Shown here one piece after another: positions 1 through 64,000 of a stretch of 64,000 nucleotides of DNA. Positions within the stretch are counted from its first letter, which is position 1. Each line of letters starts with the position of its first letter. Made by a program: the position numbers and the translations under genes. Source of the stretch: Armatimonadota bacterium (GTDB lineage: Bacteria; Armatimonadota; UBA5829; DTJY01); assembly GCA_017993055.1 (NCBI GenBank), contig JAGONM010000001.1:124001-188000 (forward strand), given 5' to 3'. Under the pieces are notes generated by a model. It did not search any database. It saw only the letters and a list, made by a program, of their open reading frames with translations, and was not told the DNA's origin.

Positions 1-239
1 GTCATCGGCGTCTTGCCCGTCCCGCCGACCGTGATATTCCCGACGCTGATCACCGGGACCGTGAGCCGCTTCCGCCGTCGCAGGCCGAGTTCGAACGGGA
101 GCAGGTAGAGCCGCAACGCCGACCGATAGACCAGCGACAGGACGCGGAGTCCGGCAAGCACGAACATATCCGTCAGCCCTCGGCGCTTGCCGTACACGAC
201 CGCCTCGAGGTACTCGAGCGCGCCGCCGCTACTCGCCAT
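1..239 (-). CDS. lpxK: Tetraacyldisaccharide 4'-kinase LpxK, N-terminal part (runs off the window edge)
   Basis: LpxK phosphorylates the 4' position of the lipid A disaccharide at the inner membrane. Only about 79 N-terminal codons are in the window. The start of the product reads MASSGGALEYLEAVVYGKRR, followed by a hydrophobic stretch (FVLAGLRVLSLVY) and the P-loop region SVGNITVGGTGKTPM, the family's hallmark Walker A. The ATG at 239 overlaps the 3' end of waaA by 11 bases, which suggests translational coupling. Position directly after waaA in a lipid A operon supports the call. The C-terminal half cannot be assessed. Confidence 0.86.
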   Translation of the reverse strand, partial: MASSGGALEYLEAVVYGKRRGLTDMFVLAGLRVLSLVYRSALRLYLLPFELGLRRRKRLTVPVISVGNITVGGTGKTPM

Positions 240-1530
240 GCTCGCCCTCCAGAAGGCCGACGATCGCTTCGGCACATCGGGCTGACGCGCCTCGATTGCG
301 CTCCACGAGTTCACGGCAGGCATCGTCTATCCCGGCCAGCAGGTGCGGGTCGGCAAGAAGCTTCCTTGCTTGCGCGGCCAGTTCGTCAGCGTCGCGAACC
401 TCGAAACCCACTCCGGCGGAGAGCGCCATCTGAGCCATGTCGCGCGTCTTGTGGGTATACGGGCCGAACAGCACCGGCTTCCCCTGCAGGATCGGCTGGA
501 AGATGCTGTGCCCGCCCTTCGGGATGAGGCTGCCCCCGACGAAAGCGATCGTTCCGACCGCATAGACGGACCCAAGTTCTCCGAAGGTATCGAGTATCAG
601 GACGTCGCAGCCACCCGGCGAGACGGACTCCTTCACCGTGCGCTGAGCGCATCTGAGGCCGCGCGATTCCGCGAGCGACCTGATCTCGCCGGCGCGCTCG
701 AGCTGTCGGGGGGCGATGATGAGGCGCAGGCCGGGATCTTCGCCGCGCAGGGACAGGTACGCATCGAGAACGGGCTCGTCCTCGCCCGGATTGGTGCTTC
801 CCGCAACGATCACAGCCGCCCCGACGGGTATCCCCAGATCGAACCTGAGCGCCTCGACGTCCGGGGCCGGGAGTCGGCCTCCCTTCTCGTCGAACTTCGT
901 GCTTCCGGCAACGACAACCGCCCCTCGGTCCGCGCCGAGCGAGACGATCCGCCTGGCGTCCTCATCGGTCTGCATCAGGAAGCGGTCAATGTTCGAGGTC
1001 GCCCACCGGAAGAGCCAGGGCATCCGTCGGCTGCCCTTCAGGCTTCGGTCCGATATGCGCCCGTTTACCAGCGCGGTTCGGGCTCCCCGGCGGCGCGCGG
1101 CGGCCAGGAAGTTCGGCCATATCTCGGTATCCACCATGACGAAGGCGTCCGGCCTCACGCGGTGGAGCGCGCGATTCACGAAAGGCAGGAGGTCCAGCGG
1201 AAAGTAAGCCACGATGTCGGCCAGCTTGCAGGACTTGCGGGCGACGGCGTTTCCGGTCTGCGTGATCGTCGTGTGCAGGAGCACCGCGTCGGGCATCAGC
1301 CTCTTGATCTCCTCATGCACGGGAAGCGCGGCGACGGTCTCGCCAACCGAGGCCGCGTGAATCCACACGAGCTTCCGACCCGGCTCGCGGTCCGCAAGTC
1401 GGGGAAGCGACCCCAGGTTCTCGCGCCAGGAATCACTCGACTTCCGAGACACGAGGATGCGCCAGAGGAAATAGAGGAGCAGCACCGGCGAACAGAGGAC
1501 CAGCAGCAGGTTGTAGAGGATCGCCGACAC
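229..1530 (-). CDS. waaA: 3-deoxy-D-manno-octulosonic acid (Kdo) transferase
   Basis: Transfers Kdo from CMP-Kdo to lipid IVA at the cytoplasmic face of the inner membrane (GT30 family). The 433-residue product matches the usual length of about 420-430. An N-terminal membrane segment lies at residues 4-25, followed by HAASVGE at 58-64, which carries the conserved catalytic glutamate. The C-terminal glycosyltransferase half has VGGSLIPKGGHSIFQP. The start is GTG with a distant GGAG; no better start is seen. It sits between the msbA-like exporter and lpxK. One or several Kdo additions cannot be predicted from sequence. Confidence 0.93.
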   Translation of the reverse strand: MSAILYNLLLVLCSPVLLLYFLWRILVSRKSSDSWRENLGSLPRLADREPGRKLVWIHAASVGETVAALPVHEEIKRLMPDAVLLHTTITQTGNAVARKSCKLADIVAYFPLDLLPFVNRALHRVRPDAFVMVDTEIWPNFLAAARRRGARTALVNGRISDRSLKGSRRMPWLFRWATSNIDRFLMQTDEDARRIVSLGADRGAVVVAGSTKFDEKGGRLPAPDVEALRFDLGIPVGAAVIVAGSTNPGEDEPVLDAYLSLRGEDPGLRLIIAPRQLERAGEIRSLAESRGLRCAQRTVKESVSPGGCDVLILDTFGELGSVYAVGTIAFVGGSLIPKGGHSIFQPILQGKPVLFGPYTHKTRDMAQMALSAGVGFEVRDADELAAQARKLLADPHLLAGIDDACRELVERNRGASARCAEAIVGLLEGEHGE

Positions 1531-1550
1531 CTTGCGTGAATGCTCCTCTC

Positions 1551-3365
1551 TCAGCTCTCGACGGCGTTCGACTCCGACCGGACCGGCTCCGCCGGGAGCG
1601 TGTGCTTCCTGCTCTGGATGGCATACAGCTCAGCGTACGCGCCGCCCATAGCCATCAACTCCGAGTGCGTGCCGGATTCGACCACTCGGCCCTTCTCCAG
1701 AACGAGGATCATGTCCGCGTTCACTACCGTGGAGAGCCGATGCGCGATTATCAGCGTCGTCCGGTCGGCCATCAGCCGCTCGAGGGCCTCCTGCACAACC
1801 GCCTCGGATGCCACGTCGAGCGATGAGGTCGCCTCGTCGAGGATGAGCAGCCTGGGGTTCTTGAGCAGGGCACGGGCGATTGATATTCTCTGCCGCTGAC
1901 CGCCGGAGAGCTTGACGCCTCGCTCGCCGACGAGCGTCTCATAGCCTTCGGTCAGGTGGGATATGAACTCGTGCGCGTTCGCGGCATTGGCGGCATCCAC
2001 TATCTCCCCGAATGTGGCGTCCTGCTTGCCGTAGGCGATGTTTTCCCTGACGGAACTGCTGAAAAGCATCGTTTCCTGCGGAACGATTCCGATCTGCCGC
2101 CTGAGCGAGCTCAGCGTCACCGTCCTGATGTCAATGCCGTCTATCAGCACCCGGCCGCTGGTGACGTCGTAGAACCTGGGTATGAGATTGGCTATGGTGG
2201 ACTTTCCGGCCCCGCTCGCGCCCACGATGGCGACCTGTTGCCCGGGCTCCACCTGGAACGATATGTTCTTCAGCACGGACGTTGCGGCGTCGTACCCGAA
2301 CCAGACATCCGCGAACTCCACTCTTCCTTCGAGTGGCGGCATCTCGACGGCGTCCGGCGATTCCATCACCTCGGGAACTTCGTCCAGCACGTCGAACACA
2401 CGCTGAGCGCCGGCCATCGTCTGGTGATACGTGACGTTCAGTCGGGCGATCTGCCTCGCCGAGACCGCGATTCTGTCGAGCGCGAAGAGGAATCCGATGA
2501 GCTGGTCCACCCCGAAGCCCGAGACGGTGTTCGCGGCGACCATGCGCCCGCCGTACCAGAGCACGAACGCGATGCCGATCACACTGATCATCTCGACCGT
2601 CGGGGTCATCATGGCGTTCCGGCAGACGGCCTTCATCGCGGCTGCGTAAGTGCGGCGGTTCTCCTCGGCGAATCTGGCGGCCTCATACTGCTCCATCCCG
2701 AAGGACTTCACGATGCGGACTGCCGAGAGCGTCTCCTGAACCGCAGCGGCAATATCCGCAAGCCGTACCTGCAGGATCTCCGAGAGCCCTCTGATCTTGC
2801 GGCCGACCTTCTGGATGGTGAACGACATGAACGGCAGCACCAGCACGGCAATCAGCGCGAGCCGCCAGTTCCAGTAGAAGATGACCGCCGTGCTGCCCAG
2901 CGCGACGAGCGGCGCGGATACGACCTGTATGACCTGAGGCGCCGCCGCCTGGACGAGGCCGACGTCGTTCGTCATTCGTGACATCAAGTGGCCGGTCTTC
3001 GTCCTCTCGAAGTAGCTAAGAGAGAGCTTCTGAAGATGCCCGTAGAGATCGTTCCTGAGCCGGACTGCGATCCTCTGGGTCCCGGAGGACACGAAGTACA
3101 TCTGACCGTAGGAGAAGCCCCACTTCAGGATGTGGATGCCGACGACGATCAGCGAGACGCGGTTCAGCATCGCCGGGTCTCTCTGGATGACCGTCCGAAC
3201 GACGTCGCTGATGAGCTTGATGAAGTAGACTTCTATGCCCGATACCGCCACGGTGCAGAGCAGGCCGAGGGCGAAGAGCTTCCAGTAGGCGAGAAAGTAG
3301 CCCGCCAGACGCTTCTCGGCGCTGCGCATGTGGAGATCGCGTTTTCTCTTGTGCTTTGCCGGCAT
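1551..3365 (-). CDS. msbA: ABC transporter, MsbA-type lipid A flippase
   Basis: Half-transporter of 604 residues with a fused six-helix membrane domain (about residues 25-320) and an ATPase domain (about 345-590). Visible motifs are Walker A GASGAGKST (382-390), signature LSGGQ (486-490), Walker B LLILDE (506-511) and a switch histidine in IIAHRLST. This architecture matches MsbA, which flips core-lipid A across the inner membrane. Many multidrug exporters share it, so the specific role rests on the location between lpxB and waaA. The gene lies 15 bases after lpxB's upstream boundary and 20 bases before waaA, consistent with one operon. Confidence 0.87.
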   Translation of the reverse strand: MPAKHKRKRDLHMRSAEKRLAGYFLAYWKLFALGLLCTVAVSGIEVYFIKLISDVVRTVIQRDPAMLNRVSLIVVGIHILKWGFSYGQMYFVSSGTQRIAVRLRNDLYGHLQKLSLSYFERTKTGHLMSRMTNDVGLVQAAAPQVIQVVSAPLVALGSTAVIFYWNWRLALIAVLVLPFMSFTIQKVGRKIRGLSEILQVRLADIAAAVQETLSAVRIVKSFGMEQYEAARFAEENRRTYAAAMKAVCRNAMMTPTVEMISVIGIAFVLWYGGRMVAANTVSGFGVDQLIGFLFALDRIAVSARQIARLNVTYHQTMAGAQRVFDVLDEVPEVMESPDAVEMPPLEGRVEFADVWFGYDAATSVLKNISFQVEPGQQVAIVGASGAGKSTIANLIPRFYDVTSGRVLIDGIDIRTVTLSSLRRQIGIVPQETMLFSSSVRENIAYGKQDATFGEIVDAANAANAHEFISHLTEGYETLVGERGVKLSGGQRQRISIARALLKNPRLLILDEATSSLDVASEAVVQEALERLMADRTTLIIAHRLSTVVNADMILVLEKGRVVESGTHSELMAMGGAYAELYAIQSRKHTLPAEPVRSESNAVES

Positions 3366-3380
3366 AGCGGTTGCGTATTC

Positions 3381-4652
3381 CTAGCCGCCGCGCCCGATCA
3401 GGTCGAGCGCAAGCGATGCGGTCTTGTCCACCGCGCCCGGACTGCCGAGCACGCTGACGGTCTCGGCCAGGCACTCCAGCATCCGACGACGTTCGGCCGT
3501 CTCGTCGAGCAGCGGCTCCAGGAGGGCCGCGATCCGAGAAGGAGACGCATCATCCTGAAGCAGTTCCGGACAGATCTCCTCATCGGCGATTATGTTCGGC
3601 ATGCCGAAGAATCCGATTCCGCCGCCCATGAGGCGGTATTCGAGCTGCATCAACCTTGACCCGCGATAGACGACGACCATCGGACAGCCGAGAACAGCGG
3701 CTTCCAGCGTCGCGGTCCCTGAGCAGACGACCGCGGCGCGGGAATACGCAAGAACTTCACGCGACATTCCGGACAGCAGATTGACGGTAACCGGCCCGGG
3801 CGGCTCCGAGATCCCATCGCGCCGCATCAGGGACTTCACGGACCCGGCGATGCGGGATCGGACTCGCCCGGTCGAAGCCTCCTGCCGCCCGTCGAGTCGC
3901 ACGTCCAGCCACGGCATGCCCTGAAGGCCGTCCGCAAGCGCGCGGATATCCACCGTCGGCGCGATCGGAACGGCATATTGCAGGTCCGGCCTCGGCCGGC
4001 TCAGCCCTGCCGCCGACGCTATCATGGCCGGCAGATTGTGCGCCACCTCGTGATCGCGGCTGCCGGGCAGCAGAGCTGCGATCCCAGCCGATCCGTCGAA
4101 CCCGAAACCCCCGCGAAACTCGGCCTCAGTGAGCGACGGTTTCGCGGAATCGAGCAAGGGATGTCCGAAGAACTCCGCGCGGAAGCCTTTGCGCCGAAGC
4201 GTCTCGGCAGACCAGGGGAACGGGGTGACGACGGCGTCCACCAGTCCCTGCAGCTTCTCATACGTACTGCCCCTCTTCCACGACCCCGGCGGGAAGTAGT
4301 ACAGAACCTTTATCCCCAGCCCCCGGACTCCGCGCGCCAGGCGGACGTTGAACGCGCCGAAATCTATGAGCACGAGCAGGTCCGGAGGATCGGCCTCGAT
4401 CCGCCTCACAAGGCGAGACTGGATTCGAATCAGCCCGGGCACGAGCTTCAGCGACTCGGCGAAACCTATGGCGCTCCACGATGAGCTGTCGTGCATCAGG
4501 TCGGCGCCGGCCTCGCGCATCCTGCGGCCGCCGATGCCCCATATCCGCGCAGACGGGACCATTTCGCGGATGCGGGTCGCAAGCCTCGCCCCCTGCAGGT
4601 CGCCCGACGCTTCACCGGCAATCATGGAGATGACCGGGCCGCCGCTCATCAT
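3381..4652 (-). CDS. lpxB: Lipid-A-disaccharide synthase
   Basis: Condenses UDP-2,3-diacylglucosamine with lipid X to form the lipid A disaccharide (GT19). The 423-residue product is slightly longer than the E. coli enzyme. The N-terminus ISMIAGEASGD contains the invariant GExSGD motif, and the C-terminal half has CSGTATLEAAVLGCPMVVVY, the donor-binding loop region. A polar insertion near residues 240-280 (rich in R, S and G) has no obvious counterpart in the usual enzyme. The start abuts the lpxA stop (4653). No UDP-diacylglucosamine pyrophosphatase (LpxH/LpxI) gene is visible here, so that step must be encoded elsewhere. Confidence 0.93.
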   Translation of the reverse strand: MMSGGPVISMIAGEASGDLQGARLATRIREMVPSARIWGIGGRRMREAGADLMHDSSSWSAIGFAESLKLVPGLIRIQSRLVRRIEADPPDLLVLIDFGAFNVRLARGVRGLGIKVLYYFPPGSWKRGSTYEKLQGLVDAVVTPFPWSAETLRRKGFRAEFFGHPLLDSAKPSLTEAEFRGGFGFDGSAGIAALLPGSRDHEVAHNLPAMIASAAGLSRPRPDLQYAVPIAPTVDIRALADGLQGMPWLDVRLDGRQEASTGRVRSRIAGSVKSLMRRDGISEPPGPVTVNLLSGMSREVLAYSRAAVVCSGTATLEAAVLGCPMVVVYRGSRLMQLEYRLMGGGIGFFGMPNIIADEEICPELLQDDASPSRIAALLEPLLDETAERRRMLECLAETVSVLGSPGAVDKTASLALDLIGRGG

Positions 4653-5510
4653 CTACCGCTGGTCGAGCTGCCGTCCGGCGAACCCGACCTTCACACTCCG
4701 CACGAACTCGAGCAGGTAGTCCCGCTCAGGGCTCGGCTCGACCTCGCTCTCGATGCTCTCGACAGCCTGCGAGAGGTTCAGGTTCGAACGATAGAGCAGC
4801 TTGTACGCCTGCCTGAGGCCGTTTCGCACGGCCGGTCGCACTCCGCTGCGGCGGAGGCCGATCACGTTCAGGTCATATACCTTCGCGGGGCGGCCGTCAA
4901 CCATCGAGAACGGCGGGACATCCTGGACGATCTTCGAGTAGCCTCCGACCATCGCCATCTTGCCGATCCGCACGAACTGGTGCACTCCGACCATACCGCC
5001 GAAGACAACCTTGTCTTCCACGATCACGTGGCCGCTGATGCCTACCATGTTGGCCATCATGATGCCGCTCCCGATCGTGCAGTTGTGCCCGACGTGGCAG
5101 TAGGCCATGAACATATTGTCATTGCCGATGGTGGTGACGTTGCCCTCGCCGGTCGCCCTATGCACGGTGACATACTCGCGGATGATGTTGTTGTCGCCCA
5201 GGGACAGGAAACTCCGCTCACCGCTGAACTTGTGATCCTGTGGGCGGCCTCCGAGGATTGCTCCCGACCATACCCGGCAGTTCTTCCCAATCGTCGTATA
5301 GGGCTCGATCATAACATGCGGCGCGATGACGCAGCCGTCTCCGATCCGCACGTCAGGACCGACTATGCTGTACGCGCCGATCTCAACCCCGATGCCAAGC
5401 TCGGCGCCCGAATCAACTATCGCTGTCTCGTGTATCACAACGCCTCCCGAAGCGGCATGGGCGACGTCACTTGGCAACGAGAGTTCGGTCGGACTCTGTA
5501 ATGGCTTCAT
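4653..5510 (-). CDS. lpxA: UDP-N-acetylglucosamine acyltransferase
   Basis: First enzyme of lipid A synthesis: 3-O-acylation of UDP-GlcNAc from acyl-ACP. Hexapeptide-repeat (left-handed beta-helix) product. The catalytic histidine lies in CHVGHNC (His142), and QDHKFSGE matches the family's QDLKYKGE. The chosen ATG has a good ribosome site (GGAGG six bases upstream) but gives about 24 extra N-terminal residues and a 44-base overlap with fabZ. A GTG near 5438 would give the conventional N-terminus (VIHETAIV) and remove the overlap, with GGGAGG only four bases upstream. The stop is TAG. Part of the lpxD-lpxC-fabZ-lpxA-lpxB run. Confidence 0.94.
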
Positions 5511-5964
5511 CTGATTCCTCCACGGACTCCATGCCGTTCGGCTCTACGAGAGCGAACACAAACTCGCCTTCGCACACGACTTGCATGTCCACTCGACCGG
5601 TGACTCGAACCCTGCCCATGTTGCCCCGGTTCTTCACCAGTTCGACTTCGGTAACGAGTTGGTCCCCGGGAACAACAGGCTTTCGGAAGCGGACCTTGTC
5701 AATACCCCCGAAGTAGGCCAGCTTGCCGTCGTTTCCCGTCATACTTAGAAGCAGCACGCCGCCGACCTGCGCCATCGCCTCCAGAACCAGCACCCCGGGC
5801 ATGACCGGATGGCCGGGGAAATGCCCCTGAAAGAAAGCCTCGTTGAAGGTAACGCTCTTGAGTCCGACGGCCCTCCGACCCGGTTCGATCTCCAGTATCC
5901 TGTCTACCAGCAGGAACGGATAGCGATGCGGCAGTATAGCCTGAATCTGTTCCACATCCAGCAT
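5467..5964 (-). CDS. fabZ: 3-hydroxyacyl-[acyl-carrier-protein] dehydratase
   Basis: Hotdog-fold dehydratase of type II fatty-acid synthesis, removing water from 3-hydroxyacyl-ACP. It draws on the same acyl pool as LpxA/LpxD, and the classical fabZ-lpxA linkage is kept here. The 165-residue product has the active-site helix region [11 protein letters not shown] (catalytic His48) and the downstream Glu62 in LEAMAQ. The C-terminal 15 residues are an acidic tail beyond the usual end and overlap lpxA. The start lies four bases after the lpxC stop. Cytoplasmic enzyme. Confidence 0.95.
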
Positions 5965-5968
5965 GATA

Positions 5969-6820
5969 TCAACCTCCTTGCCCCGGTCCGGTCTGACGGC
6001 CGGGGTCTTCCTTCAACATTCGCCTCGCCAGCGCCACGTGCAGCGCATGGCCCGATCTGATTCCCATCACGTCCGCGTCCGGCATGCCGCCGATGAGTGA
6101 AAGGTCGCCCACCATGTCCAGAACCTTGTGCCGAACGATCTCGTCGGCAAATCGCAGGTCCTGCGAATAGCGATCGCCGTGCACGACCAGGACGTTGTCT
6201 TCTCGGCCTCCGAGTCCCAATCCGGCGGCCCGGAGCTGTTCGACCTCCTCCGCCATGCAGAAGGTGCGCGCAGGAGCGATCTCCCGCTTGAACACCTCGG
6301 GACTCATCCAGGCGCTGAACGCCTGCTCCCCGATCATCGGATGGTCGAACGAGACCAGCCCGGTCACCCGGAAGCCGCTCGCGGGCAGCGCGATGCAGCA
6401 CTTCTCGCCGTCCATCACCCACACCGGCAACTCAGCCTCGATCCGGGGCGGCTCGCCGCCTCGCGGCTCGATCCCGGCCTGTTCGATGAGATCAACGAAG
6501 GGAAGTGCGCTGCCGTCGCCCGCGGGAAGCTCCGACCCGTCAACTCGGATGAGAGCGTCGTCCACACGCATCCCGAACAGCGCTGCCAGAACGTGCTCCA
6601 CGGTGCTGACCTCGGCGTCCCCGGACCTAAGGCAGGTGCACCGAGAGGTCCCGCAGACATTGTCCACCGATGCCTCGATCGAGCCCCCCGGCGTCACGAA
6701 GACTATGCCGGTTTGCGCCGGCGCGGGCTCCAACGTCATGGTACAGGGTTCGCCGGTGTGCAGGCCGATACCTTGCATGGAGACGGCGGACCTCAGCGAG
6801 TGTCGCCCACCGGAGTTCAT
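5969..6820 (-). CDS. lpxC: UDP-3-O-acyl-N-acetylglucosamine deacetylase
   Basis: Zinc-dependent committed step of lipid A synthesis. The 283-residue product keeps all metal and catalytic positions: His76 in [10 protein letters not shown], His231 and Asp235 in [11 protein letters not shown], and His258 in RSGHALHVA. The N-terminus [17 protein letters not shown] is typical. The gene overlaps the lpxD stop in an ATGA arrangement. Gram-negative bacteria usually place lpxC elsewhere (near ftsZ in E. coli), so clustering with lpxD-fabZ-lpxA is characteristic of some non-proteobacterial diderms. It is a single-domain LpxC, not the LpxC-FabZ fusion seen in Bacteroidetes and Chlorobi. Confidence 0.95.
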
Positions 6821-7848
6821 TCAGGGCTCTCTTCCAGCGCCCTGATCCGCTTCTCGAGGTGGCGAACGGTCTTCAGCAACTCGGGCAGCTTGCGGGTGGC
6901 GGCCTGGACGCGCATCTCGTCCTTGTGCGGCCGGGCGGGAAACCCGTAGACGAACGCGCCGGCCGGCACGTCCCCGATCACGCCGGTCCGGGCGCACATC
7001 ATCGCGCCGTCGCCGATCGTCACATGGTCCGCCACCCCGCACTGGCCGCCGAACATGACTCGGTCGCCTATCTCCACACTGCCCGAGATGCCGGTCTGCG
7101 CCACTATGATGCAGTTCCGGCCTATGGTGACGTTGTGCGCGATATGCACCATGTTGTCTATCTTGGTGCCGCTTCCGATCTCGGTCTTTCCGGTGCGCGC
7201 CCGATCAATCGTGCAGTTGGCGCCGATCTCGACGTTGTCGCCGATCACCACGCTTCCGACCTGCGGAATCTTGATGTGCTCGCCGCCGACCGCAATATAG
7301 CCGAACCCGTCCGCGCCGATCACCGAGCCGGCGTGAATCGTCACTCCGACGCCGATCGTTACGTTGTCCAGAACCGCCACCATCGGGCGGATGACCGATC
7401 CATTCCCTACACTGACGTTACTGCCGATGTACGCGTATGGATGGATCCAGACCCCGTCGCCGAGCGTAACGTCGTCCCCTACAAAGGCATTGAACCCGAT
7501 GGAGACGTCCCTGCCGGCCTTGAGGCCTGTTCCCACTCGGGACGTCGAGTCTATCCCGACCGGACGCTCAGGCTCCGGGGTCAAGGCGGATATAGCCCGG
7601 GCGAACGACAACTTGGGGTTGGCCGCTCGGATCAGGGGTTTGGACGCGCTCTTCGCATCCGGATGCGCTATCACCGCCGCCGCCGCCGAAGCGAGCGCAT
7701 CATCCAGGTTCTTCGGGGAGTCGGCGAAGACGATGTCGCCCGCACAGGCGTCCTCAATGTCGGCGGCGCCGGCTATCACCACGGACGGATCGCCGACCAC
7801 TTCTCCGCCGACCATCCCCGCCAGCTCCCCCACGGACTTGCGAATCAT
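6817..7848 (-). CDS. lpxD: UDP-3-O-acylglucosamine N-acyltransferase
   Basis: Adds the second (N-linked) acyl chain in lipid A synthesis. The reading frame is open much further upstream, but the ATG at 7848 (product start [20 protein letters not shown]) is chosen. It gives 343 residues, the family's normal length; it has GGAG seven bases upstream; and it overlaps the preceding stop as ATGA. An N-terminal uridine-binding domain is followed by hexapeptide repeats, with the catalytic His region in HIAHNVTIG, and a C-terminal helix ([19 protein letters not shown]). Confidence 0.95.
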
Positions 7849-8567
7849 CTCTCGTCTCCGCCGGGAACGCTTCCCGGACGAGCCGTCTCTTCGGCGGCTG
7901 CGGATCGAGTCTCGGCCGGCCCGACGCGCGCGTCGGCTGTCCTGGGCTCCGACACCTGCATCTCGGTCTCGAGACGCGCCAGTTCCATTTCTCCGGCGTA
8001 GGCCGCTTCGACCTTTGCCAGCGAGGCCCCGGCCTCTTCGAGCCTCCGGCTGAGGTACTCCCGATCGTTCCCGACAGCTTCCGCCAGGCGCGCCTCGAGC
8101 AGTCTGACTCGCAGCCGGCAGTTCAGAAACTGAGGCGCATACTTCCTCTCGACATCCAGCATCGGCTCGGTGACCCTGGCGAAAACGGGCTCCGGCGGAC
8201 TGGAGAACCCATCGGCTGTGTCGAGTGGGGTGGATGAAGCCCGATTGGACGCCATCTCCCGGCGACGGGTTTCCCACTCATCGCGCACTGCGGCGATCTC
8301 CCGCTCGATCTCCCCGGCAAACGATGACGGGCTGCCAACCGGCCGCGGACGCTCGCGGCCCGGACCAGGCCCGGCTGCTTGTAGATGCGGGACTCGCAAG
8401 TCGAGTGGGAACGCACCGCTCCGCACCGACACCTCCACCTGGTTTGGCGGGGATGCGACGGCGGAAGGCGCATTCTCCATCTCCTGAACGACAGTTCGCA
8501 CTCCGTACCCGCCCAAGGGTACGGCTGCCGCCAGCATGAGTGTCCAGAGAACCGGTGCGAGCCGCAT
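7845..8567 (-). CDS. Exported protein of unknown function with coiled-coil C-terminal half
   Basis: Not recognised as a known family. The 240-residue product begins with a signal-peptide-like segment ([20 protein letters not shown]). A low-complexity Pro/Gly/Arg region follows, and from about residue 85 onward the sequence is rich in Glu, Arg and Ala and looks like a coiled coil. It is encoded between ompH/skp and lpxD in the outer-membrane biogenesis operon, with an ATGA overlap to lpxD. A periplasmic role beside the chaperone OmpH is plausible but is inference from position only. OmpH-like helical proteins diverge quickly, so it could be a distant relative. Confidence 0.6.
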
Positions 8568-8577
8568 TGAACTGCCG

Positions 8578-9234
8578 CTAGCCTTTGTTGAGCCTTGCTA
8601 TGACGTCGGCGGTAATGTCATTCGATGAGTACACGACGAGCACGGTTTCGCCCGCGGACTTGTTGAAGACCATGGTGATGTTCTTCTGCTTGGCCACTGC
8701 CGCGACCGCTGCCTGCACGTCCTCCATGACCTGCTTGCTGAGCTCGTATCTCTTGGCCTGCCATTCGGTGTCGGCCTGCTTAGCCGAGTCGCGCAGTTCG
8801 GTCTCAGTCTGCTTGGCGACTTCCTGCAAGGCCGCCATGGATGCCTTCTCCTCGTCGGTCGGCGTGGTCTTCTGGCGGAGCGCCTGGAGGTCCTTCTCCT
8901 TCTGAGTGGACATTGCCTCCATCGTCTCGATGCGCTTCTTCTCAGCGTCGGTCGGCTTCTCTTTCGCCTTCAGAGCCGCCAACTCGTCGAACTCCGCCTT
9001 GGTCAAGAGCGGATGGGTCTGCCTGAGCTCGAGCTTCGACTGAAGCTGCTGAAGCTCGGCCATCACCTGCTTGTCCAGATCCTGCTTCTTCTTGTAGTCG
9101 TTGAACGCCTTCTCGACGTCCACGGACGCGAACACCTGCGCCTCCGCGGACACCGCGGGACCGGTGAGGATTATGCCCAGCGCGAAGCAGAACGCTACTG
9201 CGGCAACTGTGATGATGGTGCGTATTCTCGGCAT
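8578..9234 (-). CDS. OmpH/Skp-family periplasmic chaperone
   Basis: Skp/OmpH proteins bind unfolded outer-membrane proteins in the periplasm and pass them to BamA. The product has an N-terminal signal sequence (TIITVAAVAFCFALGIILTG) followed by VFASVDVEKAFNDYKKKQDL, a typical OmpH start. A long helical, Lys/Glu/Gln-rich middle and a C-terminal strand region (NITMVFNKSAGETVLVVY) complete the fold. The frame is open further upstream, but the ATG at 9234 has AAGGAG eight bases before it and starts at the signal peptide, giving 218 residues. Position between bamA and the lpx genes is classical. Confidence 0.88.
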   Translation of the reverse strand: MPRIRTIITVAAVAFCFALGIILTGPAVSAEAQVFASVDVEKAFNDYKKKQDLDKQVMAELQQLQSKLELRQTHPLLTKAEFDELAALKAKEKPTDAEKKRIETMEAMSTQKEKDLQALRQKTTPTDEEKASMAALQEVAKQTETELRDSAKQADTEWQAKRYELSKQVMEDVQAAVAAVAKQKNITMVFNKSAGETVLVVYSSNDITADVIARLNKG

Positions 9235-9334
9235 GTGATAGCTCCTTCTGGTAATGGATTTCCGCCCCGGCATTCCTGATAGCGGCGGCTCGATCATGGC
9301 AGATCGCCCCGTTCGGGACAAGGCGAAAGCGTCT

Positions 9335-11152
9335 CTAGAACACGTGTCCCAGGCTGAAGTGCGCCCTCGATCCCTCGGTGCCGAAGCCGTAGTCCAGCCT
9401 GATCGGGCCTATAGGCGTACGGACACGGATGCCGACGCCGTAGCCGACGCTGGGGTCGAAGTCGGCATGCTGTACCAGGGAATCCCCGAAGGCGTCTCCA
9501 ACATCGAGGAATGCGCCCTCGGCGCCCCACGCATCGCCGACGTCAACGAATCCGACGCCGGTCAGCCCGGATGAGACCGGGAAACGGTATTCGGTACTCA
9601 AGAGGAAGGTGTTCCGGCCCCAGAAACGATCCTCCTTGTAGCCTCTCAGAGTCTCGGCGCCGCCGGTGAAGTACTGCTCGAAGAACGGCACCTTTCCGGT
9701 AAGGCTGCCGACCATCAGGCGGACGGCGATCGTTCGGCGCTTCTCGTTCGGGTCCTTTCTCATTCCGCCCTTGCTGAAGTACTTGCGGAAGTCCACGCTG
9801 TACTTGCTGAAGAACGAGTCGCCCTCTTGATCAGCCGCAGTGGTGAAGTTCGACTGGCCGAGTTCCAGGGCGTACGAGCTGTACATGCCGCTCACCGGGT
9901 CGAGTTCGGAATCCCGGGAGTTGTTCGTAAACCTGAGGGTGGCGGATGCCACGTCGCCGGCCTGGCTCAGCAGCCTGCGGGCCTCGTAGTCCGGATCGCT
10001 CGGGTCGAGCAGGTCCACCCGCGTGTCAACCGACTCTCCTCTCAGGGTAAGGAAACCCTTCGAGGTCCGGCTCAGAGGCCGGCCGAGCGTGATGCTGGCG
10101 CCCTGCCTGCGCTCGTCGTAGTCGCTGTCACCGCCGGTGGATCCGAGCACGTTGGAGGAGAACCTGTATATCAGCTTGTTGTAGAGGCTGGCTGAGAGCG
10201 AGGTATGCCTTGCGTCCAGCCACGGCTCATAGTACCCGAGTTCGTAGCTCGTTCCGCGGCTCGTGTTGCCGACCTCCCACAGCGCGCTGATGCCGCGTCC
10301 TCGCCCCTGGAAGTTCGTCTCGGAAACCTTTGCCTGACCGACAAGCCTCTGTCGCGAGCTGTACCCCACCCCGAGCGTCACCTGGCCGGTCTTCTTCTCC
10401 TTGAGCGGGATCACCACCTTCAGCTTCCCGATCTCCGAGCCGGGTTCGAGCTTGTACCACTGCTCCACGTCCACCTCGAAGAAGTCGAGGTCGTAGATTC
10501 GCGTGAGGTCGCGGATCAGCGTCCGGCTGTTGTAGACGTCCCCGGGCTTGAGTTCCATCTCGCGCAGAATGACGATGCTCTTCGTCTTCTTGTTCCCGGT
10601 CACCTCGACAGACTCGACGACGTTCTCCATGATCGGAATGGTGAGCACGCCCGTATCGGGGTCAATGCCGATCTCTTCCGTAACGTCGGCGATGTATCCC
10701 TGGCCCCTGTAGAGTTCGCGAATGGCATCGGCGTCACGCTCCAGCATGTTCGTGTTCAGCACGTTGCCGACCGACGTGCGCATGAGGGCAAGCAACTGCT
10801 CGGCAGAGATCGCCGTATTGCCGACGAACTTGATCTGCTTGACCACGGGGTTCTCGACGACATTGAACACTACCCGCAGGCCGCCTTCCGTGGTTTCGGT
10901 GCCTACGATCACCCGCTCGAAGTTGCCCATGGACATGATTGCCTGCCGGGACTGTTGAACGGCCTCTTCGGCAAAAGTGTCGCCGGCCTTGAGTGTCACG
11001 GCCGTCAGGACGGCTTCCTTTGAGATGTTCTGATTGCCGGCCACGGCCACCTCGGTTATCAGTTTGTCCTGGGCTGAAATCGCGCCCGGGAGAACCAGGC
11101 CGAGTGCCAGCAGCATGATGATCATGCCGGCGGTCAGTCTTCTGAAGCGCAT
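9335..11152 (-). CDS. bamA: Outer membrane protein assembly factor BamA (three POTRA domains)
   Basis: Omp85-family beta-barrel that inserts outer-membrane proteins. A signal peptide (MIIMLLALGLVLPGAISAQ) is followed by about three POTRA units (roughly residues 28-100, 101-178 and 179-255) and a 16-strand barrel with LRGYKEDRFWGRN, the counterpart of the VRGF loop. The last residues end in Phe (SLGHVF), as expected for an outer-membrane signature. At about 605 residues it is shorter than the five-POTRA proteobacterial form. ATG at 11152 is preferred over a GTG at 11188 because it starts the signal peptide. Confidence 0.91.
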   Translation of the reverse strand: MRFRRLTAGMIIMLLALGLVLPGAISAQDKLITEVAVAGNQNISKEAVLTAVTLKAGDTFAEEAVQQSRQAIMSMGNFERVIVGTETTEGGLRVVFNVVENPVVKQIKFVGNTAISAEQLLALMRTSVGNVLNTNMLERDADAIRELYRGQGYIADVTEEIGIDPDTGVLTIPIMENVVESVEVTGNKKTKSIVILREMELKPGDVYNSRTLIRDLTRIYDLDFFEVDVEQWYKLEPGSEIGKLKVVIPLKEKKTGQVTLGVGYSSRQRLVGQAKVSETNFQGRGRGISALWEVGNTSRGTSYELGYYEPWLDARHTSLSASLYNKLIYRFSSNVLGSTGGDSDYDERRQGASITLGRPLSRTSKGFLTLRGESVDTRVDLLDPSDPDYEARRLLSQAGDVASATLRFTNNSRDSELDPVSGMYSSYALELGQSNFTTAADQEGDSFFSKYSVDFRKYFSKGGMRKDPNEKRRTIAVRLMVGSLTGKVPFFEQYFTGGAETLRGYKEDRFWGRNTFLLSTEYRFPVSSGLTGVGFVDVGDAWGAEGAFLDVGDAFGDSLVQHADFDPSVGYGVGIRVRTPIGPIRLDYGFGTEGSRAHFSLGHVF

Positions 11153-11256
11153 TTGCAGTCCTACCTTTCCTTGCGATTCTTCCTGCACGTGATCCGCACT
11201 CTCCGATTGCAGGAGGTGCTCGGGTCCGCCGTCCGTACGGGTCAGGCGGCCTGGCG

Positions 11257-11952
11257 CTACCCCTCCAAATAAGCCGAGAGACGCCTGCGAAGCATCTCTC
11301 TGGCCCTGAAAAGACGAGTTCTGACGAGATCGAGCGACAACCCCGCGGCCTCAGCGACTTCCTTGTAGGACAGGCCGTTCATATCCCTCAGCACCACGAC
11401 CATTCGAAACTCGGGCGGGAGGGCCTGAATCGCGCCCTGGATCGTCGCGCCCAACTCCTGCGCCTGCACAAGGCCCAGCGGGTCCGCTGATTCGTCCCCA
11501 TGCTCCCGCCGCTCCGCGGAATCGCCTCCGCCGACGGGCTCGTCGAGCGATCCGGCCTCGTGGGCGCTCCGGCGGCTTGCTTCCTTCAGCTTGTTCTTCC
11601 CGGCGTTCACGGCGATTCGGCAGAGCCAGGGATAGACAGCCGAGGCCGAACCCCTAAACCGGGGATAGGCCCTGTAGGCCCTCACGAAGGTCTCCTGCGT
11701 GAGATCGGCCGCGTCATCGGGATCGCCGATCAACCTGTAGATCAGGTTGTAGACCCGCTTGTGATAGTCCCTGAGCAACTCATCGAACGCGGGTGGATCT
11801 CCGACCGCATCGTCGGCCTTCGCTGCGTCCCCAACTGCATCATCCCGCGCGCCTCGCCCTAGCCCGAGTATCAGAAGAAGCCGGAGAGCACCCGGGGATA
11901 CCTCCGCCAGCGGGGAGAGGCTCAGCGCGCATCGGTTGGAGTCCGGAGACAT
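11257..11952 (-). CDS. ECF-type RNA polymerase sigma factor
   Basis: Sigma-70 family factor of the extracytoplasmic-function class. Region 2 is visible from about residue 55 (LLRDYHKRVYNLIYRLIGDPDDAADL is its start), with QETFVRAYRAYPRF and PWLCRIAVNAGKNKL. Region 4 is at about 165-225 (LPPEFRMVVVLRDMNGLSYK and LSLDLVRTRLFRAREML). The first 50 residues are not sigma-like, and a possible -10 box (TATACT) lies directly against the first ATG, so the true start may be downstream. No anti-sigma gene is adjacent. Between tamB-like and bamA, it may control an envelope response; that is inference. Confidence 0.86.
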   Translation of the reverse strand: MSPDSNRCALSLSPLAEVSPGALRLLLILGLGRGARDDAVGDAAKADDAVGDPPAFDELLRDYHKRVYNLIYRLIGDPDDAADLTQETFVRAYRAYPRFRGSASAVYPWLCRIAVNAGKNKLKEASRRSAHEAGSLDEPVGGGDSAERREHGDESADPLGLVQAQELGATIQGAIQALPPEFRMVVVLRDMNGLSYKEVAEAAGLSLDLVRTRLFRAREMLRRRLSAYLEG

Positions 11953-11997
11953 AGTATAATATTACCCGCGCCGACGCAACTATCCTCTCACTGCCGG

Positions 11998-14900
11998 CTA
12001 GAAGCGAATCCGGCCCTCCGCGCTCACGCCGAACACCCTGTTGTCACCCGTCCAGCCGCTCAGTTCCAGGTAGTTTCTCAGCCGGTATGAGAGCTTCAAC
12101 TCATACTGGCTGTCGGCGTAGTCCGGTCTCGATCCCAGGGCGGCCGAGTAACTGATAAAGAAGTCGCCGCCCAACTGGTCGCTTATGCTGACCTGAACAG
12201 CCTCGCGATAGCCCATCTCGAGCGAAAACTCGTCAACGCCGAACGCTTCCTCGAGGGCCTGTTCGATCGGCTCGAACACGGTGGGCAGCATCGCGGACGA
12301 GAACAGGCCGGACAGCTCCCTGCCGATGTCCTGACCCGAGCCGCCCCTCAATATCTGCTCGAACTGGTACTGCCCGGTCGCCAGCGCGATTATCCGCTGC
12401 TCCGACAGCCCCACCGGCGACGAGGTGAACGTCGGCCGAATATGGTCGAGCGGCCCGGTCGCCTCCATCGTCACGGTGTACCTCGTCCGCTTGCCCAGCG
12501 GCGAGATGTCCACGAGCGTGCCCCTCGCCTGGATGTCCAGCAGGACCATCACCGGCTGCCCGGGAGTAAGCCTGATCTGCATCTCGCTTCCCGGCAGCAT
12601 CTTGAACGAGCGAAGCGGGAGCATGATCGTGCCGTCCGCGAGGCTGATCGTGCCGTCCACGGCCGGAGCGCTCAGGCGTCCGCCGATGGACAGGTAGCCG
12701 GGAAGCCCGGTCTCCAGCCGCGACGACTTCATCATCAGGTCGCGGCCGAGCGATACGCGAAGATCGAACTCCGGGTCGAAGGCGAGCGGTTCCTTCCGGT
12801 CCGGTCTGTCATCGGTGCCGGCGAGCCTCACCGTGCCTGTCGGAATGGACACGTTTCCCGACAGGCGGGGCTTCCGCCAGTCGCCGACCGCCCGAAGATT
12901 CGAATCGAGAACGAGATTGACGTCTTCCCCGTACTGCCCGCTGATGTCCTTTCCGGACACCCTCATGGCCGAAGTGCGCGCGGCGAGATCGAGGCGCGGC
13001 TTCATACCCGTCAGGTCTACCTCTCCGCTGACGGAGAACCCGCCGCCGCCGGACGAGAGGCCGGTGAGCGTATCAACCGAGAGCGTGTGCCGGTTGAGGG
13101 TGATATCCGCCTCGATCTGCTCGAACGTCTCATTCAGGCGGGCGACCTTTACCCTGCCTTCGCGCCACTTGAGGCCGCCCTGCACAGCGGGGCTGTCAAT
13201 CGTCCCGGTCAGATTCAGCTTGCCGGCGAGCGCCCCTCCCGTCTCTCCCTCGATGGCGTCGCCCGCGAATGCCGAGAGGAGTTCCAGGCTCTTCTCGTCT
13301 ACCAGCATCTCCATGAAGAGCTGCCTGTCCCGCGGCACTTCGTGCTTCTCCCAGTCAATCGGGATGAAGCCCGAAGCGCTCAACTGACTGTCTCCGAGAA
13401 CGACCGTCAGATCGTCAATATTGATCCTGTCCCCTGGCGATTCGCCGTCTTCGCTCGAAGAACTCGAGAACCTCGCGCGGAGGGCGTCGAACGCCGTGCC
13501 TTCGACTACAGGATGCTGAATGTCAAAGGACGCATCTACGGAAGGCGCCTCCGCGGTGCCTTCCGCTATAATGGTTACGTCGCCGATCCCGGAAATGTTT
13601 TGTTTCAGTCTCAGCCATTTGCCCGCCGGACCCACGTCGAGTCCGTGCGCATCCAACCGCAAGCCAATTCTCTTCTCCGGGCCGAAAACCGCCTCGGCGA
13701 CGAGATCGGTATCTCCGTCGAGCGCCTCGAGCCTGCTCACGCTGAATACGTCGCCCTGCCAATCGGCGTCGAGGTTGACCGTCTCTATGTCGCTGGGGCC
13801 TATCCTCGCGCCGCGCACCCGGGCTTCGATGTGGAGATCGGGGATCGCGCCGTCGTCGGAAGCGACGAAGCCGCCTGATATCTTTGCGCCGAGGACGCCG
13901 TGGAGAGGCCTGGGGATCGAGGCGAGGCGGCGGTGCAGAAGCGCGGTGCCGTCGTTTCGAGGGGCTCTGGCCGCGACGGCCATCAACCTCTCGATCAGCG
14001 CGTTCCGGACCTCTCCCGACACCTCGACGGTATTCAGCGACGGCGACCACCGCAGATTCGAGACCGAGTACTCGGCGTCTCCGTCCGCGATTGACGCCCT
14101 GCCGACGTGAACGCCGTCGGCCATCCACGCCGCGTCGGCAGCAAACGAGCCGATGGGCTCACCGTTGACCGTCGGGTTCCCGGAAGTCAGGGCCGCCCGG
14201 GCCTCGGGCAGCTCGGAGGTGCCGGAAATCTCGCCGCTCACATCGAGATCGCCGGAGAGCACGGCGTACTTACGGATGCCCCCGGCAAGGCGGGACAATG
14301 GGAGGCCGCGGGCGCTGAATACCGCCGATATCCGATCGTCTCTCAGGCCGTACGTGCCGCCGGCTTCGATGACGCCGGCGCCGATGCGGACCTCGAAGCC
14401 CTCGAGGGCGAACAGCGAGTTGCGGTAGGAGACCCGCCCCTCCACCGAGTCGAGCGCCCCGCCGGCGACACGACCATCCTCGATTCGGAAACCCCCCGCA
14501 ATCTCCGGAGACGCGAGCATCCCGGAGACGGTGAGATCGGAGGAAACACGCCCGGCGAGGGCAACCGGCAGGCCGGCGGACGCCGCCCATCGGGCGACAT
14601 CGAAATCCTCCAGGCGAAGCGTCAGCCCGGCACTGGGAATGATGGAGAAGGGGTGCGATATCTGTCCCGACGCTGTCAGCGTCGCCTCGGAGTCGTTGAC
14701 TTCCATCTCGCGAAGGACGATCCGGTCCCGAGACACGTTCACATCCGCGGTGATCCGCTCGGCGCCGATCTCACCGAACTTCACATCATAGCCTTCGACA
14801 CGACCGTCGAAAGTCGGCGCTTCGGCGCGCCCCCCGAGTCTGCCTGTAAACTGCAGGGCGCCCGAGGTCGGCCGTTGCCAGTAGAGCCTCTGGAGCTCGG

Positions 14901-16518
14901 CGAGGACAATGCCCGAGCCGGACGCCTCGAGATCGAGATCGCCCCGGGACGAAACGCTTCCTGAGAACGCGACTCGCCCGCCGAGCGTCCTCGCGCTGAA
15001 GTCCTCGATCCTCGCGACGATCCCGTCATACGTCATGGCGATCTCGCCCGAGTCGAACTCGTGTCCGCCGAACGACCCTTCGGCGATCGTGCCGCGATAA
15101 GTCGCCAGCAGTCCTGAAGGTCTCCATGCAACCGTGAAGCCGCCCGAGGTGAGCGCCTCGACCGGGTGACCTCTGAAGATGGGAAGCCGCGACAGGCGAA
15201 CTCCCGAAGCGGCGCCCCGAATATCCGCTCCCCGGCGCGCGCCCCACCCGAACTCGCCGGAGACCTGCGCCGACCCGCCCGCGAAGCGCCCGACCGAGCC
15301 GCGGAACGACACGCCGTCGCCGACATACCTGCCCTCGAGACGGACTGCCTCTGCAGCATACTCCTCGTATGAAACCCCCGGCGCCTCGATCCTGAAGACC
15401 GCCGTCGGCGACTTCGACGCTCCGGTGACCGAAACGAGCGCCTGACCGGACGTCGGCAGGATGGTGCCCTTCGGCGCGGCTACCCCAAGAACCCGGCTGA
15501 TCTCGCGGAAGTTCGCGCGGTCGGACTTCAGATCGAGGGCGAGCCTGATGTCCTCGAACCCGGTCACATTTCCTGAGATGAGCACAGGCGTCGAGCCGAG
15601 CCGCGCGTCAAGCGCAAGGGAAACCTTCTCTTCCCTGAGTCCGACCGTACCCTTGACGCCGGTTGCAGGCTCGCGCATCCAGTTCAGCCGGACCGAGGCG
15701 TCGGAGACGAGAAGCTCGGCCTCGTACCTGAAAGGCTTGTCGTCTCCGGCTTGCGAGAAGGTCATGTGCGCGTCGGCTCTGCCCGATCCCACATGCATGA
15801 ACCGCAGGTCGTGCGGGTACTTCGACCAGTATGAGGCATCGGCGTTCATCCCGCTGAACTGCCCCTCGAACGAATGCCCGGCCATATCGTACCGGCCGAC
15901 GATGGAGACCTTGCCCAGGCGTTTCGGATCACCGTCGGCGGCGAGCCTGAGCGCAGCGATCGGCGCTTTGGTGAGGTCTGCAATCGCGTCGATCCCCGCC
16001 AGGCGGTTGATCTGCGGCTCACCCTCGACCTTGCGGTCCAGCAGGGTCACGCTTCCTTCCTTGACAACCGCCACCGCGCGGAACCGATCCATCCGGCGGT
16101 CCTTCGATGGTCTGAGCAGGCCGGAGACGTTCCATCGGCCGTCGGATCTGCGTTCCAAGAAGACGTTCGGGCGGATCACCTCGACGGTCTCTATCGCGCG
16201 GAGGGGGTCGTCGCCACCCCTGACGACGTCCAGCAGCCTCACGCCGACCCGGACCGATTCCGCGTCGAGGAACCGATCGCGGCCGCGCTCGTCCGACGAG
16301 AGCGATACGTCGTGGAACACCATCCCGCTCAGAGAGACGTCAACCCTGCCGACACGGAACCTGCCCTTGACCTGCTCGGAGACGATCGAAGAGAGGGTCT
16401 GAGGCAGGGACCTCCACGCGGACCGGGCGGACGTGATGAGGTACGCCGCCGATACCGCAAAAGCGGCGGCCATCGAGAGAAGCAGTATGGTTCGTGCGGG
16501 GCGCCTTGGTCTTCGCAT
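11998..16518 (-). CDS. TamB-like (DUF490/AsmA-superfamily) envelope protein
   Basis: Very long protein (1506 residues) anchored by one N-terminal membrane segment (TILLLSMAAAFAVSAAYLI). Most of the rest is repetitive beta-strand sequence with many 'V.L.G.' and 'L.ASG.I' units. The C-terminal third matches the TamB domain, with GTIMLPLRSFKMLPGSEMQI and the closing barrel-like GYREAVQVSISDQLGGDFFI. TamB/AsmA proteins bridge inner and outer membrane, carrying phospholipids and aiding outer-membrane assembly. It is encoded beside bamA, as tamB often sits beside the Omp85 gene tamA. Only one Omp85 gene is visible in the window. Confidence 0.84.
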   Translation of the reverse strand: MRRPRRPARTILLLSMAAAFAVSAAYLITSARSAWRSLPQTLSSIVSEQVKGRFRVGRVDVSLSGMVFHDVSLSSDERGRDRFLDAESVRVGVRLLDVVRGGDDPLRAIETVEVIRPNVFLERRSDGRWNVSGLLRPSKDRRMDRFRAVAVVKEGSVTLLDRKVEGEPQINRLAGIDAIADLTKAPIAALRLAADGDPKRLGKVSIVGRYDMAGHSFEGQFSGMNADASYWSKYPHDLRFMHVGSGRADAHMTFSQAGDDKPFRYEAELLVSDASVRLNWMREPATGVKGTVGLREEKVSLALDARLGSTPVLISGNVTGFEDIRLALDLKSDRANFREISRVLGVAAPKGTILPTSGQALVSVTGASKSPTAVFRIEAPGVSYEEYAAEAVRLEGRYVGDGVSFRGSVGRFAGGSAQVSGEFGWGARRGADIRGAASGVRLSRLPIFRGHPVEALTSGGFTVAWRPSGLLATYRGTIAEGSFGGHEFDSGEIAMTYDGIVARIEDFSARTLGGRVAFSGSVSSRGDLDLEASGSGIVLAELQRLYWQRPTSGALQFTGRLGGRAEAPTFDGRVEGYDVKFGEIGAERITADVNVSRDRIVLREMEVNDSEATLTASGQISHPFSIIPSAGLTLRLEDFDVARWAASAGLPVALAGRVSSDLTVSGMLASPEIAGGFRIEDGRVAGGALDSVEGRVSYRNSLFALEGFEVRIGAGVIEAGGTYGLRDDRISAVFSARGLPLSRLAGGIRKYAVLSGDLDVSGEISGTSELPEARAALTSGNPTVNGEPIGSFAADAAWMADGVHVGRASIADGDAEYSVSNLRWSPSLNTVEVSGEVRNALIERLMAVAARAPRNDGTALLHRRLASIPRPLHGVLGAKISGGFVASDDGAIPDLHIEARVRGARIGPSDIETVNLDADWQGDVFSVSRLEALDGDTDLVAEAVFGPEKRIGLRLDAHGLDVGPAGKWLRLKQNISGIGDVTIIAEGTAEAPSVDASFDIQHPVVEGTAFDALRARFSSSSSEDGESPGDRINIDDLTVVLGDSQLSASGFIPIDWEKHEVPRDRQLFMEMLVDEKSLELLSAFAGDAIEGETGGALAGKLNLTGTIDSPAVQGGLKWREGRVKVARLNETFEQIEADITLNRHTLSVDTLTGLSSGGGGFSVSGEVDLTGMKPRLDLAARTSAMRVSGKDISGQYGEDVNLVLDSNLRAVGDWRKPRLSGNVSIPTGTVRLAGTDDRPDRKEPLAFDPEFDLRVSLGRDLMMKSSRLETGLPGYLSIGGRLSAPAVDGTISLADGTIMLPLRSFKMLPGSEMQIRLTPGQPVMVLLDIQARGTLVDISPLGKRTRYTVTMEATGPLDHIRPTFTSSPVGLSEQRIIALATGQYQFEQILRGGSGQDIGRELSGLFSSAMLPTVFEPIEQALEEAFGVDEFSLEMGYREAVQVSISDQLGGDFFISYSAALGSRPDYADSQYELKLSYRLRNYLELSGWTGDNRVFGVSAEGRIRF

Positions 16519-16590
16519 CGAGAAGCCGGCCGTAACCGGTAGCCACTACTCAGTAACCCGGTGTGAACCTCGCGTGGCACGGGTCAACGG

Positions 16591-17451
16591 TTACCGATCA
16601 CTATCCCTGCTGACCTCCTCGGCGTGATAGGAACTGCGGACGAACGGCCCGGACGCGACGTAAGAGAACCCCATCTCGCGGCCGACTCGAGCGTATTCAT
16701 CGAACTGAGACGGCGGGACGTACTCGACCACGGGGAGGTTTCGCTTTGAAGGCTGAAGGTACTGGCCGATGGTCGCGATGTCGCATCCTGCCCGGCGGAG
16801 ATCGCTGAGAACCTCTAGAACCTCTCCCTGTTCCTCGCCGAGCCCGACCATCAAACCCGACTTAGTATGTATAGACGTGCGAAACCTCCGGGCTGTTTCA
16901 AGCACCACCAGCGAGCGCTCGTAGACCGCCTGCGGCCTCACGGTCGAGTAGAGCCGCGGCACGGTTTCGACGTTGTGGTTGAGGACGAAGGGCGCCGAGT
17001 CGAGGACGGCCCGGAGCGCGTCCTCATCGCCCCCGAAGTCCGGGATGAGGACCTCGACCTTCGCGCCGGGGATCGCGGCCTTGAGCTGCCGGACCGTCTC
17101 GGCGAAGTGCCCGGCCCCGCCGTCCGGAAGGTCGTCGCGCGTGACCGAGGTGACGACGACATACCTGAGTCCGAGTCTGACCGACGCCTCAGCGACGCGG
17201 CGCGGCTCGTCAGGGTCAACCGGATGCGGAGCGTCGTGTGAGACCCCGCAGAACCCGCAGCTTCGGGTGCACGCATCGCCGAGGATCATGAACGTCGCGG
17301 TGTGGCGCGAGAAGCACTCGCCTATGTTCGGGCAGCTCGCGCTCTGGCAGACGGTGTGCAGGCCCATGGAGGCCAGGAAACCCGCCATCTCCTCGTACAT
17401 TCCGCGCCTCGGCGCCTTGACCGTGAGCCACTCCGGGATTCTTCTATTCAT
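16591..17451 (-). CDS. lipA: Lipoyl synthase
   Basis: Radical-SAM enzyme inserting two sulfurs into octanoyl groups on lipoyl domains. Both iron-sulfur motifs are intact: the auxiliary cluster cysteines 35, 40 and 46 (C-X4-C-X5-C) and the radical-SAM cysteines 61, 65 and 68 (C-X3-C-X2-C). The C-terminal RSSYHAEE carries the serine that ligates the sacrificial cluster. The 286-residue length is normal. The start overlaps the lipB stop by 8 bases, so lipB and lipA are co-transcribed and probably coupled. This indicates lipoate-dependent dehydrogenases or a glycine cleavage system elsewhere. Confidence 0.96.
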
Positions 17452-18130
17452 CGTTCGACTCGCCCGACAGGTCAGACCACTCCAGCGCGAGCCCGAAGAC
17501 CGCCGCGACCTTCTCCGCAGCGAGGGCCTTCACCCCGGCCATGTCCACCGGACTGCCGAGGATGCGCTCGATCGAGGTGACTTCCTTGCCCACCAGCCCG
17601 CATGGGTGGATGAACGACCAGTGGGAGAAGTCCGGGCTGACGTTCAGCGCGAAACCGTGGTAGCTGATCCAGCGGCGGACGGCCACCCCGATCGAGCAGA
17701 TCTTGTCGCCGCCGACCCACACGCCGGTGAGTCTCGGGACCGCCTCTCCCTGGATGTCGTACCGGGCCAGGACTTCTATCACACTCTGTTCAAGTTGTCT
17801 CAGGAAAAGGTGTACATCCCTGCCGTGACCGCGCAGGTCGAAGATCGGGTAGCCGACCAGTTGTCCCGGCCCGTGATAGGTGATGTTGCCCCCGCGGTCG
17901 GTGCGGTGAACCTCGACCCCTGAGAGTCGGAGGCGCTCCTCGTCGGCGAGGATGTTCTCGGCACCGCCCGCCGTGCCGATTGTGATGACGGGGTCGTGCT
18001 CGAGGAGAAGAAGCGTGTCCGGGATTCGCGCGTCGAGCCGGAGGGCGAGAAGTTTCTTCTGGAGTTCCAGCGCCTCGCCGTAACCGATCCGCCCGAGATC
18101 CACACACTGCATCCGCCCGCCGCTCGCCAT
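17444..18130 (-). CDS. lipB: Octanoyl-[ACP]:protein N-octanoyltransferase
   Basis: Moves octanoate from ACP onto lipoyl-domain lysines, supplying LipA's substrate. The catalytic pair is present: Lys143 in GGDKICSIG and Cys177 in [27 protein letters not shown] is the conserved substrate loop. The promoter just upstream would leave almost no leader before the ATG at 18130. Either the mRNA is nearly leaderless or translation starts at Met7 (18112), whose product ([18 protein letters not shown]) resembles the usual N-terminus. Confidence 0.95.
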
Positions 18131-18139
18131 TTCGGTTCA

Positions 18140-18168
18140 AGTATAGGTTTGGCGGCGGGCGGAGTCAA
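18140..18168 (-). promoter_or_regulatory. Sigma-70-type promoter for lipB-lipA
   Basis: On the minus strand TTGACT is followed by a 17-base spacer and TATACT, a near-consensus vegetative promoter. The -10 box ends 9 bases before the lipB ATG at 18130, so the predicted transcript has a leader of only a few bases. Confidence 0.7.
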
Positions 18169-18218
18169 GGCGGACCGAGGTATGTTTCGGCATCGTTCAC
18201 CCGACAACAAGACCGCCC

Positions 18219-18316
18219 AGTCCTGAGTACGTCCTCCGGGACGTGTACCGAAGGACGGCCTCGTGCCGCAAGAGCGCCCTTCGATACATTCTCCGCTTCG
18301 CTCCGAGAACTCAGGG
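18219..18316. repeat. Intergenic imperfect-palindrome repeat, copy A
   Basis: This stretch starts CCTGAGTACGTCCTCCGGGA and ends in CTTCGATACATTCTCCGCTT...ACTCAGGG, so the two ends are partly complementary (CCTGAGT with ACTCAGG; CGAAGGAC with GCCCTTCG). A second copy with the same layout lies at 29270-29383. Both copies are between genes. It resembles the REP-like folded repeats found in many genomes; no protein-coding potential is seen. Confidence 0.65.
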
Positions 18317-18355
18317 TTCGCGGCGGCTGGAGTGGAATACGCACAGCGCTACCCC

Positions 18356-19651
18356 TCAGGGGACGACCAGGCCGGACAGAAACTCCTCCGTGATCCGCTT
18401 GCCGACGAGGTAGGTCTTGCGGTCGGGGTGCCAGAGGACGTTGTTCGCGCCTCGCGTGGTGAAGCTGGAGTACACCCCGCAGTCCGTGTTGCCGGGATGG
18501 TCGGGCGTGGCCTCGATCCCGTCCGGCCCGACGCCGCCGTTGTCCATGAGTTGCTTCGACTCGCTGAACCACACAGGCTGGTCGGCCCCCGGGCGGAACT
18601 CCCCGAGGGCGATGAACCCCGGCCTTCGGGGCTTGGCGGTGGCTTCCGGCTTGGTGACGACGTCTCCCCGGTTGTTGTGGTGGAGCAGGACGTACCGCCC
18701 GTCCGCGAGTTGATAGATCGGACAGCATCCGACCGGCTCCAGGATCGGCGCGCCGAAGTCCCTGCGGAGGAGCGGCCGGGTGTTCGTCCAGTTCCTGCCG
18801 TGGTCGGAGGAGACGCTGTACCAGATGCAGCCGCTGTTCGTCCGCATGACGCAGAAGAGCCGCTCGTCCGGCAGGCGCACGATGCTCGGCTCCTGGGCGA
18901 TGCTCAGCTCGGGGTACATGAAGTGCGGCACGCGAAGCGCCTTATCACCCCACGCGCTGTAGGCCACCCGCAGGTCGCTCACCTCGGGGTCGGAGTCCAC
19001 GTTCTCGAACCGCATGAATTCGACCACCGACTCGATCTGCGTCCAGCTCTCGACCTCCTTCTTCCAGGCGCGGGCGGGGTTGAGCCAGTGCGAGTAGCCG
19101 ACGAAGTATCCGCCGCTGAGGTCTCGCATCGGGATCTGCCAGACGATCCACTCGGCCGGAACCCTGCCCTCAGGGTCGTCGTAGGGACTGGCGGGCATGG
19201 GGATGTTCTGCGGCGGGGACCAGGTTCGCCCGCCGTCGTCGCTGTATACGCCGTCCATCGTGCCGGTGTGCATCGGTATCCAGCCCTTGACGCCCTGGTG
19301 CTGGTTGTAGACGACGTAGATGCGGCCGCTCGCGGAGAGCATCGGGAACGCCCAGCTCGCCATGTGGGCGGGGTCGCCGTGGTGTCTCGGCCCGGCGATG
19401 TGAGTCGGCGGCTCCCAGGTCGCGCCGTCGTCTTCCGAGCGGGAGAAGACGACGCGGTTCGCGGGGCCGGACTCGGGAGCGAGGGCCTGGGTCCAGACGG
19501 CCGAGAGCGCGTCGCCGGGGCCCTCGAAGACGAGGAAGTGCTCGTTGTGCGAGTCCTCGCTGGCCTCGTCCAGGCTTTTCGGGATGTATGTGATGTAGTC
19601 CGGGCCGGTCCGCCGGGCCTCGCGCTGCAGGATGTCTTCAGTCGGGTTCAT
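18356..19651 (-). CDS. Sialidase-like BNR-repeat protein
   Basis: Six-bladed propeller of the sialidase/neuraminidase superfamily. Asp-box repeats are visible as SEDDGATWE, YSDDGGRTW and SSDHGRNW, and the N-terminal blade contains NRVVFSRSEDDG. ATG at 19651 (MNPTEDILQREARRTG) has GGAGG ten bases upstream and is chosen over a longer frame to 19780. The product is about 431 residues and shows no signal peptide, so it may act in the cytoplasm on imported sugars. True sialidase activity is unproven; many such proteins have other or unknown substrates. It reads away from an array of dyad symmetries at 19748-19963. Confidence 0.8.
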   Translation of the reverse strand: MNPTEDILQREARRTGPDYITYIPKSLDEASEDSHNEHFLVFEGPGDALSAVWTQALAPESGPANRVVFSRSEDDGATWEPPTHIAGPRHHGDPAHMASWAFPMLSASGRIYVVYNQHQGVKGWIPMHTGTMDGVYSDDGGRTWSPPQNIPMPASPYDDPEGRVPAEWIVWQIPMRDLSGGYFVGYSHWLNPARAWKKEVESWTQIESVVEFMRFENVDSDPEVSDLRVAYSAWGDKALRVPHFMYPELSIAQEPSIVRLPDERLFCVMRTNSGCIWYSVSSDHGRNWTNTRPLLRRDFGAPILEPVGCCPIYQLADGRYVLLHHNNRGDVVTKPEATAKPRRPGFIALGEFRPGADQPVWFSESKQLMDNGGVGPDGIEATPDHPGNTDCGVYSSFTTRGANNVLWHPDRKTYLVGKRITEEFLSGLVVP

Positions 19652-19747
19652 CGGCTTCGCACCTCCATCGGCATAGTTCCGGAGAGCCCTGCAATCCTCC
19701 TCGTTTCGCTTAGAGGGATGCGCCTCGAGACATTCGGGACGGACTTC

Positions 19748-19963
19748 CGCAGAAACCCGCGCACTATATGTTCTGCGCACATTGCGGAGGTCGAGCGGGG
19801 AACAGGTTCCGCCAAACCATTCGCCCTATATGTTTGGCGAAACGCGAAACCTCCTTCGGCAAGATGACGTCGGCAGAACGTCGGCAGTATATAGCGTTGC
19901 CGTACTGCCGACGTTCGGAGGTCTGATCATTGTTGCCAAAACGCGCGCCATATATGTTTGGCA
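19748..19963. repeat. Array of four dyads sharing a TATAT core with co-varying arms
   Basis: Four inverted repeats occur within 216 bases. Dyad 1 pairs CGCAGAA (19748-19754) with TTCTGCG (19771-19777). Dyad 2 pairs CGCCAAAC (19810-19817) with GTTTGGCG (19832-19839). Dyad 3 pairs AACGTCGGCAG (19877-19887) with CTGCCGACGTT (19905-19915). Dyad 4 pairs TGCCAAA (19934-19940) with TTTGGCA (19957-19963). Each enclosed loop contains TATAT; in dyads 1, 2 and 4 it is directly followed by GTT. Arms change in a compensated way between copies. The array lies 97-312 bases upstream of the sialidase start. Confidence 0.7.
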
Positions 19964-20152
19964 CGATGGCACTAATCACGAGCGTGAAGCTGACCGGCGC
20001 AGAGATGCGTTTCGTGGAAGGCCACGTTTGCACGTCCGCCTTCGGCGGAGCGGGCGGACATGCGTAAACGAGCCCTTGGTCTTGGCGAAATGGCCCCATC
20101 GTGCGGGCGGTTTCTCGCGGGAGAGGCCTCTTACCCACGAGGTGGAAGGCGT

Positions 20153-20320
20153 CCAGCCTGACCGGTTGTCCTGCCCGGTGTGATAGAGCTTTCGAATCGC
20201 GATCACCTCTGGTCGGGAGGGAGTTGGAATCCGGCTCCCTCCCGTGCTTATCAGGCTACTTCGACTTGGCCTGGGCGTGCGGCGCTTTGTTCGACGCGGC
20301 CTTCAGGATATTGAGTAGGC
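20153..20320 (-). pseudogene. Remnant copy of the 23264-23437 module
   Basis: Nucleotides here match 23264-23437 closely. Read on the minus strand it encodes a C-terminal scrap LNILKAASNKAPHAQAKSK followed by a stop, matching the last residues of the lipoprotein ending at 23368. A terminator-like hairpin (20215-20243) comes next, then a GTG-started scrap MIAIRKLYHTGQDNRSGW identical to the start of the caspase-like frame at 23317. The homology ends at that tryptophan. It therefore marks a former third copy of the lipoprotein/caspase-like gene pair, now lost. Confidence 0.72.
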
Positions 20321-20350
20321 CGGCACAACGTCCGCTCAGCGAGAGAACCG

Positions 20351-21796
20351 CTACTTGGCATCAACCACGCACGGCCTCTCGCGAATGGACTTCGCAATCC
20401 ACAGCCTGCTGCCTGGTTTCAGGCCCAAGCCATCCGACCGAACATGTAGCACGCGCTCATTGTCAGCCCACACGACGCTCGCTTGACAGAGATGAGGTAT
20501 CGCTTGGTATGGGACGTAGATACGGTCGGCAATGAGCATTATCGGCCTGTCCAGTATGATGCTCTGACCGTTAATCTGAAGCAATCTGGACTTGGGGCGG
20601 AGCTTGATGCTCCGCTCGGCTATGGTCAACTCAGCCTTCCCCTTGTCCCAGTGGATGCTTCCGCCATAGAGCAACGGCAGGTATCTGGCGTACAGGTACC
20701 CTGCGCCATCCACTCGTAGGACCGGATACTTCAAGTCCAGGGCTATTCCATCCACCTCGATGCCGCCTTCCTGGCGCGGCGCAGCCTGCGCCGACGAGGA
20801 ACTGCGCCGCTGGTTCGTGATCCCGGCGGCGTCTTCCCTCGACAGCTTCCTCAAACTCGCACCCGCGTATCCTCCCGCGTCCGTGGCAAACACCTCTCCG
20901 GTAATGGCATCAACAAGCACGCTGACCTCCGTGCCCGAGGCCAAGCCTGGGACTACGGGATCATTCAGTTCGTCGCAGTAGGCAGTTGCAGTATACTCGG
21001 ATGAGGCGTGTAACACAACACTGATCGCCCATGACAGCCTTTGCATGCCCAAGTCATCGCCAATGATCCACAGTCCGTGGTTATCAAGCACGAAGCCGGA
21101 TTGAGGTAAGACTGGATTATGCGGATCTTCGCTGTCGCAATCTATGATTGGTATCGTCCACCCATAATCAATCGCCAACTGCTCTGCCTGCTGAGCAGTG
21201 ACTACGGCGCTCGTGGGGACCGTGGGCGGAGGACCATGACGACCGATATATGATACGACCACGCCAGACCATTTGTCTATGCTGCACCCAGCGTTGTTCA
21301 AGCAGTAGTAAGCACCGCTCGGAAGTTGTTGCACATACACCGTCGAAGCATTGTCGGCATTAAGCGGCTGGAGGTTCAGCAATTCAAACTGCGGGTAGTG
21401 CGCAATCAGGAAGCCACGCACTACCGAGTTCAACTGGGCAATGGGCATCTGACTGCTCTCCGGCCAGTCTAGTTTGGCTGTGTAGTCGCGGCTCGCAACC
21501 CTGTCAGTCCAGAGTCGTACCTCGCCCGTCTGGCAATCCACCCAGAAGTAGTGCACCCCATCTTCAGACTCGAGCGCGTAGTAGGCACCACTATCCAGCT
21601 CGACACTCACACCTTCGAGTACTAGTGAGAGGTCGGTATCACCGATCCAGTCACGAGCAGATGTGATCGCCTGCTCCAAGGTGACAGCGAATGACATCGT
21701 CTCGGGGTCATAGGGGATTATCTGCGCTCGCGCCACCGACAGCATCGCTAGCGCCAACGATACCACAAACACGGCAGTCCGTAGTCTGATCTGCAT
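20351..21796 (-). CDS. Exported PepSY-like / copper-amine-oxidase-N-like protein
   Basis: 481-residue product with a clear signal peptide (AVFVVSLALAMLSVARAQ). The middle contains PepSY/YcdB-like units that pair a 'T.EQAI..A' helix with a 'G.Y.A.....G.HYFWVD..TGEV' strand, repeated about twice. The last 110 residues resemble the copper-amine-oxidase N-terminal domain found in many secreted proteins (YPVLRVDGAGYLYARYLP, with YVPYQAI). PepSY domains often inhibit or chaperone secreted peptidases, which fits the caspase-like genes just upstream in the same direction. The 368-residue lipoprotein at 23368 has the same architecture. Binding partner unknown. Confidence 0.68.
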   Translation of the reverse strand: MQIRLRTAVFVVSLALAMLSVARAQIIPYDPETMSFAVTLEQAITSARDWIGDTDLSLVLEGVSVELDSGAYYALESEDGVHYFWVDCQTGEVRLWTDRVASRDYTAKLDWPESSQMPIAQLNSVVRGFLIAHYPQFELLNLQPLNADNASTVYVQQLPSGAYYCLNNAGCSIDKWSGVVVSYIGRHGPPPTVPTSAVVTAQQAEQLAIDYGWTIPIIDCDSEDPHNPVLPQSGFVLDNHGLWIIGDDLGMQRLSWAISVVLHASSEYTATAYCDELNDPVVPGLASGTEVSVLVDAITGEVFATDAGGYAGASLRKLSREDAAGITNQRRSSSSAQAAPRQEGGIEVDGIALDLKYPVLRVDGAGYLYARYLPLLYGGSIHWDKGKAELTIAERSIKLRPKSRLLQINGQSIILDRPIMLIADRIYVPYQAIPHLCQASVVWADNERVLHVRSDGLGLKPGSRLWIAKSIRERPCVVDAK

Positions 21797-21808
21797 TTCG
21801 GTCTCCTT

Positions 21809-22003
21809 CTACCTACCACACTCAACTGGCGAGCCATCGAACGTCAGGAAGGGGTCAATGTCACCCCGACTCCATACGGCCTGCTCGCCGTAGAACTCAA
21901 GGAGAGTCTCTATCTGAGACACTCTGGCCGCCTCCAGTATCCAGTTCCTGCCGGCGGCATACTCTCCAATAGGAAATTCCAGATGGTCATCTGTAGGGTG
22001 CAC
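21809..22003 (-). CDS. Small hypothetical protein, 64 residues
   Basis: Starts with GTG 6 bases after the stop of the caspase-like gene and ends 12 bases before the PepSY-like gene, so it fits a tight operon. The sequence (RNWILEAARVSQIETLLEFY in the middle) has a natural, non-repetitive composition with one likely helix, no signal peptide and no recognised family. The ribosome site is weak, so translation would depend on coupling. Could also be a leftover piece of a larger protein. Confidence 0.4.
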   Translation of the reverse strand: MHPTDDHLEFPIGEYAAGRNWILEAARVSQIETLLEFYGEQAVWSRGDIDPFLTFDGSPVECGR

Positions 22004-22009
22004 TCTGCT

Positions 22010-23317
22010 CTATGCTTCAAAGAACTTCTTGATCCAAAGGTCAAGCATCTTATTGCTGATCTCACGACTGGTAGCTAACACGTGCGCCACGCCCTTCTGT
22101 CTCAACGCCTTTCCCAGGGTCATGCCTGAGCCACCGTCCATCCTGCCCGTCTTGCAGCCTGCCAGGATCACAAGCTCAACCCCCTCCAACGGCGGCAGGT
22201 CTGATATGTAGGCTGTCTCATATCCTGGCAGACTGACGCTATGGTCGGCAGCAACGGCGCACTTGTGCGTCAGGCCTTTGTGGATGACCATGGCCTTGCT
22301 GGTATAGGGTGCGCCAGCACCGTGCGCTTGCAGTAGCCACACCAAGGGTGGAACGCGACGCCCCGCTGAGTCCTTGCCTCCACCTCCCCATAGTGCAGTG
22401 ACGACTGTGCTTGCATGCTCGTCGGTCGGCTCTACCAAGGCTTTCCACTTTCCGTATTTCTTGTGCTCACCGGCTACGATTCTATGCCATTTTCGATTCG
22501 GCGGTGATCCCATAAGCACATGATGCTTCCTCGCCCATTCCCATGCCGCTTTGATGCCTGCTGTCATCACATCGTAGCCATGGTACATGCAGACAGCTGG
22601 ACCTGACACTGCCGCATTGAGATCCAACGCCCACCGATCTACTCCGTTTCGATAGAGACCACCGTGATCGTCTTTGATGTGGAGAACGAAACGGTAGGTG
22701 CCGGCGTAGGGCATCTTCTCAACGGGGACCCGGATGCGCAGGGCATGCTCGATGCCGTCGGCGGTGGCGTGGAGGCCGTCGGTATCGTTGTGGGTGATGC
22801 AGTCCTCGTTGGCGATGTTCCAGTCGTGAACCATCTCGCCTTCCGGGTCGTAGAGCCAGATGACGCCCGCGCTCGCGTTGACACCAAGCGAATCCTTCAG
22901 GACGTACTTGCGGATGACGTAGATGTACTTGTCGTCCGATTCGTCCTCCGGCGTGCCGTTGTCGTCATACCCGTCGTACTCCACGTCGCAGATCGGGTTG
23001 CCGCTCTCGTCCGACGCGCGCACGATCTTCAGGTACTCGCTCCGGTAGGTCTCCTTGTCGCCGGCAGTGCAAGGCGGTTCCGGCGGAATGCCGTTGCAGT
23101 TCAGGCAGAGGTTTTCGTCAGCCTGGTTAGCCGTCACTTCGAAGGTGTACGTCCCCTCAGGGAGGTAGTTCGTGTCGTAGCTCTCTCCCGTCGGCGTCCC
23201 GTTCCAGTAGAACGTGTGGACCCCGGCGGTTTTCCCGTAGTGCTGCAGTGTGGCCGACGGGGACCAGCCTGATCGGTTGTCCTGCCCGGTGTGATAGAGC
23301 TTTCGAATCGCGATCAC
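22010..23317 (-). CDS. Caspase-fold (CHAT/C25-like) protein lacking a signal peptide, probably 5'-truncated
   Basis: The 435-residue frame has two parts. Residues 1-235 are nearly the same as residues 12-246 of the frame at 26011, a beta-rich module with a Cys pair (CLNCNG) and an acidic loop (YDGYDDNGTPEDESDD). Residues 300-435 look like a caspase-type hydrolase: candidate catalytic His332 in LLQAHGAG and Cys388 in VILAGCKTG, the usual strand-end positions in CHAT and gingipain-like domains. There is no signal peptide, the GTG start has no good ribosome site, and a terminator-like hairpin lies just upstream. This suggests a copy that has lost its 5' part. Confidence 0.62.
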   Translation of the reverse strand: MIAIRKLYHTGQDNRSGWSPSATLQHYGKTAGVHTFYWNGTPTGESYDTNYLPEGTYTFEVTANQADENLCLNCNGIPPEPPCTAGDKETYRSEYLKIVRASDESGNPICDVEYDGYDDNGTPEDESDDKYIYVIRKYVLKDSLGVNASAGVIWLYDPEGEMVHDWNIANEDCITHNDTDGLHATADGIEHALRIRVPVEKMPYAGTYRFVLHIKDDHGGLYRNGVDRWALDLNAAVSGPAVCMYHGYDVMTAGIKAAWEWARKHHVLMGSPPNRKWHRIVAGEHKKYGKWKALVEPTDEHASTVVTALWGGGGKDSAGRRVPPLVWLLQAHGAGAPYTSKAMVIHKGLTHKCAVAADHSVSLPGYETAYISDLPPLEGVELVILAGCKTGRMDGGSGMTLGKALRQKGVAHVLATSREISNKMLDLWIKKFFEA

Positions 23318-23437
23318 CTCTGGTCGGGAGGGAGCCGGAACCCGGCTCCCTCCCCGTGCTTGTCAGGCTACTTCGACTTGGCCCGGGCATTTGGGGCCCT
23401 TTTCGGGGCGGGCGCGGCCTTCAGGATGTCGAGCAGG
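23264..23437. repeat. Duplicated module spanning lipoprotein 3' end, hairpin and caspase-like 5' end
   Basis: Parent-like copy of the sequence also present at 20153-20320. It covers the last codons of the lipoprotein gene, a strong hairpin (23326-23354) and the first codons of the caspase-like frame. That its ends lie inside both genes shows the gene pair was once duplicated as a unit. Confidence 0.7.
23326..23354 (-). terminator. Strong hairpin between lipoprotein and caspase-like genes
   Basis: GGGAGGGAGCCGG (23326-23338) pairs perfectly with CCGGCTCCCTCCC (23342-23354), a 13-bp stem with a 3-base loop. It lies just after the lipoprotein stop. No T-run follows, so it may be a transcript-end stabiliser or Rho-assisted stop rather than an intrinsic terminator. 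Confidence 0.5.
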
Positions 23438-24474
23438 TCGGAGGGGACCATTAGCCGCCCGTCCACGATCTTCATCTTCTGCGAGAGCTTGATCGTCCCA
23501 CCGGTCCATTCGATGGTGTCCTTGCCGGGCACGAGCGTGTAACGGTTCTTGCCGATGAAGAGCCGTACCCCCTCGTTGCCCAGCCAGTGGACCCGCGAGC
23601 CAGGAACCTCGGCGGCGAGGCCGCGGAGGGAGATAAGTGCACCTGAGACGCAGGGCTTGGGGGGTATGGGCATGTGCCCTCTACCCATCGGTTCTGCCGT
23701 CCTGATGATCTCTCCGGTTAACGCATCCACCTCCGCGTAGTATGTCAAGTCTTCCCTTTGGCCGCTCTCGCCATACACGACCAAGGACCACATGGTATGA
23801 TCCGGATCTGCGCTAAGAACAGGATCGGATTCAGCCGCGCCGGTCACCAATCCCTTTGCTGTCTTCACGATCTCTACCGCCTGCTCCGGCGCAATCTGGG
23901 GTTTCTGTGGAGACGGCATCGAAACCGAAAGACGGTAACAGCCGTAGTACTGAATGCGGCCGTCGGCGGGGTTGACATCCACCTTCACATCGTTGGGAAC
24001 TCTTGCGCCGTAGATATTCTCGCGGCTCCAGAAGAACGACCATCCATCACCATCCCACTCCGGCTCATCAAGTTGGAAGCTCATGGTGTCAAAGCCAGCG
24101 TACTTGGCCCGTGCCAAGTCCTCCGCAATCTGCCGGCACTGCTCCCCCGTCAGAGGACCTGTGGGTTCTTCCGTATCCTGAGAATAGGCATCTCTGTAGA
24201 ACGCACTGGTCACCTCACCGGTGACTGCATCGACTGTCCAGCTATGGTCCTCGTTCTGCATGTCATCAAGGTCGTAGATCCTCACGTGCCGCCATTCCGG
24301 ACCTTCCAAGTGCGCCTTGAGTTCCCAGCACTTGAGCTGCAGTGTGTTGTCCCCCTCAAAGGCTCGGACGGCGTTCATAGCCTGCTCGGGAGTGATGACG
24401 GATTGCCCGCTACATCCCTCAATCATGGTGACCAGAATGCAGCATGTCAGAGCCAGGATGCGCAGTTGTATCAC
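23368..24474 (-). CDS. Lipoprotein with PepSY-like repeats and copper-amine-oxidase-N-like tail
   Basis: 368-residue product. A lipobox-type signal (LTCCILVTMIEGCSG) predicts lipid attachment at the cysteine. Three repeats begin with ITPEQAMNAVRAF, LTGEQCRQIAEDLARAK and IAPEQAVEIVKTAKG and continue into strand-rich halves with 'D..TGEV'-type turns, as in PepSY/YPEB-family inhibitors. The C-terminal 95 residues resemble a copper-amine-oxidase N-terminal domain. It is a paralogue in layout of the protein at 20351-21796. It lies between two caspase-fold genes, so a role in holding these enzymes inactive or at the membrane is a reasonable but untested inference. Confidence 0.68.
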   Translation of the reverse strand: MIQLRILALTCCILVTMIEGCSGQSVITPEQAMNAVRAFEGDNTLQLKCWELKAHLEGPEWRHVRIYDLDDMQNEDHSWTVDAVTGEVTSAFYRDAYSQDTEEPTGPLTGEQCRQIAEDLARAKYAGFDTMSFQLDEPEWDGDGWSFFWSRENIYGARVPNDVKVDVNPADGRIQYYGCYRLSVSMPSPQKPQIAPEQAVEIVKTAKGLVTGAAESDPVLSADPDHTMWSLVVYGESGQREDLTYYAEVDALTGEIIRTAEPMGRGHMPIPPKPCVSGALISLRGLAAEVPGSRVHWLGNEGVRLFIGKNRYTLVPGKDTIEWTGGTIKLSQKMKIVDGRLMVPSDLLDILKAAPAPKRAPNARAKSK

Positions 24475-24493
24475 ATCTGTTACCTATCCCTCT

Positions 24494-26011
24494 CTACTCA
24501 AACCCGTACTTGGGAGGAACGATCTTGATGCTTGGGTTGCCGAATAGGACAGGGAATACCCGATAGGTCCTCTGCTTCACGCGACCGTTCGCTTGGTCGC
24601 ACTTGGCCTTAGCATCCTTATACGCCGTGCCGACCAGTATCCCCTTACATACCTCAGTCCAGAACACGTCATGGAAGGCTTTGCATGGCTCCAGCGCGAA
24701 GAGGAGATTGCTGAACCCGACCACGGCTCGCGCACCGTACTCCGCGAAGTGGTAGCCTATGGACCTGTTCTCAGGGATGTACACTGGGATACCGCACCGG
24801 ATTCCACCATTCGCGCCGGCTGAGTAGCATGCCATCAGATAGGCGAGACGTATATGGCTGAGATCATGGCCAGCTATCATGAACCTCTGATCAGCGGTGC
24901 ACTCTGTTGCGACGTAGATGCCCGAGTCCTCGTTTGGCAAGTTATCGAAGTTCAGATATGTGTAGCTCGTGCCCCCTTCAAAATCGCCGTGTCCCGCGTA
25001 CATCCACACGGCACTCCATCGTCTGTATCTCCTGTCGGCCGGGCCTACCCACATGTTAAGCGTGTGGATAGTGTGACGAGGTTGCTTGTCGGTCATCAGA
25101 CCAGTGCCACCGGTCTCAGGGCCACCCGGCGGCCAGTATGGCGCATAGACGCCCGCCTCTGAGCGCCAGTCTCCGACTCGGTGCAACCGCGAGGCCACGT
25201 CCGCTCCGTAGAGCGGTGCCTCGGGAAGCGTGCTCCTACACCACACGGTAAACGAATGGACACGGTTGTGGCAGTTCAGATCCAGCGACCACCGATCCAC
25301 TCCGTTTCGATAGAGACCACTGTGATCATCCTTGATATGGAGCACGAAACGGTAGGTGCCTGCGTACTCCATCTCGGATATCGGCACACGGATGCGGAGG
25401 GCGTGCTCGAGGCCGTCGGCGGTGGCGTGCAGGCCGTCGCAGGCGTTGTGGGTGATGCATTCCTGCTCAGCGATGTTCCAGTCGTGAACCATCTCGCCTT
25501 CCGGGTCGTAGAGCCAGATGACACCTTCGCTCGCGTTCATGCCGAGCGAGTCCTTCAGCACGTACTTGCGGATGATGTAGATGTACTTGTCGTCCGATTC
25601 GTCATTCGGCGTGCCGTTGTCGTCGTAGCCGTCGTACTCCACATCGTAGATCGGGTTGCCGCTCTCGTCCGACGCGCGCACGATCTTCAGGTACTCACTG
25701 CGGTAGGTCTCCTCATCGCCGGCAGTGCACCCGGGTTCCGGCGGAATGCCGTTGCAGTTCAGGCAGAGGTTTTCGTCAGTCTGAGTAGCCGTCACCTCGA
25801 AGGTGTACGTCCCAGCGGGGAGATAGTTCGTGTCGTAGCTCTCCCCCGTCGGCGTCCCGTTCCAGTAGAACGTGTGGGCCTCAGAGGTTATCCCGTCGTG
25901 CTGCAGCGTGGCCGACGGGGACCACACCGCACCTCTGTTATCGTCCCCAGTGTTGTAGAGCCTGAGCGTGAGCGTGACCGGGTCGGAGAGGTCGTTGTCT
26001 TCGATCGTCAC
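24494..26011 (-). CDS. Caspase-fold protein, C-terminal part after an in-frame TAG
   Basis: 505-residue frame that starts with GTG directly after, and in the same frame as, the TAG ending the upstream exported protein. Residues 12-246 are the module shared with the frame at 23317. The C-terminal region has a peptidase-like pair, His341 in MYAGHGDFEGG and Cys395 in LMACYSAGA, plus a third block around YGARAVVGFSN, in the order expected for C25/caspase-like enzymes. The catalytic region is otherwise unlike that of the 435-residue paralogue. Read through the TAG, this would be the C-terminus of an exported protein of about 885 residues. Confidence 0.68.
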   Translation of the reverse strand: MTIEDNDLSDPVTLTLRLYNTGDDNRGAVWSPSATLQHDGITSEAHTFYWNGTPTGESYDTNYLPAGTYTFEVTATQTDENLCLNCNGIPPEPGCTAGDEETYRSEYLKIVRASDESGNPIYDVEYDGYDDNGTPNDESDDKYIYIIRKYVLKDSLGMNASEGVIWLYDPEGEMVHDWNIAEQECITHNACDGLHATADGLEHALRIRVPISEMEYAGTYRFVLHIKDDHSGLYRNGVDRWSLDLNCHNRVHSFTVWCRSTLPEAPLYGADVASRLHRVGDWRSEAGVYAPYWPPGGPETGGTGLMTDKQPRHTIHTLNMWVGPADRRYRRWSAVWMYAGHGDFEGGTSYTYLNFDNLPNEDSGIYVATECTADQRFMIAGHDLSHIRLAYLMACYSAGANGGIRCGIPVYIPENRSIGYHFAEYGARAVVGFSNLLFALEPCKAFHDVFWTEVCKGILVGTAYKDAKAKCDQANGRVKQRTYRVFPVLFGNPSIKIVPPKYGFE

Positions 26012-27151
26012 CTATATAGGGATGGTCGTTTCCTCCTCGCCGGTCCAGAACACGACGCCTTCCGGGTCCGCGGATTCAACCGTCAGATTCTTCACGCCGA
26101 CCTGGGCGGGCTGGATGTCCGTGACCGTCTGTTGGGAAGTGCACGGGGTCATATCGGTTGTACCCCGAAGCAGGTAGTCGCCAACCTTGTCGAGGTTGTG
26201 CTCCACGCCGTTCCCGTCCGTAACCCGCTCGATGGTCTGCCACAGCAGAAGCGGATACATATATGAGGTTATTCCGTTTTCGTCGGGCAGATTGGTGGTG
26301 CATCTCTCTCCGAGCGCGATCACGTCATCGTCGGTCCAGGGGTCGTTTGCGGTGTGACGGGTCTCCAGACCAGGCATACCATGCGCCACGCACCGGGTTG
26401 TGACCTGGTACTTCACAGCGGTGGTCCCGCCGACCGGGCCGGTGAGATCGAGGAAGGATGCATCGTAGAACGGCTCCGCGACCTCGATGTCCATCGTCTG
26501 CGCGTCGTCCCCGCATCCGGCGCGTACTGTCTTCGTGCCTGGAGTAGTCCAGTAGGTCTGGAAGAACGCACCCGTGCCTGTCTCAGGCACGCCGCCTCCC
26601 GACCAGGATATCAGATGCTCGTAGCCAACGGGGTTGGTGACGGCGGTGAGCCCTACCGTGCCTTCCGGGCAGGGACATACCGGCGCGTTCGGAAGGCCGA
26701 TCCACGGAGCGTTCTGCACGACGATCGAGTCAACCTCGACGCCGGTGATCGTGATGGTCTGGGTGGCGAGATCGTCGTTCTCCTGGTTCGTACAATGCAC
26801 CTGATCGTCCGCCTTGAAGACGAAGTCCTTCGGTCCGGTCCAGTCGCACGTGATCGTGCACTCGCCCATGTAGATCGTGTCGTTCACCTTCGTCGGCAGG
26901 GGGCACTCCTCCGGCCAGACCGGGAACGTCAGGTCGTCCCAGCAGCAGTCCGAGTCGTGTTCGTCGCAGTCGCTGGCGATGTAGGTGAACTTGACCGCGC
27001 ATCCGCGGAACACGACATTCGAACTCGAACCGGGGCCGATGCCCTCGGAGGTAACCGTAAGGCTGACGACTCCCGCCTGAGCCGATATGCAAACCGCAAG
27101 TAGGAGGCCTATCAGCGCGACGTTCAGGATACTGCTTCGCAGCCGCCTCAC
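26012..27151 (-). CDS. Exported Ig-like protein; N-terminal part of a gene split by TAG
   Basis: 379 residues with an N-terminal signal peptide (ILNVALIGLLLAVCISAQA). Cys-rich beta domains follow: a segment with CDEHDSDCCWDDL and a PKD/Ig-like unit (AVTNPVGYEHLISWSGGG). It ends in EEETTIPI and TAG (26012-26014), and the same frame continues with VTIEDNDLSDPVTLTLRLYN. The break is inside what looks like one beta-strand region, so this and the next frame are best seen as one gene with a premature stop. Start overlaps the GHL10 gene stop by 4 bases. Confidence 0.65.
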   Translation of the reverse strand: MRRLRSSILNVALIGLLLAVCISAQAGVVSLTVTSEGIGPGSSSNVVFRGCAVKFTYIASDCDEHDSDCCWDDLTFPVWPEECPLPTKVNDTIYMGECTITCDWTGPKDFVFKADDQVHCTNQENDDLATQTITITGVEVDSIVVQNAPWIGLPNAPVCPCPEGTVGLTAVTNPVGYEHLISWSGGGVPETGTGAFFQTYWTTPGTKTVRAGCGDDAQTMDIEVAEPFYDASFLDLTGPVGGTTAVKYQVTTRCVAHGMPGLETRHTANDPWTDDDVIALGERCTTNLPDENGITSYMYPLLLWQTIERVTDGNGVEHNLDKVGDYLLRGTTDMTPCTSQQTVTDIQPAQVGVKNLTVESADPEGVVFWTGEEETTIPI

Positions 27152-28290
27152 CGGACTCCTCCTTCCTCCAGCCAGGCCATCGGCGCGGTGGGAGTCCGCT
27201 CGGTGAAGACCGATGCTTTCAGGTCGGAGAGCTTGCTTACCTCCGCCTTCGGGGAGTTCGGGCCGAGGTAGTGGTAGCTGTAGAGCACGACCCCGGGCGC
27301 ACCGGCGGCCTTAGCGTCGGTGATATGCTTCGCCGCAAGCGCTCCCGGTATCCTCCACGCGCCGACTCCGATGTAGACGTGTCGGTCGTGCGACGCGGCA
27401 AGCGACTTGGCGGATTCGACGCCCATTGAGTCGCCGGTGAGGTAGACCATCGGTACGACGAAATCAACCAGGCCGTCCCTCGTCCATGCGTCCCATTCCT
27501 GGAGGAACTGCATGGCGGCGAGCCTCGGATCGGAACACATGACGGAGGCGGAGAGCTTCACCGAGGTCTTCGATTCCGACAGGACCTTCCTGATCCCGGC
27601 GACGAGGGAGTTGACCTGCTCCGTCCGCCACTTGCGCCAGTCGGGATCGTTCGGGTTGGGAGTCCCGCTCTTGCCGGTCTCGGCGTTGAACCGGGCGACG
27701 CTCTGCGCGTTGTAGCCGGCTCCGACGCTCGGATACCGGATGTTGTCGAGGTGGACGCCGTCTACGGCGTAGTTGGAAACGACCTCGCAGACCACCGAGA
27801 GGACGTGCTCCTGCACGGCGGGTAGTCCCGGGTCGAGGTAGATCTTTCCGTGGTCGAGCGCTGTCTTGCCCGCCGAGTCGCTCATCAGCCATTCCGGGCG
27901 CGTCAGGTGGACGGAATCGGTGGCGGGAACGTACCACTTGGAGTCGAGGGCGACTTCGTAGACGGAGAGCCAGGCGTGGACTTCGATGCCCTGCGAGTGG
28001 GCCTGGGTGATGATATCGGCGAGGGGGTCGTAGTCCGCCGCGATGTCGGCGGCTCTTGGAACTATCGCGGACTTGTAGTAGGCATCTCCGCGCTTGCGGA
28101 CCTGCACGATCAGCGCATTGACATTCGCGGCTGTCGCGGCGGTCACCATCTGCGTGACTTCCGCGCGGCTCTTGAAGCCGGGATGGAACGCGTCCACGTA
28201 CAGCCCGCGGAACTCGTCGGCTCGCAAGATGTGCGCGCCGATTAGAAGAAGCACGGCCGCCGCGAGCCACATGCGATACTGCAACCTCAT
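27148..28290 (-). CDS. Secreted GHL10 (DUF187)-type glycoside-hydrolase-like protein
   Basis: 380-residue product with signal peptide (LAAAVLLLIGAHILRA), then a TIM-barrel-like domain. It opens EFRGLYVDAFHPGFKS and contains DGVHLDNIRYP, the family's acidic strand-end motif, and DFVVPMVYL further on. These features fit the YngK/GHL10 group of presumed polysaccharide-degrading enzymes; the real substrate is unknown. First gene of the secreted-protein operon, behind the promoter at 28437-28466, with a 4-base overlap to the next gene. No carbohydrate-binding module is visible. Confidence 0.85.
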   Translation of the reverse strand: MRLQYRMWLAAAVLLLIGAHILRADEFRGLYVDAFHPGFKSRAEVTQMVTAATAANVNALIVQVRKRGDAYYKSAIVPRAADIAADYDPLADIITQAHSQGIEVHAWLSVYEVALDSKWYVPATDSVHLTRPEWLMSDSAGKTALDHGKIYLDPGLPAVQEHVLSVVCEVVSNYAVDGVHLDNIRYPSVGAGYNAQSVARFNAETGKSGTPNPNDPDWRKWRTEQVNSLVAGIRKVLSESKTSVKLSASVMCSDPRLAAMQFLQEWDAWTRDGLVDFVVPMVYLTGDSMGVESAKSLAASHDRHVYIGVGAWRIPGALAAKHITDAKAAGAPGVVLYSYHYLGPNSPKAEVSKLSDLKASVFTERTPTAPMAWLEEGGVR

Positions 28291-28436
28291 ACTGTGTACC
28301 TTCGTGTTCCGGCAACCTTCGAGTGCGAGCGATACTTCACTTTCAGGTACTACAGAGGATGAGGAGGTACTGCGCGGTTTACAGGTCCATCGGAGATGAA
28401 GTGCGGAGATCGCACTGCGATTGCCTGTTCGCCCGT

Positions 28437-28466
28437 ACTATATCATGGTTCTACCCCCCCCGTCAA
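28437..28466 (-). promoter_or_regulatory. Candidate promoter for the secreted-protein operon
   Basis: On the minus strand TTGACG, an 18-base spacer containing a G8 tract, then TATAGT. It would give a leader of about 140 bases before the GHL10 gene. The slippage-prone G tract within the spacer could vary promoter strength. Confidence 0.5.
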
Positions 28467-28520
28467 TGTTCTAAACGTGAATTGTTCTGGTCGTTTCGGT
28501 GAAGATACGGACCGGGAGTG

Positions 28521-29243
28521 TCAGCCCCCGTAGGCGAGGCAGAGGGCATAGATGCGTTCGACACCGGCGCGGCGGAGGGCGATGCTCGCCTCGTGAATCG
28601 TGCTGCCCGTCGTGGAGACGTCGTCCACGAGCAGGACGGTCTTGCCGCAGATCGCGGCGGGGTTGACGACGCGAAACGCCTTTACGAGGTTCGTACGCCG
28701 CTCCTCGCGGGAGCACAGCACCTGCGGCTTGGTATGACGCGATCGGATGAGGAGATCGGCCACCAGCGGGATATCGGTCCGCTCCGAGAGATGCCTGGCG
28801 AGTAGTTCGCTCTGGTTGTAGCCCCTCAGCCGCTGCCGGATCGGGTGGATCGGGACCGGGATGATGCACTCGGCCTTCAGCCATGGAACGCCATCGTGCC
28901 CGTCGAGATAGCGGTGCATCATCTCGCCGAGCGGGCGCGCGAGCATCCGCCTGCCGTTGTACTTGAACTCGTGGATCGCCTCGCGGAGAGGGGCGTCGTA
29001 CTCCGCCGCGCCGCGCGCCTTCGTGAAAGAGCGCACCCTGCCCTCGCAGTTGGTGCAGCCGGAGATGTGCAGGGTGTGACCGCATCGGGCGCACGTCGGC
29101 TCCGCGACCGGCTCGATCCTGCCGATGCACGACTCGCAAAGATGCTCCTCGCCGAAAGTATCGCACGCGAGGCACTTCGGCGGGTATACGAGATCGAGCA
29201 GGCCGTTCAGCAGTTCTATCGCGGGGTTGGCCATCAGGGTCAC
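28521..29243 (-). CDS. comF: ComF-family phosphoribosyltransferase-like protein
   Basis: 240-residue product with an N-terminal zinc-binding region (CLACDTFGEEHLCESC and CARCGHTLHISGCTNC) followed by a type I phosphoribosyltransferase domain with VLLVDDVSTTGST, the PRPP-binding loop. ComF proteins act in the cytoplasm during DNA uptake in naturally competent bacteria, and type IV pilus genes are present at the end of this window. Two starts are possible: GTG at 29243, with GGAG four to five bases before it, and ATG at 29234. Gene symbol by family resemblance. Confidence 0.88.
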   Translation of the reverse strand: MTLMANPAIELLNGLLDLVYPPKCLACDTFGEEHLCESCIGRIEPVAEPTCARCGHTLHISGCTNCEGRVRSFTKARGAAEYDAPLREAIHEFKYNGRRMLARPLGEMMHRYLDGHDGVPWLKAECIIPVPIHPIRQRLRGYNQSELLARHLSERTDIPLVADLLIRSRHTKPQVLCSREERRTNLVKAFRVVNPAAICGKTVLLVDDVSTTGSTIHEASIALRRAGVERIYALCLAYGG

Positions 29244-29269
29244 CAGTCTCCTGCATCCACATGCCGTCC

Positions 29270-29383
29270 AGCCCTGAGTGCGTCCTCTGGGACGTGTATC
29301 GAAGGACGGTCAGGTCCTGCAAAACGTTGTACAGCCAGGTCGTCCTTCGATACGTCCTGCCGTTCATCAGGACTACTCAGGAC
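29270..29383. repeat. Intergenic imperfect-palindrome repeat, copy B
   Basis: Second copy of the element at 18219-18316: it opens CCCTGAGTGCGTCCTCTGGG and closes with CGTCCTTCGATACGTCCTG...ACTCAGGAC. Arms GTGTATCGAAGGACG and CGTCCTTCGATAC can pair across the centre. Sits between the sugar kinase and comF. Confidence 0.65.
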
Positions 29384-29403
29384 TGACGGTTCCAATCGCC
29401 TCT

Positions 29404-30324
29404 TTACAGTCCTTCGAAGCGGCAGATGTTCCGGAACTCGTCGTACCGGCAGGCGATGTCATCGCGGGTGAGTTTCGACATCCGACCGAGGCTGAAATCC
29501 TCGACATTGTATGACGCGACCGTGCTGCCGCAGACTATCGCCTTGCGCAGATTGGCCTCGCTCGCGTCGTCCGTCGAGGCGACGTAGCCCATGAACCCGC
29601 CCGCGAACGAGTCGCCGGCGCCGGTCGGGTCAACCACCTCGTCAAGCGGGTACGAGGGGGCCGAGAAGAAGGCTTCCTCCGTGAAGAGCAGCGCCCCGTG
29701 CTCGCCCTTCTTGATGACGACGCACCGGGGGCCGATCTCGCGAATCTGCCTGGCGGCCTTGATGACGCTCGACGTGCCGCAGAGCTGGCGGGCCTCGGCG
29801 TCGTTCATGAACGCGATGTCCACGCGCTCCAGCACCTTCAGCAGATCGGGCTTCTTCGTCTCGATCCAGAAGTTCATGGTGTCGCAGACGGCGAGCTTCG
29901 GGGCCTTTACCTGGTCGAGCACCTGGAGCTGAAGCGTGGGATCAATATTCGCGAGGAAGACGTACTTCGCATCACGGTAGCCGTCCGGCAGACGCGGGCT
30001 GAACTCCGCGAAGACGTTGAGCTGGGTGTCGGTCGTGTGCGCCTGGTTGAGGTCGTACTCGTAGTAGCCGGACCAGCGGAAGGTCTTGCCGGGGACCCGC
30101 TGAAGGCCCTCGCAGTCAATGCCGCGCCGCTCCAGGAAGGCGACGTGCTCCTCGGGGAAGTCCTCGCCCACGACGCCGACGAGCTTGACGGTGGTGAAGA
30201 AACTCGCGGCGACCGATGAGTATACGGCCGCGCCGCCGAGGGCCTCTTTCACCTCGCCGAGCGGGGTCTTGACGTTGTCGAAGGCGACGCTTCCGACGAT
30301 GAGCAGGGGTTCGCTGGTTGTCAT
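29404..30324 (-). CDS. PfkB-family sugar kinase
   Basis: 306-residue ribokinase-fold kinase. The N-terminal glycine motif is LGEVKEALGGAAVYSS and the C-terminal catalytic/anion-hole motif is DPTGAGDSFAGGFMG, with the catalytic Asp in GAGD. The substrate cannot be read from sequence; sequence style (GSVAFDNVKTP, NIDPTLQ) resembles adenosine/ribokinase-like orphan members. Adjacent S-adenosylhomocysteine hydrolase releases adenosine, so a role in adenosine salvage is conceivable, as is sugar phosphorylation for glycan synthesis. ATG start with GGAG about 8 bases upstream. Confidence 0.9.
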   Translation of the reverse strand: MTTSEPLLIVGSVAFDNVKTPLGEVKEALGGAAVYSSVAASFFTTVKLVGVVGEDFPEEHVAFLERRGIDCEGLQRVPGKTFRWSGYYEYDLNQAHTTDTQLNVFAEFSPRLPDGYRDAKYVFLANIDPTLQLQVLDQVKAPKLAVCDTMNFWIETKKPDLLKVLERVDIAFMNDAEARQLCGTSSVIKAARQIREIGPRCVVIKKGEHGALLFTEEAFFSAPSYPLDEVVDPTGAGDSFAGGFMGYVASTDDASEANLRKAIVCGSTVASYNVEDFSLGRMSKLTRDDIACRYDEFRNICRFEGL

Positions 30325-30363
30325 TGCTTCTCTCCGGGATGGGACATATGAGACGAATGGGAC

Positions 30364-33436
<3,073 letters not shown>

Positions 33437-33478
33437 GTCTTGCTCCGATCTCTATCTCGCCGAGGGGCCGCCGCCGGC

Positions 33479-34582
33479 CTACCCGTCGAAGAACGAGCGC
33501 ACGGAGGCCGCGACGTGCGCGTGCTGTTCCGGAGTCAACTCCGGGAACACAGGAAGCGATAGCACCTCCCGGCATGCTCGCTCCGCCTCCGGGAAGTCGC
33601 CCTCCGCGTGGCACATATGGTTGTACGCTTCCTCGAGGTGAAGCGGCCCGGGATAGTACACCCCAGTATCTATATCGCGCGTTTTGAGGAACTTCCTTAG
33701 CTCTTCGCGGCGCGTCGCGCGCACGGTATACTGATGGTACGCATGTTTGAGGCCGGGCAGTTCGGCCGGAAGTTCGATCTCGAGCCCGTCGAGCAGACGG
33801 TTGTAAGAGTGAGCGTTCCTTCGACGAGCCTCCGTCCACTCCGGCAGGTGCGACAACTTGACGCGCAGGACCGCCGCCTGAAGCTCGTCGAGCCGGCTGC
33901 AGTAGCCTACATACTTGTACGAGTACGTGCCCGCGCTGCCGTGAAACCTGAGATGCCTCGCCTTGTCCGCCAGTTCGGCATCGTTCGTGACGATCATACC
34001 GCCGTCCCCTGCCCCGCCGAGGTTCTTCGTGGGAAAGAAGCTGAGCGACATGGCGTCGGGATACTCGCCGATTCCCCGCCCCCGGTACTCGCATCCGATC
34101 GCCTGCGCGCCGTCCCAGACGATCTTGAGGCCGTGCGCCTTCGCCAGGTCCGACAGCCGAGTGATGTCCGCGGGCTGGCCGTACAGATGCACGGGGAGGA
34201 TCGCACGCGTCTTCGGCGTGATCCTGCGCTCGACCTCGGCGGGATCGAGATTGAACGTCCGAGGTTCGACGTCCGCGAAGACCGGCGTCGCGCCCAGGAG
34301 AGCGATCGCCTCGACCGTCGCCACGAAGGTGAACGGCGTCGTGATGACCTCGTCGCCCTCGCCGATTCCCACCGCCGCGAGCGAGAGTATGAGGGCATCC
34401 GTGCCGGATGCGACCCCGATGCCGTGCTCCGCGCCGCAGAGATGCGCGATCTCCTGCTCGAGCGCCTTGACGTTGTCGCCAAGTATGAACCGCCCGCTGC
34501 GAATCACCTCGAGCGCGGCGGCGTCTATATCGTTTCCGATCAACCGGTACTGGGCCTGAAGATCGGCCATCGGCACTTTCAC
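33479..34582 (-). CDS. DegT/DnrJ/EryC1-family sugar aminotransferase
   Basis: PLP-dependent transaminase acting on keto-sugar nucleotides. GTG at 34582 (product MKVPMADLQAQYRL) has GGAG six bases upstream and is chosen over a much longer open frame to 34834. The product is about 367 residues. The PLP lysine lies in SFFPTKNLGGAGDGG, and the aspartate motif in KIVWDGAQAIGCEYRG; VASGTDALILSLAAVGIGEG is the phosphate-binding region. It probably makes an amino sugar for surface glycan. Close spacing to its neighbours suggests one operon. Confidence 0.93.
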   Translation of the reverse strand: MKVPMADLQAQYRLIGNDIDAAALEVIRSGRFILGDNVKALEQEIAHLCGAEHGIGVASGTDALILSLAAVGIGEGDEVITTPFTFVATVEAIALLGATPVFADVEPRTFNLDPAEVERRITPKTRAILPVHLYGQPADITRLSDLAKAHGLKIVWDGAQAIGCEYRGRGIGEYPDAMSLSFFPTKNLGGAGDGGMIVTNDAELADKARHLRFHGSAGTYSYKYVGYCSRLDELQAAVLRVKLSHLPEWTEARRRNAHSYNRLLDGLEIELPAELPGLKHAYHQYTVRATRREELRKFLKTRDIDTGVYYPGPLHLEEAYNHMCHAEGDFPEAERACREVLSLPVFPELTPEQHAHVAASVRSFFDG

Positions 34583-34602
34583 GTATGACTCCTCATGCTT
34601 CG

Positions 34603-35436
34603 TCAGCGGGTCTTGCCCTCGACCATCGCGCGCATTATCGGGGCGATCTTCGGATCGAGCATGCACATGGCGGTGAACGCCTGGCAGTACGTCGCGATGC
34701 TTCCGATATCGTACCGGTGCTCGCCTTCGTCGAGGACGACGCACCATATCCGATTGTCGTTTCTCAGGCTCAGCTTGATGGAATCGGTTATCTGAAGCTC
34801 GCCGCCGAAGCCCGGGGGCGTTCGGCGGATCCAATCGAATATCTCCGGCCGGAAGACATACCGCCCTGCGATGGCGCAGTTGCTCGGAGCGTCCTCCGGT
34901 TTCGGCTTCTCGACGAGATCGCGTATCTCGAATGCTCCCTCGGCCTTGCCGACGGGAGCGACCATGCCGTACTTGTGCGCGTCCTCGATCGGCACGCGCT
35001 CGACGATGATAGCCGCGTATGCGGGGTTCGCCTCGTAGGCGGCGATGAGCCGCCGGGTCGGGTGTTCCCCGCCGTCCTCGTGCGTGATCACCGAGTCGCC
35101 GAGCGCGACGAGAAAGTCCTCGCAGTCAACCGCCTCCTCGGCGCGCAGGATCGCATCCGCGAGACCCTTCTGCGTCTCCTGGAAGACGTAGCTGATGCAG
35201 ACCTCACCCCCGCACGCCGCGTGGCCGAAGTACTCCTGAATCCCCGCCTTGTGCGGCGAGACCACGAATATAATATCCTCAATGCCGATGGCATGCAACT
35301 CCTCGACGATGAACTGCGCGGCGGGCTTCGGGCCGAGCGGGAGCAGCTCCTTCGGAGCGATGTTCGTCAGCGGTCTCAGCCGGGTGCCGTAACCGGCGGC
35401 GGGAATGACTGCCTTGCGGATTCTGTTCTTGCTCAA
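34603..35436 (-). CDS. galU: UTP-glucose-1-phosphate uridylyltransferase-like enzyme
   Basis: Forms UDP-glucose from UTP and glucose-1-phosphate. The signature loop AVIPAAGYGTRLRPLTNIAP with PKELLPLGPKP follows directly after the start, and VEKPKPEDAPSNCAIAGRYV and the GGELQITDSIK segment match the family. A TTG at 35436 preceded by GGGAGG (nine-base gap) is taken as the start, giving 277 residues. An ATG at 35493 would add 19 residues lacking family resemblance. First gene of the glycan run, reading away from the tRNA cluster. Confidence 0.88.
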   Translation of the reverse strand: MSKNRIRKAVIPAAGYGTRLRPLTNIAPKELLPLGPKPAAQFIVEELHAIGIEDIIFVVSPHKAGIQEYFGHAACGGEVCISYVFQETQKGLADAILRAEEAVDCEDFLVALGDSVITHEDGGEHPTRRLIAAYEANPAYAAIIVERVPIEDAHKYGMVAPVGKAEGAFEIRDLVEKPKPEDAPSNCAIAGRYVFRPEIFDWIRRTPPGFGGELQITDSIKLSLRNDNRIWCVVLDEGEHRYDIGSIATYCQAFTAMCMLDPKIAPIMRAMVEGKTR

Positions 35437-35595
35437 GCGTATGTACCTCCCGTAGGTTCGCCGTGGAAGCCGGTGCGGATCGAGTGGAAGCATGAGTACA
35501 GGCAGGGGACAGGCGAGGTGTCCGTGCGTCCGCGCGGGGGCGGCCTATGCGTGTTGCCGGCGATCAGTGCAAAAATCATGGGGTACGCAAAAAAC

Positions 35596-35671
35596 TGGAG
35601 CCGACGGTCAGATTCGAACTGACGACCTGCGCATTACGAATGCGCTGCTCTGCCAGCTGAGCTACGTCGGC
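35596..35671 (-). tRNA. tRNA-Thr (anticodon CGT)
   Basis: 76 bases forming a full cloverleaf with encoded CCA. Acceptor GCCGACG pairs with CGTCGGC. The anticodon stem GCGCA/TGCGC encloses loop TTCGTAA, anticodon CGT (threonine, ACG). T-loop GTTCGAATC. Poly-T follows the 3' end on the minus strand. Last gene of the four-tRNA transcript. Confidence 0.96.
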
Positions 35672-35730
35672 TCGCGTTCACCGGGCCTCGGCGCGTGCCG
35701 AAACGCCCGCAGGGTTCTTCTATTATGGCA

Positions 35731-35806
35731 TGGTGCCGGGACCCAGAGTCGAACTGGGGACACGTGGATTTTCAGTCCACTGCTCTACCAACTGAGCTAT
35801 CCCGGC
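35731..35806 (-). tRNA. tRNA-Phe (anticodon GAA)
   Basis: 76 bases with encoded CCA. Acceptor GCCGGGA/TCCCGGC; anticodon stem GTGGA/TCCAC with loop CTGAAAA, anticodon GAA (phenylalanine). T-loop GTTCGACTC. Confidence 0.97.
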
Positions 35807-35899
35807 CCGTTGCGAGTACAAGGAACTGAAGCGCAGAGAACCAAGACCGGAACGCGCCGCCTCTGGATTCCGCGCTCCGGGTCTTTGGCGCTTGAGAAC

Positions 35900-35977
35900 T
35901 GGCGGGGATGACGGGACTCGAACCCGCGGCCTCCTGCGTGACAGGCAGGCGCTCTAAACCAGCTGAGCTACACCCCC
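35900..35977 (-). tRNA. tRNA-Asp (anticodon GTC)
   Basis: 78 bases with encoded CCA. Acceptor GGGGGTG pairs with CATCCCC (one G-U pair). Anticodon stem CCTGC/GCAGG with loop CTGTCAC, anticodon GTC (aspartate). Discriminator base G73, as usual for tRNA-Asp. Confidence 0.96.
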
Positions 35978-36064
35978 GCGTTGGGAGTACAGAGTGACGA
36001 AGTGCGAAGTACCGACACGCGGAACCGGTCTGTGCGCTCAGTACTTCCCCGCTCTGTACTCGGA

Positions 36065-36140
36065 TGGTGGGCGAAGAGGGACTTGAACCCCCGACATCTT
36101 CCTTGTAAGGGAAGCGCTCTCCCAGCTGAGCTATTCGCCC
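36065..36140 (-). tRNA. tRNA-Val (anticodon TAC)
   Basis: 76 bases with encoded CCA. Acceptor GGGCGAA/TTCGCCC; anticodon stem CTTCC/GGAAG with loop CTTACAA, anticodon TAC (valine). First gene of the cluster, 35 bases after the promoter's -10 box. Confidence 0.97.
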
Positions 36141-36174
36141 GCTTTTCGCGCCACCAGGACCGGACACAGGCGAA

Positions 36175-36203
36175 AGTATATCAGATGCCCGGCCGAGTGT
36201 CAA
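36175..36203 (-). promoter_or_regulatory. Promoter of the tRNA-Val/Asp/Phe/Thr cluster
   Basis: Minus strand TTGACA, 17-base spacer, TATACT: a close match to the sigma-70 consensus. It lies immediately before tRNA-Val and directly after an intrinsic terminator, so it starts a separate transcript. Confidence 0.85.
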
Positions 36204-36205
36204 TC

Positions 36206-36229
36206 AAAAAAACAGGTGTCTCCACCTGT
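36206..36229 (-). terminator. Intrinsic terminator upstream of the tRNA promoter
   Basis: Minus strand ACAGGTG-GAGA-CACCTGT followed by a run of seven T. Perfect 7-bp stem with a 4-base loop. It would end the ASCH-gene transcript and any transcript from the promoter at 36270-36298. Confidence 0.82.
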
Positions 36230-36263
36230 CGTCAGTCGCGCTCTCTATCAGCGATTGTCGGAC
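36206..36263 (-). ncRNA. Possible very short RNA between a promoter and an intrinsic terminator
   Basis: The promoter at 36270-36298 predicts transcription starting near 36263, and the terminator ends near 36206. The product would be about 58 bases, with no coding capacity. It may be a small RNA or simply a second promoter upstream of the tRNA cluster whose transcripts are mostly stopped. Only sequence signals support it. Confidence 0.4.
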
Positions 36264-36269
36264 GCGCCA

Positions 36270-36298
36270 AGTATATCACTCCACGCCCCAGGTGTCAA
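36270..36298 (-). promoter_or_regulatory. Second sigma-70-type promoter upstream of the tRNA cluster
   Basis: Minus strand TTGACA, 17-base spacer, TATACT, the same boxes and spacing as the tRNA promoter 95 bases further on. It lies between the ASCH stop codon and the terminator at 36206-36229. Confidence 0.7.
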
Positions 36299-36318
36299 CC
36301 GCAGTGCAGAGGGGCGCC

Positions 36319-36666
36319 CTACTCGTTCACCCGCGAGAACTGGACGATCGTGACGGGGTCGTCCGCGGTCACCGGGCGGTCGTAGATGCGGCCAAGGAGG
36401 CTCATCACTTCCTCGAGGCGGCGGAGTTCGGGGCTCTCCTTCTCGATCTCGCGGGGGGTCAGTTCGGACGCAGGCTTCACCGTCACGCAGTCTATGATGG
36501 CGGTGAAAAGCTTCTGGCGGACGCCGTGACGCCGTCCGACCGTAACCCACACGAGTTGACCCGAGCGGTACTTGTCGCTCTTGTCGCCCAGGCGGATGGT
36601 GGCCGTCTTGCGGCCCGACCTCAGCATATCGGCATAGGCTTCGGAGTAGAAGTTGATCGCGAACAT
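36319..36666 (-). CDS. ASCH-domain (PUA-like) protein
   Basis: 115-residue protein from the ATG at 36666 (MFAINFYSEAYADMLRSGRK); the frame is open further upstream, but the promoter at 36728-36756 excludes the longer version. ASCH domains are small beta-barrels thought to bind RNA or modified nucleotides. Family traits are the LRSGRKTATIRLGDKSDKY and GQLVWVTVG segments and a C-terminal strand DPVTIVQFSRV. Monocistronic: its own promoter and a terminator beyond its 3' end. Cellular role unknown; proximity to tRNA genes may be coincidence. Confidence 0.83.
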   Translation of the reverse strand: MFAINFYSEAYADMLRSGRKTATIRLGDKSDKYRSGQLVWVTVGRRHGVRQKLFTAIIDCVTVKPASELTPREIEKESPELRRLEEVMSLLGRIYDRPVTADDPVTIVQFSRVNE

Positions 36667-36727
36667 CTGTCCTGATCTCCCCTGGGATGCGTACGGCCGA
36701 GAACGACGGCCGCCGACCTGTAGGGGG

Positions 36728-36756
36728 ATTATATGACTGTGCGCCGAACCTGTCAA
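36728..36756 (-). promoter_or_regulatory. Consensus promoter of the ASCH gene
   Basis: Minus strand TTGACA, 17-base spacer, TATAAT: exact sigma-70 consensus boxes at ideal spacing. Leader of about 55 bases before the ATG at 36666. Confidence 0.85.
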
Positions 36757-37028
36757 GGGAATCGCCCGTCCGCCCTTCCGGCGCATCTTCGGATCGACGC
36801 GATTACTGATCATTCCCGGGCTCAAGAAGAGGGTCTCTCCCGGCTAGCACCCACGCTTGGCGATGTCAGGATTCTCCGCGCCGAGTGGCTTAATCTCGAG
36901 CGACGCAGTTCCGTTCTCATACCAGCATGCCCGCCGGGATTGCCGTCTGGTCCGACCGATCGGAGAAGTGCCAGCGCTGTGCAAGCCTTCCAGTCCGGCT
37001 CGGCGCTGGGTGACGCTCAAAAAAAGCT

Positions 37029-37056
37029 TTGACAAACGGTGCACTTCGGGTATAAT
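37029..37056 (+). promoter_or_regulatory. Near-perfect promoter of the plus-strand secreted-protein gene
   Basis: TTGACA at 37029-37034 and TATAAT at 37051-37056, both exact consensus, with a 16-base spacer. The spacer contains GTGCACTT, which recurs in the hairpin downstream. Confidence 0.85.
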
Positions 37057-37068
37057 AGAACACGTAAG

Positions 37069-37091
37069 ACTAAGTGCACAATGCACTTAGT
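37069..37091 (+). promoter_or_regulatory. Perfect 10-bp dyad in the 5' leader
   Basis: ACTAAGTGCA pairs with TGCACTTAGT around a CAA loop, starting about 6 bases after the expected transcription start. It could be an operator or an mRNA-stabilising 5' hairpin. The GTGCACTT element also occurs in the promoter spacer, which favours a protein-binding site. Confidence 0.55.
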
Positions 37092-37125
37092 GGTCGCGTT
37101 GACCTTGTACGAAAGGAGCAACATC

Positions 37126-37509
37126 GTGTACAAGCCAATCGCATTCATCTGCGCGTTGTGCCTGGTTCTCGCAGTCGCGTTCGCCGCGTTCTGCGGAGCC
37201 CGGACCGACGATCCCCTGGGGATTGCCGTATCCCCTCAGACCCTGATCCTGAACTCCGTGCAGGGAGACAGGGTGACGGTCCACACCGATATCAAGTTGA
37301 GCACAGTGGACACGTCCTCGCTGGCGCTGAACGGCGTTCCTGCCTCCGGGGCCTGGGCAGATGCCACCGGGTGCCTCGTCGCCGGCTTCGATGAGGCTGC
37401 GGTCGAGGCGATAGTAGAGCCGCCCTCGGCGGTCCTGACCCTTACTGGGACGCTCAAGGACGGGACTGCATTCTCGGGATCGGATGAGGTCAGAGTAACC
37501 CTCAAGTAA
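37126..37509 (+). CDS. Small secreted protein of unknown function
   Basis: Starts with GTG, preceded by AAAGGAG seven bases away; 127 residues. A signal peptide (FICALCLVLAVAFAAFCGA) is followed by a compact beta-rich domain of about 100 residues (GIAVSPQTLILNSVQGDRVT, then VLTLTGTLKDGTAFSG), reminiscent of Ig-like or cohesin-like sandwiches, but no family is recognised. It is the only plus-strand gene in the left 50 kb. It has a consensus promoter and a strong terminator of its own, so it is probably an abundant monocistronic product. Confidence 0.8.
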   Translation: MYKPIAFICALCLVLAVAFAAFCGARTDDPLGIAVSPQTLILNSVQGDRVTVHTDIKLSTVDTSSLALNGVPASGAWADATGCLVAGFDEAAVEAIVEPPSAVLTLTGTLKDGTAFSGSDEVRVTLK

Positions 37510-37528
37510 AGACTGGACAGAATTACTG

Positions 37529-37571
37529 ACGACGGATGACGGGCGCAGAGTCGCCCTCATCCGTCGTTTCC
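37529..37571 (+). terminator. Terminator of the plus-strand secreted-protein gene
   Basis: ACGACGGATGA (37529-37539) and GGGCG pair with CGCCC and TCATCCGTCGT (37557-37567). The stem is about 16 bp with one unpaired base, followed by TTTCC. Begins 19 bases after the stop codon. Confidence 0.8.
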
Positions 37572-37646
37572 ATATGGGCGGAGACGGTCGAGGCCAAGGA
37601 GGGCGGCGAGCTTCTTTCCGGTTAGTATCGGCAGGTCTGCCCGGAT

Positions 37647-38066
37647 CTACCTTCCTCCTCGGCGACGTATTCTCTTCATCCGCCCTGTTCCGCCGGCTCT
37701 CCTTCCGCTGGTCGGGCTCTCGTCAGACGTTGCCCTCTCAAGCAGAAACGTTACCGCTCCGACGGCGGCCCGTCCGAGAACGCTCAGCCATGCGCAGGAA
37801 TTGCCGGCTGCGGGCGCGTCGGAGGAGCGACGAGCGACAGGCCTCGCCTGCAACTGAATGACCTCAGGCGACTGACACACCGGAACAGCCTCGAGGACGA
37901 GTTCGAGCACCTCGTTCGGGCATACCTGGGCGCAGGCTCCGCACTGCACGCACTTGGAGTCATCCACGCTGATGACGCCGTCAACGAGCGACAATGCCTC
38001 AGGTACGCAGACCCTCATACATTCGGCGCATCCGTTGCATTTCTCCGCATTGATTCGGATCGGCAT
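37647..38066 (-). CDS. Two-cluster 4Fe-4S ferredoxin with Arg-rich C-terminal extension
   Basis: 139 residues. The first 60 form a bacterial 2[4Fe-4S] ferredoxin: CNGCAECMRVC with a following CVP, and CVQCGACAQVC with PNE. The remaining 80 residues have no recognised domain and end in a highly basic tail (RRAGGTGRMKRIRRRGGR). Likely cytoplasmic electron carrier. It is the most distal gene of the iron-sulfur locus, 46 bases after the NifX-like gene. The basic tail could dock it to a partner or to nucleic acid; that is inference. Confidence 0.85.
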   Translation of the reverse strand: MPIRINAEKCNGCAECMRVCVPEALSLVDGVISVDDSKCVQCGACAQVCPNEVLELVLEAVPVCQSPEVIQLQARPVARRSSDAPAAGNSCAWLSVLGRAAVGAVTFLLERATSDESPTSGRRAGGTGRMKRIRRRGGR

Positions 38067-38112
38067 CTGCCAGCCCTCCTCCCGTGTTCGCGGATCGGAG
38101 TCCGCTCCTGCA

Positions 38113-38451
38113 TCAGTCGCAGCCGTGAGAACAACTGCTTCCCCCGGCGACCAGGGTGCCGCCTAGGTAGGCATGAAGGACGTCCTCGACCCTGCCTTGA
38201 GCCCCGAGGATCACATCTATGCCGTGCGAGGCGAAGAGATCAAGCGCCCTTCCGCCCATGCCGCCGGCGATGACGAGGTTCGCGCCCTTCTCGGCAAGGA
38301 ACGGGGGCAGGATGCCCGGCTGATGCTCGGGGGTAGGGACGGACGTCTGCGCGACGATCTTGCCGTCCTCGACCTCGAAGAACGTGTACTCGGCGCAGTG
38401 GCCGAAGTGCGCGGACACGTGTCCGCCGTCATTTGCGATTGCGATCTTCAT
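38113..38451 (-). CDS. NifX/NifB-C-terminal-like cofactor-binding protein
   Basis: 112-residue protein of the dinitrogenase iron-molybdenum-cofactor family (NifX, NifY, VnfX, NifB C-terminus). The family carries or stores metal-sulfur clusters. Start MKIAIANDGGHVSAHFGHCA includes the conserved HFGHC histidine/cysteine pair, and the end has GGSSCSHGCD with further cysteines. No nitrogenase genes are nearby; many anaerobes carry such orphan members beside MinD/ferredoxin ATPases, as here. A second member lies at 46993-47481. Confidence 0.9.
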   Translation of the reverse strand: MKIAIANDGGHVSAHFGHCAEYTFFEVEDGKIVAQTSVPTPEHQPGILPPFLAEKGANLVIAGGMGGRALDLFASHGIDVILGAQGRVEDVLHAYLGGTLVAGGSSCSHGCD

Positions 38452-38467
38452 GTTCTTTCCTCCTGTA

Positions 38468-39277
38468 TCAGATCTCCCACGACATACCCGCCCGGCCCTG
38501 GACGACTCTTGGGCCGAGCCGGCCTCTCAGGTATTCATATGCTGCCTGCCCGGTACAGTGGCAGCAGGCGATAGTCTCAATCGGTTTGCTCTCGAAGAAC
38601 TCCGCGACCTCATGCAGTCGAGCCTCATCCACGCTGCCAAGGTGCATCCCGCCGACCGCGAGCTTGATCTCGTCCGTGCCGGCGATCTCCAGAGCGGCGA
38701 GCAGGTTGTTCTCGACACCTCTGTGAGCGCATCCCAGGAGCACCGCCGTGCCGGTTTCTCCCCTGACGACGAGGCATTGCTCGTCCTCGAAGGTATCCTG
38801 AATGAGGCCCGGATCACCATCTGTAAGGAAGCGTCGCTCCAGGATGCCAACACCACTGCGAAAAGGGATTCCGCCGCTCAGAGTCATGCCGGGCAGGATC
38901 TCCGCCGGTCCCCTGTTGAAACGGATGACCCTTTCGGCGACGGTCGAACCCGCCGGGATGCCGATGGACCTCATGCCCTGCTCGGACGCGGAATACTTAC
39001 TCCGAAAGCATGCGGGGTGCGCGCAGCATACCGCGTGGGGCGCGAGGCTCATCGTCACGCGCAGGCCTCCGGTGTGGTCGTAGTGCCCGTGGCTGAGCGC
39101 TATCGCCTCGATCCGTTCCAAATCCGCGCCGAGGGCTTCCAGATTGCGCACGACCGCGTCGGTCTGCCCGGTGTCGAAGAGCAGAGACCGTTCGTCGGAC
39201 TCGACGAGCATGCTGAGGCCGTGTTCCGCAATGAGGCCGTCATCAGCCAGGTTGTCTACTGCAATGGTGACTCTCAC
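38468..39277 (-). CDS. Metallo-beta-lactamase-fold hydrolase (dihydropteroate-synthase-related MBL type)
   Basis: 269 residues from a GTG start with GGGG upstream. The metal-binding motif SHGHYDHTGG is intact, with later histidines in LLGCAHRGVENN and VGGMHLG. This layout (LLFDTGQTDAVVRNLEALG; LSHGHYDHTGGL; GCAHRGVENN) matches the MBL subgroup annotated in archaea and anaerobes next to methanopterin or iron-sulfur genes. A late CCHCTG segment could add a metal site. Overlaps the Mrp-like gene by 35 bases, so the two are translationally linked. Substrate unknown. Confidence 0.85.
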   Translation of the reverse strand: MRVTIAVDNLADDGLIAEHGLSMLVESDERSLLFDTGQTDAVVRNLEALGADLERIEAIALSHGHYDHTGGLRVTMSLAPHAVCCAHPACFRSKYSASEQGMRSIGIPAGSTVAERVIRFNRGPAEILPGMTLSGGIPFRSGVGILERRFLTDGDPGLIQDTFEDEQCLVVRGETGTAVLLGCAHRGVENNLLAALEIAGTDEIKLAVGGMHLGSVDEARLHEVAEFFESKPIETIACCHCTGQAAYEYLRGRLGPRVVQGRAGMSWEI

Positions 39278-40094
39278 CCGATACCCCCGCTTCTTTGCTT
39301 TTCGCGATGCTCTCGATCGAGTTGGTGATTGCGGAGATCATGTTCACAAACGGATTGGCTTCGTAACGCTCGATCATGCCCTCGTCGGCAAGCCGCGAGA
39401 TATGCGGGTCAATCGGTATGTCGAGCAGGTATGGGATGCCCATCTCCGCGGCGAGGGTGTTGCCATCCGTCTTGCCGAAGGGATAAACCCGTTCCTTGCA
39501 CGACGGGCAGTCCATCCAGGCCATATTCTGCACGAGGCCGAGTATCGGCACCTCCAACTGCCTGCACATGCTGACGGCCTTTCGGACGACCATTGCCGCG
39601 AGTTCCTGGGGTGAGGTGACGATGACCGTACAGTCCATCGGAAGGCTCTGCATCACCGTGAGGGGCGCATCCGCCGTGCCCGGCGGAAGGTCAATCAGCA
39701 GGTAGTCGAGATCGCCCCAGAAGACCTCCGTCCAGAACTGCTTGATGGTACCCGAAATCATCGGGCCGCGCCAGATGACGGCGTCATCCGGCTTGCTGAG
39801 AAACAGGTTGATCGAGACTATCTTGATGCCGGACTCGGCGCTCGGCGGGAAGATGCCGAGTTCGGTCGCGTCGGGCCGATCGGTGACGCCAAACATCCGG
39901 GGGATGCTCGGCCCCGTGATGTCCGCGTCGAGTATGCCGACGGTACTCCCCTGCTTCCGAAGCGCGGTCGCAAGAAGGCCGGTCACCAATGACTTGCCGA
40001 CTCCGCCTTTGCCGCTCATGACGCCTACGACCCGAGATACCTTGTTCGATTGTTCCGCGAGCGACGGCTGCTCCGTCGCCTTCATCTCTTCCAC
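39243..40094 (-). CDS. Mrp/NBP35-family iron-sulfur carrier ATPase
   Basis: 283 residues. The deviant Walker A motif VMSGKGGVGKSLVTG, the switch region DADITGPSIPRMFG, LPPGTADAPLTV and a C-terminal CXXC (DCPSCKERVYPFG) are those of Mrp/ApbC/NBP35 proteins, which bind a bridging 4Fe-4S cluster at the CXXC of a dimer and pass it to target proteins. Start GTG at 40094 with GGAGG seven bases upstream overlaps the IscU-like stop by one base. Probable cluster-delivery step of this locus. Confidence 0.93.
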   Translation of the reverse strand: MEEMKATEQPSLAEQSNKVSRVVGVMSGKGGVGKSLVTGLLATALRKQGSTVGILDADITGPSIPRMFGVTDRPDATELGIFPPSAESGIKIVSINLFLSKPDDAVIWRGPMISGTIKQFWTEVFWGDLDYLLIDLPPGTADAPLTVMQSLPMDCTVIVTSPQELAAMVVRKAVSMCRQLEVPILGLVQNMAWMDCPSCKERVYPFGKTDGNTLAAEMGIPYLLDIPIDPHISRLADEGMIERYEANPFVNMISAITNSIESIAKSKEAGVSGESHHCSRQPG

Positions 40095-40546
40095 TACTTT
40101 GCCTCCGTTGTCTTAGTTTCCGACGTGTCCTCAGCACTCTGAGGACTACCCCATCGGCTCAGAAACTTGTCATCGTTCCTTTCGAGAAGCCCGAGATAGT
40201 CGGCCATCGCGCGCCATAGTGCCGCTACGCCGAGGTTCGAGCAGTGCAGCTTCCATTCGGGCATCCCCCCAAGGTAGTCGGCTACGTCCTCCGGGGTGAT
40301 CAATATGGCATCGTGGATGTGCTTGCCCTTCGCCATCTCAGTGGTGGCGCTGGCGCTGGCGATCGAGAACGGACATCCCTGACATTGAAAAGTAATCTCC
40401 GCAAGGTGCATGTCCCGAACCTTGATGTACATTCGCAGGAAGTCGCCGCACTCGGGATCGCCGATGGTCGCGCATCCGTCGGGATCCTCCATCGGGCCGA
40501 CGTTTCTTGGGTTATTAAAATGGTCCAGCAGCTTCTCCGTGTACAC
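40094..40546 (-). CDS. IscU/NifU-N-type iron-sulfur scaffold
   Basis: 150 residues. The three cluster cysteines can be placed: Cys in DGCATIGDPECGDF (the GDPxCGD motif), QGCPFSIASASATTEM, and HCSNLGVAALW. The start MYTEKLLDHFNNPRNVG is classical. The C-terminal 20 residues are an extra Ser/Glu/Thr tail. No cysteine desulfurase gene (IscS/NifS) is in the window, so sulfur must come from elsewhere. It hands clusters presumably to the Mrp-like ATPase encoded next. GTG start with GAGGGG just upstream. Confidence 0.93.
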   Translation of the reverse strand: MYTEKLLDHFNNPRNVGPMEDPDGCATIGDPECGDFLRMYIKVRDMHLAEITFQCQGCPFSIASASATTEMAKGKHIHDAILITPEDVADYLGGMPEWKLHCSNLGVAALWRAMADYLGLLERNDDKFLSRWGSPQSAEDTSETKTTEAK

Positions 40547-40553
40547 GTTCCCC

Positions 40554-41075
40554 TCATCGCTCGCACTTGCGGAAGGAAATCGTCCGCCCGTTCCTTCCCG
40601 TAGCCGCGAAGAGACCTTCTCGAGTCAGCTCGTCCACGATCTCTTGCTCCGTAAAGTGATGATCGCCGACGCTCAGCAGTCCGTCGAACTTGAGCACGCG
40701 ATGCAGTTCCTTCACGACCTTTGCTGTGCCGGCAAGCTCGTGAAGGGTATCGTAGAGCAACACAACATCCACACTGGAGTCATCCAGTCGGGTGTCGCAG
40801 TCTGTACAGATGCCCGTAAGATTCGGCGGACCCCGCCTGGCGGCTTTTTGCGTTACACAGCGTATTGCTGACGGATTGCGGTCTACCGCGTAGACCCACC
40901 CCTCCGGCCCGACCAATCTAGCAGCGGCGACTGAGTAGCTTCCAGGACCGCATCCGAAGTCCAGAACCACCTGTCCCGGCATCAACGGAAGCCGAGTCAG
41001 TACATCCGCAGGCCTTCTGACCCGGTCGCGAATGGCAAAGCAGAATGCCATCAACGTGAAGTGAAGGTCAGGCAT
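40554..41075 (-). CDS. SAM-dependent class I methyltransferase
   Basis: About 173 residues from Met at 41075 (a longer version from 41102 lacks a ribosome site). Rossmann-fold motif I is VLDFGCGPGSYSVAAARLV, motif II has VYAVDRNP, and DVVLLYDTLHELAGTAK is the catalytic-face loop. Resembles UbiE/arsenite-methyltransferase-like proteins; substrate unknown. CDCDTRLDD-like cysteines (ICTDCDTRL) are unusual and could bind metal. It overlaps the radical-SAM gene's 3' end by 8 bases. SAM by-product would be handled by the AhcY encoded upstream on the map. Confidence 0.82.
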   Translation of the reverse strand: MPDLHFTLMAFCFAIRDRVRRPADVLTRLPLMPGQVVLDFGCGPGSYSVAAARLVGPEGWVYAVDRNPSAIRCVTQKAARRGPPNLTGICTDCDTRLDDSSVDVVLLYDTLHELAGTAKVVKELHRVLKFDGLLSVGDHHFTEQEIVDELTREGLFAATGRNGRTISFRKCER

Positions 41076-42039
41076 CTTCCGGCGTTCCCGCTCGGACGGC
41101 ATTGATAGCAGGGCGATAGTGCGGATCGGCCGGCCGACCGGCCGACTCGATGAGACCGTCGGTCATCAGATCCCTGAGAATCTTGACGACCTCATTCACG
41201 TGCAATCCCGTGCCCGCAATGATGTCACCCAACGTACACGGCCGTCTCTTCAGAAGTTGAAGGACCTCGCTCTTTGAACCCTCGACTCGTACGGCTTGCC
41301 GATCATCTGGCTGAGCAGTAATTACCTCTGACGACGGCCCGAGAATCTCCCGCGCCTTCTCCAGCGTCTCCGGGGAAACCGCCGAGACGCCTCCGGATCG
41401 CGACGGCCTTTCGACTGTATTGATCTGCACCTTGTCCGGACCCAAGCCGCTGATGACGGCTGATATCGCAGCCAACTCGGCGTCGGAGTCATTGAGATCG
41501 CGCACCAGCATGACCTCCAGCCAGATGGCGCCGGCGAACTCCTGCCGAAGCAACCGCAGACCTTCGACGACCATTTCGAGAGTCAAGCCTTCGCACGGCC
41601 GGTTGATCCGCCGGAAGGTCTCCTCGGTACCTGCATCCAGGGAAGGCACGATGAGATCAGCCTCCGAGACACCTTGAATGACGGAGAGATCGGAGAGCAG
41701 CGCCCCGTTCGTGATCACGGCGCTCGGAATGTCGGTCAACTCCCTGGTCCTCGAGATCATCGCGCCCAGGTCGCTGTTAAGCGTCGGCTCGCCTGAGCCG
41801 GCAAATGTAATGTAGTCGGCTGTGTTGCCTTTCGCCAGCCATCGCTCCAGTTCGGACATGACTTCATCGGCGTCTACCAGTTCTTCGGGCTCGGCGGTCA
41901 GCCTCGTGGTCCGGCCGAGTTGGCAGTAGACGCAGTCGTAGCTGCATACCTTGAACGGCACGATATCCACGCCCAGAGATCGACCGAGCCTGCGTGAAGG
42001 CACGGGGCCGTAAAGATGCGCATAGTCCTTCTTGGTCAT
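41068..42039 (-). CDS. Radical-SAM protein (COG0731-like) with C-terminal winged-helix-like segment
   Basis: 323 residues from the ATG at 42039 (GGGAG eight bases upstream). The radical-SAM cluster motif is CSYDCVYCQLG (C-X3-C-X2-C) after YGPVPSRRLGRSLGVDIVPF, a hallmark of the COG0731/Fe-S-oxidoreductase group distantly related to TYW1. The glycine motif FAGSGEPTLN follows. The last 80 residues (EVLQLLKRRPCTLGDIIAGT) look like a winged helix, so it might sense or bind nucleic acid. Substrate unknown. Confidence 0.86.
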   Translation of the reverse strand: MTKKDYAHLYGPVPSRRLGRSLGVDIVPFKVCSYDCVYCQLGRTTRLTAEPEELVDADEVMSELERWLAKGNTADYITFAGSGEPTLNSDLGAMISRTRELTDIPSAVITNGALLSDLSVIQGVSEADLIVPSLDAGTEETFRRINRPCEGLTLEMVVEGLRLLRQEFAGAIWLEVMLVRDLNDSDAELAAISAVISGLGPDKVQINTVERPSRSGGVSAVSPETLEKAREILGPSSEVITAQPDDRQAVRVEGSKSEVLQLLKRRPCTLGDIIAGTGLHVNEVVKILRDLMTDGLIESAGRPADPHYRPAINAVRAGTPEDA

Positions 42040-42074
42040 TGCCGCAACTCCCGACGATAGCATCATTTGCGCTT

Positions 42075-43070
42075 TCACCCGCATTCGGCGGTCGGTTCGT
42101 CCTGGCAGACGGGATACTTCGCCGGGGTGTACTTAAGCTTGTTCTTCAGAATCCACTTGATCGGCGCCAAGATGTTTTTCTTCATCGCAGGACTGGCGCT
42201 GCCGATCATCCAGCAGTTCTGGCCGCAGGAAGCGGCGGCCCGCCTTACCTTGTCCGCCTGAGGGCTGTTCCATATCTCCTCGAAGCTCGACTCCTTGATG
42301 TTGCCCATGCTCATCTCCAGGACGTTGCAGGGGCGAATCTCGCCGAACGGGTCCAGCAGGAAGATGTCCCTGCCCATCTCGCACGGCAGCAGCCTCTTGC
42401 CGCCGTAGACATAGTTGATGATCCCGTGATTGAAGTAGGCGCGAAACCAGTTCTTCGGGTTATTGCTCTTCAACTGGTCGCGTATCAACTCATGGAAACA
42501 CTCCGCGATCTCGTCTTTCTTCTGCAGGGCATTGTCCGTCTTGTGGAAGTAGTAGCCGTTGTGAAGAATGGCAGTAGCAAACTCCAGGCCAAGGCCCTTG
42601 GCAAGCTCGTACAGCTCCATCAGATCCTTCGCGTTCCGATCGGATACGGTACACCCGAAGCCGATGTCCTTCACGCCGAGACGCATCAGTTGGAGTATGG
42701 TGCGCAGTCCGTGGTCGAATCCATCGGCGATACCCCGCAACTCGTCGTTCGCGCTTGGGAGCCCTTCCAGGCTGACGCGTACCCCGACCTCCGGGTACTT
42801 CTCGACCAGCGCCAGCACACGCTCCGTGAAGTAGCCGTTGGTGCTGATCACTATCCGCTCGCTCTTCCGCCTTGCGACGCCGATGATCTCCTCGATGTCC
42901 GTCCGCAGGAACGGCTCGCCGCCGGTGACGTTCAGGAACTTCAGACCAGACGGCAACTTCTCGATATGCTCGAGCTGAATCTCATCTCGCGGGTCGGATG
43001 GATACTGCCACGTGTTGCACATGTGGCACCTGGCATTGCACCTGTAGGTTACGGTCAGAATTCCTTCCAT
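42075..43070 (-). CDS. Radical-SAM/SPASM-type enzyme
   Basis: 331 residues. The radical-SAM motif is CNARCHMCNTW near the N-terminus, then NVTGGEPFLR. The C-terminal part has a SPASM/twitch-like set of cysteines: LLPCEMG, GEIRPCNVLEMSMGNI and ASCGQNCWM. SPASM enzymes modify peptides or mature cofactors using auxiliary clusters. Encoded directly after the HydG-like gene, in the position often held by HydE in hydrogenase operons, but it lacks HydE features. Its role here is unknown; a peptide or protein partner is possible. Confidence 0.86.
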   Translation of the reverse strand: MEGILTVTYRCNARCHMCNTWQYPSDPRDEIQLEHIEKLPSGLKFLNVTGGEPFLRTDIEEIIGVARRKSERIVISTNGYFTERVLALVEKYPEVGVRVSLEGLPSANDELRGIADGFDHGLRTILQLMRLGVKDIGFGCTVSDRNAKDLMELYELAKGLGLEFATAILHNGYYFHKTDNALQKKDEIAECFHELIRDQLKSNNPKNWFRAYFNHGIINYVYGGKRLLPCEMGRDIFLLDPFGEIRPCNVLEMSMGNIKESSFEEIWNSPQADKVRRAAASCGQNCWMIGSASPAMKKNILAPIKWILKNKLKYTPAKYPVCQDEPTAECG

Positions 43071-43088
43071 TAAGTTCTCCTCTCGGCG

Positions 43089-44483
43089 CTAGAAATAGAG
43101 ATCCCTCTCTCCCGCTCTGACACGCGTGATTCTCTCCCGAGTCGCACTTCGGCGCTCAGGGGTCGGTATGTCCTCGATCATCCTCCGGGCCAGTTTCTCA
43201 CTCGCGGTTCGCGTGGCCTCGGACGCGTAATCCTCCACGTATTCCTGGAATGTCAGAATGGCATTCGGCAGGCAGAACTCCTGTATCAGGCCGGGCTTGG
43301 CAAGGTCCATGAAATCCTGCCCGGTGCGCCCAAGCCTGTAGCAGCCGGTGCAGAAGCTGGGGATGTAGCCCTGCTCGACCACCGCACGAATGACCTCATC
43401 AACGGGCCGCGTGTCCCCAAGCGAGAACTGCTCGTCATCCGGCGAATGCTCTTTCCCGGAGGCATATCCGCCGGGATTCGTCCGCGAGCCCGCGCTGATC
43501 TGGCTGATACCGAGGTCGAACACCTGGTGCCGCAGACCGGGGCTCTCGCGGGTCGAAAGTATCATGCCGGTGTAGGGCACGGATAGTCGCAACACCGCCA
43601 CCAGTCGCTTGAACTGATCGTCGGTCACGGGCGAAAGCGGTCGGTCGGAGATTGGAGCGCCCTTGGCCGGGTATATCCTGGGAATGGAGATCGTGTGAGG
43701 CCCCACCCCGTACGTCCTGTCAAGATACCGCGCGTGCATCAGGAGTCCCAGCACTTCGAAGCGGTAGTCATGCAGCCCGAACAGCGCGCCGATGCCGACG
43801 TCATCTATGCCGGCCTGCATCGCCCTGTCCATGGCGGTGAGCCGCCAGTCATAGTCGGCCTTGACTCCGCTGGGATGCACCCGCCGGTACGTCTCCCGAT
43901 GGTAGGTCTCCTGGAAGACGACGTATGTGCCGATCCGCGCTTCCTTCAATCGCCGGAAGTCCTCGATCGAGAGTGGGGCGATCTCGACGTTGATCCTGCG
44001 TATCTCCCCCTTGCCGGACCGGGTAGAGTATGCCGTTTCGATAGCTGAGAGAAAGTAGTCGAGGCTTCGCTCCGTGGGATGCTCGCCCATGAGCATCAGC
44101 AGGCGCTTGTGCCCCTGATCCTCCAGCAGCCGGACTTCGTTCCCCACCTCGGAGAGAGTCAAGGTCCGCCGCACGATGTCCGGGTTGTCCCGACGGAACG
44201 CGCAGTACAGGCAGTTGTTGCTGCAGAGGTTCGAGATATACAACGGTGCAAAGAGGACGAGTCGCTTGCCGTATATGGCCAGCTTGACGTCTCGCGCGGC
44301 GGCAAATATCTCCTGCTCCAGATCGCGATCCTGTACGGCAAGAAGGGAAGCAGTTTCCGGCAGGTCCAGGCCGTGCATCTCCCGAGCCTTACTGATTATG
44401 TCACGTATCTCTCCGGGATCGGTACTGGCTGCATCAAGCGCATCTGCGATCTTACGCTCATTGATGATACGGGTATCTAGCAA
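43089..44483 (-). CDS. HydG-like radical-SAM tyrosine lyase
   Basis: 464 residues, HydG length. The radical-SAM site CSNNCLYCAFRRDN and the C-terminal cluster site FCTGCYRLGRTG ... QEFCLPNAILTFQEY are those of HydG, not ThiH. In [FeFe]-hydrogenase maturation HydG splits tyrosine to CO and cyanide and builds an Fe(CO)2(CN) unit. Hydrogenase, HydE and HydF genes are absent from this window. Start TTG with GGAG about four bases upstream; overlaps the thioesterase stop by 7 bases. Function could be maturation of a hydrogenase encoded elsewhere or a different Fe-carbonyl cofactor. Confidence 0.88.
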   Translation of the reverse strand: MLDTRIINERKIADALDAASTDPGEIRDIISKAREMHGLDLPETASLLAVQDRDLEQEIFAAARDVKLAIYGKRLVLFAPLYISNLCSNNCLYCAFRRDNPDIVRRTLTLSEVGNEVRLLEDQGHKRLLMLMGEHPTERSLDYFLSAIETAYSTRSGKGEIRRINVEIAPLSIEDFRRLKEARIGTYVVFQETYHRETYRRVHPSGVKADYDWRLTAMDRAMQAGIDDVGIGALFGLHDYRFEVLGLLMHARYLDRTYGVGPHTISIPRIYPAKGAPISDRPLSPVTDDQFKRLVAVLRLSVPYTGMILSTRESPGLRHQVFDLGISQISAGSRTNPGGYASGKEHSPDDEQFSLGDTRPVDEVIRAVVEQGYIPSFCTGCYRLGRTGQDFMDLAKPGLIQEFCLPNAILTFQEYVEDYASEATRTASEKLARRMIEDIPTPERRSATRERITRVRAGERDLYF

Positions 44484-44899
44484 TTGTCTCCTACTTCCAC
44501 CACCCTGCGGCCCTTATCGCCGATGAAGCGGCCCTCAGCCGTAGCCTTCTGTCTCCCGTTCTGCAGCACGGACGCCTCAAGCTCATAGAACCTGCCCCGC
44601 CGTCGGACCAGACATGCAGCAACGGTCATCCAGCGGTTCACCACGACCGGCTCCCTAAATCGAACGTTCAGCCGCACCGTCATTGCCTCTATACCATCCG
44701 CAAACAGGCAGTTGGTCATGGCCGAGTCGAGCAGCGTGGCGACGATACCTCCCTGTACCAGACCCGGGTAGCCCTGGTATTCTTCGCCCAACTTACCCTC
44801 CGCGCTGACCCGCGACATACCGGCGGGTCGGAACTCCAGATGCAGCCCTCGCACATTCCGGTCTCCGCAGGCAAAGCACTCAGCGTGTGCCGAACTCAT
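44477..44899 (-). CDS. PaaI-type hotdog-fold thioesterase
   Basis: 140 residues from the ATG at 44899, which overlaps the upstream stop as ATGA. Begins SSAHAECFACGDRNVRGLHL, a Cys-containing N-terminus common in this subgroup, and has GYPGLVQGGIVATLLDSAM, the hotdog active-site helix region. Likely hydrolyses an acyl-CoA or acyl-ACP thioester in the cytoplasm. Why it sits in an iron-sulfur locus is unclear; it may be simple cargo of the operon. Confidence 0.85.
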   Translation of the reverse strand: MSSAHAECFACGDRNVRGLHLEFRPAGMSRVSAEGKLGEEYQGYPGLVQGGIVATLLDSAMTNCLFADGIEAMTVRLNVRFREPVVVNRWMTVAACLVRRRGRFYELEASVLQNGRQKATAEGRFIGDKGRRVVEVGDNC

Positions 44900-45753
44900 G
44901 TGAGCAACCCCGCTGTCCCGACCCAAGCCTCCCTCACTGCCGATGCCGCGGGACCGTTCGAGAACTCGACGAGCGGTCTTCCGGCAGCGTTCGCGTGGGT
45001 GACCGTCTCGTCGAAGGGTATCTCACCGACGACCGGGACTCCGTGCTCCAAGGCAAACTCACGGATGCTCGCGCTGTTCTCAGGATTCAGGTCAACCTTG
45101 TTGATGATGACCGCGCACCGATGACCGAAGTGCTCGATAAGTTGAACCACACGTTCCATGTCGTGCATGCCGGAGAGCGTCGGCTCAGTCACTACCAGCG
45201 CGAGGTCTACGTCGGTGAGCGACGCCGTAGCCGTGCATCCGATCCCCGGGGGACCGTCTATCAGGATGAGATACCTGCCGTCTCGGAGGGCCAAGTCTTC
45301 AGCCTGTTGGCGAACGACCGTGACAAGACGCCCGGAGCTTTCTCCTCCCGGCATGAGCTTCGCGTGGGCCATCGGACCGTACTTCGTGGCTGAGAGGTAG
45401 TACTCTCCGCTCTTGATGGTCTCAAGGGTCAGGGCATGTGCCGGGCAGACAAGAGTGCAGAGCCCGCATCCTTCACAGGCGAGCTCATCCACTTCCTCGG
45501 AAGTGATCGCATCGAACCTGCACCTTAGCTCGCACATACCACAGCGGACACACTTCTCTTCATCGCGGACTGCGATCTTCGCGCCGTAGAAATCACTCCG
45601 CACCTCGATATCCGGGTGGAGAAGAAGGTGGAGATTCGCCGCGTCAACATCGCAGTCTGCAAGCACCTTGTTCTCGGAGAGCGCGGCGAACGATCCGAGC
45701 ACCGTCGTCTTGCCGGTTCCTCCCTTTCCACTCACAACCGTCATCTGTCTCAT
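44896..45753 (-). CDS. MinD-type P-loop ATPase with inserted ferredoxin domain (first copy)
   Basis: 285 residues from ATG at 45753. The frame is open to 45819, but that start lies inside an inverted repeat and the family motif would begin too late. Walker A is VSGKGGTGKTT (residues 7-17). A 2[4Fe-4S] ferredoxin insert spans about residues 60-105 (CVRCGMCELRC, CEGCGLCTLVC), followed by LIDGPPGIGCTATASLTDVD. Anaerobes carry these proteins in tandem pairs beside NifX-like and DUF5320 proteins; they are thought to assemble or move metal clusters. No ribosome site is strong. Confidence 0.9.
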   Translation of the reverse strand: MRQMTVVSGKGGTGKTTVLGSFAALSENKVLADCDVDAANLHLLLHPDIEVRSDFYGAKIAVRDEEKCVRCGMCELRCRFDAITSEEVDELACEGCGLCTLVCPAHALTLETIKSGEYYLSATKYGPMAHAKLMPGGESSGRLVTVVRQQAEDLALRDGRYLILIDGPPGIGCTATASLTDVDLALVVTEPTLSGMHDMERVVQLIEHFGHRCAVIINKVDLNPENSASIREFALEHGVPVVGEIPFDETVTHANAAGRPLVEFSNGPAASAVREAWVGTAGLLT

Positions 45754-45788
45754 TCTATCAGAGTTCACATGTAGACTCCCGAGTTGTA

Positions 45789-45851
45789 GATGAGTGAGGA
45801 GCAACGAGTGAAGCCTCATCGTGTACCCTCACCTGACGCTCCTCACTCATC
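45789..45851. repeat. Perfect 14-bp inverted repeat between DUF5320 and ATPase genes
   Basis: GATGAGTGAGGAGC (45789-45802) is exactly complementary to GCTCCTCACTCATC (45838-45851), with 35 bases between. It is in the only sizeable gap between these co-directional genes. On the minus strand the arms could form a hairpin in the mRNA; there is no T-run. The related string GAGTGA also occurs in the loop. Could be an attenuator, RNA processing site or a small mobile repeat. Confidence 0.6.
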
Positions 45852-45859
45852 ACCGCTCA

Positions 45860-46096
45860 TTACCATCTGCCTCTGCCGCGGCCCATTCCGCGACCCATGC
45901 CCCGGCCACCGCCCCGGCGGCCAAACGGCCTAACGCCGATGCCGGCCCCCGGCCAGAAGCCGCGAAGGCGACTCCAGAATCCGAGCGCGCCCTGCTGGTT
46001 GGGAGCGCCCGACTGGGTGGGCAGAGCACAATAGCCCCTGCCGCCACCTGTTAGCGGGCCTTGTCCATTCGGACCCGTACCATCAAACCCTGGCAT
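45860..46096 (-). CDS. DUF5320-family small protein with Gly/Arg/Met tail
   Basis: 78 residues from ATG at 46096, with AGGAGG eight bases upstream. The start MPGFDGTGPNGQGPLTGGGR is the family's signature, followed by GYC. The C-terminus is a low-complexity run (RRGGGRGMGRGMGRGRGRW). DUF5320 proteins occur beside MinD/ferredoxin ATPases in anaerobes and have no known biochemical role; the Met/Gly-rich tail resembles the NifX-like neighbour's tail. Overlaps the second ATPase stop by 14 bases. Confidence 0.85.
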   Translation of the reverse strand: MPGFDGTGPNGQGPLTGGGRGYCALPTQSGAPNQQGALGFWSRLRGFWPGAGIGVRPFGRRGGGRGMGRGMGRGRGRW

Positions 46097-46991
46097 ATTC
46101 TTCACCTCCTGAAAGAGTGTTCGTTAGTCGCACGATCTCGTCGTACGTATTGAGAAATGCTTCCTTCCATTCGGGAAGCGCTGCGGTCAGCGTATGACCG
46201 CTGGAGTAGGCTTCGGCGATCTCCCGGGACTGCGGTATTCTCAGCAGAAGAGGTATCTGCTGCTGAAGACAGTAATCCTCGATGCCGGGATCGGTCGGCC
46301 CGTCCCTGTTCACGATGACACCGCACGGGACATTGAGCGCCTTGCAGGTTTCGACCGCCGCCCCCAGGTCGCTCAGACCGAATGGGGTGGGCTCCGTCAC
46401 CAGGATGCAGAAATCGGACGACTCGACGGTCTCCTGCATCGGGCATGCCGTACCCGGGGGAGCGTCAACTATGGTGATCATGTCGGCACTGATCCGACGC
46501 TTGACGGCCCGGGTGACGGGGCCGCTGCGCTGGACCCCTACGTGGACCGTGCCGCTGTGGAACTTGATGCCCTCCGGGGTCCGGCCGCTCGAAACAACAC
46601 CGACCTCACGCGCCTCCTCGTCAATGGCGCGTCTAGGGCAGATGTAGACGCATGCGCCGCAACCGCTGCACAATTCCGGGAAGGTCAGCACGGCATCGCG
46701 GATGACCGCGATCGCGCTGTACTGACATACCTCGGCGCACTTGCCGCAGGCATCGCACCGAACCTTGTTGACGCACGGAACCAGCACGGACACGGTTTCC
46801 GTACTCGCGATCTCAGGCCGGAGCAGCAGGTGTGCGTTCGGCTCTTCGACGTCGCAGTCGAGAATCCGCACTCCCCCGGGGTGGCGCTCGTTCAGGGCAA
46901 GGACGAGGCTCGTCGCGATGAGCGTCTTGCCGGTGCCGCCCTTGCCGGCCGCTACCGAAAGAACGGGTAGACTCGGGGTTTTCGCAGGCAT
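46083..46991 (-). CDS. MinD-type P-loop ATPase with inserted ferredoxin domain (second copy)
   Basis: 302 residues from ATG at 46991, one base after the NifX-like stop. Walker A VAAGKGGTGKTLIATS, then a nucleotide-switch DCDVEEPNAHLLLRPEI and a ferredoxin insert (CDACGKCAEVC, CSGCGACVYIC). It shares layout with the copy at 44896 but differs in sequence, so the two probably form a heterodimer, as proposed for such tandem pairs. Ends in a short Glu/Tyr-rich tail. Involved in metal-cluster handling by inference from family context. Confidence 0.9.
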   Translation of the reverse strand: MPAKTPSLPVLSVAAGKGGTGKTLIATSLVLALNERHPGGVRILDCDVEEPNAHLLLRPEIASTETVSVLVPCVNKVRCDACGKCAEVCQYSAIAVIRDAVLTFPELCSGCGACVYICPRRAIDEEAREVGVVSSGRTPEGIKFHSGTVHVGVQRSGPVTRAVKRRISADMITIVDAPPGTACPMQETVESSDFCILVTEPTPFGLSDLGAAVETCKALNVPCGVIVNRDGPTDPGIEDYCLQQQIPLLLRIPQSREIAEAYSSGHTLTAALPEWKEAFLNTYDEIVRLTNTLSGGEEYARV

Positions 46992-46992
46992 G

Positions 46993-47481
46993 CTACCGGC
47001 GCCCACCGCGTCCTCCGCCACGGCCCATACCGCCTCCGCGACCCATGCCACCTCCACGGCCCATGCCACCTCCCATTCCACCGCCCGGCGCGGGCCCGCC
47101 TCCCGGCGCCTGGCCCGGAGGCATTCCATAATGCGCCTGAACGCTGGCTCCGCTGATCTGCTGGAGTTGACCGGCCTTGAGCGCCTCGACGTTCTGTCGA
47201 ACCGAACCACTTGAGCCGGTGTAGATTCTGATGCCGCCTGCATTCAGCGCCTGAAACGCATTCGGGCCGAAGTTGCCGGCCACGACGGCTTCGACAGCCT
47301 TCGACGCGACGAGTTGGGCCGCCGCGATACCCGCGCCCTGTCCCTGCATCGCGGCGGTGTTTTCCACAACCTCGAAGACCATGGAATCCGTATCAACGAT
47401 GAGAAAGTAAGCGCATCGGCCGAATCGTGGATCGGCCATTGCCTCGAGATTGTCTCCGGTCGAGCATACCGCAACTTTCAT
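46993..47481 (-). CDS. NifX-like protein with Gly/Met/Arg-repeat tail
   Basis: 162 residues. The first 105 form a NifX/dinitrogenase-cofactor-type domain (MKVAVCSTGDNLEAMADPRF, FGRCAYFLIV, VVAGNFGPNAFQALNAGGI). From about residue 118 the tail is almost only Gly, Met, Arg and Pro, with the unit GGGMGRG repeated. Methionine-rich repeats can bind soft metal ions, so a metal-holding role is possible. It contains few cysteines compared with the other NifX-like protein at 38113. Ends one base before the second MinD ATPase start. Confidence 0.87.
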   Translation of the reverse strand: MKVAVCSTGDNLEAMADPRFGRCAYFLIVDTDSMVFEVVENTAAMQGQGAGIAAAQLVASKAVEAVVAGNFGPNAFQALNAGGIRIYTGSSGSVRQNVEALKAGQLQQISGASVQAHYGMPPGQAPGGGPAPGGGMGGGMGRGGGMGRGGGMGRGGGRGGRR

Positions 47482-47482
47482 G

Positions 47483-47764
47483 TCAGTCCTCCTGATTCTC
47501 GATCTCGGCGATCTGAGCTCTGATCGCCTCCAACTGCTGTTGGAGCATATCCGCCTGGTTCTTCAGCAGAGCTACCCTGTCGAATCCAGTGGGCTCGGCA
47601 CCCTGCCAGGCCTGCTCCATCTGCGGAGTAGGCCACTGGCCCGACATCATGAACTGGGCACAAGGCCCGAGTCCGCTCGCACTCCGGCCGACCCATCCGG
47701 GGCTGTATCCGAATCGCATCCAGCCCGGGAGTCCGGTCGCGTAGTACATGTTTCTGTGACGCAT
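47483..47764 (-). CDS. DUF5320-like protein with coiled-coil C-terminus
   Basis: 93 residues. The N-terminal part (MYYATGLPGWMRFGYSPGW) matches the second DUF5320 subtype, and the C-terminal 30 residues form a heptad-like coil (LLKNQADMLQQQLEAIRAQI). Start ATG with GGAGG seven bases upstream; first gene behind the promoter/operator at 47806-47851, one base from the NifX-like gene. Probably an oligomerising scaffold for the locus; no catalytic residues are visible. Confidence 0.82.
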   Translation of the reverse strand: MRHRNMYYATGLPGWMRFGYSPGWVGRSASGLGPCAQFMMSGQWPTPQMEQAWQGAEPTGFDRVALLKNQADMLQQQLEAIRAQIAEIENQED

Positions 47765-47805
47765 TTTGTAACCTCCGTTTCGTCTATTCGCCCTGTCTGG
47801 GCTAT

Positions 47806-47851
47806 TAGGTGTATTTTACACCTATTATCCGCAAAAAAAAGAGGGAAGCAA
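47806..47851 (-). promoter_or_regulatory. Promoter and palindromic operator of the DUF5320-NifX-MinD operon
   Basis: Minus strand TTGCTT (47846-47851), 16-base spacer, GATAAT (47824-47829). The perfect dyad TAGGTGTATTTTACACCTA (47806-47824) covers the predicted start site. Its GTGTA/TACAC half-sites also occur at the padR promoter, so PadR-family repression of both is likely. Confidence 0.65.
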
Positions 47852-47869
47852 CGCGGAGCGCGAGTCGCG

Positions 47870-48286
47870 TCAACCAACTCTGCCGGCTGCTGAACTCTTC
47901 TGTGCGTCCTCGAATTCCCTGAGGAATTCGTCCATCTCAGCGCGCCGCTTCTCGATGATCTGCGCCCACTCCGTGAGATGCACTTCGCCTTCAGGCGTGA
48001 GCGAGTAGCAGCGTCTCGCCGGTCCGTGCGAGCCGAACTCCCAGGAAGAGACGACCATCCCGTTCGCCTCCAGTTGGCGCAGCATTCGGTAGACTGCGCC
48101 CGGCTCGATTTCGGAGTCGGTCATCGCCAGCTTCTGAACGTGCTGGATCAGATCGTACCCGTGCGTGTTCGGATGCTGCTTGATCGCCATTATGACCACA
48201 GGCTCGATTAGCCTGGATAGTTTCCCCATGCTGCAGGAGCAAGGAGGACCCCCCGCTCCGTGCCTGGGACAGAACTGTCTTCGCAC
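47870..48286 (-). CDS. PadR-family transcriptional regulator
   Basis: 138 residues from GTG at 48286. The N-terminal Cys/His-rich leader (CPRHGAGGPPCSCSMGK) precedes the winged-helix core: VVIMAIKQHPNTHGYDLIQH, GAVYRMLRQLEANGMVVSSW and RCYSLTPEGEVHL. PadR proteins repress neighbouring genes until a ligand binds. Three cysteines at the N-terminus could make it sensitive to metal or redox, apt for an iron-sulfur locus (inference). An alternative ATG at MGKLSRL would drop this leader. Its own promoter carries a matching palindrome, so autoregulation is expected. Confidence 0.9.
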   Translation of the reverse strand: MRRQFCPRHGAGGPPCSCSMGKLSRLIEPVVIMAIKQHPNTHGYDLIQHVQKLAMTDSEIEPGAVYRMLRQLEANGMVVSSWEFGSHGPARRCYSLTPEGEVHLTEWAQIIEKRRAEMDEFLREFEDAQKSSAAGRVG

Positions 48287-48304
48287 CGTATTCCACCAGT
48301 AAGT

Positions 48305-48348
48305 GTGTATTCCACATATATGATACACCGCGCCGGCTCGTCTGTCAA
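48305..48348 (-). promoter_or_regulatory. padR promoter with overlapping palindrome
   Basis: Minus strand TTGACA (48343-48348), 17-base spacer, TATCAT (48320-48325). The inverted repeat GTGTAT (48305-48310) / ATACAC (48323-48328) overlaps the -10 box and start site. A direct repeat GTATTCCAC occurs at 48288-48296 and 48307-48315. Confidence 0.72.
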
Positions 48349-48493
48349 GCCCCTTTGGCAGGTCATATCGAGTATCTTGTGCACGGCTCATTTCCCAGCT
48401 GTCTCCGGGTTCAGGAATAAGGTCGCCACCAGCACGAGCCTAGAGCGACGCACCCGTTCTCTCAAGGTCAGGCGAAGGCGGGGGCCATCGGAC

Positions 48494-49339
48494 TCATCCC
48501 TTGATGCCCGAGAGCGCGATCCCCGAGATGAAGTACTTCTGCGCTACGAAGAAGAGGATCAGGCAGGGGGCCATCACGACGAGCGAGACCGCCATGAGGT
48601 AATGCAGAGTGACCCCGTAGTGCCCCTGGAAGAACTGGAGGCCGAGCGCGAGGGTCAGCTTGTCCGGCGTGGTGAGGTAGATCAGCGGACCCATGAAGTC
48701 GTTCCACGTGCCGATGAACGTGAAGATCGCGATCACGGCCAGGCACGGCTTGATCAGCGGGAGCATGATCTGCCGGTAGATGCCGAAGGATCCGCACCCG
48801 TCTATCCGCGCGGCGTCCTCCAGCTCGAGCGGGATCGTGAGCATGAACTGCCGGAGCAGGAAGATGTTGAACGCCCCGCCGCCGAGCCACGCGCCGATCG
48901 TGAGCGGCTTGAACGTGTTCAGCCAACCGATGTCGCGGAACATGAGGTAGACGGGGATCATCGTGACCTGCGCCGGGAGCATCATGGTTGCGAGCGTGAC
49001 GATGAAGAGCGCATCCCGCCCGGGGAATCGGAGGCGGGAGAAGGCGTACCCCGCCATCGAGGCCGTCAGGAGCACGCCGGCGATGACCGTGCCGGTGATG
49101 ATGCAGGTGTTCCTCAGGTAGAGCGTGAACGGCAGGCTCGCCCACCCCTCGATGAAGTTGCGCCAGACCATCGGGTGCGGGATCCACTGAGGCGGGTAGG
49201 CCATCACCTTGTCCGCCGACTTCAGCGCGGTCGAGCACATCCAGAGGAACGGCAGCATCATCCCCACCGATCCCGCGAGCAGCACGGCGTATGTCAACCC
49301 CTTCGTCGCAAGGCTGGCCAGTTGTCGGTTCGGTTTCAT
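48494..49339 (-). CDS. Carbohydrate ABC transporter permease (MalG/UgpE type)
   Basis: 281 residues with six predicted membrane segments. The EAA loop that contacts the ATPase is EDAARIDGCGSFGIYRQIML followed by PLIKP. N-terminal helix GLTYAVLLAGSVGMMLPFLW. This is the second inner-membrane component of a sugar importer of the CUT1 group. It pairs with the permease at 49383-50291 and the binding protein at 54490-55890. The ATP-binding subunit is not in the window; CUT1 systems often share one encoded elsewhere (MsmK-like). Confidence 0.93.
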   Translation of the reverse strand: MKPNRQLASLATKGLTYAVLLAGSVGMMLPFLWMCSTALKSADKVMAYPPQWIPHPMVWRNFIEGWASLPFTLYLRNTCIITGTVIAGVLLTASMAGYAFSRLRFPGRDALFIVTLATMMLPAQVTMIPVYLMFRDIGWLNTFKPLTIGAWLGGGAFNIFLLRQFMLTIPLELEDAARIDGCGSFGIYRQIMLPLIKPCLAVIAIFTFIGTWNDFMGPLIYLTTPDKLTLALGLQFFQGHYGVTLHYLMAVSLVVMAPCLILFFVAQKYFISGIALSGIKG

Positions 49340-49382
49340 TCCTTCTCTCTGTCGTCCTCCGCCATCTGTGTCTTCTGTGTTC

Positions 49383-50291
49383 TCATCGGCGTCTCTCGCC
49401 TTCGTAGTAGACCCAGGCGGCGGAGGACTTGAAGACCAGCATCGTGAGCACGAGGATGATCACGAAGAGCACCCAGGCCATCGCGGACGCATAGCCCATG
49501 TGGTAGTAGTTGAACGCCTGGCGGAAGAGGTAGAGCACGTAGAAGAGGGTGCTGTTCACCGGGCCGCCGTTCGTCATCACGAACGCCTGCGTGAACACCT
49601 GGAAGCTGCCGATGATCCCCATGATCAGGTTGTAGAAGATCACCGGCGTGAGCATCGGGATCGTCACGTGCCGGAACTTAGACCAGACACCGGCCCCATC
49701 GAGCGACGCGGCCTCGTAGAGATGCTGAGGCACGGACTGCAGGCCGGCTAGGTAGATCACCATCCCGCCGCCGACTCCCCAGAAACTCATCAGGATAAGC
49801 GACAGGAGCGAGGTCCGCGGGTCGGAGAGCCACCCCACCGGCGGGAGTCCGAACGCCCGGAGCACGACGTTGCCGAGCCCGTAGGAGGGGTCGAAGATCC
49901 ATATCCACAGGAGCGCGACCGCCACGCCCGAGACGACCGCCGGGAGGTAGTAGATCGTGCGGAAGACGGCGATGCCGCGGATCTTCTGGTTCATCAGCAG
50001 CGCGACCGCGAGTCCGAGGCTGAGGCCGATCGGGACGCTGACGAATGAGTAGATCATGGTGACCTTCAGGGACTGCCAGAAGAGCGGGTCGCGCGCCAGC
50101 TCGGTGTAGTTCCCGACGCCGATGAACTTCGGCGGGCTGAAGAGGTTGTACTTGCAGAAGCTGATCGCCAGCGACGCGAGCATCGGCCCGGCGGTGAACA
50201 CGATCAGCCCGACGAGCAAAGGCGCGACGAACAGATACCCCTCGATGGATTCTCGGCGACGTAGGTTGCTCACATTCCCTCTCCTCTTCAT
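49383..50291 (-). CDS. Carbohydrate ABC transporter permease (MalF/UgpA type)
   Basis: 302 residues from ATG at 50291, with GGAGG nine bases upstream; the frame extends to 50408 without support. Six membrane segments begin with YLFVAPLLVGLIVFTAGPML. The EAA loop reads YEAASLDGAGVWSKFRHVTI followed by PMLTP. Forms the first half of the sugar-import channel with the permease encoded next. The gene that normally lies upstream, the binding protein, is separated from it by a 4-kb plus-strand block. Confidence 0.93.
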   Translation of the reverse strand: MKRRGNVSNLRRRESIEGYLFVAPLLVGLIVFTAGPMLASLAISFCKYNLFSPPKFIGVGNYTELARDPLFWQSLKVTMIYSFVSVPIGLSLGLAVALLMNQKIRGIAVFRTIYYLPAVVSGVAVALLWIWIFDPSYGLGNVVLRAFGLPPVGWLSDPRTSLLSLILMSFWGVGGGMVIYLAGLQSVPQHLYEAASLDGAGVWSKFRHVTIPMLTPVIFYNLIMGIIGSFQVFTQAFVMTNGGPVNSTLFYVLYLFRQAFNYYHMGYASAMAWVLFVIILVLTMLVFKSSAAWVYYEGERRR

Positions 50292-50437
50292 CTCATTCTG
50301 CCTCCACTCCCGCTTCCCCTGCTGCCGCACCCCGGAATGCCGGATGCTTACCGGGAACAAAGGAGCAACCAGCGCTGATAGCGAATGGAGGTATGTGTGA
50401 CCGATCATCGTTCAGGAGAGGCCGGATGATGCAAATC

Positions 50438-50454
50438 CGATTGGCAGCCAATCG
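50438..50454. promoter_or_regulatory. 17-base perfect palindrome at the start of the three-domain hydrolase gene
   Basis: CGATTGGCAGCCAATCG: two 8-base arms around a central A. It overlaps the first possible GTG of the plus-strand gene and lies between divergent genes, so it may be an operator for either. No regulator gene is nearby. Confidence 0.45.
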
Positions 50455-53390
50455 TGACTATTAAGAGATGTATTGTGTTGGTGCTTCTGGTTATGTTCAG
50501 CCTGCATGCTGATCATGCCAGGGGGCAGGACGTACAATGGCGTGACGCCACTTCGCTCGAGGTCGAAGGCAAGGGCTGGACCAACACCACAGACCCTTTC
50601 GACCGGCTTCCGGCTTCCGCCAAGACGAAGGTCAATTCCACGGCGTGGGACCAGAGCAAGGAAAGCGCCGGCATCTGTATTCGATTCACCACCGACGCTG
50701 CGACCGTGAGCGTGCGATGGTCGCTCACCAGCGCATCGCTCGCCATGCCGCACATGCCCGCGACCGGATGCAGCGGCTTGGATCTTTACGCCCGCACCGC
50801 CGATGGCTCGTGGCGGTTCATCGGAAACGGCAGGCCGCACAAACAGGACGGCAATCTCGCCACTCTCGAATTCCCGGATGGTGCCAAAGCGGGGCGAGAG
50901 TGCCTGCTCTACCTGCCCGCATACAACGGCATGAAGTCCCTGGAAATCGGAGTGCCACCGGACGCCCATCTGGAAATGCCGGCTTCGCGGCCCGATGGTC
51001 TGCGCAAGGCGCTCGTCGTTTACGGAACATCGATCACCCAAGGCGGATGCGCATCGCGGCCTGGGATGATCTGGACATCGATTCTTGGCCGCATGCTCGA
51101 CCGACCGGTGATCAACCTGGGTTTCTCCGCCTCGGGTGATATGGCACCGCCCGTCGGCGAGGTGCTCGCCGAAATCGACGCGGCGGCGTATGTCATCGAC
51201 TGCACCTGGAACATGGGAACGGGCAAGGAAATGTTCCTGGATCAGGTGACAAAGCTGGTGCAAGCCATTCGCAAAGCCCACCCCGTCACGCCGATCCTTT
51301 TTATGGGCCAATCGATGATTCGCCCCGACGCCCATCCGACCGAGAGAACCCGCGATCAGGAATTCGCCGTCCAGAGTCTGCAAAAGGATGGCGTAAAGGG
51401 ACTGGTGATCGTCGCTCCTGATGACTTCATCGGCGACGACGGCGAAGGCACCGTGGACGGCGTCCACTACACGGACATCGGGATGCAACGACAGGCTCAA
51501 TCCCTGTTTCCCATCGTCAGCATGGCCGTGAGTGGGCCAATGAAACCTCGCGTTTACATTGACACCGACACGGCAAACGAGGTGGACGACCCCTTCGCCA
51601 TCTACCGGGCACTGCTCGCCCCCGAGTTCAATGTCGTCGGCCTGTCCTCGGCTGGCTGGGGGGAACCGAAGGACTTCGGGGCCAATACCCGGACCAGCCA
51701 GAAGATGAACGAGGAACTGCTCGCTATGCTGAACCTCACGGATCGTGTCTCGCATCCGATCGGGGCTCTGAAACCGATGCCCGCCGCCGCCACGCCGGTC
51801 GATTCACCCGCCGCGCGAGACATCATCGCCAAGGCGAAGGCGATGCCGGACGGGCGGAAATTACAGGTGTTTGTGCTCGGAGCTTACACCACCGTCGCCT
51901 CCGCGCTGCTGCTTGAGCCTGGCATCAAAGACAGAATGGCCGTGCATGTCATGGGTTTCCGCTACGATGACAAGCGGCTCACTCCGACTGAATTTAATAC
52001 CTTGGGAGACCTGCACGCCGCCGCGCACCTCCTCAAGAGCGGCGCCGAACTGAAAGTCATGCAAAACAGCGCGCTCGGCGACTTCTTTTGGAGCAAGGCC
52101 GAATTGGACGCTCACTTCAAAGGCAGAGGCGGGGTGCCCGACTATCTGGTCAAGCGTTGGGAAACCCACAGCCCCAAGGACACCCAGCGCATTCTCTGGG
52201 ACATCGCGGTCTTCGAGGCCGTGCTGCGGCCGCAGTTGGCGACCCTGCAGGAGATCGAGCACGAAGGTGCCAAACTTCACCTTTGGACCCGGGTTGATCT
52301 GCCAGGCATGAAAGCCGATTACTGGGAAGCGACGAAAGCTTCCGCGCTCGCAACCGCGAAGTCGGCGGTTTCGGTCGATCCCATCGTGATTTCCAAGGGC
52401 GGGCAGGCGCACTCGTATCAAGCCTTCCCCGACGCCTGCCGCCTCAAGAACGGCGACATCCTCGTGGCCTTCTACGCTGGCTACAATCACGTCTCGCTCG
52501 CGACCGATGATTTTCCGCTCGGCGGCCGTCTTTGCCTGGTCCGCTCTTCCGACGAAGGCCGCACCTGGACGTCACCTGCGGTGCTCTACGATGACGCGGA
52601 TGACAATCGTGACCCGCATCTTTCCCAACTCGACGACGGCACGGTGGTCTGCACCTTCTTCTCGGTCGCCGAAAAGAACCGTCAGCGGCTGAAGACACTC
52701 AAGGACCCGAAGAACTACGATTTGCCGAGCATGGAGACCGGCGTGCAGATCGTCCTCAGCCGCGATAACGGCAAGACGTGGGAGCCGCAGGCCCGCGAAG
52801 CCATTCCCGGCTGGCTTTGCTCCGCCCCCGTCCGCCAGCTTCCCGACGGCACTTGCGTACTGGGGCTGTATCGCGGCGACGAAGAGACGGGGCTCAGCGT
52901 CGCCGGCACCGCCCGCTCCACGGATCGTTGCCGGACTTGGGAAACTCCCGTCGTCATCGGAGCGCCGGAAGGCGTCGGACTCAACGCCGAGACCGACGTC
53001 ATCCGCCTCGCCGACGGTCGGCTGTATGCGGCGATGCGTTCCTTTACCGACGACATGTATTACGCGGTCAGTGACGATGAGGCAAAGTCATGGACCGAGG
53101 CGAAGAAAGTCGGCTTCCCGGCCCACGCCCCGCACCTGAACCGCCTGAGCGACGGCACGATCATCCTGAGCCATCGTCTTCCGAAAACATCCATCCACGT
53201 CAGCCATGACGATACAAAAACCTGGCAGGGACCATACTTGATTGATTCGTGCATTGGAGCCTACCCCGCCACCGTTGAATTGAAGGATCACAGCATTCTT
53301 ATTGTTTACTACACGGAAGGCGGCGGCAGCGCCATCCGCGCCCGCCGCTTCAATCTGAAACCTGATGGAATCGAGTTTCTTCCGTTATAA
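50454..53390 (+). CDS. Exported three-domain hydrolase: SGNH esterase + nucleoside-hydrolase-like + sialidase-like
   Basis: 978 residues. A signal peptide (CIVLVLLVMFSLHADHARG) is followed by a beta-sandwich (about 26-175). Next is an SGNH hydrolase (185-355: VVYGTSITQGG with Ser193, and DGVHYTD with Asp335/His338). Then comes an inosine-uridine-nucleoside-hydrolase-like domain (365-640: VYIDTDTANEVDDPFAI, Asp370-Asp379). A BNR/sialidase-like propeller (from about 660) has SSDEGRTW, SRDNGKTW and weaker boxes. Each domain is individually known; the trio in one chain is unusual. GTG start lacks a clear ribosome site; GTG at 50475 is an alternative. Confidence 0.82.
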   Translation: MTIKRCIVLVLLVMFSLHADHARGQDVQWRDATSLEVEGKGWTNTTDPFDRLPASAKTKVNSTAWDQSKESAGICIRFTTDAATVSVRWSLTSASLAMPHMPATGCSGLDLYARTADGSWRFIGNGRPHKQDGNLATLEFPDGAKAGRECLLYLPAYNGMKSLEIGVPPDAHLEMPASRPDGLRKALVVYGTSITQGGCASRPGMIWTSILGRMLDRPVINLGFSASGDMAPPVGEVLAEIDAAAYVIDCTWNMGTGKEMFLDQVTKLVQAIRKAHPVTPILFMGQSMIRPDAHPTERTRDQEFAVQSLQKDGVKGLVIVAPDDFIGDDGEGTVDGVHYTDIGMQRQAQSLFPIVSMAVSGPMKPRVYIDTDTANEVDDPFAIYRALLAPEFNVVGLSSAGWGEPKDFGANTRTSQKMNEELLAMLNLTDRVSHPIGALKPMPAAATPVDSPAARDIIAKAKAMPDGRKLQVFVLGAYTTVASALLLEPGIKDRMAVHVMGFRYDDKRLTPTEFNTLGDLHAAAHLLKSGAELKVMQNSALGDFFWSKAELDAHFKGRGGVPDYLVKRWETHSPKDTQRILWDIAVFEAVLRPQLATLQEIEHEGAKLHLWTRVDLPGMKADYWEATKASALATAKSAVSVDPIVISKGGQAHSYQAFPDACRLKNGDILVAFYAGYNHVSLATDDFPLGGRLCLVRSSDEGRTWTSPAVLYDDADDNRDPHLSQLDDGTVVCTFFSVAEKNRQRLKTLKDPKNYDLPSMETGVQIVLSRDNGKTWEPQAREAIPGWLCSAPVRQLPDGTCVLGLYRGDEETGLSVAGTARSTDRCRTWETPVVIGAPEGVGLNAETDVIRLADGRLYAAMRSFTDDMYYAVSDDEAKSWTEAKKVGFPAHAPHLNRLSDGTIILSHRLPKTSIHVSHDDTKTWQGPYLIDSCIGAYPATVELKDHSILIVYYTEGGGSAIRARRFNLKPDGIEFLPL

Positions 53391-53407
53391 GTGGGCTGCA
53401 ATTGTGA

Positions 53408-54439
53408 ATTTCGATCGTCGTAATCTGTGCCGCCATGCTCCTCTCGGCTCCATTGGCTTTGGGCGCGGAAAAGACAGCCGCTTAGCGATGGAAGATCGGC
53501 GATCCGATCATCACGTACTGGCCAGGTCCCGTTGCGCACACCAAACTCAACGACGAGACGGGTGACCAAGACCCCCTCGCGGCTATAGGCGCGGACTCCG
53601 AACCAGCCGTCGGCACGGCAGGACATCGTCCCCACGGCGTGATGGCCCTCGCGCGCGTGTTTGGCCAGGCCTTCCCAGCCGCCCATCGACCTGAAGTACG
53701 GGAGGCTCTTGGCGAAGAGGGATTTGAAGTCGTCGGTCTGTCCTCGATGAGCTGGAGAGATACGAGTTTCGCCGAAGGCGCTCGCCAGAGCCAGAAGATG
53801 AACGAGGAAATACTCTCGCTTATGAAACTGACGGATCGTGTTTCCCATCCGCTTGGGGCGAATAAGCCAATGCCGAACTCATCCACGCCGGTCGATTCAC
53901 CCGCCGCTCGAGACATCATCTCCAAGGCGAAGGAAACGGCTGCCGGCAGGAAACTCCGTATCTTCGTTCTCGGGGCGTATACGAATGTAGCTTCCGCACT
54001 GCCGATTGACCCAGGCATCAGGGACAAGATTGCTGTTTACGTTATGGGCTACGACTACATTCATGGACAGCTTCAGACGGATGAGTTCAATTGCCAGGGC
54101 GATCAGAACGCTGCTGCCTGCCTACTCAACAGCGGTGTTGAACTTCACGTAATGGCGGCCAGTACCCTGCGCGACTTCTATTGGGCCAAAGCCGACGTCG
54201 ATGTACACTTCAAAGACAACGGGGGAATTCGCGATTACCTGGTCAGCCGCTGGGAATCTCGGGAGCCGAACTCTGCCCAGCGCATCCTTTGGGACATCGC
54301 CGTATTCGAGGCCTTCTTTCATCCGGATCTGGCGAAACTGGAGGAGGTTGCCCGGGGCGGTTTCAAAACCAGCGTCTGGACGAGCGTCGACAAAAAGGCC
54401 ATGCAGGCCGACTATTGGGATGCAACCAAGTCCTACTAA
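53408..54439 (+). pseudogene. Broken relative of the nucleoside-hydrolase-like domain with in-frame TAG
   Basis: A signal-peptide-like stretch without a good start codon (CAAMLLSAPLALGAEKTAA) ends in TAG at 53483-53485. The same frame then runs open to 54439, beginning RWKIGDPIITYWPGP, a motif typical of a different family of exported proteins. From about 53720 it matches residues 392-640 of the three-domain neighbour (GFEVVGLSS, then ARQSQKMNEEILSLMKLTDR). The Asp-rich N-terminal motif needed by nucleoside hydrolases is missing. Read as a chimeric, non-functional remnant; a 266-residue product could still start at 53639. Confidence 0.6.
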
Positions 54440-54489
54440 TGCTACGTAGCACTAGCAGGGTTGTGCCGGAGAAGGCGAAGCGGGCGGGT

Positions 54490-55890
54490 CTAGTCAGACC
54501 GACCGGACTCCTCGAGCACTTTGTTGATCTTCGCATCCGCTTCCTTGAAGGCAGATTCGACGGAGGCCTTGCCGAGGAACGACTTCTCGAAGGCCTGGTT
54601 CACCGCGTCCTGGACCTCGGGGCGGGTGAGGATGAGGAAGTCGTCCCAGCCCATGCCGATCTCGACAGAGTTGATGAACGCGTCGTAGTTCTTCGGATGC
54701 CCCGGCTTGCGCCAGACGGGGTCTTTCGCCATTGATTTCAGGCACGGGATGCCGCTGCCGGACTTCGCGAGGATCGTCTGGCCCTCGCGGCTGACGATGT
54801 ACTTCAGGAACTCCCAGGCCTCCTTCGGGTGTTTCGTGTTCGTGGACATGCCGTATCCAGCCGCGCCCATGTTCGTGACGTGCTTCACCGATCCCCTGGG
54901 CATCACCTGGACGTCCCAATCGAAGGCCTTCATCGTCGCGCGGTAAAGCGGCACCTGCGGGAAGACCTGCGGCTGCATGGCGATCTTCCCGGCCGCGAAG
55001 GGGTCTACCCCGGGGATCGTGATGCTTCGGTTCGGCGGGAGCGCGACCCTCTCCACGGTGACCAGTTCGATGAGGTTCTTCAACCCCTTGAGCGATTCCG
55101 GCGAGCTGAACGCGGCCCACTTCCCGTCCTTGGTCACCACCCGACCGCCCTCCGACGCGACCCACGGCGCGTAGACCCCGCACCACGTATAGCTCGCGGT
55201 GAATCCGTATTGGATGATGCGGCCCTGATCGTCGCGGAGGGTGAGCTTCTTCGCCATGCGGAGGAAGTCCTCGTGCGTCCAGTCCGGCGGCGGGTCGGGG
55301 AGCCCGGCCTTGCGGAAGAGCGTGCGGTTGTAGAACATCACGACGACGCCAAGCTCGCGGGGGAGCTGGAAGATCCGCCCCTGCTTGTCCATCCCGGTGG
55401 CGAGCATCTGGGGATAGATGTCGCCGATCGGGAACTCGGGGTCCTTCTTGATGAACTCGTTCAAGTCGCGGACGACGTTGTACTTGGTGAAAGTCGGGAC
55501 GAGCGAATCGGCGAGGAAGAGCACGTCGGGAACGGTCCCGGACGCGGACTGCATGATGAGCTTGATGTCGTAGCCCATCCCGGCGACCGGCTCGACATCT
55601 ATCTCGATGTCCGGGTGCTCGGCCTCGAAGCCCCTCGCCAGGGCGTTGGCGAGGTCGGCCTCCTGCTTCGCGCCGAGGATGCTGAACCGGAGGTGCACTG
55701 CGGTGTCCGTGGTCCTGGTGGAGCAACCGGAGAGCGAGAGAGTGAGCAAGACCAGCCAGATTGCCAGGCAGTTGAAACCGCGGCAACAAGGGCACGAATT
55801 CGACCTGCGTCGACCGGGGTCTCCAGTGTCCGCAGGGACACTTCGTGCAGTCGTTGCCATGACTTCAGTCGCCCGGACATCGGAGGCCAT
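54490..55890 (-). CDS. Extracellular solute-binding lipoprotein of a sugar ABC transporter (family 1)
   Basis: 466 residues from ATG at 55890, overlapping the glycosidase stop by one base (TGATG). After a polar N-terminus there is a lipoprotein signal (LAIWLVLLTLSLSGCS), then the family 1 fold (VHLRFSILGAKQEADLANAL, DVLFLADSLVPTF, YGFTASYTWCGVYAPWVASE). Captures sugar outside the inner membrane for the permeases at 48494 and 49383, from which it is separated by the plus-strand block. It may bind the product of the co-encoded glycosidase. C-terminus DAKINKVLEESG is normal. Confidence 0.92.
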   Translation of the reverse strand: MASDVRATEVMATTARSVPADTGDPGRRRSNSCPCCRGFNCLAIWLVLLTLSLSGCSTRTTDTAVHLRFSILGAKQEADLANALARGFEAEHPDIEIDVEPVAGMGYDIKLIMQSASGTVPDVLFLADSLVPTFTKYNVVRDLNEFIKKDPEFPIGDIYPQMLATGMDKQGRIFQLPRELGVVVMFYNRTLFRKAGLPDPPPDWTHEDFLRMAKKLTLRDDQGRIIQYGFTASYTWCGVYAPWVASEGGRVVTKDGKWAAFSSPESLKGLKNLIELVTVERVALPPNRSITIPGVDPFAAGKIAMQPQVFPQVPLYRATMKAFDWDVQVMPRGSVKHVTNMGAAGYGMSTNTKHPKEAWEFLKYIVSREGQTILAKSGSGIPCLKSMAKDPVWRKPGHPKNYDAFINSVEIGMGWDDFLILTRPEVQDAVNQAFEKSFLGKASVESAFKEADAKINKVLEESGRSD

Positions 55891-58424
55891 CACTTCCTCA
55901 CCGTCGCCGGAGTCAGCACGAACGTCTCGCCGGGCTTGAGCTCTCGTTTGATGGTGGTCGGGTTCAGGATGTTGAGCGGCGTGATCTCGACCGAGTCCCT
56001 GGTAACCTTGATATCGTACCGCGTGCCGGCGTAGGAGAGGTTTCGGACGCCGGCGTACTTCACAGTCGACGGGAGGTTCGGCTTGATCCTCATCCCGGTG
56101 ATGTCCGCATCTACGCCGAGGAACGCGTACAGGTACGATGCCGGCGCGAGGCCGCTCTCAGGGAACTCCCCCTCGACCCCGACCGAGCCCGCGCCGTTTC
56201 CCCCACCCTGCGAGTTCTCGCCGGTGTAGAGCGGGTTGCCGCCCATCAGTCGGTCGGGCATGTCGTAGCGGCCGAGCATCTCGGTCATGCGCTTGTATGC
56301 GTTGTCCGCGCCGAGATACTTTGCGCGGGCGATGATATCGTAGCCGGAGGTGTAGAGGATCGCGCCTCCGTCCTGGCACTGCTCGCCGTAGGGAGTGCCC
56401 ATCCAGCCGAAGTGCCACCAACTCGGCTTCGGATGCTGAGGCTCGTCACGCGGCGGGTTGTGAATCGTGTTGGCACGGGGGGCGAAGACCCAGGCGGAGT
56501 AGGTGTCCGCCTTGCCGGTGGAGGTCGGCTGGGCCTCCATCCACCTGTAGACGCGCTCGACCTGCGGCTTGTCGGCCAGATCGTAGGCCATCGCCTCGAC
56601 GTTCACGAAGGTGAAGCCGTAGTCGTGCTTCACGCCGTCGGTGTCCACGCAGCCGACGTAGCGCCCCTTGGCGTCATCCCAGAACGTGCGGTTGTACCCG
56701 AGACGGACGCGGTCGCGGAGCCTGGCGTAGAACTCGGGGGTCCGTTTATCGCCGGGGAGATCGAGGCCCTGGTCGGTGCAGAACTGCTCAAGTTCGCCCA
56801 TCGCCTTGAGCGACGCGTAGTAGTAGGAGTTGCAGAAGGCATCCTTGTACCCGAACGGCAGGATGTCCCAGTAGTTGCTTCCGATGCCGTCGTGACGTCC
56901 CTCGTGGCCCACGGCGTCTATCACGATGATGCCGTCCGTGCCATGGAGGTCGTTGAGCTGGAACTCCATCATGGATCGGAGCTTCGGCATCATCTCCTTG
57001 AGGAAGTCCGTGTCGCGCTTCCAGACGAAGTAGCGGTAGGCGCCGAGGATAATGCACGAGTTGGTGGTGAAGTGGCGGGTGTCGTAGTCGTTCCTGCCGT
57101 CCTTGTCCTCGTCTTTGTACGGGAACGGCCAGCCGTCGTCCGCGCCCCAGGTGCGGACGTATCCGTCGTCCCTGAGCTGGACACCGGTGAAGTGGCCGCG
57201 CTGTTCGAAGGTCTGCGGGCTGTCGGTCCAGTCGAGGATGAGCGCCTGCCACTCCTTCCAGTCGGGCGGAGTGCCGACCCCGAAGTTGAGTCCGTGGCTG
57301 TAGTAGAACTGGTTCACGAGGTTGGTGGTCTTCTTGTCGGAGGAGTAGAAGACCGGATAGTAGTCGGGAAGCGCATCGGAATGCGGCAGGAGGTCGAGAT
57401 CGAGCGCCGGGCCGCTCAGCTTCCACAAGGCTTCGTCGTCGGTGAACTCCCACTTGAGGCTCTGCCCGTTGAGGTTGAAGCGGAGGTCGTAGTTCCTCTT
57501 CCCCATCGCATAGACCCAGTTGCCGTGTTGGATATGACCGGCGGGCCGTCGCTTCCACTGCTGCGGGAGGACGTGCCTGCCGGTGTCCGAGTAGAAGCGG
57601 CTGAACGGGAACTTCCTGAGGTCGTAGCCGGCCTTCTCCCACGGGGTCACGAACGTGAGCGGCAGATTCCCGCCGGTGAACGCGCTCTGCAGCTTCGATC
57701 CGTCCAGCGTGATGCTCCAGTCGCCGACCACCTCGTTGAAACCGGAGTAGATCAGCGTGAGATCCTTTTCGGGCTCCTCGCTGCCGTCAATGACGGCGGC
57801 CGCATCGGGAGCGGCGCCTCTGTGCGAGCCCCACCATCCCATCGTCTTGCCGGTGTGCCCGGACATCTCGAGATAGAAGACGCCGGCGGGCTGCGGATCG
57901 AAGTCAATCGTCTGCACGCTGTTATCCGCGATGCCCGTAAGCTCGCGCGAGACGATCAGTTCCTTCCTCGCCAGGTCGCCATCGGGCAGGCGATAGATCG
58001 AGAGCGTGCAGGCGGAGTCGGGCTCGCCCCAGGTCGGGAACTTGCCGCCCGCGCGGGTGAGCATCCCCGACTTGATGGCAAACTTCACGCCGAGCGTCTT
58101 CCCGGGAGCGAGTTGGAACGGATCCGAGCCGTCCTTTTGCTCGACCGTGAACGGACTGCGGGCGATGAGTTCGTGGAATGTGAGACCGTTCGCCTCGACT
58201 GTAGGAGGCATTTGCAGACGGCGATCCTGGTCGGGCCGCTCGCCGATGTAGAGCGCCTTGATCAGGTTGTCGCCGTACTTGCCCTTTCCGGACGGGTCGA
58301 ACCGCATCGAATCGAAACAGCCGTTCCTCGCGTGGAGGGAGAAGTACCCGTTCGACAACTCCTGGGCGGATACCGCGCCGATGACGGATACTCCTAGTGC
58401 AAGGATCGCAGGGAAGAGCCTCAT
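55890..58424 (-). CDS. Exported six-hairpin glycosidase-like protein
   Basis: 844 residues from ATG at 58424, with GGAG about 10 bases upstream and a signal peptide (LFPAILALGVSVIGAVSAQ). The N-terminal half is beta-rich. The C-terminal 470 residues are an alpha/alpha barrel with Trp/Tyr/Asp-rich blocks (RTWGADDGWPFPYKDEDKDG, HFTTNSCIILGAYRYFVWKR, DAVGHEGRHDGIGSNYWDIL, GYKDAFCNSYYYASLKAMGE). Such folds occur in GH63, GH78 and related clans; I cannot name the family with confidence. Cluster with a sugar importer suggests it trims an oligosaccharide before uptake. The D/E residues in GHEGRHDGIGSNYWD are candidate catalytic sites. Confidence 0.8.
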   Translation of the reverse strand: MRLFPAILALGVSVIGAVSAQELSNGYFSLHARNGCFDSMRFDPSGKGKYGDNLIKALYIGERPDQDRRLQMPPTVEANGLTFHELIARSPFTVEQKDGSDPFQLAPGKTLGVKFAIKSGMLTRAGGKFPTWGEPDSACTLSIYRLPDGDLARKELIVSRELTGIADNSVQTIDFDPQPAGVFYLEMSGHTGKTMGWWGSHRGAAPDAAAVIDGSEEPEKDLTLIYSGFNEVVGDWSITLDGSKLQSAFTGGNLPLTFVTPWEKAGYDLRKFPFSRFYSDTGRHVLPQQWKRRPAGHIQHGNWVYAMGKRNYDLRFNLNGQSLKWEFTDDEALWKLSGPALDLDLLPHSDALPDYYPVFYSSDKKTTNLVNQFYYSHGLNFGVGTPPDWKEWQALILDWTDSPQTFEQRGHFTGVQLRDDGYVRTWGADDGWPFPYKDEDKDGRNDYDTRHFTTNSCIILGAYRYFVWKRDTDFLKEMMPKLRSMMEFQLNDLHGTDGIIVIDAVGHEGRHDGIGSNYWDILPFGYKDAFCNSYYYASLKAMGELEQFCTDQGLDLPGDKRTPEFYARLRDRVRLGYNRTFWDDAKGRYVGCVDTDGVKHDYGFTFVNVEAMAYDLADKPQVERVYRWMEAQPTSTGKADTYSAWVFAPRANTIHNPPRDEPQHPKPSWWHFGWMGTPYGEQCQDGGAILYTSGYDIIARAKYLGADNAYKRMTEMLGRYDMPDRLMGGNPLYTGENSQGGGNGAGSVGVEGEFPESGLAPASYLYAFLGVDADITGMRIKPNLPSTVKYAGVRNLSYAGTRYDIKVTRDSVEITPLNILNPTTIKRELKPGETFVLTPATVRK

Positions 58425-58528
58425 GGCGATTACACTCCGGGAATGTCGTGGTGTTGCTACAGTTCCCGTCCGAAAGAGAGGATTCCTTCGGGTGAGGCTC
58501 GGCAACTCAATCTGCGGCACAAATAGAA

Positions 58529-58555
58529 GCGGGACGGAGGTGAACTCCGTCCCGC
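58529..58555 (-). terminator. Hairpin terminator after the sigma-GGDEF gene
   Basis: GCGGGACGGAG (58529-58539) pairs perfectly with CTCCGTCCCGC (58545-58555), an 11-bp stem with a 5-base loop, followed on the minus strand by TTCTATTTG. It lies just after the sigma gene's stop and before the glycosidase gene. Confidence 0.68.
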
Positions 58556-58585
58556 GCCAGCTTTCTTGTCGATGCTATGGTGCGG

Positions 58586-59902
58586 CTATGCAGCCTTCGG
58601 CAGTTCGCGCGGCGCAGACTTCTCCAGGTTGGTCCGGGCGGCGGACAGGAGCTTGCGCGCAGACCGGCACTGGTGCGGATAGACCGAGCACCCGAACCGC
58701 AGTCCGAAATGGGCCGGCGGTCCGTTCCGGGGCGTCTCGAAACCGGTATTCATCACGACCTTGCAGACTCTCGCGCCGACCCTGACGGCTTGAGCGCCGG
58801 TGTAAGGCATTATCAGCGCAAACTCAGAGTCACCGGCTCTGCCGACGACATCGCATCGGCGAACACAATCCCTCACGGCAAGCCCGATCCTGTAGAACAC
58901 ATCCTCGCCGCGCATCACTCCGAACTGCTTCCTGAACTCCTCGAGACCGTCTACCGCCACGATACCGTATGCAAGCTCCGAGCCGGACCGAAGCGCGCGG
59001 CTGACCTCCTCGTCGAGCCGAGCCTCGATGTACTCAGCCGAGTACAGCCCGGTGACGCTGTCCACGACGGCGGGCTGCAGATCGTCGGCATCCCTTCCGG
59101 GCCTGCGGGTGGCCAGTTGAAGCTGGACCTGCGCCTCCTTAACCTCCTCGGTCGTAAGGATGCGGCGGAGCTTCCTCGTACCGTTGCGGAGGATGTGGGA
59201 CACGTAGTTGCAGGATATGCCGAGCGTCTTCGCGATCTCGGTCTGGCTGAGTCCCGTGTAGTAGAACTCCTGGATGACCTTCTGCTCGATGGTCTTCAGC
59301 TTGTGCATGCAGGTTTCGAGGACGATCTTGTCTTCAACCGGCAGCTGGAAGGTGACGCAACTGTCATCCTGCACCTTGTCGAGGTCAACGCCGTTCGACG
59401 GTCCGTCATCCTGGTCTATGTCCAGCGACGCGACCTTGAACACCTCTCGCGTAGTCAGCAGGTCGGCGACCTGCTCCTCCGGAAGGTGCATGACTCGGCC
59501 GATCTCGCTCTCGGTCGGCTGGCGGCCGAGTTCCTGGCAGAGCGCGCTTACGACGCGATCCATCTTGTAGTTCAGCTCCTGCAGCCAGGCCGGCTCCTTG
59601 ATGATCTTGCCGCGATCCCGGAGGGCGTGCTTGATCGTGCCGACGATGAAGTGCGTGGCATAGGTAGAGAACTTGACGCCCTTGTCGGCATTGTAGAGAT
59701 CGGCGGCCGTAATCAGGCCGATATAGCCTTCCTGAACAAGGTCTTCCACGGGCTCGGCCGACCCCACGAACCGGCGGGCGATACCTTCCACGAGGTTTCG
59801 ATACTGGCTGATAACCTGATCGCGGAGCAACTTGTCCCCGCTTTTAGCGTACAGGGCCAGTAGCGCCTGGACTTCGGCTTCCGAGAGCTTGCTCTTTGCC
59901 AC
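58586..59902 (-). CDS. Sigma-70 family factor fused to a degenerate GGDEF domain
   Basis: 438 residues. Residues 1-250 form a group 3-like sigma factor: region 2 with VEDLVQEGYIGLITAADLYN and KFSTYATHFIVGTIKHALR, region 3 with LGRQPTESEIGRVMHL, and region 4 with GLSQTEIAKTLGISCNYVSH. A short linker leads to residues 282-430, a GGDEF-type fold (DSVTGLYSAEY, ..., RAGDSEFALIMP, VGRAG). The signature is RAGDSEF where active enzymes have R-x-GG[DE]EF, so it probably does not make c-di-GMP and may bind a ligand or partner instead. ATG start; 11-bp terminator follows. It precedes the glycosidase and follows pilC. Confidence 0.85.
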   Translation of the reverse strand: MAKSKLSEAEVQALLALYAKSGDKLLRDQVISQYRNLVEGIARRFVGSAEPVEDLVQEGYIGLITAADLYNADKGVKFSTYATHFIVGTIKHALRDRGKIIKEPAWLQELNYKMDRVVSALCQELGRQPTESEIGRVMHLPEEQVADLLTTREVFKVASLDIDQDDGPSNGVDLDKVQDDSCVTFQLPVEDKIVLETCMHKLKTIEQKVIQEFYYTGLSQTEIAKTLGISCNYVSHILRNGTRKLRRILTTEEVKEAQVQLQLATRRPGRDADDLQPAVVDSVTGLYSAEYIEARLDEEVSRALRSGSELAYGIVAVDGLEEFRKQFGVMRGEDVFYRIGLAVRDCVRRCDVVGRAGDSEFALIMPYTGAQAVRVGARVCKVVMNTGFETPRNGPPAHFGLRFGCSVYPHQCRSARKLLSAARTNLEKSAPRELPKAA

Positions 59903-59964
59903 TTCCGCAGTAATCCTTCCCAGGTTGGACCCAAGGAGGGCCTTTCCGTGATGGAGAACTTCTG

Positions 59965-60000
59965 CCCGATACCGGGCGATGGGGATCGCCCGGTATCGGG
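59965..60000 (-). terminator. 15-bp perfect hairpin after pilC
   Basis: CCCGATACCGGGCGA (59965-59979) pairs with TCGCCCGGTATCGGG (59986-60000), 6-base loop. No T-run. Placed 10 bases after the pilC stop, between it and the sigma-GGDEF start; it may end the pil transcript or be an operator for the sigma gene. Confidence 0.6.
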
Positions 60001-60009
60001 AGTTGAATG

Positions 60010-61218
60010 CTATCCTATGCTGCTGACGAGCTTGAATATCGGGCCCATGACCGAGACGGCAATGAAACCGACCACAACGCCCATAAAGACGATGAGCAGA
60101 GGCTCGATCATCGAGGTCAGACCCTTGACGGCGGCATCCACCTCTCGGTCGTAAAAGTCCGAGACCTTGATCAACATCTCGCTGAGGCGGCCGGTCTCCT
60201 CGCCGACGTCAATCATGTGCGTGACCATCGTCGGGAACATCCCGCTGGACGCAAGGGGCGCGCTCACCTTCTGCCCTTCGCGAACGCTGTCCCGAGCGTT
60301 GTCCACCGCTTGCGCGAGGACGGTATTGCCGGCGGTCTCGCCGACGATCTCGAGAGCCCGCATCATCGGAACGCCGCTGCTCACCAGCGTGCCGAATGTT
60401 CGAGAGAACCGCGAGACGGCCATCTTGAGGACAATGTCGCCGACGAGCGGAGCCTTCAGCTTCAGCATGTCAATCTGGTATCGGCCGGCCTTGGTGCGCC
60501 CGTACGCGCGCACGAACAGCACGCCGCCTATGATAAGGCCGAGCGGGATATACCAGTAGGCCTTGAATAGCGCGCTGCCGTCGAAGAGCAGGCGCGTGGC
60601 CGGCGGCATCTCGACGTCCATGCTCACGAAGATCTCCTTGAACTTCGGCAGAACGAACATGAACAGCGCGCAGATCATCAGGACTGAGAAGACCAGGACG
60701 ATGATCGGGTACATCATGGCCGACTTGATCTTGGTGCGTATGTCCATCTCGGTCTCGAGGAAGCCGGCGAGCCTGTCGAGAACGGTATCGAGCACGCCGC
60801 CAAGTTCCGCCGCGCGAATCATGTTGACGTACAGCTTGGAGAAGACGTTCGGGTGCTTGGCGAAGGCATCCGTCAGGCTCATGCCGCTCTTGACGTCTCG
60901 CATAGACTGACTGATCACGGGCTTCAGCACATCGTCCTTCGTCTGGTTCTCCAGGATGTCGAGGCACTTGATGATACTGATGCCGGCGTCAATCATCGTA
61001 GCGAACTGGCGGCTGAACACGACGAGCGTGTTGAGCTTGAGCTTCTTGAACCTGTCGAAGCCGGTGAACCTGGCGCCCGTCCTGGCTTCGCGGATATCCA
61101 GCACGTGATACCGCTGGTCGTGAAGCTTGGAGAGGACCAACTGCTGGTTGTCGGCCTCTATCTTGCCCTTGACGGATCTCCCTGACTGGTCAACCGCCGT
61201 GTATGCAAATGTAGACAT
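60010..61218 (-). CDS. pilC: Type IV pilus assembly / type II secretion inner-membrane protein PilC (GspF family)
   Basis: 402 residues. Two T2SF repeats: the first has FSRQFATMIDAGISIIKCLD and the second has FSRTFGTLVSSGVPMMRALE, each with a following 'G..L..A......F' segment. Three membrane segments sit around residues 170-190, 220-240 and 375-400. N-terminal YTAVDQSGRSVKGKIEA is the usual cytoplasmic opening. It is the platform that couples the ATPases PilB and PilT to the pilus. Encoded with pilT and pilB upstream, so the set is for pili or pseudopili. Confidence 0.93.
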   Translation of the reverse strand: MSTFAYTAVDQSGRSVKGKIEADNQQLVLSKLHDQRYHVLDIREARTGARFTGFDRFKKLKLNTLVVFSRQFATMIDAGISIIKCLDILENQTKDDVLKPVISQSMRDVKSGMSLTDAFAKHPNVFSKLYVNMIRAAELGGVLDTVLDRLAGFLETEMDIRTKIKSAMMYPIIVLVFSVLMICALFMFVLPKFKEIFVSMDVEMPPATRLLFDGSALFKAYWYIPLGLIIGGVLFVRAYGRTKAGRYQIDMLKLKAPLVGDIVLKMAVSRFSRTFGTLVSSGVPMMRALEIVGETAGNTVLAQAVDNARDSVREGQKVSAPLASSGMFPTMVTHMIDVGEETGRLSEMLIKVSDFYDREVDAAVKGLTSMIEPLLIVFMGVVVGFIAVSVMGPIFKLVSSIG

Positions 61219-61299
61219 GTCGCTCTTCCCTTCCTGTGTGTCTCCCTCCGGAAGTCGAGGCTCCGTCAGAGCCGCGAACTCCGGAAAGGAAGTCGGTCA

Positions 61300-62559
61300 T
61301 CAACTGCCGTTAAGCAACCTGGTGAAGTTGTCTCTGTCTATGGCCCTGCTGACGGCCTCTTCGTAGCTGATCACGCCGTTCCTGTGAGCGTCGGCGAGCA
61401 CGCGATCCATCGCCTGCATGCCGGCTGCTCCTCCGGTCTCGATGGACGAGTATATCTGATAGGTCTTGCCTTCTCTGATTAGGTTCCTGATCGCCGGATT
61501 GGCCACCATGATCTCGATGGCCGCGTAGCGACCTCCGCCGACTCGCGGAATGAGCTGCTGGGCGACAACGGCTTCGATGGTGTTCGAGAGCTGTACCTTG
61601 ATCTGATCCTGCTGGTGCGCCGGGAAGACGTCCACCACCCTGTCAATGGTCTGCGGCGCGTTTCTCGTGTGCAAGGTGCCGAACACGAGGTGGCCGGTCT
61701 CAGCAAGGGTTATCGCGGCCGCGATCGTCTCCAGGTCGCGCATCTCGCCTACCAGTATGACATCCGGGTCCTCGCGCAGTATGGCGCGCAGGGCGTTCTC
61801 GAACGAGTCCGTGTCGGTGTTGAGTTCGCGCTGGTTAACCATGCACTTCCTGTGGTTGTGCAGATACTCGATCGGGTCTTCGATGGTCATTATGTGCCCG
61901 CTGCGCTCGCCGTTGATGTTGTCGATCATCGTCGCGATCGTCGTGGACTTTCCGCTTCCGGTCGGCCCGGTGACCAGGATCAACCCGCTGTGCTTGCGGG
62001 TCAGCTCGCGCAGGATCGGGGGAAGGCCGAGTTCCTCCATCGAGGGAATCTTCGTGGGAATCGCGCGCATTGCGACGCCGATGGAGCCGCGCTGCTTGTA
62101 GACGTTGACCCTGAATCGCCCGGCGTTCTTGACCCCGTAGGAGAAGTCGAGTTCGCGCGTCTTCTCGAACCACTGGATCTGATCGTTGCTCAGAATGTCG
62201 TAGATGAGCCGCTGGGTATCGCGCTGGCCGAGTTCGGCGTAAGGAGTGGCGACGAGATGTCCGTCGCAGCGCACCATCGGCGGCCTGCCGACGGTCAGGT
62301 GGATATCCGAGCTTCCCATCTCGCACCCGAGGCGAAGCAGATCGTCAATGTGCACGTCGGAGACCGGCTTGCCCTTCTGATCCGAAGACTGAGGCTCTTC
62401 GTCAAGCTTGTGCAGAAGGTCAATCTCCCGCATGTTCGGCTCCAGGCGATCGCCTTCGTCGAGCGCGACCGGTCGGCCCAGAAGGTCCGTCTCTTCGGTT
62501 TGCCGCCGGCTCAGGTCGTCCGGGCTTCCGGGCTGGTTCAAGAGGTCAATGTCCTGCAT
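61300..62559 (-). CDS. pilT: Twitching-motility retraction ATPase PilT with extended N-terminus
   Basis: 419 residues against the usual 345. Residues from about 75 are a normal PilT: GSSDIHLTVGRPPMVR, Walker A GPTGSGKSTTIATM, Asp box DPIEYLHNHRK, Walker B LVGEMRDLETI, and the C-terminal AIRNLIREGKTYQI retraction motif. The extra 70 N-terminal residues contain three copies of a short DLL-P motif (IDLLNQPGSPDDL, TDLLGRPVALDEG, IDLLHKLDEEP), maybe protein-binding. The stop lies 81 bases before the pilC start. Cytoplasmic hexamer removing pilin from the fibre. Confidence 0.93.
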   Translation of the reverse strand: MQDIDLLNQPGSPDDLSRRQTEETDLLGRPVALDEGDRLEPNMREIDLLHKLDEEPQSSDQKGKPVSDVHIDDLLRLGCEMGSSDIHLTVGRPPMVRCDGHLVATPYAELGQRDTQRLIYDILSNDQIQWFEKTRELDFSYGVKNAGRFRVNVYKQRGSIGVAMRAIPTKIPSMEELGLPPILRELTRKHSGLILVTGPTGSGKSTTIATMIDNINGERSGHIMTIEDPIEYLHNHRKCMVNQRELNTDTDSFENALRAILREDPDVILVGEMRDLETIAAAITLAETGHLVFGTLHTRNAPQTIDRVVDVFPAHQQDQIKVQLSNTIEAVVAQQLIPRVGGGRYAAIEIMVANPAIRNLIREGKTYQIYSSIETGGAAGMQAMDRVLADAHRNGVISYEEAVSRAIDRDNFTRLLNGS

Positions 62560-62591
62560 CTGGTATTATCTCCCGCTGGTCCGGCTCCTGC

Positions 62592-64000
62592 CTAGCCGGA
62601 ATAGATCACCCTCAGCGACTCCTCGAGGGTCGTCATGCCGAGAAGAATCTTCTCCATGGCATCATCTCTGAGCGTCTTCATCCCGGCCTCCACCGCGGCT
62701 TCCTTGAGCGCATACGATGAGGACCTGGCCAGGACTAGATCGCGAATCTTGTCCGTTATGGGCATCAGCTCGTATATGCCGATCCTGCCCTTGTATCCCG
62801 TGCCCTTGCAGTGGTCGCATCCCTTGCCCCGCGAGAAGGTTACCTCGGAGTCCTCCTCGACGTTCATGCCGAGACGCCGGATGGCGTCGCGGGGCGGGGA
62901 ATACGTCTCCTTGCACTTCGGGCATATCATCCTGAGGAGTCTCTGGGCCAGCACTCCGATCACCGACGATGCGATCAGGAAGGATTCGACATCCATCTCC
63001 TGAAGCCTGGTGACCGCGCCGGGCGCGTCGTTCGTGTGCAACGTCGAGAGCACCAGGTGGCCGGTGAGGGCCGCCTCGATGGCGATCGTCGCGGTTTCCT
63101 TGTCGCGGATCTCGCCGACCATTATGATGTTCGGGTCCTGGCGCAGCATGGTCCGCAGGCCGCTCGCAAAGGTCATGCCCGCCCGGACGTTGACCTGCGT
63201 CTGGGTGATGCCCGCAAGCTCGTACTCGACCGGGTCTTCGATGGTAAGGATGTTCTTCTCGCCCGAGTTGAGCTTCGAGAGCACCGAGTACAGCGTGGTT
63301 GACTTGCCGCTGCCGGTGGGGCCGGTGACCAGTATTATCCCGTAGCTCCGGCTGATGATTGACTCGAACATGTCCTGGGTGTTGGGAAGCAGACCCAGCT
63401 TGTTCAGACCAATCATGATGGAGCTCTTGTCGAGGACCCTCAGTACGACTTTCTCTCCGTAGACCGACGGCAGAGTGGACACGCGGAAGTCGTACTGCTT
63501 GCCGTCAACCACCGCGCTGATGCGGCCGTCCTGCGGAGCGCGCTTCTCGGCGATGTCCATCTCGGACATGATCTTGATACGAGATATGAGCGACGCCTGA
63601 GCCTTCTTCGGAACCAGCAGGCCGTCGTGCAGTATGCCGTCTATGCGATAGCGCACCTTCAGCGACGTCTTCCCGGGCTCGAGGTGGATGTCGCTGCACT
63701 TGTCCTGTATCCCTCGGGTCAGTATGAGGTTGCACAGCCGTATGACCGGGGCTTCTTCGCTGAGCTCGCGAAGCTCCTCGATGCTGACCTCGTCCTCCTG
63801 GCTCTCGTCGTCGCCTTCGGTCAGGGCGATGTCGGCGGTCTCGATGTTGTCAATGAGTTCGTTGACGGCCTCTATTGACTGGCTGCCGCCGTAGAAGTGG
63901 CTGATCGCGCCGAGGATATCCTCTTCGGTAGCGATGACCGGCTCGACATCCAGTCCGGTGATAAGGCGGATCTCATCAATGGCGAAGATATCGAGCGGGT
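62592..64000 (-). CDS. pilB: Type IV pilus extension ATPase PilB (N-terminus beyond the window)
   Basis: C-terminal and central part of a GspE/PilB ATPase, continuing past the right edge. Visible are part of the N-terminal domain (VIRLCNLILTRGIQDKCSD), the ATP site GPTGSGKSTTLYSVL, Walker B region MVGEIRDKETATIAIEAALT, and the zinc-binding four-cysteine segment CPKCKETY ... CDHCKG of type II secretion/pilus ATPases. Its stop lies 32 bases before the pilT start. With PilT and PilC it drives pilus extension. The ending YSG and DDAMEKILLGMTTLEESLRV are typical. Confidence 0.93.
   Translation of the reverse strand, partial: PLDIFAIDEIRLITGLDVEPVIATEEDILGAISHFYGGSQSIEAVNELIDNIETADIALTEGDDESQEDEVSIEELRELSEEAPVIRLCNLILTRGIQDKCSDIHLEPGKTSLKVRYRIDGILHDGLLVPKKAQASLISRIKIMSEMDIAEKRAPQDGRISAVVDGKQYDFRVSTLPSVYGEKVVLRVLDKSSIMIGLNKLGLLPNTQDMFESIISRSYGIILVTGPTGSGKSTTLYSVLSKLNSGEKNILTIEDPVEYELAGITQTQVNVRAGMTFASGLRTMLRQDPNIIMVGEIRDKETATIAIEAALTGHLVLSTLHTNDAPGAVTRLQEMDVESFLIASSVIGVLAQRLLRMICPKCKETYSPPRDAIRRLGMNVEEDSEVTFSRGKGCDHCKGTGYKGRIGIYELMPITDKIRDLVLARSSSYALKEAAVEAGMKTLRDDAMEKILLGMTTLEESLRVIYSG

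Follow-up and report, generated by a model that had tools for sequence, protein, structure and literature searches.

A sigma factor fused to a degenerate GGDEF domain in the type IV pilus operon of Armatimonadota, a candidate c-di-GMP-gated sigma factor

The type IV pilus operon of the Armatimonadota genome analysed here ends with a gene for a sigma factor that continues, within a single polypeptide, into a degenerate GGDEF domain. We think it rather probable that the protein is a sigma factor for pilus genes that is gated by c-di-GMP within one polypeptide chain and is possibly cleared by ClpXP-type proteolysis. To the fuller account, in which c-di-GMP acts by binding directly to the sigma factor, an anti-sigma factor plays no part, and the protein steers type IV pilus transcription across the phylum and carries a built-in degron for its clearance, we would give somewhat less than an even chance. 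Ligand binding, the sign of its effect, the target promoters and proteolysis are what we infer.

The gene occupies positions 58586-59902 of the window (the whole 64,000-nucleotide stretch that was analysed) on the minus strand, as do all residues, pil genes and hairpins given below. It starts with GTG, stops with TAG and encodes 438 amino acids without an internal stop. As a member of the sigma70 family, the protein has regions 2 (residues 31-99, 59606-59812; PF04542, E 1.6e-19), 3 (residues 110-168, 59399-59575; PF04539, E 1e-8) and 4 (residues 198-246, 59165-59311; PF04545, E 1.6e-12) in that order, all above the Pfam cut-off. These are followed by a GGDEF match (residues 278-429, 58616-59071; PF00990, E 3.3e-21) that spans profile positions 1-154 of 161 and is thus a nearly complete domain. 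A preliminary description of this DNA had proposed a complete sigma factor fused to a GGDEF domain with the signature RAGDSEF, and the single open reading frame, the domain search and the translation agree with it on all of these points. A frameshift or assembly chimera was considered and ruled out, since the same single stop-free frame recurs across Armatimonadota, where it is full length in related genomes.

In an AlphaFold prediction the GGDEF part is compact (pLDDT ~95), and PleD, WspR and other cyclases resemble it with Z 20-23 over ~150 residues when solved GGDEF domains are compared by VIA-align; PleD solved with c-di-GMP matches the fold at Z ~22. The last helix of region 4 (residues 231-264) is predicted to run on into the linker (residues 247-273, 59084-59164), and this long helix and a short flexible stretch connect region 4 to the GGDEF domain. 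The linker between regions 3 and 4 (residues 157-188) and the C-terminal tail are loose in the model, and with a low pTM of 0.43 the prediction yields no interface between the two halves.

Profile scores place the fusion nearer to SigB/F/G than to FliA/WhiG. Against TIGR02980 (SigB/SigF/SigG) it scores 157.5 bits, below the curated cut-off of 234.35, and on its profile scores it is a relative of this subfamily that we do not call a member. The C5 paralogue of the window genome passes the same model with 284.9 bits. This SigB-type paralogue is a separate gene in the window genome, and its orthologue in G001, a genome without the fusion, follows an RsbW-like gene (loci L261:2901-3674 and L262:1275-2479).

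What could the GGDEF half do? It does not carry the GG(D/E)EF motif with a conserved catalytic Glu that marks an active diguanylate cyclase. The signature of the window protein is GDSEF (residues 357-361, 58820-58834), and among 52 fusion sequences from across the phylum it is scrambled, with even the loop length unequal and the catalytic Glu360 found in only four. Since the signature is degenerate phylum-wide, we conclude that the fusion is no cyclase, as the preliminary description had expected; residual cyclase activity was rejected on the same degenerate active site.

The residues of the inhibitory site have fared differently. The I-site of PleD is formed by R359, D362 and R390 together with R313 from the partner chain (PMC7288161, review). 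In the fusion, the RxxD motif R348-R-C-D351 (58850-58861) has both its Arg and its Asp in 52/52 orthologues; R302 (58997-58999) is likewise 52/52, and R378 (58769-58771) and R305 are each kept in 51 of the 52. From an alignment with WspR and our own PleD numbering, we take R348, D351, R378 and R302 to be the equivalents of PleD R359, D362, R390 and R313. In an alignment of 56 sequences, the only invariant positions after residue 272 are R295, E298, R302, R348 and D351. Retention of RxxD has a high baseline, because 60 of the 69 canonical GGDEF proteins of these genomes have it too. Change has been quicker in the GGDEF half than in the sigma half (window tip branch 1.01 vs 0.28), and the telling point, as read from the alignments, is that RxxD persists while the remainder of this fast-evolving domain changes. 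By sequence and prediction, the fusion has what is seen in PopA-like degenerate GGDEF receptors, namely the fold with a dead active site, and RxxD with a further conserved I-site Arg. The preliminary description had raised a c-di-GMP receptor role as a possibility; I-site invariance, the lost active site and co-presence with c-di-GMP enzymes suggest that this is the most likely role of the domain.

The co-presence is seen among genomes at least 90% complete, where 0/149 fusion genomes lack another GGDEF protein vs 15/56 non-fusion genomes, and the median number of GGDEF proteins is six with the fusion and one without it. Three genomes (G001, G013 and G021) are without the fusion and give no GGDEF match at all. 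The p-values of this co-occurrence overstate the evidence, because the genomes are related and the counts not independent; the pattern is nevertheless seen again in different families. Besides the fusion, the window genome encodes two GGDEF proteins, apparently with HD-GYP-type domains, and another with a CBS-like start (domains named by eye).

The fusion, which the preliminary description had proposed to look for in other genomes, is widespread in the phylum. Its profile is matched by 204 of 291 Armatimonadota genomes at E <= 1e-50, and about 193 of the 291 are counted as carriers at E <= 1e-60, our own cut-off, set to leave out sigma-only paralogues. The orthologues bear GTDB names such as Armatimonadota, Chthonomonadales and Fimbriimonadales. 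In a tree of GGDEF domains, those of 56 sampled fusions group together as a single clade apart from 40 canonical ones (support 100/99); the tree of the sigma part is too weak on the fusion branch (49/75) to strengthen this result. The single GGDEF clade fits one ancient fusion event that was followed by vertical inheritance. For the fusion outside Armatimonadota, one genome scan was run with two short sigma patterns and 80 matches retained, too narrow a basis for a statement on absence elsewhere; the lower-ranked of these 80 (L077-L100) cover the sigma part only, and in every case except L097 the protein stops shortly past it. Neither a sigma-GGDEF fusion nor such a set of features within a single chain was described in the open-access full texts that were searched, and we do not claim that the fusion is absent outside Armatimonadota.

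The fusion gene belongs to a type IV pilus operon, which in the window genome runs pilM-N-O-(214-aa protein)-Q-B-T-C and has the fusion gene as its last member. Its neighbours upstream are pilC (T2SSF; 60010-61218), a pilT-like ATPase gene (61300-62559) and pilB with an MshEN domain (62592-63998), which extends beyond the window end and encodes 574 aa in full. The fusion gene directly follows pilC at 28 of 56 loci, Fimbriimonadales included, and is divergent from pil genes at three more; several other loci are cut by contig ends, and in some Chthonomonadaceae the gene lies away from pil genes. In genus g28, a strong PilM match (E <= 2e-44) is found in 11/11 genomes with the fusion and in 0/9 without it. 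These nine have weak PilM matches only (E >= 1e-38), and five of them still have 4-10 GGDEF proteins.

A perfect 16-bp inverted repeat (59965-60000) lies between pilC and the fusion gene. It has no T-run and is therefore possibly an attenuator or an mRNA-stability hairpin, and a similar hairpin was not evident in most of the relatives looked at. A terminator-like hairpin with an 11-bp stem (58529-58555) follows the fusion gene. Farther downstream, window positions 54490-58520 encode a DUF608/GH116-like protein and an ABC solute-binding protein. The preliminary description had named both the pil genes and this glycosidase/ABC operon as plausible targets. Operon membership, co-occurrence and a shared conserved promoter support the former; the latter is separated from the fusion gene by the hairpin and, among the compared loci, the pair is shared only with the close relative L030 (G003), which makes the sugar operon an improbable target of the fusion sigma factor.

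The promoter in question is a site upstream of pilM that is common to 13 genomes and has, with few exceptions, the form CTNNWNNT-N12-RMCRATAAT (G000:C1:193812-193840, beyond the window; relatives L197-L210). The sigma28 consensus is TAAAGTTT-N11-GCCGATAA, and the pilM site is close to it. No flagellin was found in the window genome, and the promoter is therefore unlikely to serve flagella there. The sigma28-like site is tied to the fusion by position only, and another sigma factor could read it. Genome-wide, the site before pilM is the only one, or one of few, matching the pilM-type pattern in several genomes of the class; over the phylum the pattern is only modestly above its reversed control, and therefore no regulon could be drawn. 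A matrix derived from the pilM promoters scores 15.9 just before a GGDEF gene of the window genome (L162:632) and does not exceed 3.3 anywhere in the window. A pattern whose spacer exceeds that at pilM by one base has its sole zero-mismatch match at G000:C4:127090-127119 (L227, L263), adjoining a downstream gene with a weak STAS match.

The end of the protein may bear on its lifetime. The last two residues are Ala-Ala (437-438, 58589-58594), a candidate degron that follows an unconserved tail. Ala-Ala ends 49 of 56 fusions (48/55 closed orthologues and the window protein) and Val-Ala four more; about 13 of 525 other ORFs (about 2.5%) end in Ala-Ala. The tmRNA tags of these genomes also end in AA, mostly ALAA, the ssrA tag of the window genome being GTNSYALAA, so that these 49 fusions have an ssrA-like C terminus as in the tag of their hosts. 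Among canonical GGDEF proteins, Ala-Ala ends 43 of 69 (loci L162, L163, L168-L196, L267-L306) and 31 of the 39 that have a long stretch after the GGDEF domain. The idea that Ala-Ala is peculiar to the fusion was rejected on this control; because so many canonical GGDEF proteins have it, it is a trait of c-di-GMP proteins in the group. The shared tail is most likely a protease tag, and it is possible that it serves as a common proteolysis tag on the c-di-GMP network.

How might such a protein work? We propose a SigB/F/G-like sigma factor with a built-in putative c-di-GMP receptor, in which c-di-GMP, probably as a dimer, would be bound by RxxD and R378 in one chain and by R302 in its partner. 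Since R302 is invariant and its PleD counterpart reaches into the site of the partner, the ligand may cross-link two sigma molecules, by analogy with product-inhibited PleD and WspR. Cross-linking would alter how readily the sigma half reaches RNA polymerase. In the simplest case, bound c-di-GMP would keep the sigma factor inactive, a choice of sign that is a guess and hardly better than the toss of a coin. Once active, the sigma factor would direct transcription of pilus genes, among them probably the pilM-to-sigma operon through its sigma28-like promoter, and the C-terminal Ala-Ala would probably make the protein a substrate of a ClpXP-type protease, limiting its lifetime.

An alternative is that the degenerate GGDEF domain is a ligand-free docking or dimerisation module for a cyclase, a phosphodiesterase or an anti-sigma factor. 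Degenerate GGDEF domains can work through contact alone. The GGDEF domain of RmdB binds WhiG directly and displaces RsiG (PMC13232838). A contact surface, however, need not coincide with the c-di-GMP site, and it is the ligand-contacting R302, R348, D351 and R378 that are specifically conserved in a fast-evolving domain, which makes docking rather unlikely in our view. A different guanine nucleotide may instead be the ligand, (p)ppGpp or GTP for example, which would link transcription of the pilus genes to nutrient state; there are PleD structures that contain ppGpp or pppGpp in addition to c-di-GMP (9g85, 9g86). We regard this as very unlikely, given that c-di-GMP is the ligand for which the kept residues have been described, that the substrate site has degenerated and that presence of the fusion tracks c-di-GMP enzymes.

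It is also conceivable that c-di-GMP is the ligand and that control is exerted by regulated degradation, not by direct gating, with the GGDEF half sensing c-di-GMP and exposing or hiding the C-terminal protease tag. The ssrA-like end after an unconserved tail would suit this mechanism, and PopA, a degenerate GGDEF protein with an I-site, directs CtrA to ClpXP (PMC12564702). The same end is carried by many other c-di-GMP proteins, however, and we consider degradation in place of gating unlikely. There is a similarly small chance that the sigma factor serves genes unrelated to pili and is merely carried along in the pil operon. Its separation from pil genes in some Chthonomonadaceae and the promoter-like site before the gene with the weak STAS match speak for this, whereas operon linkage in distant classes and the joint loss with strong PilM inside one genus argue for a role in pilus expression.

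The usual control of sigma factors is by separate anti-sigma proteins. In Streptomyces, c-di-GMP governs a sigma factor through a separate protein in the RsiG-WhiG system (PMC13232838), which resembles the proposed control of the fusion in placing a sigma factor under c-di-GMP at the protein level; the pil operon promoter described here also has a sigma28/WhiG-like -10 element. WhiG, however, needs a separate anti-sigma factor that holds the c-di-GMP, whereas the receptor-like domain of the fusion is covalent and has the GGDEF fold. RmdB of Streptomyces venezuelae likewise brings a GGDEF domain together with a sigma factor, by a known contact, but it works in trans and is an active phosphodiesterase. 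Caulobacter PopA shares with the fusion a degenerate GGDEF domain with an intact I-site RxxD and a tie to ClpXP proteolysis of a transcription regulator, for which the fusion has its candidate degron. PopA is nevertheless a response-regulator-type adaptor that acts on CtrA in trans, and the fusion is a sigma factor that has both the domain and the candidate degron. SigB/RsbW partner switching belongs to the sigma subfamily nearest by profile (TIGR02980, with the fusion below its cut-off), but SigB is governed by a separate kinase anti-sigma factor, and a SigB-type paralogue is present as a gene apart in the window genome. Cyanobacterial SigF is a sigma factor of group 3 with control over pilus genes (pilA) (PMC7690835), a tie to pili that we propose for the fusion too; no GGDEF domain and no covalent link to c-di-GMP are described for SigF.

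If the protein acts as we propose, with sigma factor and second-messenger receptor in one molecule, the path that leads from c-di-GMP to a transcription programme would be unusually short. Such a sigma factor would also provide a first handle on when the little-studied Armatimonadota build pili.
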